Shown one piece after another: positions 1-22,203 of a stretch of DNA of 22,203 nucleotides. This DNA comes from Candidatus Woesearchaeota archaeon (GTDB lineage: Archaea > Nanobdellota > Nanobdellia > Woesearchaeales > GW2011-AR15): contig JAMPXQ010000004.1 of NCBI GenBank assembly GCA_023701075.1, positions 1 to 22,203 on the forward strand, read 5' to 3'. A model generated the notes under the pieces. It had not been told where the DNA came from, did not search any database, and worked only from the letters and a program-made list of their open reading frames with translations. The number at the start of each line of letters is the position of its first letter. The stretch's first letter is position 1. Position numbers and translations under genes: made by a program.

Positions 1-1
1 C

Positions 2-874
2 ATGGAGATAAGTGCATTATCCATAGCTTTCACAAGATTATCTATCATGCTGGCAAGGGATGTGAATAGGACAGTGACTCTGACTGTGTCTGCAGTAGCA
101 TTATCAAATTCAACACCAAAGCTCGATAATCATTATCAATACATAAAGATCGGGGAATCAGGCATCTCTTCGCAGGACATAGGCTCAGCAGTAATTCTCT
201 TCAGGGTGGAGAATGGATGGTTGGCAGACATAGAATCAGTCTCTTTATATCGCTATACTGACAAGTGGGACATATTGGATACCCAGAAAGTATCTTCTGA
301 TTCAACGTACACATATTTCAGGTCAAATTCTCCAGGATTGAGCTTGTTTGGCATAGCCGGAGTGAAAAAGATAGTTGAGGAAGCAGAGCCTGATGCAGGA
401 GGGCAGTCGGATGTTACAGGGGCGGTTGCATCAGATAAGAAAGATATCCTGGCACCGGAACGCGAAGTTCCAAAGACAAAGGCTGAATTCTCTTTCTCAG
501 TAGTCTTAAGATATCTGATTGTTGGTATAGTTGTATTAGTCATATTTTCTGGTGTTGGGTTTGCAGTGTATGCAAAAAGTGTCCATAAGGAAGTTGATCT
601 AAGTAGCCTATACAAATACATTGAGGAGTGCAGGAAAGATGGGGTTGAGGAAGAAGCCATAAGGAAAACGCTCATTGATTCAGGTTGGGAAAAAGGGATG
701 GTTGATATTGGCATGAATTCAGTCAGCATAAAGGCAGATTTGGCACCAATCCTGGAATATATAAAAAAAGCAAGGGAAGCAGGGATGAAAGATGATGAGA
801 TAAAGGTGAATCTGCTGGGTGTCGGTTGGTCAATAAAGATGATAAATGAAGCATATGATGGCTTCTTCAAATGA
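2..874 (+). CDS. PGF-pre-PGF domain membrane protein, 5'-truncated
   Basis: C-terminal part of a surface protein. Residues about 35-122 (numbered from the ATG at base 2) match the PGF-pre-PGF domain seen next to archaeal surface-sorting signals: a W-L-x-D-I-E-S-V-S-L-Y-R-Y core, a tryptophan strand (K-W-D-I-L), and an ending G-L-S-L-F-G-I-A-G. A linker follows, then one membrane helix at about residues 170-190. After the helix are two tandem helical repeats beginning L-Y-K-Y-I (residue 203) and I-L-E-Y-I (residue 250), each with a G-(V/M)-x-x-(D/E)-x-I-(R/K)-x-x-L turn and a closing G-W. Such repeats recur at the cytoplasmic ends of DPANN and CPR membrane proteins. The domain is extracellular and the repeats presumably cytoplasmic. 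No signal peptide is visible and the frame is open to the window edge, so the real start is almost certainly upstream and the ATG at base 2 is internal. No PGF-CTERM motif follows the helix, so exosortase-type processing is not supported. Confidence 0.75.
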   Translation: MEISALSIAFTRLSIMLARDVNRTVTLTVSAVALSNSTPKLDNHYQYIKIGESGISSQDIGSAVILFRVENGWLADIESVSLYRYTDKWDILDTQKVSSDSTYTYFRSNSPGLSLFGIAGVKKIVEEAEPDAGGQSDVTGAVASDKKDILAPEREVPKTKAEFSFSVVLRYLIVGIVVLVIFSGVGFAVYAKSVHKEVDLSSLYKYIEECRKDGVEEEAIRKTLIDSGWEKGMVDIGMNSVSIKADLAPILEYIKKAREAGMKDDEIKVNLLGVGWSIKMINEAYDGFFK

Positions 875-875
875 G

Positions 876-882
876 TTTTTTT
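876..882 (+). terminator. T7 run, archaeal-type terminator
   Basis: Seven consecutive T residues lie one base after the stop codon of the PGF-pre-PGF gene, with no stem-loop before them. Archaeal RNA polymerase commonly terminates at such runs. The next gene has its own TATA box, which supports an end of transcript here. Confidence 0.5.
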
Positions 883-920
883 CACTATTGGACCACCCCT
901 TTTAAATCTGTTGGGAAAGG

Positions 921-930
921 TTTTTAAATA
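921..930 (+). promoter_or_regulatory. TATA box of gyrA
   Basis: TTTTTAAATA is a near-ideal archaeal TATA box. A transcript start about 25 nt downstream (near 952) would leave a leader of roughly 20 nt. That leader contains GTGAT (965-969), complementary to the usual archaeal 16S 3' end, five bases before the ATG at 975. Confidence 0.6.
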
Positions 931-974
931 GCCTTATTTTTAAAATTATAGAGGATAAGATAGCGTGATTTTTG

Positions 975-3383
975 ATGGATGAGAATAGGATAATTCCTGC
1001 AGTTATAGAGGACGAACTTAAGACAGATTTTCTAGATTATGCTATGTCGGTCATAGTCTCAAGAGCGCTCCCGGATGTGAGGGACGGTCTGAAGCCGGTC
1101 CATAGGAGAGTCCTTTTTACAATGCTTGAATTGGGTCTTGAGCATGGGAAGCCATACAAGAAATGCGCAAGGATTGTAGGAGACTGTTTAGGTAAGTGGC
1201 ATCCTCATGGTGATTCTTCAGTATATAATGCACTGGTAAGGCTTGCCCAACCTTGGTCGCTTAGGTATCCGCTTATAGAAGGCCAGGGCAATTTCGGAAG
1301 CGTAGATGGCGATAGTGCAGCAGCCATGAGGTACACAGAAGCAAGGCTTGAAAAAGTTTCTTCAGAGCTGCTGGCTGACCTTGAGAAAGAGACAGTGGAT
1401 TTCCAGGATAATTTCGATGGATCTCTCCAGGAGCCGAAGATTCTGCCAAGCAAGATACCTAATCTATTGGTCAATGGATCATCAGGTATAGCAGTAGGCA
1501 TGGCGACAAATGTCCCGCCGCATAATCTGAAAGAGATCTGCAGGGCTACGATAATGGCGATTGAGAATCCGGAAATTACAATTAACGAATTATGTGAAGT
1601 GATAAAAGGCCCTGATTTCCCTACAGGCGGGATTTTGGTAGGCACGAGCGGAATGAAGCAGGCGTACGCTACCGGAAAAGGCATGCTGAAATTGAAAGCC
1701 AAGATAGAGATTGAAGAATCAAAAGGCCGTGTTTCTCTGATAGTGAAAGAGATACCTTATATGCTGAATAAGTCCATGCTGATAGAAGAGATTGCAGAGC
1801 TCGCAAAGACAAAGGTTGTCAGTGAGATTGCAGAGCTTAGGGATGAATCAGACAGGGAAGGCATGAGGATAGTCATAACCTTGAAGAAGGACAGCAATCA
1901 TGAGATTGTGCTAAATCAGCTGCTCAAGCATAGCAGGCTTCAGTCTTCTTATGGTGTCAGGTTCCTCGCACTAGTGAATAACCTTCCTAAGACTTTGAAT
2001 CTCAAATCTTTGATTCACCATCATATCGAGCATAGGGTAGATATAATTACAAGAAAGACGATATTCGAGCTAAAGAAAGCGAAAGAGCGTGCGCATATCT
2101 TAGAGGGTTTGATAATAGCGCTTGATGACATTGATAATGTGATTGCAAAGATAAAAGCATCAAAGAGCGCAGAAGATGCAAGGGACATGCTCACTACAGA
2201 TTATAAGTTGAGCCTTGAGCAGGCAAAAGCGATACTGGATATGAGGCTGCAGAGGCTAGCGGCGCTTGAGCAGCAGAAGATTAGGGATGAGCATGTTGAG
2301 CTCATGAACCTTATAATTGAGCTTGAATCCATCCTTGCAGACAGGAACAAGGTATTGAAGATAATTGTTGCAGAGCAAGAAGAGCTGATTGAGAAATATG
2401 GGGATGAGCGAAGGACGCAGTTGCAGGAAAGCGATGAAGATATTGAGATAATGGATCTGATTCCAGAAGAGGATGTCTGTGTGACAATCAGCCATTCAGG
2501 TTACATCAAGAGGATGGCTCTTGATGAATACAAGCAGCAGATGAGGGGCGGAAAAGGGGTTAGGGGTGCCGAAATAAAGGAAGAGGATTTCTTAGAGCAG
2601 ATATTCATCGCAAACACCCATGCGGATCTGTTGGTGTTTACGAACAAAGGGAAAGTGTATTGGACAAAGGTCTATAAGATTCCGGATGAATCAAGATACT
2701 CAAAAGGGAAGGCCATAATAAATTTAGTAGGCTGTGAGACAGATGAGAAAGTGTCAGCCTTGATACCTATCAAGGATTATGATGCCAATCATTTCTTGGT
2801 CTTTGCGACAAAGCAGGGCCTGGTGAAGAAGACAAGTGTCATGGAATATTCCAAGCCAAGGCAGGGTGGCATATGGGCAATCAACCTCAATGAAGGGGAT
2901 GATGTAGTCGATGTCATCTTGACAGATGGTGTGAAGCAGTTGATCCTGGCGACAAAGAAAGGGAATGCAGTTAGGTTCAATGAGACAGATGTAAGGCCAG
3001 TAAGCAGGCACTCATTAGGTGTTAGGGGCATTAGGCTAAGGAATGATGAAGTCGTAGGCATGGTTGTTGCAGATGAGACAAAGACATTGCTTACAATTAC
3101 AGAGAATGGTTATGGGAAGAGGACACCAGTATCAGACTATAGGTTGATTAACAGGGGAGGAAGCGGCGTCATCAACATAAAGACGACAGACAGGAACGGC
3201 GGAGTCGTTGTCATAAGGGAAGTGAGTGATGAAGACGAACTCATGCTGATATCAGTAGGCGGCCAGGTCATCAGGACAAGCAGCAAGTTTATCTCGGTCA
3301 TAGGTAGGAACACGCAGGGAGTTAGGCTTATGAAGCTGGATGAAGGGGATAAGGTTGCAGATGCAGCAAAGATAGTCGGATAA
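975..3383 (+). CDS. gyrA: DNA gyrase subunit A
   Basis: Breakage-reunion subunit of type IIA topoisomerase; with GyrB it introduces negative supercoils using ATP. The N-terminal winged-helix/tower part is full length: [21 protein letters not shown] near residue 22, H-P-H-G-D-S near 76-81, and the A-A-M-R-Y-T-E box whose tyrosine (residue 120) is the DNA-linking nucleophile (Tyr122 in E. coli). The C-terminal beta-pinwheel has six recognisable blades, and its GyrA-box is Q-M-R-G-G-K-G (residues 522-528; family consensus QRRGGKG), which marks gyrase rather than topoisomerase IV. The 802-aa length is normal. The frame can begin at a TTG at 972, but the ATG at 975 has better spacing to GTGAT. No gyrB is adjacent: the upstream gene is unrelated and ends in a T-run. 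At the E. coli Asp87 position there is Asn. The gene is of bacterial ancestry, as in other gyrase-bearing archaea. Confidence 0.97.
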
Positions 3384-3448
3384 TCTCTCATTGGCTATTT
3401 ATCTATTTCTATATATGTGCAGTATCATCGTATCAGTTTATGAGATAC

Positions 3449-3457
3449 TCTTAAAAA
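3449..3457 (+). promoter_or_regulatory. TATA-like box of a leaderless transcript
   Basis: TCTTAAAAA is centred about 26 nt upstream of the ATG at 3480, so transcription would begin at or next to the start codon. No Shine-Dalgarno sequence precedes that ATG, in line with leaderless translation. Confidence 0.45.
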
Positions 3458-3479
3458 CCCTGCTGATTTCCTTCAATTT

Positions 3480-4607
3480 ATGTATAAAGGACTGGCAATA
3501 ACAAACAAAGGCCTTGAATCATTCGCATCAGATGAGATTATATCATTGAATAAATGTAAGGCTGAGATCAGGGATAACGTAGTGTTATTTGATTCTGATT
3601 TTGAAGGCATCGCAAGGGTCTGCTACAGGGGCCAGTCCATCAATCGTGTTATATTGCTGTTGTCAGAGTTTCCAGTCTTTCAGGATATGGAGAAGGCGCT
3701 TGAGAAGATAGAAGTCAAGACTTGGAAAGCAACAAGTTTCATGGTAGAATGCCTTAGGCTAGGTGATCATGATTTTAGGAGTGTCGATATCGCATCAGAG
3801 ATAACAAAGAAGATTGCAGATGAGTATAGGAAGTCAAAAGTGGATATCAAGGTGGATTACGATAGTCCAAAGCTGATATATTATGTCTTCATAAATGAGG
3901 ATAAGGGATATCTTGGGATAGATTTTTCAGGCTTTGACCTCTCAAAGAGGCAGTATAAGGTTTTCAATCATCCTGAAGCGCTTAAAGGAGTCACAGGATA
4001 TGCAGCTGCAAAAAGCATCGATCTGAGCGAGAAGAAAGTGATAGTGGATCCGTTCATGGGTTCAGGTATAATCTTAATTGAAGCAGCTCTTTCATTACTG
4101 AATTATCCGGTGCAGTTCTATAACAAGAGCAAGCTGGCATTTACAGATTTTGAAGAGTTCAAGCCTGATTTCTTCAAGAGAGAGGACGCAAAGATAAAGG
4201 ACATTAAGACCAATTTGTATGGGTACGACTGCCAGTTTCGGCATTTCCAGTCAGCGCAGAAGAATGCAAAGCTTGCAGGGATAGATAAGTCAATCAATCT
4301 GAGCAAGGTAGAGATAGAGTGGCTTGATACGAAGTTTGAGAAGAAGACAGTTGATATAATATTGACCGATCCTCCAAGGAGCGGAAAAGATAGGGATCAG
4401 GGCATTTTGAAGAAAGTCTATAAGGAGCTTTTTTATCAGGCAGATTATATCTTGAAGAAGAATGGCGTTGTCCTGGTCCTGGCAAAGGAATATGATCTCC
4501 TAGAGGAGAATGCAAAAATGCATAGCTTTAAATTGCTTGAAAAAAACACAATATATCAGGGTCAGGAGATCTTTAATTTATTGAAGTTCATAAGGGGGAA
4601 AACATGA
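3480..4607 (+). CDS. THUMP-domain RNA methyltransferase (COG0116-like)
   Basis: SAM-dependent RNA methyltransferase, probably making a base-methylated guanosine in tRNA or rRNA. The N-terminal ~150 residues form a ferredoxin-like plus THUMP RNA-binding region (R-L-G-D-H-D-F-R-S-V-D-I typical of THUMP). A linker L-S-K-R-Q-Y-K-V-F-N-H-P-E-A-L resembles the segment before the catalytic domain in Trm14/RlmL-type enzymes. The Rossmann domain has SAM motif I V-D-P-F-M-G-S-G (189-196) and motif IV T-D-P-P-R-S-G-K (296-303). Family m2G enzymes normally have N/D-P-P-Y/F at motif IV; arginine in place of the aromatic is unusual, so the exact base and product are uncertain. At 375 aa it is within the family range. 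Its end overlaps the next gene by ATGA (4604-4607), so the two are probably translationally coupled. Confidence 0.8.
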   Translation: MYKGLAITNKGLESFASDEIISLNKCKAEIRDNVVLFDSDFEGIARVCYRGQSINRVILLLSEFPVFQDMEKALEKIEVKTWKATSFMVECLRLGDHDFRSVDIASEITKKIADEYRKSKVDIKVDYDSPKLIYYVFINEDKGYLGIDFSGFDLSKRQYKVFNHPEALKGVTGYAAAKSIDLSEKKVIVDPFMGSGIILIEAALSLLNYPVQFYNKSKLAFTDFEEFKPDFFKREDAKIKDIKTNLYGYDCQFRHFQSAQKNAKLAGIDKSINLSKVEIEWLDTKFEKKTVDIILTDPPRSGKDRDQGILKKVYKELFYQADYILKKNGVVLVLAKEYDLLEENAKMHSFKLLEKNTIYQGQEIFNLLKFIRGKT

Positions 4608-5050
4608 ATTGCGAAATGTGCGGGACAGAAGATACGCTGGTAGTCGCTTTAGTAGAGGGCGTTGAGCTCAAGGTATGTAAGAAATGCATCTCTTATGGGA
4701 AAGTGCTCAAAAAACCTGTTTTTGCAGGATCAGCTTCAAGGTCCAGGAAAGTCGAGCAGAAGTCTGAGAAAGAGACAGTCATCCTAATAAAGGATGATTT
4801 TGCCAAATTGATTAAGGATAAAAGGGAGAAGATGGGGCTTAGGCAGCAGGAATTCGCAAAATTCCTGGCAGAGAAAGAGTCATTGATCCATCAGATGGAA
4901 TCAGGGACATATGTTCCACCTATTGAGCTTGCGAGGAAGCTTGAGAGGCAATTGAATATTGTCTTGATTGAAGAGAAGGAGATAGCGCCTCAGCGCATGA
5001 GGGCCAAGACAGATGAAGTGACTATTGGCGACATGATAAAGATCAAGTGA
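4604..5050 (+). CDS. MBF1-like transcription factor (zinc ribbon + HTH)
   Basis: Archaeal multiprotein-bridging-factor-1-like protein of 148 aa. An N-terminal zinc ribbon has C-x2-C at residues 3/6 and 25/28. A lysine/serine-rich linker follows, then a Cro/C1-type helix-turn-helix (about 65-125) with I-K-D-K-R-E-K-M-G-L-R-Q-Q-E-F-A and a recognition region E-S-L-I-H-Q-M-E-S-G-T-Y-V-P-P. This domain order matches aMBF1, which associates with translating 30S ribosomes and can contact the basal transcription machinery. The start overlaps the stop of the methyltransferase gene (ATGA), so it has no promoter of its own, and the pairing with an RNA modification enzyme fits a translation-linked role. 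T-rich sequence follows the stop codon and may terminate the pair. Confidence 0.85.
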   Translation: MNCEMCGTEDTLVVALVEGVELKVCKKCISYGKVLKKPVFAGSASRSRKVEQKSEKETVILIKDDFAKLIKDKREKMGLRQQEFAKFLAEKESLIHQMESGTYVPPIELARKLERQLNIVLIEEKEIAPQRMRAKTDEVTIGDMIKIK

Positions 5051-5120
5051 TTTCTGTTTTCTTTGTTGTTGGTTTTGATTGATATGCATGGCATGGATTT
5101 TAGTTTTGCATGATCAAAGC

Positions 5121-5341
5121 GACATTGTCTAATTAATAGAACAGATTATGCATTTTGCATTGATGCAGGTCGGACTGGGGTTGTATAAGATTTCCATGAA
5201 ATTTTATGCTTGATAATATCGATGAAGTCGATATTATCTTTGCGCCCTACGGGCTGTCTGACGAGCAAGCGTAGCTTGCGACTGCAATCAATGGATGCAA
5301 AATGCTAAACTAAAAGAATTAATGATGAACTAGACAATGTC
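5121..5341. repeat. Inverted-repeat element, MITE-like or structured RNA
   Basis: The ends are inverted copies. GACATTGTCT (5121-5130) pairs with AGACAATGTC (5332-5341). Farther in, GCATTTTGCAT (5150-5160) pairs exactly with ATGCAAAATGC (5295-5305), and 5161-5172 against 5283-5292 continues imperfectly. Inside are three smaller perfect hairpins: GATAATATCGA/TCGATATTATC (5212-5222 and 5228-5238, 11 bp, loop TGAAG), GCCC/GGGC (5244-5254, loop TAC) and GCAAGC/GCTTGC (5265-5279, loop GTA). There is no ORF and no clear target-site duplication. It could be a non-autonomous transposon remnant or the folded core of a non-coding RNA. The base pairing is seen directly; the interpretation is inferred. 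Confidence 0.6.
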
Positions 5342-5349
5342 CTCAAAGC

Positions 5350-5361
5350 ATATATATTTAA
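5350..5361 (+). promoter_or_regulatory. TATA box of the GbsR-ABC operon
   Basis: ATATATATTTAA (5349-5360 region) is a strong archaeal TATA box. A transcript start near 5380 is expected, which would place the candidate ATG at 5362 upstream of the RNA and favours the ATG at 5407. Confidence 0.6.
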
Positions 5362-5364
5362 ATG

Positions 5365-5400
5365 ATTTACAATTTTTACAATTTGATAAATATTGTAAAT
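5365..5400 (+). promoter_or_regulatory. Probable operator: TTTACAAT repeats
   Basis: TTTACAAT occurs twice in direct orientation (5366-5373 and 5375-5382) and once inverted as ATTGTAAA (5392-5399). The second and third copies form an 8-bp inverted repeat with a 9-bp spacer; the first and third form ATTTACAAT/ATTGTAAAT. The block lies just downstream of the TATA box, over the expected transcript start, and directly before a winged-helix regulator gene. Binding there should block initiation, so autorepression by that regulator is the simplest reading. Confidence 0.5.
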
Positions 5401-5406
5401 GATAAA

Positions 5407-5880
5407 ATGGATAGTCTGGAGAAGGAATTCACGGAGTTCACAGTTAATGTGATGCAGGAGATGGGGTTTGAGCCGCTTAGCGCAAAGCTTTTCTCTATCA
5501 TATTCTTGGAGCCGGAAGAGATATCGCTGGATGAGCTTGTGGGTAGGACAGGTTATAGCTTGCCTTCTATCTGCAACAAGATGAGGATAATGGAGAGCAT
5601 GGGCCTGGTGAAGAGGATAAAGAGGCCGGGTACTAAGAAGGTATATTATTTTGCAGAGAAGGATTTCATTGAGATGATGAAATTCAAGATAAATGTAGCG
5701 TTTGAAAAGGAGATTAAGCCGGCTAAAGAGAAGATACCTGCAATGATAAAGAAATATGAAGACAAGAAGATGACTCAGTTGGAAAGGAAAAGATTTAAGA
5801 TAGTGAAGGCTTATTACGACCAGATAATAAAATTTGAGAAGATACTTGGGAAATTCATGAAGATGGTAGATGATATATGA
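5407..5880 (+). CDS. GbsR/MarR-family winged-helix regulator
   Basis: DNA-binding regulator of the GbsR (COG1510) branch of the MarR family. Visible hallmarks, from the chosen start: M-G-F-E-P-L-S-A-K-L-F near residue 22, the helix-turn-helix I-S-L-D-E-L-V-G-R-T-G-Y-S-L-P-S-I-C-N-K-M (about 42-62), M-G-L-V-K-R-I before the wing, and the wing R-P-G-T-K-K-V-Y-Y-F. A lysine-rich helical C-terminus probably dimerises. The frame is open from an ATG at 5362 (172 aa), but that codon abuts the TATA box and its extra 15 residues overlap the operator, so the ATG at 5407 (157 aa) is preferred. Its stop overlaps the ABC ATPase start by ATGA (5877-5880). The inverted repeat ahead of it suggests it controls its own operon; the inducer is unknown. 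Confidence 0.8.
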   Translation: MDSLEKEFTEFTVNVMQEMGFEPLSAKLFSIIFLEPEEISLDELVGRTGYSLPSICNKMRIMESMGLVKRIKRPGTKKVYYFAEKDFIEMMKFKINVAFEKEIKPAKEKIPAMIKKYEDKKMTQLERKRFKIVKAYYDQIIKFEKILGKFMKMVDDI

Positions 5881-6557
5881 AGCCTATAATCCGGTTGGTT
5901 GATGTATGGAAGACTTATGAGATGGGAGATATAGAGGTCCATGCGCTTCAGGGTCTCAATCTTGAAGTGAAAGAAGGGGAGTTCTTGGCTATCCAAGGCC
6001 CGTCGGGCTCTGGGAAAAGCACAGCGATGAACCTGATTGGCTGTCTTGATATACCATCAAAAGGGCATGTCTATTTGGATAACCATGACATAGCAAAGCT
6101 ATCAGAATCGGATCTCGCGCAGATTAGGGGACGTAAGATAGGTTTCATCTTCCAGCAGTTCAATCTGATAAATACGCTTACGGCAATGGAGAATGTCATG
6201 CTCCCTATGATGTTCCAAGGCATAGATGAGCGGGAGAGGTTTCTAAGGGCAAAAAAATTATTGGAACTGGTGGATTTGGGTGAGAGGATGGACCATAAGC
6301 CAAAGGAGCTTTCAGGAGGCCAGCAGCAGAGAGTAGCTATAGCCAGGTCTTTGTCAGTAGATCCGGACGTCATTTTGGGGGATGAGCCTACAGGGAACCT
6401 GGATTCCAAGACTGGGCTTTCAGTGATGGATTTTTTGAAGAAGCTGCAGAAAGAAGGGAAGACGATTGTCCTTGTGACGCATGATGATAATGTCGCAAGG
6501 CAGGCGCAGCGTGTCGTTTATATCAGGGATGGAAAACAAGTCGAGAAGGTGAAATGA
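5877..6557 (+). CDS. MacB/LolD-type ABC transporter ATPase
   Basis: Cytoplasmic nucleotide-binding subunit that drives the two FtsX-type permeases encoded downstream. All ABC motifs are intact: Walker A G-P-S-G-S-G-K-S-T (41-49), Q-loop Q-Q-F-N-L-I, signature L-S-G-G-Q-Q-Q-R (145-152), Walker B V-I-L-G-D-E (165-170) with catalytic Glu170, D-loop G-N-L-D-S, and H-loop His202 in V-T-H-D. The 226-aa length and the opening V-W-K-T-Y-E-M-G-D-I-E-V-H-A-L fit the MacB/LolD/FtsE group, whose members work by mechanotransmission rather than channel transport. The start codon overlaps the regulator's stop, and the next gene begins directly after this stop, so coupling is tight. The substrate cannot be read from the sequence. 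Confidence 0.93.
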   Translation: MKPIIRLVDVWKTYEMGDIEVHALQGLNLEVKEGEFLAIQGPSGSGKSTAMNLIGCLDIPSKGHVYLDNHDIAKLSESDLAQIRGRKIGFIFQQFNLINTLTAMENVMLPMMFQGIDERERFLRAKKLLELVDLGERMDHKPKELSGGQQQRVAIARSLSVDPDVILGDEPTGNLDSKTGLSVMDFLKKLQKEGKTIVLVTHDDNVARQAQRVVYIRDGKQVEKVK

Positions 6558-7832
6558 ATGAAAAAGCATATCTTACTTTTATTATTGGTAGTGTTCAGCG
6601 TGATGTCACAGGCATTGGAGCTTGATAATCCTTATATCGATGTCACTTTGCTAAATCAGGACCCGGACCCGGTGTCTCCTGGAAGCTATGTTGATGTGAG
6701 GTTCAAGATAACGAATAATGAGATGCAGGATGCAAGAGGTCTTGAACTCCTTCTGGAACCAAGCTATCCTTTTGCGCTGGCAGAGACAGAGGATCCTCTA
6801 AGGGTTATAGGTGATCTGCCTAACCTGGGTGAAGACAATTCAGTCATTGTCAAATTCAAGTTGAGGGTTGCAGAAGATGCGATAGAAGGTGCAAATCCTG
6901 TGAAATTGTCCTATAAGCATTCAGCTACAGGATGGATATCAAGGGAGTTTGACCTGAATGTTGAGACAGTGGATGCAAACGTTGCTATAGTCTCAGTGAG
7001 TACAACACCTGAGAAGATAAAGCCAGGAGAGAAGGCGATATTGAATGTCAGGTTGAAGAACATGGCAGATTCTCCTATGAGAGACGTTGCGCTGAAGCTG
7101 GATTTGACATACGCAGGGTTGCTGAGCGGTGCAACAGCCAAGACAGCATCAGATTCAATCCTTGCATATAATATACTGCCGTTCGCTCCTCTAGGAAGCG
7201 CATCCGAGCAGAAGATTGATCTATTGTCAAGCCAGGATGAATATACTTTCTCATATACAATAATAGCATATTCAGATGCAGAATCAAAAGTGTATAAGAT
7301 TCCTGTAGATATTACCTATTATGATGAGCTTGAGAACAAGTATACAAAGCACGATGTCCTTGGTCTTGTCGTAGGGGCAAAGCCGGATTTATCAGTTGTT
7401 GTCGAGCAGTCTGAATTATATGTCGGGAAGAAGACAGGGAATGTTGTAGTGAAATTTGTCAATAAAGGTTTTTCAGGTGTGAAATTCCTTGATGTTATCC
7501 TAAGCGAAGGGGCAGAGTTCCAGATCTTGTCTTCTCCGGAAGTATATATTGGAAATGTAGACAGCGATGACTATGAGACAGCAGAGTTCAACCTTTACCT
7601 CAAGAATGGAGCAAGCAAGAAAGAGGATACAGTCACATTGCCTTTGAAAGTTGAATACAGGGATGCAAATAATAATCTCTATAGTGAAGAATATAATCTA
7701 CCATTGAAGATTGTCGACCCGAATAAGCTAGGGATAAAGACAAGTTCAGGCAGCCCGGTGTTCTTGATAGTCATAGTCTTAGGCGCAGTGCTTTTCTTCT
7801 ACTTCAGGGGAAAGAAGAAAGCAAAGAAATGA
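6558..7832 (+). CDS. Secreted, membrane-anchored Ig-like protein (COG1361-like)
   Basis: A 424-aa exported protein. Residues 1-19 form a Sec signal peptide (M-K-K-H, a leucine-rich core, probable cleavage after S-Q-A). About three beta-sandwich modules of the COG1361/NEW3/CARDB kind follow, recognisable by P-V-S-P-G-S-Y-V-D-V-R-F-K-I-T-N-N (near 40), K-I-K-P-G-E-K-A-I-L-N-V-R-L-K-N (near 155) and L-Y-V-G-K-K-T-G-N-V-V-V-K-F-V-N-K-G (near 290). A single membrane helix (about 400-417) is followed by a basic tail G-K-K-K-A-K-K, so the modules face outside. It starts directly after the ATPase stop and precedes the permeases, the place where a bacterial MacA-type adaptor would be expected. It may act as the external partner or substrate receptor of this transporter; that role is inferred from position. 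A T8 run follows the stop. Confidence 0.8.
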   Translation: MKKHILLLLLVVFSVMSQALELDNPYIDVTLLNQDPDPVSPGSYVDVRFKITNNEMQDARGLELLLEPSYPFALAETEDPLRVIGDLPNLGEDNSVIVKFKLRVAEDAIEGANPVKLSYKHSATGWISREFDLNVETVDANVAIVSVSTTPEKIKPGEKAILNVRLKNMADSPMRDVALKLDLTYAGLLSGATAKTASDSILAYNILPFAPLGSASEQKIDLLSSQDEYTFSYTIIAYSDAESKVYKIPVDITYYDELENKYTKHDVLGLVVGAKPDLSVVVEQSELYVGKKTGNVVVKFVNKGFSGVKFLDVILSEGAEFQILSSPEVYIGNVDSDDYETAEFNLYLKNGASKKEDTVTLPLKVEYRDANNNLYSEEYNLPLKIVDPNKLGIKTSSGSPVFLIVIVLGAVLFFYFRGKKKAKK

Positions 7833-7840
7833 TTTTTTTT
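7833..7840 (+). terminator. T8 run inside the operon, possible partial terminator
   Basis: Eight T residues directly follow the stop codon of the Ig-like gene, 23 nt before the next start. In archaea such a run can release polymerase. The downstream permeases have no evident TATA box in the gap, so read-through must occur, perhaps at reduced level. Confidence 0.35.
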
Positions 7841-7855
7841 ATCTATCTTTAATTT

Positions 7856-7860
7856 GGTGA
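7856..7860 (+). promoter_or_regulatory. Ribosome binding site of the first permease
   Basis: GGTGA, complementary to the usual archaeal 16S 3' end, lies three bases before the ATG at 7864 and supports that start. Confidence 0.55.
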
Positions 7861-7863
7861 AAC

Positions 7864-9072
7864 ATGAAAGAAGACTTTTGGATTGCATTCCGTAGCCTGA
7901 GCCAAAGGAGGCTTAGGAGCTGGCTCACTATGATAGGCATCTTCATAGGCATAGCAGCAGTCGTTTCTTTGATAGGTCTTGGGGAAGGGCTTAGGATAGC
8001 GATAACTTCCCAGTTCGGTTTCTTAGGTACGGATATATTGAGCATCCAGGCATCAGGGGTGAATTTCGGTCCGCCTGGTCAGGGTGCAGCAAATCCGCTC
8101 GATGATACGCTTATAGACAAGATAGAGAAATTGAATGGCGTGGATACGGCCTTTGGAAGGATAATAAAATCAGGCATATTGGAATTCAAGGATACGCAGT
8201 ATGTAGGCTATGTCGCTTCAGTCCCTGAAGGCCACGATAGGAAAGTCTTTGAGAAGATGGTGAATATAGAGGCAGAAAGCGGCAGGCTTCTTAGGGACAC
8301 AGACAAGAACAGGGTGGTGCTCGGTTCAAGGTTCGCGACTGAGGATTTTTTCGGAAGAGCGGTTGCGACGGGAGATACGATAATCTTGAACGGCAAGGAA
8401 TTTGAGGTTGCAGGCATACTTCTAAAAAAAGGCAGTTTCATCTTTGACGGCGTAGTTTTTGTGAATGAGAATGAGCTTAAGGACTTGTATAATATTGATA
8501 CAGTGACAAGTGTCATAGCAGTGAAAGTGAAAGATGAGCAGCAGATGGATAAAGTGAAAGCGGATATTGAGAAGCTTTTAAGGAAAGAGCGGGATGTGAA
8601 ATTAGGTGAAGAGGACTTCCAGGTAGAGAGTCCACAAAAAGCGCTTGAAGCATTGAATGATACATTGTTTGCAGTCCAGCTTTTTGTATATATCATTGCG
8701 ACAATTTCTTTGGTTGTCGGCGGGATTGGTATAATGAATACTATGTATACTGCAGTATTAGAGAGGACAAAAGAGATAGGCATAATGAAAGCGATAGGTG
8801 CAAGGAACTCAACCATATTCAGGTTGTTCTTCATAGAATCAGGTTTCTTGGGATTGGTCGGAGGAATTATAGGGACACTGTTAGGCATGGGTCTGGCATA
8901 CGGGCTTGCTTTCTTAGGCAGGCAGGCAGGATTTAACCTTCTCCAGGCATCTGTTAGTCCATATCTCATAATAGGGTCGTTATTATTCTCATTCATATTA
9001 GGTACATTGTTTGGAGTCCTTCCTGCAGTCAATGCTTCCAAGATGCAACCGGTGGAGGCGCTCAGGAAATGA
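7864..9072 (+). CDS. FtsX/MacB-type ABC permease 1
   Basis: Membrane subunit of the MacB-type transporter, 402 aa. It has the family's four-helix plan: one helix near residues 18-40 (L-T-M-I-G-I-F-I-G-I-A-A-V-V-S-L) after the R-R-L-R-S-W motif, a long extracellular MacB_PCD-like domain (about 45-265), then three helices near 270-297, 322-345 and 366-388. The FtsX signature E-R-T-K-E-I-G-I-M-K-A-I-G-A starts at residue 300, on the cytoplasmic coupling helix that contacts the ATPase. It ends P-A-V-N-A-S-K-M-Q-P-V-E-A-L-R-K, a usual MacB permease terminus. The stop overlaps the second permease start by ATGA (9069-9072), so the two are probably made in equal amounts and form a heterodimer. Confidence 0.92.
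   Translation: MKEDFWIAFRSLSQRRLRSWLTMIGIFIGIAAVVSLIGLGEGLRIAITSQFGFLGTDILSIQASGVNFGPPGQGAANPLDDTLIDKIEKLNGVDTAFGRIIKSGILEFKDTQYVGYVASVPEGHDRKVFEKMVNIEAESGRLLRDTDKNRVVLGSRFATEDFFGRAVATGDTIILNGKEFEVAGILLKKGSFIFDGVVFVNENELKDLYNIDTVTSVIAVKVKDEQQMDKVKADIEKLLRKERDVKLGEEDFQVESPQKALEALNDTLFAVQLFVYIIATISLVVGGIGIMNTMYTAVLERTKEIGIMKAIGARNSTIFRLFFIESGFLGLVGGIIGTLLGMGLAYGLAFLGRQAGFNLLQASVSPYLIIGSLLFSFILGTLFGVLPAVNASKMQPVEALRK
8734..8792 (+). repeat. 59-nt segment shared with permease 2, copy 1
   Basis: This segment, encoding the coupling-helix region N-T-M-Y-T-A-V-L-E-R-T-K-E-I-G-I-M-K, matches 9933-9991 at 58 of 59 bases, including 50 identical bases in a row. The surrounding parts of the two genes differ much more. 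Confidence 0.85.
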
Positions 9073-10274
9073 GGATAGAATTCATCGGATATGCAGTCTC
9101 GAATATCATACATCGGAAGACAAGATCATTCTTGACAGTGCTCTCTATATTGATAGGCATAATGTCTATATTTGCTCTCATAAGTTTTGGGATAGGCATC
9201 CAGAGATATGTAGATGAAGTCGCAAAAGAGGCAGGCGCAGATAAATTGTTTGTGCAGGCAAAAGGCACTGGGTCGGTGGATGACACATTTGCCATATCAA
9301 AACAGGATCTGAATGTAGTGAAGAAAGTGAAGGGAGTAGAGCAGGCAGTGGGGATGTATATGAAAGTCGCGTCCTTGGAATTCAAGGGTCAGCGCAAGTA
9401 TCATTACGTTATGGGGATGGATCCAAAAGACAACGATTTCGTCCAGGAATCTTTTGGTGTAGATGTTGTGAAAGGGCGAAGCCTTAAGCAAGGGGAGCTA
9501 GGCAAGATAACTGTAGGTTATAATTATCAGTTTGAAGATAAGATATTTTCCAGGGCATTGAAGCTTGGCGACAAGCTTATGATAAATGAAATCCCTTTTG
9601 AGATAGTAGGTTTTCTTACAGAAGTCGGGAATCCGGAAGATGATGCTAACATATACATGACAGACCAGGCGTTTGAATCATTGTTTCCTGAGATGAAGGA
9701 TAGGTTCACAGTAGTGATAGCGAAAGCAGAAAGCACTCAAAATCCAGAGGACTTGGCAGAGAAGGTATCAGAGAAGCTCAGGAAATTCAACGGTCAGGAA
9801 AAAGGGAAGGAGAATTTCGAGGTTCAGACATTTGCAGATGCAGTCAAGACCTTCACGACAGTCATTGGCGTGATAAACGGAGTGTTGATACTTATAGCGC
9901 TCATATCCGTCATTGTGGCATCAGTGAATATCATGAATACGATGTATACTGCAGTATTAGAGAGGACAAAAGAGATAGGCATAATGAAAGCCATCGGAGC
10001 TAGGAATTCAGAGATAAGGGACATATTCCTTCTGGAATCAGGGATATTAGGTCTTAGCGGAGGCATCATCGGCGTCCTCTTTGGCTATCTGGTTGCGTCC
10101 ACTGGTGGAAGCATAGCAAAAGCAGCAGGTTTTTCATCGCTTCAGCCGGTATTCCCTCTGAGCTTGATCCTCGGCTGCTTGGCATTCTCATTGTTTGTAG
10201 GGGCAATATCAGGCTACCTTCCAGCAGTGCAGGCATCAAGGCAAAGGCCGGTAGATGCATTGAGATACGAATAG
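9069..10274 (+). CDS. FtsX/MacB-type ABC permease 2
   Basis: Second permease, 401 aa, paralogous to its neighbour. First helix near 18-40 (L-T-V-L-S-I-L-I-G-I-M-S-I-F-A-L), extracellular domain about 45-262, and three C-terminal helices, with the signature E-R-T-K-E-I-G-I-M-K-A-I-G-A-R-N-S from residue 298. The terminus P-A-V-Q-A-S-R-Q-R-P-V-D-A-L-R-Y mirrors permease 1. The extracellular domains of the two have clearly diverged while the coupling region is almost identical even in codon choice. It is the last gene of the operon; T6 runs follow at 10308-10313 and 10354-10359. The pairing with one ATPase gene implies two copies of the ATPase and one of each permease per complex, by analogy with MacB-type systems. 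Confidence 0.92.
   Translation: MRIEFIGYAVSNIIHRKTRSFLTVLSILIGIMSIFALISFGIGIQRYVDEVAKEAGADKLFVQAKGTGSVDDTFAISKQDLNVVKKVKGVEQAVGMYMKVASLEFKGQRKYHYVMGMDPKDNDFVQESFGVDVVKGRSLKQGELGKITVGYNYQFEDKIFSRALKLGDKLMINEIPFEIVGFLTEVGNPEDDANIYMTDQAFESLFPEMKDRFTVVIAKAESTQNPEDLAEKVSEKLRKFNGQEKGKENFEVQTFADAVKTFTTVIGVINGVLILIALISVIVASVNIMNTMYTAVLERTKEIGIMKAIGARNSEIRDIFLLESGILGLSGGIIGVLFGYLVASTGGSIAKAAGFSSLQPVFPLSLILGCLAFSLFVGAISGYLPAVQASRQRPVDALRYE
9933..9991 (+). repeat. 59-nt segment shared with permease 1, copy 2
   Basis: Second copy of the coupling-helix segment; see 8734-8792. The single mismatch is G at 9941 against T at 8742. Confidence 0.85.
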
Positions 10275-10307
10275 GTTGCAAAATTTAGTTCTTTTCTAAA
10301 TATCTCG

Positions 10308-10313
10308 TTTTTT
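10308..10313 (+). terminator. T6 run after the ABC operon
   Basis: Six T residues lie 34 nt after the stop of permease 2, in the gap between convergent genes. A second T6 run at 10354-10359 may act as a backup. Confidence 0.35.
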
Positions 10314-10364
10314 GATTTATGAAATATACCTAACCCTTAGAAGATGATTGGGCTTTTTTGCTTT

Positions 10365-11225
10365 CTAGAATTTATTCAGAAATGATACGTACATTTTTTC
10401 AGCTTCTTTTTTCCAGTGGCTCAGGTATCCTTTTCCTTTTGTGATTATTTTTATGTGCGGCATGGTCATAGGTACAGTCCATCCCAAAGTCCCTGCAATG
10501 ATATCGCCATAAGTGTCTTGCGTTATGTCAAAATTAAGCGCTATTTTTTCATATAGTTCCCAGCCTCCTACTGCAAGAGTCATCAGGGTCAGGTGGAAAA
10601 TCGGATTGAATCTCAATCTAGGTATATATTCATCGTTTTGTGCATGGTGTGCTTCTTCTCTTGTCCTAAGTAATATATTGCTAATTCCGTAGGGCACAAG
10701 GAAGTGCTGGAAGGAGGACAGGTTAAGGAAGAGATGATTGTCTTTTTCATAATTTATATTTGATATCAATAATATGTCTGCAAGTGCCCAGCCTGCAAGG
10801 AGAAGAGGGATGGAGTAGCCATCCCGTACGACTCTGTCTGCAGCAATGAGATAATTTTTGATATTGTTGAACATTTGGTTATGTTCAAGCCTTGTCTCAA
10901 TATGCTTGTACCATATCTTGAATTCTTCATGTAAGTCTTTGCTTATTTCTTTATAGAACCTTGAAGTGAGACTTATTCCTAGGAGTATCTGGTCAATTCC
11001 ATTCCTTGGTCCATGGAGACTTGTTATCGATGCCAGAAGGATGATTTCAAAAACATCAGTTACTTTTTCTTCTGTAGTATAATTTTCCCTATCAATGAGA
11101 TACTTGGCGCCAGGGATGCACTTTGCAGCATCTAATGCTACGATTTTTCCTTTCGCATAAATCTCTTTTATCAAGATTTCAAGTCCATTGTCTTTGACAG
11201 TAGTCTGTTCATCAGTTGAAGACAT
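10365..11225 (-). CDS. Hypothetical membrane protein, weakly VanZ/DUF2238-like
   Basis: A 286-aa protein I do not recognise with certainty. The N-terminal half (1-140) is mostly soluble and helical. The C-terminal half has hydrophobic segments: I-P-L-L-L-A-G-W-A-L-A-D-I-L-L-I near 148, F-H-L-T-L-M-T-L-A-V-G-G near 222, and one near 248. Residues R-T-R-E-E-A-H-H-A-Q-N-D-E near 197 are rich in potential metal or acid-base residues. The combination G-G-W-E-L-Y-E, then D-T-Y-G-D-I-I-A-G-T-L-G-W, resembles the W-E-x-x-E ... D-x-x-G-D pattern of VanZ/DUF2238-type membrane proteins, but overall similarity cannot be measured here. It lies 70 bases downstream of RNase J on the same strand, with its own TATA-like box, so cotranscription is optional. 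No function is assigned. Confidence 0.6.
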   Translation of the reverse strand: MSSTDEQTTVKDNGLEILIKEIYAKGKIVALDAAKCIPGAKYLIDRENYTTEEKVTDVFEIILLASITSLHGPRNGIDQILLGISLTSRFYKEISKDLHEEFKIWYKHIETRLEHNQMFNNIKNYLIAADRVVRDGYSIPLLLAGWALADILLISNINYEKDNHLFLNLSSFQHFLVPYGISNILLRTREEAHHAQNDEYIPRLRFNPIFHLTLMTLAVGGWELYEKIALNFDITQDTYGDIIAGTLGWTVPMTMPHIKIITKGKGYLSHWKKEAEKMYVSFLNKF

Positions 11226-11248
11226 TATTTGTTTCAGATGATGTGATC

Positions 11249-11258
11249 CTTTAAAAAG
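11249..11258 (-). promoter_or_regulatory. TATA-like box for the hypothetical membrane protein
   Basis: On the minus strand CTTTTTAAAG lies about 29 nt upstream of the ATG at 11225, so the RNA would start within a few bases of the start codon. Confidence 0.4.
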
Positions 11259-11295
11259 ATAATATTAGAAAACTCAGGTATTGATTATTTAGGCA

Positions 11296-12606
11296 TCAAA
11301 TGATTTCAACACTGTCACCATCATCCAACAGATGGACATGTTTTTCATCATATCCGATTTCTAGGGCAAGTTCTTTCATATGTATTGTTTTCTCTTTGCC
11401 GGCGTGTGCAGGTATGATGTGTTGTGGGCCTATCAATTCTATGAACTTCTTATGGTCCTGCCTGCTTGCATGTCCGCTTGCATGCACATCTCTAAAGACC
11501 TGGACATTTCTGCTGAGCAGATTTTCATCAAGGATTTTCCTGTTCTCGATGTTTAGCTGGCTTGGGATGACAGTGCATGAGAATATCACTTGGTCATTTT
11601 CACCTAATGGGAACTCAAGTTCGCCGTTGACGATTTTTGAGAGGACAGCGTCAGGTTCACCCTGATGCCCGGTGCATATCACCAGGTATTTGTCCTTTTC
11701 ATATGCAATGTCTTTGAGCATCTTGACCATCTGTTTCTTGAAATTGCATATCTTTGCTTTCTTTGAGAAATCAACAAGCTTGATGTCTTCAGCAGCATAG
11801 ACATATCGTCCAAGGCTTCGTCCAAGCATCACAGGCTGCCTTTTCATCTTTATGCTAAGTTCAAGTATTGTTTTGAGCCTGGCGATATGCGATGAAAAAG
11901 TTGTGACAACAACCGCTCCTTTGGTAGGATTTCTCAGCATGACTTCACTGAGCATCTCTTTTGCAACCAGTTCAGAAGGGGTTTTTCGGTCAAGATTGGC
12001 ATATAGTGAATCGAGTATCAACGCTTTTACATTTTTTAGAGATTTCAACCGTTCATAATCTGGCGGGTTCCCGAAAGTCGGCGTGTCATCAAGCTTGAAA
12101 TCATTTGCATAAACAACCTTCCCATCAGGGGTATGTATGACAACTATGGCAGCATCAGGGATGCTGTGTGTTATATCTATGAATTCAATGGTTATGCTGT
12201 CAGTTAGTTTTGTTTTCCTGCTTGTCACTATCTCATTTGGCAGTCCTTTTTTCTTGTCTCTTAGGATAGATTTTATGACCGAGGCAGTATATGGTGTGCA
12301 GATTATCGGACAGTCATATTTCTGTGCCATGAAAGGTATCGCGCCGATATGATCAAGATGCCCATGACTGGGTATTATCCCTATGACTTTGTCTTTAAGA
12401 TGATTTATGCATCTGTCATCAGGCACAGCCTTTGCATTCATCAGCTGTTTCAGTGAGAAGTTTTCAATCTCATCTTCTCCTTTCATCATGATGTAATTTT
12501 CTAGATGAATTCCCATATCTAGGATGACAACTTCATCATTATACCTGACAGCAGTCATGTTCCTTCCTATCTCAGAGTAGCCGGAAACACCTATGATTTC
12601 AATCAT
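11296..12606 (-). CDS. Archaeal ribonuclease J (beta-CASP nuclease)
   Basis: Metallo-beta-lactamase/beta-CASP RNase of the RNase J family, 436 aa, expected to act in mRNA decay and processing as a 5'-3' exonuclease with two zinc ions. Metal motifs are complete: motif II H-G-H-L-D-H (81-86), motif III His147 in T-H-S-I-P-D, motif IV Asp169 in A-N-D-F-K-L-D, beta-CASP motif A Asp199 in L-I-L-D-S, motif B region V-H-A-S-G-H-A-S (His375, His379) and motif C His401 in P-A-H-A. T-T-F-S-S-H (235-240) and T-G-H-Q-G-E (312-317) are RNase J-type substrate-site segments. It lacks the long C-terminal domain of bacterial RNase J and has no KH domains, which argues against the CPSF73-like archaeal group. 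The ATG follows an AGGAG ribosome site (12611-12615 on the plus strand) by four bases. Confidence 0.92.
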   Translation of the reverse strand: MIEIIGVSGYSEIGRNMTAVRYNDEVVILDMGIHLENYIMMKGEDEIENFSLKQLMNAKAVPDDRCINHLKDKVIGIIPSHGHLDHIGAIPFMAQKYDCPIICTPYTASVIKSILRDKKKGLPNEIVTSRKTKLTDSITIEFIDITHSIPDAAIVVIHTPDGKVVYANDFKLDDTPTFGNPPDYERLKSLKNVKALILDSLYANLDRKTPSELVAKEMLSEVMLRNPTKGAVVVTTFSSHIARLKTILELSIKMKRQPVMLGRSLGRYVYAAEDIKLVDFSKKAKICNFKKQMVKMLKDIAYEKDKYLVICTGHQGEPDAVLSKIVNGELEFPLGENDQVIFSCTVIPSQLNIENRKILDENLLSRNVQVFRDVHASGHASRQDHKKFIELIGPQHIIPAHAGKEKTIHMKELALEIGYDEKHVHLLDDGDSVEII

Positions 12607-12675
12607 AATTCTCCTAAAATCTCTTTTATTTAAATAGTAAACTATTTATACCTCTGTTAAATAGGATATATCAAG
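12607..12675. promoter_or_regulatory. Divergent promoters of RNase J and giant protein 1
   Basis: The 69-bp gap serves both strands. For RNase J, TATAAATA on the minus strand (12643-12650) would start RNA near 12620, leaving a short leader with AGGAG. For the giant gene, either TTATTTAAATA (12626-12636) gives a ~19-nt leader, or the TATTTATA copy at 12643-12650 read on the plus strand gives a nearly leaderless RNA at the GTG. In the first reading the two boxes are interleaved, so only one promoter could be occupied at a time. Confidence 0.5.
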
Positions 12676-15600
12676 GTGGGGAAATCTCAAGTAACATTAG
12701 CCATAATCGTAGGTTTAGTTATTGTAATCGCGCTAGGTGTCCTTCTTGCAGTCGTTTCAAATAGGGACAATATCTCATTAGGGTCTTCTTCAGAGGATGC
12801 ATACACAACAGTGACAAAGCAGAATGATCTGGATACCTACATATTTTCATGCCTTAAGAAGACAGTGATTAATGCAGAGATAGAGTATGGGCTAAATAGG
12901 CAGGTCTCCCCTCCATTGATAAAGCAATATATCCTATCCAAGCTCCCTGTCTGCCTTGATGATTTCAAGACATTCAGGAATCAGGGTTTCAATGTGGAGA
13001 AAGGGGAATTAGGTATTGATGTAGAGATAACACAGCAGTCATTGGTTGTAGAGATGAGCTATCCTCTGACATTCACAAGCAAGGATTATGTATTGTCTTT
13101 TGATTTCAAGACATATACTATACCACGAGTAGTAGTTGAAGAATTGAACCAGAAAGGCCAGACAAAGGTTGTCTCCTCTGATGGCATGATGATAATAGAG
13201 GTTCCTCCTGGGACAGTTGCGACATTGGATGGAGAAGCAGTAGAAGAGATAGGCATAAAGATATTGGATAGGGAGTTTGACGGGCTGTCAAATTCAGTCT
13301 TGACAGGCATGTTGGCATATTCAGGCATACCTCATGGGGTCCAGTTCAGTAAACCTGTGAAGGTCACATATTTCTATGACCAAAGCAAGGTTCCTGTATA
13401 TTATAATGAGAGCATGCTTAGCATTGGCTATTATGATAAGGCGATAGGTGTTTGGGTCGGCCTTCCTACAGAAGTTGACCCGGATAGGAATAAGATAACG
13501 ACGTATACGACACATTTTTCACAATATGCATCTGTAAAAGACTGTAAGGCAGATCCAGAAGCAAAAGGATACCTTAGGACACCGACTTTGGTTAGAGAGG
13601 ATTGCCTGCCGTGCGAACAAGGATGGGATAATCAGGATGCGACAGGCTATCTGTATTCATATATTCCGACTGCAGATGAAAAGGTCATAGATGATAACGG
13701 GTATCCTGTTCCATTGTCAGCAATACCTGCAGCAGAGGTTCCACCGACAGGGACATCAGCATCACCGCCGGCAGCAGTGGCAGTAGCAACTGGTTTTGTC
13801 CCAGAGTGTCTGAAGACATTCCCTAAAGGGACAGATTATGAAGATAATATCATTGAGATGGAAGAAGATGCAAAATATGATGTGATTCCACCAGCGCCTG
13901 AAGCTCCAGCTTCAGGAACACCGAGTGCTGAAAATCCTGTTAAGGGTGCTCTTCTTGATAATGATAGAAGAGTAGAATGTTCTGCACTAGGTGGGGTTCT
14001 AGTTTATGAATTTAATGGAGAATTAAAACTGTGTATTGGTGATATGTTATATACTGATCAGGTTAAGATAAGCGACTGCATCTGCCTGCCGCCAGTCTAT
14101 TATTATGATGTCACTAAGATGGAAGACCTAAAAGGCCAGAATGAGTATAAGGTCGTGTTCAAGGCAAGCGGAGACTCATGCATATCCACAGACTCAGCAA
14201 AGACATTCGCTTTGATTGATGGGACAACAGAATTTGAAGACGGAAAATCTCAGATAATTATAACGCCTGTCTGTTCAAAAGGCGATGATTGTAGTATCTT
14301 GAAAGAGGCGGATTTCCCAGGGAAAGGCCCAAAATTTGTTCCTGAAGAGTTAAGTGATAAGGATAAGACAAAATACCCTACATTGACTTTTAATGTCGAG
14401 GTAAAAAACAAGCAGAAAGAAGAGGCATGCATAGAAGCATACGCAGTATTAGAGTTCCAGGGGATAGGCGGCATAGATGCAGAGTATATCTGCGGAGAGG
14501 AGAACAAGGATAAGATTGATTTCGTTAAAGGCGAATGCAGAAAATGTCAGAAAGATGAAGCAGATGGCCTATACAAATGGGTGACAGCGACAGGGGATCA
14601 GTGCTATACTGGAACTACTTGTTCTCCATCACTAAGAGGCATCGTAAGATTGGAAGGCATCACTTGCCAAGTATGTTCAGGTACAGGTACATGGGAAACA
14701 GATACTACGGGGCAAGCATGTACTCAGGCATGCAAGGATGAAGAGTTATACAACGAAGCGTCTTCGCCGGATCCTGCAGCGACAGAAGTAGATCCTCTTG
14801 CAGATCAGTCTTCAGCGACAGAAGCGGATCCGCTTGCAGAGCCGCCTCCTGCTGGTAATGTTGTAGCATATCCGAGCAGGAAAGACAGTATCACGGGAAA
14901 GGTAGGCGGGATGGACGCAGTGACTGGAAACATAATTAAAGAATTTTGTTGCTCACCAAATTGTCCAGCATATACTGTTCCGGGTTTTGATGTTTATTGT
15001 AAAGAGAAAAATGGAGATTGTCCGACAGATAAGAATTTAATTTGCCAAATTGATGTTCCTGCAGATTATGGCACTCCGGCTTCAGTTACACCAACTCCAG
15101 TAGGTTCAGGCACACCTCCTCCAACTTCAGGAACCCCATTGCCTACAAGTACAGGGACAGCAACACCTACCCCAACAGCAGGCGGAAGTCCAACAGTTCC
15201 AGTCTCATTTGAAAAAAAGGAGAATGGAGAAGAATGCAGTCTACATAGGGAATGTTTATCTCTTTTTTGTGCATACGATGAATCAAATAGCAAAAAGAAA
15301 TGTAGCGATAGATTGGAAAATGGTGAAATATGTACAGAAGATATAGTGTGCAAATCAGATAGGTGTGATCATGCTGGTGGCAATCTGCTATGTATGGAGC
15401 GTCTTGCAGCAGGAAGTTTCTGCACGGAAAATTCAGATTGTTTAAATTATAATTGCCAAACATATCTGGTTGGATTAGGGGGATGGTGTATTGATTCACT
15501 AGAGCCAAATCTTGATTTATGTGATGATTGGACAGAATGCGAATCAAGAAATTGCCAAAATCATGCATGCATGCCCAGAAAAGAATTTGGATCTACATGC

Positions 15601-18513
15601 AATGATGACGATATGTGTTTTTCAGAGTATTGTATTAATAATGTATGTGCTAAAGGTTGTGAACCTACTGCTTTAAGTTTATGTACTAGGGATGAAGCAT
15701 GTATTGTCGCTGGTGGAAGCTGGGATGGTACAAAATGCGGTGGCGGAAGCGGAAGTAATAGTGTGCAATGTAATTTTGATGCATCCGAGTGTACGACAGA
15801 AAAGCATCCTGAATGTAAGCCATGCACTATCTGCGATGGCGGATTTCAATGTAAAGGGATAGATGAAGTGTGTTGTGATTCAGTTGCAGTCTCAAATAAT
15901 CGTTGTCTTGTGGTAGATTCTTCATTAGCACCTACTACGGATCCGACGCTTACGACACCAACAACAGTGGATTGCATCTTGAACCCATCAGATCCATCAT
16001 GTACGCCGCTTGGCACAGTCCCAGTGACGCCGGGTGTTATACCTCCGGTGACGCCAGGCACAGGCACTACATGCACAACAGATGAAGACTGTGCAGACGG
16101 TCAGAAATGTGTAGATGGCATATGCCAAGACAATGGCGGCGGCAATAACAACTGCTATGAAGGAGACATAACTGAAGTTTGTCCGGGTGTAGATTTGGCG
16201 CCTTATTATGGGAAGACTTTTACCATTGCAGATAAGTCTGTATTAGATACGAGGAACCAGAAATTATGCGATGAATATGGTGATTTCCCAGGTGATTTCT
16301 ATGGCAGCGATGTAGCACTCAAAGATGTGCCTTTGAAGATATTTGAGAAAGGGGCATCTTCTTGGCCTAATCAGGTATATGGTGCAGAATGCTGGGTGCT
16401 TGTCGAAGCGCAGAAATCAGGGGATGATGGTAAGCCGGATTTCTATGTACGATATACAGACATAAAAGATTATCTTGGCGGCGGGAAGGCATGTGAGGAA
16501 GACGATGATTGTGACAAGGGATTTGTCTGCAAGGACAACATCTGTGTCAAGGATGTCATAGATGTAGATGTCGAGATAGAGCCGTTGATTGGGATATCTA
16601 TGTTGCCGATAGATGATTTTCCGGAGGCTAAGAAATTTAATGCCAGGACTGTAGGGTATTTCGGTTCAGATTTAGATGATGCTATTTCAAAAGCAGAATC
16701 AGAGAATCTTGAACTTTTTGTTTCTTATACAGGAGATATAGATGATATGGTGGAAGATTCTCAAGTGACAGGTTATATGATGGCAGGGGATGACTGCAAG
16801 GATTCAAAGCTGTTCAAAGATAATCTCGATGATTACGTATCGGATTACGAAGAGTTTAGGAAGACAAACAAGAAGACGCCGGTCATAAGGAATCTAGGGG
16901 ATCTGGAATGTGCAGAGGATTACATTGATAAGGCGAAAGGCAAGGTTGCAGATATCATCATGTTTGACATCACTTATGATGATTTCCAAGATACAGCAAA
17001 GCCGGATTATATATATAAGCAGAAGAAAAAGGCAGCCCAGCTAATCAAGAAAGCTGGTGAAGAAGGATGGGAAGCATTTGCCATTGTCCCTCAGGTTGTC
17101 GTGGATACAGAAGAAGGCATAGCAACTTCAGGATGGATACAGGATGTAGGCAAATTATTGGTTGAAGATTCCAAGATAGATGGTAAGGTTGTGAAAGATG
17201 TCTTTTATGGTATAGTATATTCTCCATGGAATGGAGGCACAGGAGAGGCTATAGAAGAAGTGAAAGTCGCTTTTATGTCAAACCAGCCAAAGGACAATGC
17301 AGAAGTATTGGCTTTGATAAAAGAAGAGAAGGCAGATATGATAGTCCATATAGGTAACATGGGATATGAAGATGCAAAAGACTGGAAATCTATGCTATAT
17401 GGCACATTAGGTGAGAAGGACGGGACAAAGACAAAGCTCCTGCCATATCTTCCTATAAAAGGGGAAGAAGACAGTCCATATGAAGAAAAGCCGATAAAAT
17501 GGTCTGGTTATCAGTCAGTCTTCAAGTCAATTTTGGAATCTGCAGAGATGAAAGAGAAAGGGTTCAAATGCACATACAACAGTGCGACGATGATAGGTGA
17601 GAAGATGGTCTGTACCTATAAGAACCTTTATTTCATAGTATCAGGGCTGGGTTTCCCGCCATTGGTTGAGGATCAGGAGACATTCATAAAGAGCGCTGCA
17701 GAGATGAGTACAGATGCTTGGAAGATATGTACATGGCATAAGTCCAATGCCAACCTGAAGGTTGGAGATAAGCTTGAGTCAGCAGCAAGGAAATATTATC
17801 AGGCGTGTATAGATAATAGTGCAATTGTTGTCAATGGATATGAGCGTAATTACGCAAGGACAAAGACAATAACTGATTTGAACATAAAATATGATGAGGA
17901 CAATGCTGAGATAAGGACGCCTATACTGGTCACCGGTGAGGCAGATAAGATTACTCTTGCAAATAAGAAAGGTCTTGTGATAAATTCAGGGCTTGCAGGA
18001 GGTTCAACGCCATATGATTTGGTGAATCATGCTGCAGATGACTGGTGGGCAAGCTATGTAACTCCGAATAGGTATATGAAATCAGGCGTGGTCCAGGAAG
18101 CTCCGATTTTTGGGAATGGTGCGCTCTTCATGACATTTAATGCAGACAAGGATTCAAACAAGGCAAGAGGGGAATTCAAGGCAAAGATAATGGGCGAAGT
18201 GAAAGTGCTTGATTCCTTTGAGATAACAAGGAGCATAACACAGGAAGTCCCTACATATATCTATGATGTGAAGGATTCGCAGGCGTATATAGATGCATTC
18301 AAGTATGTGTTTGACAAGGCTAAAAAAGCTTTTGTCGAGATAGACAGATGCGCTACAGATTTTACAGAATGCAGCACGAAGTCAGAATGTGAAGCAACAG
18401 ATTTCTTATGGGATGATGATAATGAGGAATGTGTGCAGTGTTTTGACGTAGAAGATTGCTGTGAAGATTGCGATGATATGGTATGCGAAGACAATGCATG
18501 CCAAGATAAATAA
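12676..18513 (+). CDS. Giant cysteine-rich multidomain surface protein 1
   Basis: Unrecognised 1945-aa exported protein. N-terminus M-G-K-S-Q-V-T-L plus one hydrophobic helix (about 8-27) acts as anchor or class III-like signal. Residues ~160-285 form a ZU5-like beta domain (D-G-M-M-I-I-E-V-P-P-G-T; closing H-F-S-Q-Y-A). A beta module at ~474-606 carries G-D-S-C and G-D-D-C. A Pro/Thr linker (~797-842) precedes five Dickkopf-like cysteine repeats (Cys854-Cys995). A conserved module (1160-1272) with C-W-V-L-V-E-A-Q and D-F-Y-V-R-Y is followed by one more cysteine unit (1273-1289). Residues ~1293-1890 are a large alpha/beta domain, possibly TIM-barrel-like, and the tail (~1891-1945) is cysteine-rich. 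The GTG start is forced by an in-frame stop at 12658 and by alignment with the next protein's M-K-K-A-Q-V-S. The many cysteines imply disulfides outside the cell. Adhesion, surface coat or host contact are possible; none is shown. Confidence 0.85.
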   Translation: MGKSQVTLAIIVGLVIVIALGVLLAVVSNRDNISLGSSSEDAYTTVTKQNDLDTYIFSCLKKTVINAEIEYGLNRQVSPPLIKQYILSKLPVCLDDFKTFRNQGFNVEKGELGIDVEITQQSLVVEMSYPLTFTSKDYVLSFDFKTYTIPRVVVEELNQKGQTKVVSSDGMMIIEVPPGTVATLDGEAVEEIGIKILDREFDGLSNSVLTGMLAYSGIPHGVQFSKPVKVTYFYDQSKVPVYYNESMLSIGYYDKAIGVWVGLPTEVDPDRNKITTYTTHFSQYASVKDCKADPEAKGYLRTPTLVREDCLPCEQGWDNQDATGYLYSYIPTADEKVIDDNGYPVPLSAIPAAEVPPTGTSASPPAAVAVATGFVPECLKTFPKGTDYEDNIIEMEEDAKYDVIPPAPEAPASGTPSAENPVKGALLDNDRRVECSALGGVLVYEFNGELKLCIGDMLYTDQVKISDCICLPPVYYYDVTKMEDLKGQNEYKVVFKASGDSCISTDSAKTFALIDGTTEFEDGKSQIIITPVCSKGDDCSILKEADFPGKGPKFVPEELSDKDKTKYPTLTFNVEVKNKQKEEACIEAYAVLEFQGIGGIDAEYICGEENKDKIDFVKGECRKCQKDEADGLYKWVTATGDQCYTGTTCSPSLRGIVRLEGITCQVCSGTGTWETDTTGQACTQACKDEELYNEASSPDPAATEVDPLADQSSATEADPLAEPPPAGNVVAYPSRKDSITGKVGGMDAVTGNIIKEFCCSPNCPAYTVPGFDVYCKEKNGDCPTDKNLICQIDVPADYGTPASVTPTPVGSGTPPPTSGTPLPTSTGTATPTPTAGGSPTVPVSFEKKENGEECSLHRECLSLFCAYDESNSKKKCSDRLENGEICTEDIVCKSDRCDHAGGNLLCMERLAAGSFCTENSDCLNYNCQTYLVGLGGWCIDSLEPNLDLCDDWTECESRNCQNHACMPRKEFGSTCNDDDMCFSEYCINNVCAKGCEPTALSLCTRDEACIVAGGSWDGTKCGGGSGSNSVQCNFDASECTTEKHPECKPCTICDGGFQCKGIDEVCCDSVAVSNNRCLVVDSSLAPTTDPTLTTPTTVDCILNPSDPSCTPLGTVPVTPGVIPPVTPGTGTTCTTDEDCADGQKCVDGICQDNGGGNNNCYEGDITEVCPGVDLAPYYGKTFTIADKSVLDTRNQKLCDEYGDFPGDFYGSDVALKDVPLKIFEKGASSWPNQVYGAECWVLVEAQKSGDDGKPDFYVRYTDIKDYLGGGKACEEDDDCDKGFVCKDNICVKDVIDVDVEIEPLIGISMLPIDDFPEAKKFNARTVGYFGSDLDDAISKAESENLELFVSYTGDIDDMVEDSQVTGYMMAGDDCKDSKLFKDNLDDYVSDYEEFRKTNKKTPVIRNLGDLECAEDYIDKAKGKVADIIMFDITYDDFQDTAKPDYIYKQKKKAAQLIKKAGEEGWEAFAIVPQVVVDTEEGIATSGWIQDVGKLLVEDSKIDGKVVKDVFYGIVYSPWNGGTGEAIEEVKVAFMSNQPKDNAEVLALIKEEKADMIVHIGNMGYEDAKDWKSMLYGTLGEKDGTKTKLLPYLPIKGEEDSPYEEKPIKWSGYQSVFKSILESAEMKEKGFKCTYNSATMIGEKMVCTYKNLYFIVSGLGFPPLVEDQETFIKSAAEMSTDAWKICTWHKSNANLKVGDKLESAARKYYQACIDNSAIVVNGYERNYARTKTITDLNIKYDEDNAEIRTPILVTGEADKITLANKKGLVINSGLAGGSTPYDLVNHAADDWWASYVTPNRYMKSGVVQEAPIFGNGALFMTFNADKDSNKARGEFKAKIMGEVKVLDSFEITRSITQEVPTYIYDVKDSQAYIDAFKYVFDKAKKAFVEIDRCATDFTECSTKSECEATDFLWDDDNEECVQCFDVEDCCEDCDDMVCEDNACQDK
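15064..15207 (+). other. Pro/Thr/Ser/Gly-rich linker in giant protein 1
   Basis: Encodes about 45 residues almost entirely of P, T, S, G, A and V, with recurrent T-P and P-T dipeptides. It looks like an extended, probably O-glycosylated stalk between the cysteine-rich middle and the Dickkopf-like repeats. The paralog has no equivalent here but has a polyglycine tract farther on. Confidence 0.65.
15235..15660 (+). repeat. Five Dickkopf-like cysteine repeats in protein 1
   Basis: Units of the form G-x-x-C-x5-C-x-S-x-x-C, each followed by a further cysteine, have first cysteine codons at 15235, 15331, 15421, 15520 and 15598, giving spacings of 96, 90, 99 and 78 nt. Most begin after an L/E-x-x-G-x pattern. 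The copies have diverged in DNA sequence, so this is an old protein repeat rather than a recent DNA duplication. Confidence 0.75.
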
Positions 18514-18535
18514 TTATGATTAGGAATTAATATTC

Positions 18536-18544
18536 GAGGGAGGG
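18536..18544 (+). promoter_or_regulatory. Strong ribosome binding site of giant protein 2
   Basis: GAGGGAGGG lies six bases before the ATG at 18551 and decides that start. No clear TATA box is present in the 37-bp gap after protein 1, so the two genes are probably cotranscribed. The first gene lacks such a site, so the two are initiated differently. Confidence 0.6.
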
Positions 18545-18550
18545 AATCAG

Positions 18551-21500
18551 ATGAAAAAAGCTCAGGTATCTATGTTTATCATAATCGGCATTGTAATAGT
18601 GATTGCTATCACAGGATTTTTTGTAAGCCGTTTCTCATCGCAGAGGAACACGATGCAGACATCATCAGAGAGCTTTTTTACTGCAGGGACTAACCAGAAC
18701 TCCCTGGAAGCATTCATAAGCGAGTGTCTCAAGCAGACAGTCATAGAAGGAGAGCTGAAATATGGCCTGCATTATTCTATCTCACCTCCATTGATAAGGC
18801 AGCATATACTTGATAACCTCCCGGTATGCATAAACGATTTCAGTGGTTTTAGGACAAGGGGATATGATGTTGAATATGGCGAACTGAAAGCAGAAGTGAA
18901 GGTGACATTCGAGGCTTTAGTAGTAGATGTCAGTTATCCGATAACACTTACTAAGAATGAGGTAGTGATTAATTTTGACAAGCAGACATATACCTATCCA
19001 AGGACTGTGATGGAAAAGATAAAACCTACTGAAGTGACAAAGGTAGTATCTCCTGACGGCAGCCTGATTTTGGAGATTCCGCCAGGGACAACAGCCAGTT
19101 TGAACGGGCAGATAATAGATGAAGTAGGATTAAAACAGCTGGATAGGAATTTCAATGGGTTCAATAATGGTGTCTTGGCAGGCATGTTGGCATTTAACGG
19201 TATGCCGCATGGAGTTAAGTTCTCACAGCCGATAACGATCACAAAGTTCTACAAGGATGAGGATTTGAAAGGGATACCTGAAGATAAGTTGTCTGTGGCG
19301 TATTTTGATGAAGATATGGAAATGTGGTTTGCTTATCCGACTGAATTAGATGCAGAGAAGAATAAATTGATGATAAAGACGGATCATTTTAGCGTTACTG
19401 GAGCGACATTGTTTTGTACAGAAGGTCAGGAATATAAGTTTAATACTGGATTATTGGTCAAAGAGTATTGCAACGAATGTACGGGATGGAAAGATGTACC
19501 TGCAGATTTCATACAAGGTGCCAATATATGGAGCCAGTCTGCAAGTAGGGGATATGGGATTGGTGAGTTTGATGTAGCATGTATTGAAGCATTTGAACCG
19601 GTTCCTGGGACAGGTTGCAGCTCTAAGGTATGTCCGACAAATTGGATTGGAGAATGTACCGAGGGAGTTGAGGCATGCGTCAATCCAGGTACTCCTGAAG
19701 AAGAATGTTCAACAAGTTATGTGGATCCATGTACTCCGACACCTAAAGTTGCACATTATCTAAAGCCTGATTTTACAGGAACAATGGCAGAAGAATATAC
19801 TATCTCTTTTAAGGATGATGGGGATTCATGTGATCAGATAACAAAAGATACTGAATTTGTTCCTGAGATAGCAATAATTCCATCAATAGGAGAAGCAGGT
19901 GCAGCAGCAGAAGGAAGCGCGATTGTAGATTTCAAGACAGGCTGTTCAGAAGGGGATGATTGTAAAGGCACGGCAGAATGGAATCAAGAAGCTGCAGAGT
20001 TCAAGATAAAGACCTATTCTATCAAGAATATGCAGACTACAGAAGTATGTGCTAATGGATATGCAGAAATAACATTCAAAGGATTTGGTATCAATGAGGC
20101 AGATTCTTATTATACTTGCAGTGGTCCAACAGAAAACAGTGGGCCAAATGTTGCTAATGTCCCAGATTTAGGTGGTTCAGATGCAACAAATTTGTTTCCA
20201 GCAGCATGTACTTGTGATCCTGCTAATCCAACCATATGTAAGATGGAGCCTATTCTAACTGATAATACTTGTAATGAAGAAGGTAAATATGGGAAAAGTG
20301 GCGGTGTCTGTCTGCAGTGTGGTGGAGGAAAATGGGGTGTCTGTGGCGATCAATCTAAATGTGGTGCATGTGAAGAGATAAAAGCTGCAGAAGCTGAATC
20401 AGAAAACGCACCAGCAATCTCTAATTCAGGATGGCAAAAGGTCAGAAACTTTTTGGCCGCTACAGGATTAGTTACACAGGAGTTCGAAGGAGCAGAAGAT
20501 TGTGCAAAAAATCCTCCAGGCACAGGGACAAATGATTGTCCGACAAAATGCGAAGGCGCAACACCTATTTGTGAAAATGGTGTCTGTGTAGCTGGTGGTT
20601 TAGGTAACGGAGGCGGCGGAGGCGGAGGCGGCGGAGGCGGAGGCGGCGGAGGCGGAGGCGGAGGCGGCAATAGGCCTAACTGCGATACCGTCAAAGGCAC
20701 AGAAAAGAAATGTCCGGAAGATATATTCGATGACATAAATGGTCAGTCTTTCAAGGCGACAAGCGGTCTTGATACAAGGACCAAGGATTGGTGTGATGTA
20801 GGAGATTTCCCAGGAGACTGGGGACTGAGCCAAGACGTCGATCTGAAGATATTTGGTTCAGGAGAAGCAGCAGGTGTCTGTTGGCTTCTTGTTGAAGCGC
20901 AGCAGAAAGTTGACGGATTCATGCCGGATTTCTATGTCAGGTATGATGATGTGAAAGATATGATAAAGGTCGCGCCTAGGTCATGTGAGAAGGACGCAGA
21001 CTGTAAGGAAGACGAGATCTGTCAGGACAAGATATGTGTGAAAGCATGTAAAGAAGATAAAGATTGTAAGGATGGACAGGTATGCGTAGATAAAGGGTGT
21101 ATCAATGATACAATAGATAGGCAGGTCAAGATATCTCCTATAATTGGATTTGTCGATGTTCCGACAACAGAATTTAGCGAGGCCAAGAAATTAGAGCCGC
21201 TTTCAGTTGGATACTTCGGAAAGGAAGTAGACACAGCAGTCTCAGCAGCAAAAGCAAGCGATCTTGATCTCTTCATCAGGTACACCGGAGACCCGGATGG
21301 CATGAAGGAAGATGATGCCTTGAAAGGATACTGGCTGGTGGATAATGATTGTGAGAAAGAGAAGCTTAAGATTGATGATCTCATAAAGGTCTATGCAGCT
21401 GCAAGGAAGACCAATAAGAAGACACCTATCATGATGAATTTCAAGGACTTGAAATGCGCTCTTGATTATGTGGATCTTGATAAGGATGGTAAGAAATTCA

Positions 21501-22203
21501 CAGATATTGCGATGTTCATGGTGACAGAGGACCAGCTCAAGGATGCTGAGTACATTACTAAGCAAAAAGATCTGGCAAAGAGCATCATGGAGAAGGCCAA
21601 AGAGAAATATGATGGCAAATTCGCGATAATCCCGATATTGGATGTGAGTACAGCAGACGGGCTTAGGGATGCAGCATGGATAAAGACTACAGGCGAATCA
21701 TTGCTTGGCGATGATTATAGAGGCATAGTGATAGGTCCATGGAGAGATGCATCTGTAGAGATGAGCGAGGTCAAGGTAGCATTCATCGCAAACCAGGTAA
21801 AAGACGACCCTGTAGTCATTCAGATGATAAAGGATGAGAAGGCAGATATGGTTGTCCATCTTGGGAATTATGGTTATGATGAAGCCAAGGACTGGAAACT
21901 GTTGGTCGAGACTCTTGATGATGTTAGCGGCACAAAGAGGAAGAATATGCCCTATATCGGAGTCAAGGGCACGAATGACAAGCCTGAGAAATGGTCAGCA
22001 TATCAATCCTTGTTTGATACAAGGATAAAGGCTACAGAAGGCCTCAAATGCGCATACAACAGCGTCTCTATGGTTGGAGACAAGATGGCTTGCACATACA
22101 AGAACTTGTACTTTGTATTGTCAGGAGTAGGCCAGCCGCCTTATACCGAAGGCCAGGAGGGCTTCATAAGGGATAATATAGGGCTTGAGACAGAGGCATG
22201 GAA
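18551..22203 (+). CDS. Giant cysteine-rich surface protein 2, 3'-truncated
   Basis: Open frame of 1217 codons that runs off the window end; no in-frame stop was found on reading it through. It is a tandem paralog of the preceding protein. M-K-K-A-Q-V-S-M-F plus a hydrophobic helix aligns with M-G-K-S-Q-V-T-L-A, and the N-terminal region aligns almost without gaps to the H-F-S motif (His279 here, His280 there). Shared modules: ZU5-like (~160-282), G-D-S-C/G-D-D-C module (402-523), CW-x-L-V-E-A-Q module (from Cys711; P-D-F-Y-V-R-Y), and the start of the large alpha/beta domain (from ~852: S-V-G-Y-F-G, Y-T-G-D, K-A-D-M-V-V-H-L-G). Differences: the middle is much shorter, lacking the five cysteine repeats and Pro/Thr linker; a 20-residue polyglycine tract (687-706) stands before the CW module; and two Dickkopf-like units (812-850) replace one. 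Probably membrane-anchored, facing outside. Function unknown. Confidence 0.85.
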   Translation, partial: MKKAQVSMFIIIGIVIVIAITGFFVSRFSSQRNTMQTSSESFFTAGTNQNSLEAFISECLKQTVIEGELKYGLHYSISPPLIRQHILDNLPVCINDFSGFRTRGYDVEYGELKAEVKVTFEALVVDVSYPITLTKNEVVINFDKQTYTYPRTVMEKIKPTEVTKVVSPDGSLILEIPPGTTASLNGQIIDEVGLKQLDRNFNGFNNGVLAGMLAFNGMPHGVKFSQPITITKFYKDEDLKGIPEDKLSVAYFDEDMEMWFAYPTELDAEKNKLMIKTDHFSVTGATLFCTEGQEYKFNTGLLVKEYCNECTGWKDVPADFIQGANIWSQSASRGYGIGEFDVACIEAFEPVPGTGCSSKVCPTNWIGECTEGVEACVNPGTPEEECSTSYVDPCTPTPKVAHYLKPDFTGTMAEEYTISFKDDGDSCDQITKDTEFVPEIAIIPSIGEAGAAAEGSAIVDFKTGCSEGDDCKGTAEWNQEAAEFKIKTYSIKNMQTTEVCANGYAEITFKGFGINEADSYYTCSGPTENSGPNVANVPDLGGSDATNLFPAACTCDPANPTICKMEPILTDNTCNEEGKYGKSGGVCLQCGGGKWGVCGDQSKCGACEEIKAAEAESENAPAISNSGWQKVRNFLAATGLVTQEFEGAEDCAKNPPGTGTNDCPTKCEGATPICENGVCVAGGLGNGGGGGGGGGGGGGGGGGGGGNRPNCDTVKGTEKKCPEDIFDDINGQSFKATSGLDTRTKDWCDVGDFPGDWGLSQDVDLKIFGSGEAAGVCWLLVEAQQKVDGFMPDFYVRYDDVKDMIKVAPRSCEKDADCKEDEICQDKICVKACKEDKDCKDGQVCVDKGCINDTIDRQVKISPIIGFVDVPTTEFSEAKKLEPLSVGYFGKEVDTAVSAAKASDLDLFIRYTGDPDGMKEDDALKGYWLVDNDCEKEKLKIDDLIKVYAAARKTNKKTPIMMNFKDLKCALDYVDLDKDGKKFTDIAMFMVTEDQLKDAEYITKQKDLAKSIMEKAKEKYDGKFAIIPILDVSTADGLRDAAWIKTTGESLLGDDYRGIVIGPWRDASVEMSEVKVAFIANQVKDDPVVIQMIKDEKADMVVHLGNYGYDEAKDWKLLVETLDDVSGTKRKNMPYIGVKGTNDKPEKWSAYQSLFDTRIKATEGLKCAYNSVSMVGDKMACTYKNLYFVLSGVGQPPYTEGQEGFIRDNIGLETEAW
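20609..20668 (+). repeat. GGA/GGC codon repeat encoding 20 glycines
   Basis: Sixty bases of GGA and GGC codons only, built mainly from three copies of the 15-mer GGAGGCGGCGGAGGC plus a variant fourth. It encodes 20 consecutive glycines, is far more G+C-rich than its surroundings, and lies between a cysteine-rich part and the CW module. Slippage by whole codons would change linker length without breaking the frame. Confidence 0.95.

Follow-up and report, generated by a model that had tools for sequence, protein, structure and literature searches.

The window, i.e., the whole stretch of DNA analysed here, is an entire contig (C15) of 22,203 bases from an assembly of 1.26 Mb that is 76% complete, and its distal part is taken up by two giant, cysteine-rich genes on the same strand (Table 1). 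The GTG start of gene 1 coincides with the beginning of the conserved anchor described below, whereas that of gene 2 is an ATG preceded by a GGAGGG, 37 bp beyond the end of gene 1; as the window is a complete contig, the gene 2 product is truncated by the assembly. The open reading frames and BLASTP alignments bear out the earlier note, which had described the genes as adjacent tandem paralogs of 1945 and at least 1217 residues: 135 of 300 positions are identical in the N-terminal part (45%, E 2e-79) and 228 of 519 in the C-terminal part (44%, E 4e-118), and the GDSC module aligns at E 3e-4. There are 92 cysteines in the gene 1 product and 47 in the incomplete product of gene 2.

The divergently transcribed neighbour of gene 1 also adjoins relatives of the giant genes in two genomes of the same genus, G002 (61% identity) and G001 (55%). 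Elsewhere in the window, two MacB-like permeases (7864-10274) are likewise kept in G002 (66% and 57%), and positions 972-3383 (+) encode DNA gyrase subunit A (PF00521, PF03989).

Table 1. Positions of the gene pair, its domains and its neighbour (window coordinates unless a locus is named)
Feature	Position	Strand	Remarks
Divergent neighbour, RNase J/beta-CASP-like	11296..12606	-	named by eye, without database search
Copies of the divergent neighbour	L046:12098-13435 and L047:15372-16694		
Gene 1, modular ZU5-anchored protein	12676..18513	+	1945 aa, GTG start
N-terminal hydrophobic helix, presumed membrane anchor, gene 1	12682..12759	+	residues 3-28; predicted helix, conserved in anchor alignment
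Helical pair with C59 and C93, gene 1	12820..12981	+	residues 49-102; predicted helices 49-71 and 78-102
ZU5 domain, gene 1	13123..13542	+	residues 150-289
H280-F281-S282, gene 1	13513..13521	+	putative autoproteolysis site F281|S282
GDSC/GDDC module, gene 1	14131..14541	+	residues 486-622; E 9.3e-38, local profile (row is 1 of 8 seeds)
Cysteine-rich array, Dickkopf/EB-like units, gene 1 only	15235..15663	+	residues 854-996; C-x5-C-x4-C... units
CW-x-LVEAQ module, gene 1	16150..16485	+	residues 1159-1270; alignment A8
TIM-barrel domain, gene 1	16585..17223	+	residues 1304-1516; predicted structure, TIM-barrel and glycoside-hydrolase matches
Degenerate purple-acid-phosphatase/metallophosphoesterase domain, gene 1	17251..18240	+	residues 1526-1855
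Gene 2, paralog	18551..22201	+	at least 1217 aa, ATG start, open at contig end
ZU5 domain, gene 2	18992..19423	+	residues 148-291; aligned with gene 1
HFS motif, gene 2	19385..19393	+	residues 279-281; putative cut F280|S281
GDSC module, gene 2	19790..20182	+	E 1.5e-29, local profile (row is 1 of 8 seeds)
CW-x-LVEAQ module, gene 2	20678..20986	+	alignment A8
TIM-barrel domain, gene 2	21110..21763	+	payload 48% identical to gene 1, alignment A4
Degenerate metallophosphoesterase domain, gene 2, start only	21764..22201	+	both aspartate positions are asparagine

Modules of the pair and the ZU5 base

Searches of Pfam, NCBIfam and PDB sequences gave no full-length match to a characterised family, in keeping with the earlier note, to which the architecture had suggested no named family. 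More specifically, no Pfam family reached its curated cut-off in the pair, no NCBIfam model matched at E 0.1 and no PDB sequence matched gene 1 at E 1; gene 1, the phosphatase-domain, payload and anchor queries and a ZU5 profile all failed to find a significant match among PDB sequences, and a protein search with gene 1, whole and as residues 1290-1880, returned nothing at E 0.001. Nor was any known wall-cutting (peptidoglycan hydrolase) domain seen in the window proteins with Pfam at E up to 1.

The GDSC/GDDC and CW-x-LVEAQ modules are common to both proteins, as had been proposed, on the evidence of alignments and, for the former, of a profile that matches 16 of the 85 anchor family members (8 of them its seeds) and none of the reversed sequences. 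The CW-x-LVEAQ module is also found in a GH25 lysozyme protein from another family of the order; it is mainly beta in the predicted structure, its match lists are dominated by other domains, and a kinship with bacterial SH3 would be a guess. The Dickkopf-like units, on the other hand, are not shared as had been supposed: the gene 1 array is replaced in gene 2 by a glycine run and by short C-x5-C units (residues 812-850). Pfam gave no match to Dickkopf and a single match to an EB module, under the cut-off (E 0.0059).

At the N-terminal base, C59 and C93 are each conserved in 83 of the 84 rows of the anchor alignment, and a disulfide between them would pin the helical pair. The domain that follows, which had been called ZU5-like, deserves that name by its predicted fold, which is that of the ZU5/GAIN autopeptidase superfamily, but not by a Pfam sequence match: PF00791 did not match the window proteins at E up to 1, and a ZU5 search of the own genome gave 0 matches, though the controls also gave none. 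The anchor model derives from 6 aligned sequences and has a mean pLDDT of 44 (66-82 over residues 151-200, 37-70 over 201-290 and 50-67 around the motif discussed below). Among its fold matches, the ZU5 domains of ankyrins rank first; IC97 (8glv_AE; IC97/Casc1) is also in the fold list and recurs weakly in two PDB sequence searches.

Both window proteins display an HFS tripeptide, unremarked in the earlier note, before the last strand of this domain, where S282 of gene 1 is the sole residue between the predicted strands 273-281 and 283-288 (pLDDT about 50-67). Across the family, with 6 of the 85 rows not covering the site and 26 rows having also built the aligning profile, 55 of the 79 remaining rows read HF[S/T] and 64 fit H-x-[S/T], and the cut position is S or T in 68 of 79 versus 14% over all columns. 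In the portions of the literature drawn on here, PIDD is cut after each of its ZU5 domains at HF/S, CARD8 and NLRP1 are cut at SF/S with the serine required, and the CARD8 motif lies in a loop immediately before a long strand (PMC3210808). The motif position in the present model, a loop before a long strand, resembles that of CARD8. Self-cutting is thus probable, mainly on account of this motif and its conservation across the family.

Alternatively, the ZU5 domain may be merely a structural base like those of the ankyrins, its best fold matches, whose ZU5 domains are not known to be cut; the pair would then be permanent, uncut adhesins or envelope proteins. We consider this possible but on the doubtful side. 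The absence of H-x-[S/T] from 15 of the 79 rows is consistent with it, and the size and cysteine content of the proteins would suit a stable stalk; moreover, since IC97, of like fold, shows THLA at the motif position in a weak alignment, the histidine and the hydrophobic residue may themselves be structural. However, the excess of serine and threonine at the cut position, with H and F preceding in most rows, and the CARD8-like placement (in the relevant part of PMC3210808), predicted here too, argue for a self-cutting base.

The TIM barrel and phosphatase fold of the payload

The 'large alpha/beta domain' of the earlier note is present, but as two domains: predicted structure and fold matches resolve it into a TIM barrel and a metallophosphoesterase fold. 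The latter has the fold of the purple acid phosphatases and PF00149 and, unlike them, is devoid of the metal-ligand residues (D, GD, GNH, H, GHxH). In the window-type sequences both aspartates are replaced by asparagine and GNH is lost in five of five, while GHxH is lost in all four that reach it, three of which keep the middle histidine. In contrast, 114 of 120 homologues among the matches listed (the search with the phosphatase-domain alignment found 1096 proteins, of which 120 were listed) have intact metal ligands. As for the TIM barrel, the five-row alignment, small as it is, holds no acidic position right after strands 4 or 7 that is kept in all rows. Judged from these residues, the active site has been lost in the phosphatase fold and probably in the TIM barrel as well, even if the payload could catalyse through other residues.

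Should the TIM barrel conceal an unrecognised active site, the payload would be an active ectoglycosidase with the phosphatase fold as an accessory, as its glycoside-hydrolase matches and the weak, below-cut-off Pfam matches to clan-A-like glycosidases on the same anchor elsewhere might suggest; the lack of a common acidic position after strands 4 or 7 in the five rows, few as they are, speaks against this, and we hold it improbable.

Relatives of the payload occur in 7 of 352 genomes, with the window-type form in three genomes of one genus, and relatives with intact metal ligands are also present in the order. The consistent replacement of ligands in a retained fold, side by side with such ligand-intact relatives, would be compatible with a pair of decoys or inhibitors, viz., pseudoenzymes acting on active paralogs or on enzymes of a host by competition or regulation. 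This appears very unlikely to us, given that no partner was found and that the distribution of the payload relatives is so narrow. Anchor and payload are encoded separately in G001, by two genes side by side, the second of which appears to start with its own signal peptide; this arrangement fits a payload working apart from the anchor. A further protein (L148:991-3069, +) combines a metallophosphoesterase with intact ligands and, after it, a weak GH42 match that by eye is a glycosidase-like barrel, an order the reverse of that in the window payload.

The anchor family and what it carries

The modules recur as a lineage family, as the earlier note had anticipated, in the form of an anchor family across genomes of the order, with at least nine full anchor copies in the own genome alone. 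Next to such copies in the own genome lie a cysteine-rich protein adjoining two anchor paralogs, in which Peptidase_M64 matches below the cut-off and an HExxH-type motif is seen by eye (L012:3-2156, +, contig C81), and a large protein adjoining one, which resembles MopE and thrombospondin type 3 models below the cut-off (L013:3897-5936, +, contig C147). Frames of about 250 aa and of about 650-800 aa with a short version of the anchor, comprising the membrane helix and about 75 residues, are widespread across the class.

Among the 85 anchor open reading frames, the Pfam scan covered 81 (29 + 51 + 1, leaving out two at L060 and those at L095 and L119) and found an over-cut-off enzyme or HINT domain in 18, which fall into 10 types if every protein is assigned to one: M23 (4, one also with Amidase_2), NAGPA (4), C39-like (3), and single cases of GH25, NlpC/P60, GH99, PT-HINT, Beta-lactamase2, 3D and CHAP (26.1 over a cut-off of 26). 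One NAGPA member also carries a DSP-type phosphatase (PTP-NADK 29.3 over 27, with Tc-R-P just under its cut-off). Eight of the 18 belong to GH25, NlpC/P60, M23, CHAP and 3D, families whose enzymes cleave the walls of bacteria. In the remaining 63 of the 81 scanned members, neither an enzyme nor a HINT domain was seen above the cut-off; thrombospondin type 3 repeats or a beta helix are found in other members, and below the cut-off there are two GDSL, one SLT and several clan-A-like glycosidase matches. The labels GH19-like and Zn-peptidase (HExxH) were assigned by eye. In the PT-HINT member (L056:2064-5852, -), residues 660-784 of an anchor-bearing protein match this pretoxin domain (E 4.7e-12), which connects it with the processing of polymorphic toxins.

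Within the 18, the 17 members that cover the motif site include 6 without H-x-[S/T] (L055, L015, L016, L058, L132 and L133); release is therefore not tied to hydrolase payloads. Among the anchors nearest to those of the window are the ones on the GH25 protein from G094 and the C39 protein from G005, within an 11-row group of the anchor tree supported at 99%. As the G094 pair shares the GDSC and CW-LVEAQ modules with the window pair, its GH25 member has nearly the module order of the window proteins with a lysozyme as the head; this domain is matched by 1jfx, a muramidase, with an E value of 1.3e-34.

Two broader proposals about the family were rejected. According to the first, the anchor would be the platform on which the order mounts its peptidoglycan hydrolases. 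M23 was detected in 152 of 352 genomes of the order, but none of the 17 long M23 frames with both motifs by pattern, drawn from 20 chosen regions with long M23 frames, matches the anchor profile. Four M23 members of the anchor family exist nonetheless, and the M23 places in G206, G233 and G114 are anchor-bearing members found earlier. The second, rampant swapping of payloads, would leave many label changes on the anchor tree; there are 17 against a minimum of 14 on a quick tree of 84 anchors, counted without a shuffled control from 36 rows with 15 labels, some given by eye or below cut-off. On this tree, which leaves 37 forks open among its 81 inner branches and comes with a long-branch warning, payloads appear mostly to follow anchor clades.

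Known ZU5 systems and a reading of the pair

In the parts considered here, Zhang et al. (2012; PMC3482391) propose ZU5 as the base of bacterial toxins and of large surface proteins that bear glycohydrolases, lipases and phosphodiesterases, and one of their tables lists Euryarchaeota for the TcdB/TcaC pathway, which uses ZU5. Like the systems set out there, the present proteins have an N-terminal ZU5 domain as a presumed self-cutting base for a large modular outer part, and their family bears enzyme domains (among them NlpC/P60, as in the toxins) and, in one member, HINT; unlike them, they belong to DPANN archaea, have a single membrane helix with a two-cysteine helical pair, and in the window pair carry pseudoenzymes and no recognised toxin domain. 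They share the ZU5 fold and the HF/S (SF/S) at the domain end with the ZU5-UPA proteins PIDD and the FIIND-bearing CARD8 and NLRP1, but the latter, as far as that source is drawn on, are animal apoptosis and inflammasome proteins with proven self-cutting, which is putative here (PMC3210808). The GAIN domains of adhesion GPCRs, which are animal, differ in topology and rank below the ankyrin ZU5 domains in fold similarity. The open-licence literature yielded nothing on ZU5 in DPANN, no DPANN family in what it offers in part on ZU5 in archaea and, judged by listing, nothing on topic for GAIN-domain autoproteolysis in archaea. Peptidoglycan hydrolases are recorded in 175 of 3,706 archaeal genomes, prominently in Nanoarchaeota (PMC12352652), and murein transglycosylases in Woesearchaeota, for which a 'vampiristic', predatory habit has been proposed (PMC9723730). 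The window pair, in contrast, has no such enzyme, and the consulted portions of these two reports make no mention of a ZU5-anchored family.

With about even confidence, we favour a surface recognition or adhesion pair on a self-cutting ZU5 base, whose pseudoenzyme head binds the surface of another cell without catalysis. The N-terminal helix would hold each protein in the membrane, with the rest outside the cell, a location suggested by the anchor and the many cysteines. The base, a disulfide-pinned helical pair and the ZU5 domain, probably cuts itself between F281 and S282 (F280 and S281 in gene 2), as PIDD does at HF/S, and the large outer part would then be held by the last strand alone or be released. 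This part, built of cysteine-rich spacers, the CW-LVEAQ module, the TIM barrel and the purple-acid-phosphatase fold without its metal site, may bind a glycan or phosphorylated polymer on another cell. Hence, of the surface roles floated in the earlier note, binding or attachment is still the likeliest, because the phosphatase metal ligands are lost and the barrel has no acidic position common to all five relatives right after strands 4 and 7; sheath building is less likely than contact with other cells, because hydrolases of cell walls and a pretoxin HINT, which had escaped the note, ride on this anchor in other proteins.

Little is known of the ways in which DPANN archaea identify and exploit their partners, and the ZU5 base with its precise predicted cut site is the testable part of this proposal. 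The enzyme-bearing relatives point toward the envelopes of other microbes, and the window pair shows clearly how a phosphatase fold can become a pseudoenzyme, in this instance probably on the cell surface. The family also extends to DPANN archaea the ZU5 autopeptidase-type surface proteins, which the sources, as far as used here, describe mainly for bacteria and animals. More tentatively, the family could be a multi-copy surface system of DPANN archaea in the order, built on a self-cutting ZU5 base from which diverse modules for cell contact are displayed and may be released – such as the wall hydrolases of some members, the pretoxin-like HINT of one and, in the window pair, pseudoenzyme heads for recognition. 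If true, this would be an archaeal counterpart of the release of ZU5 toxins and adhesion receptors, directed against other microbes or serving attachment to them.
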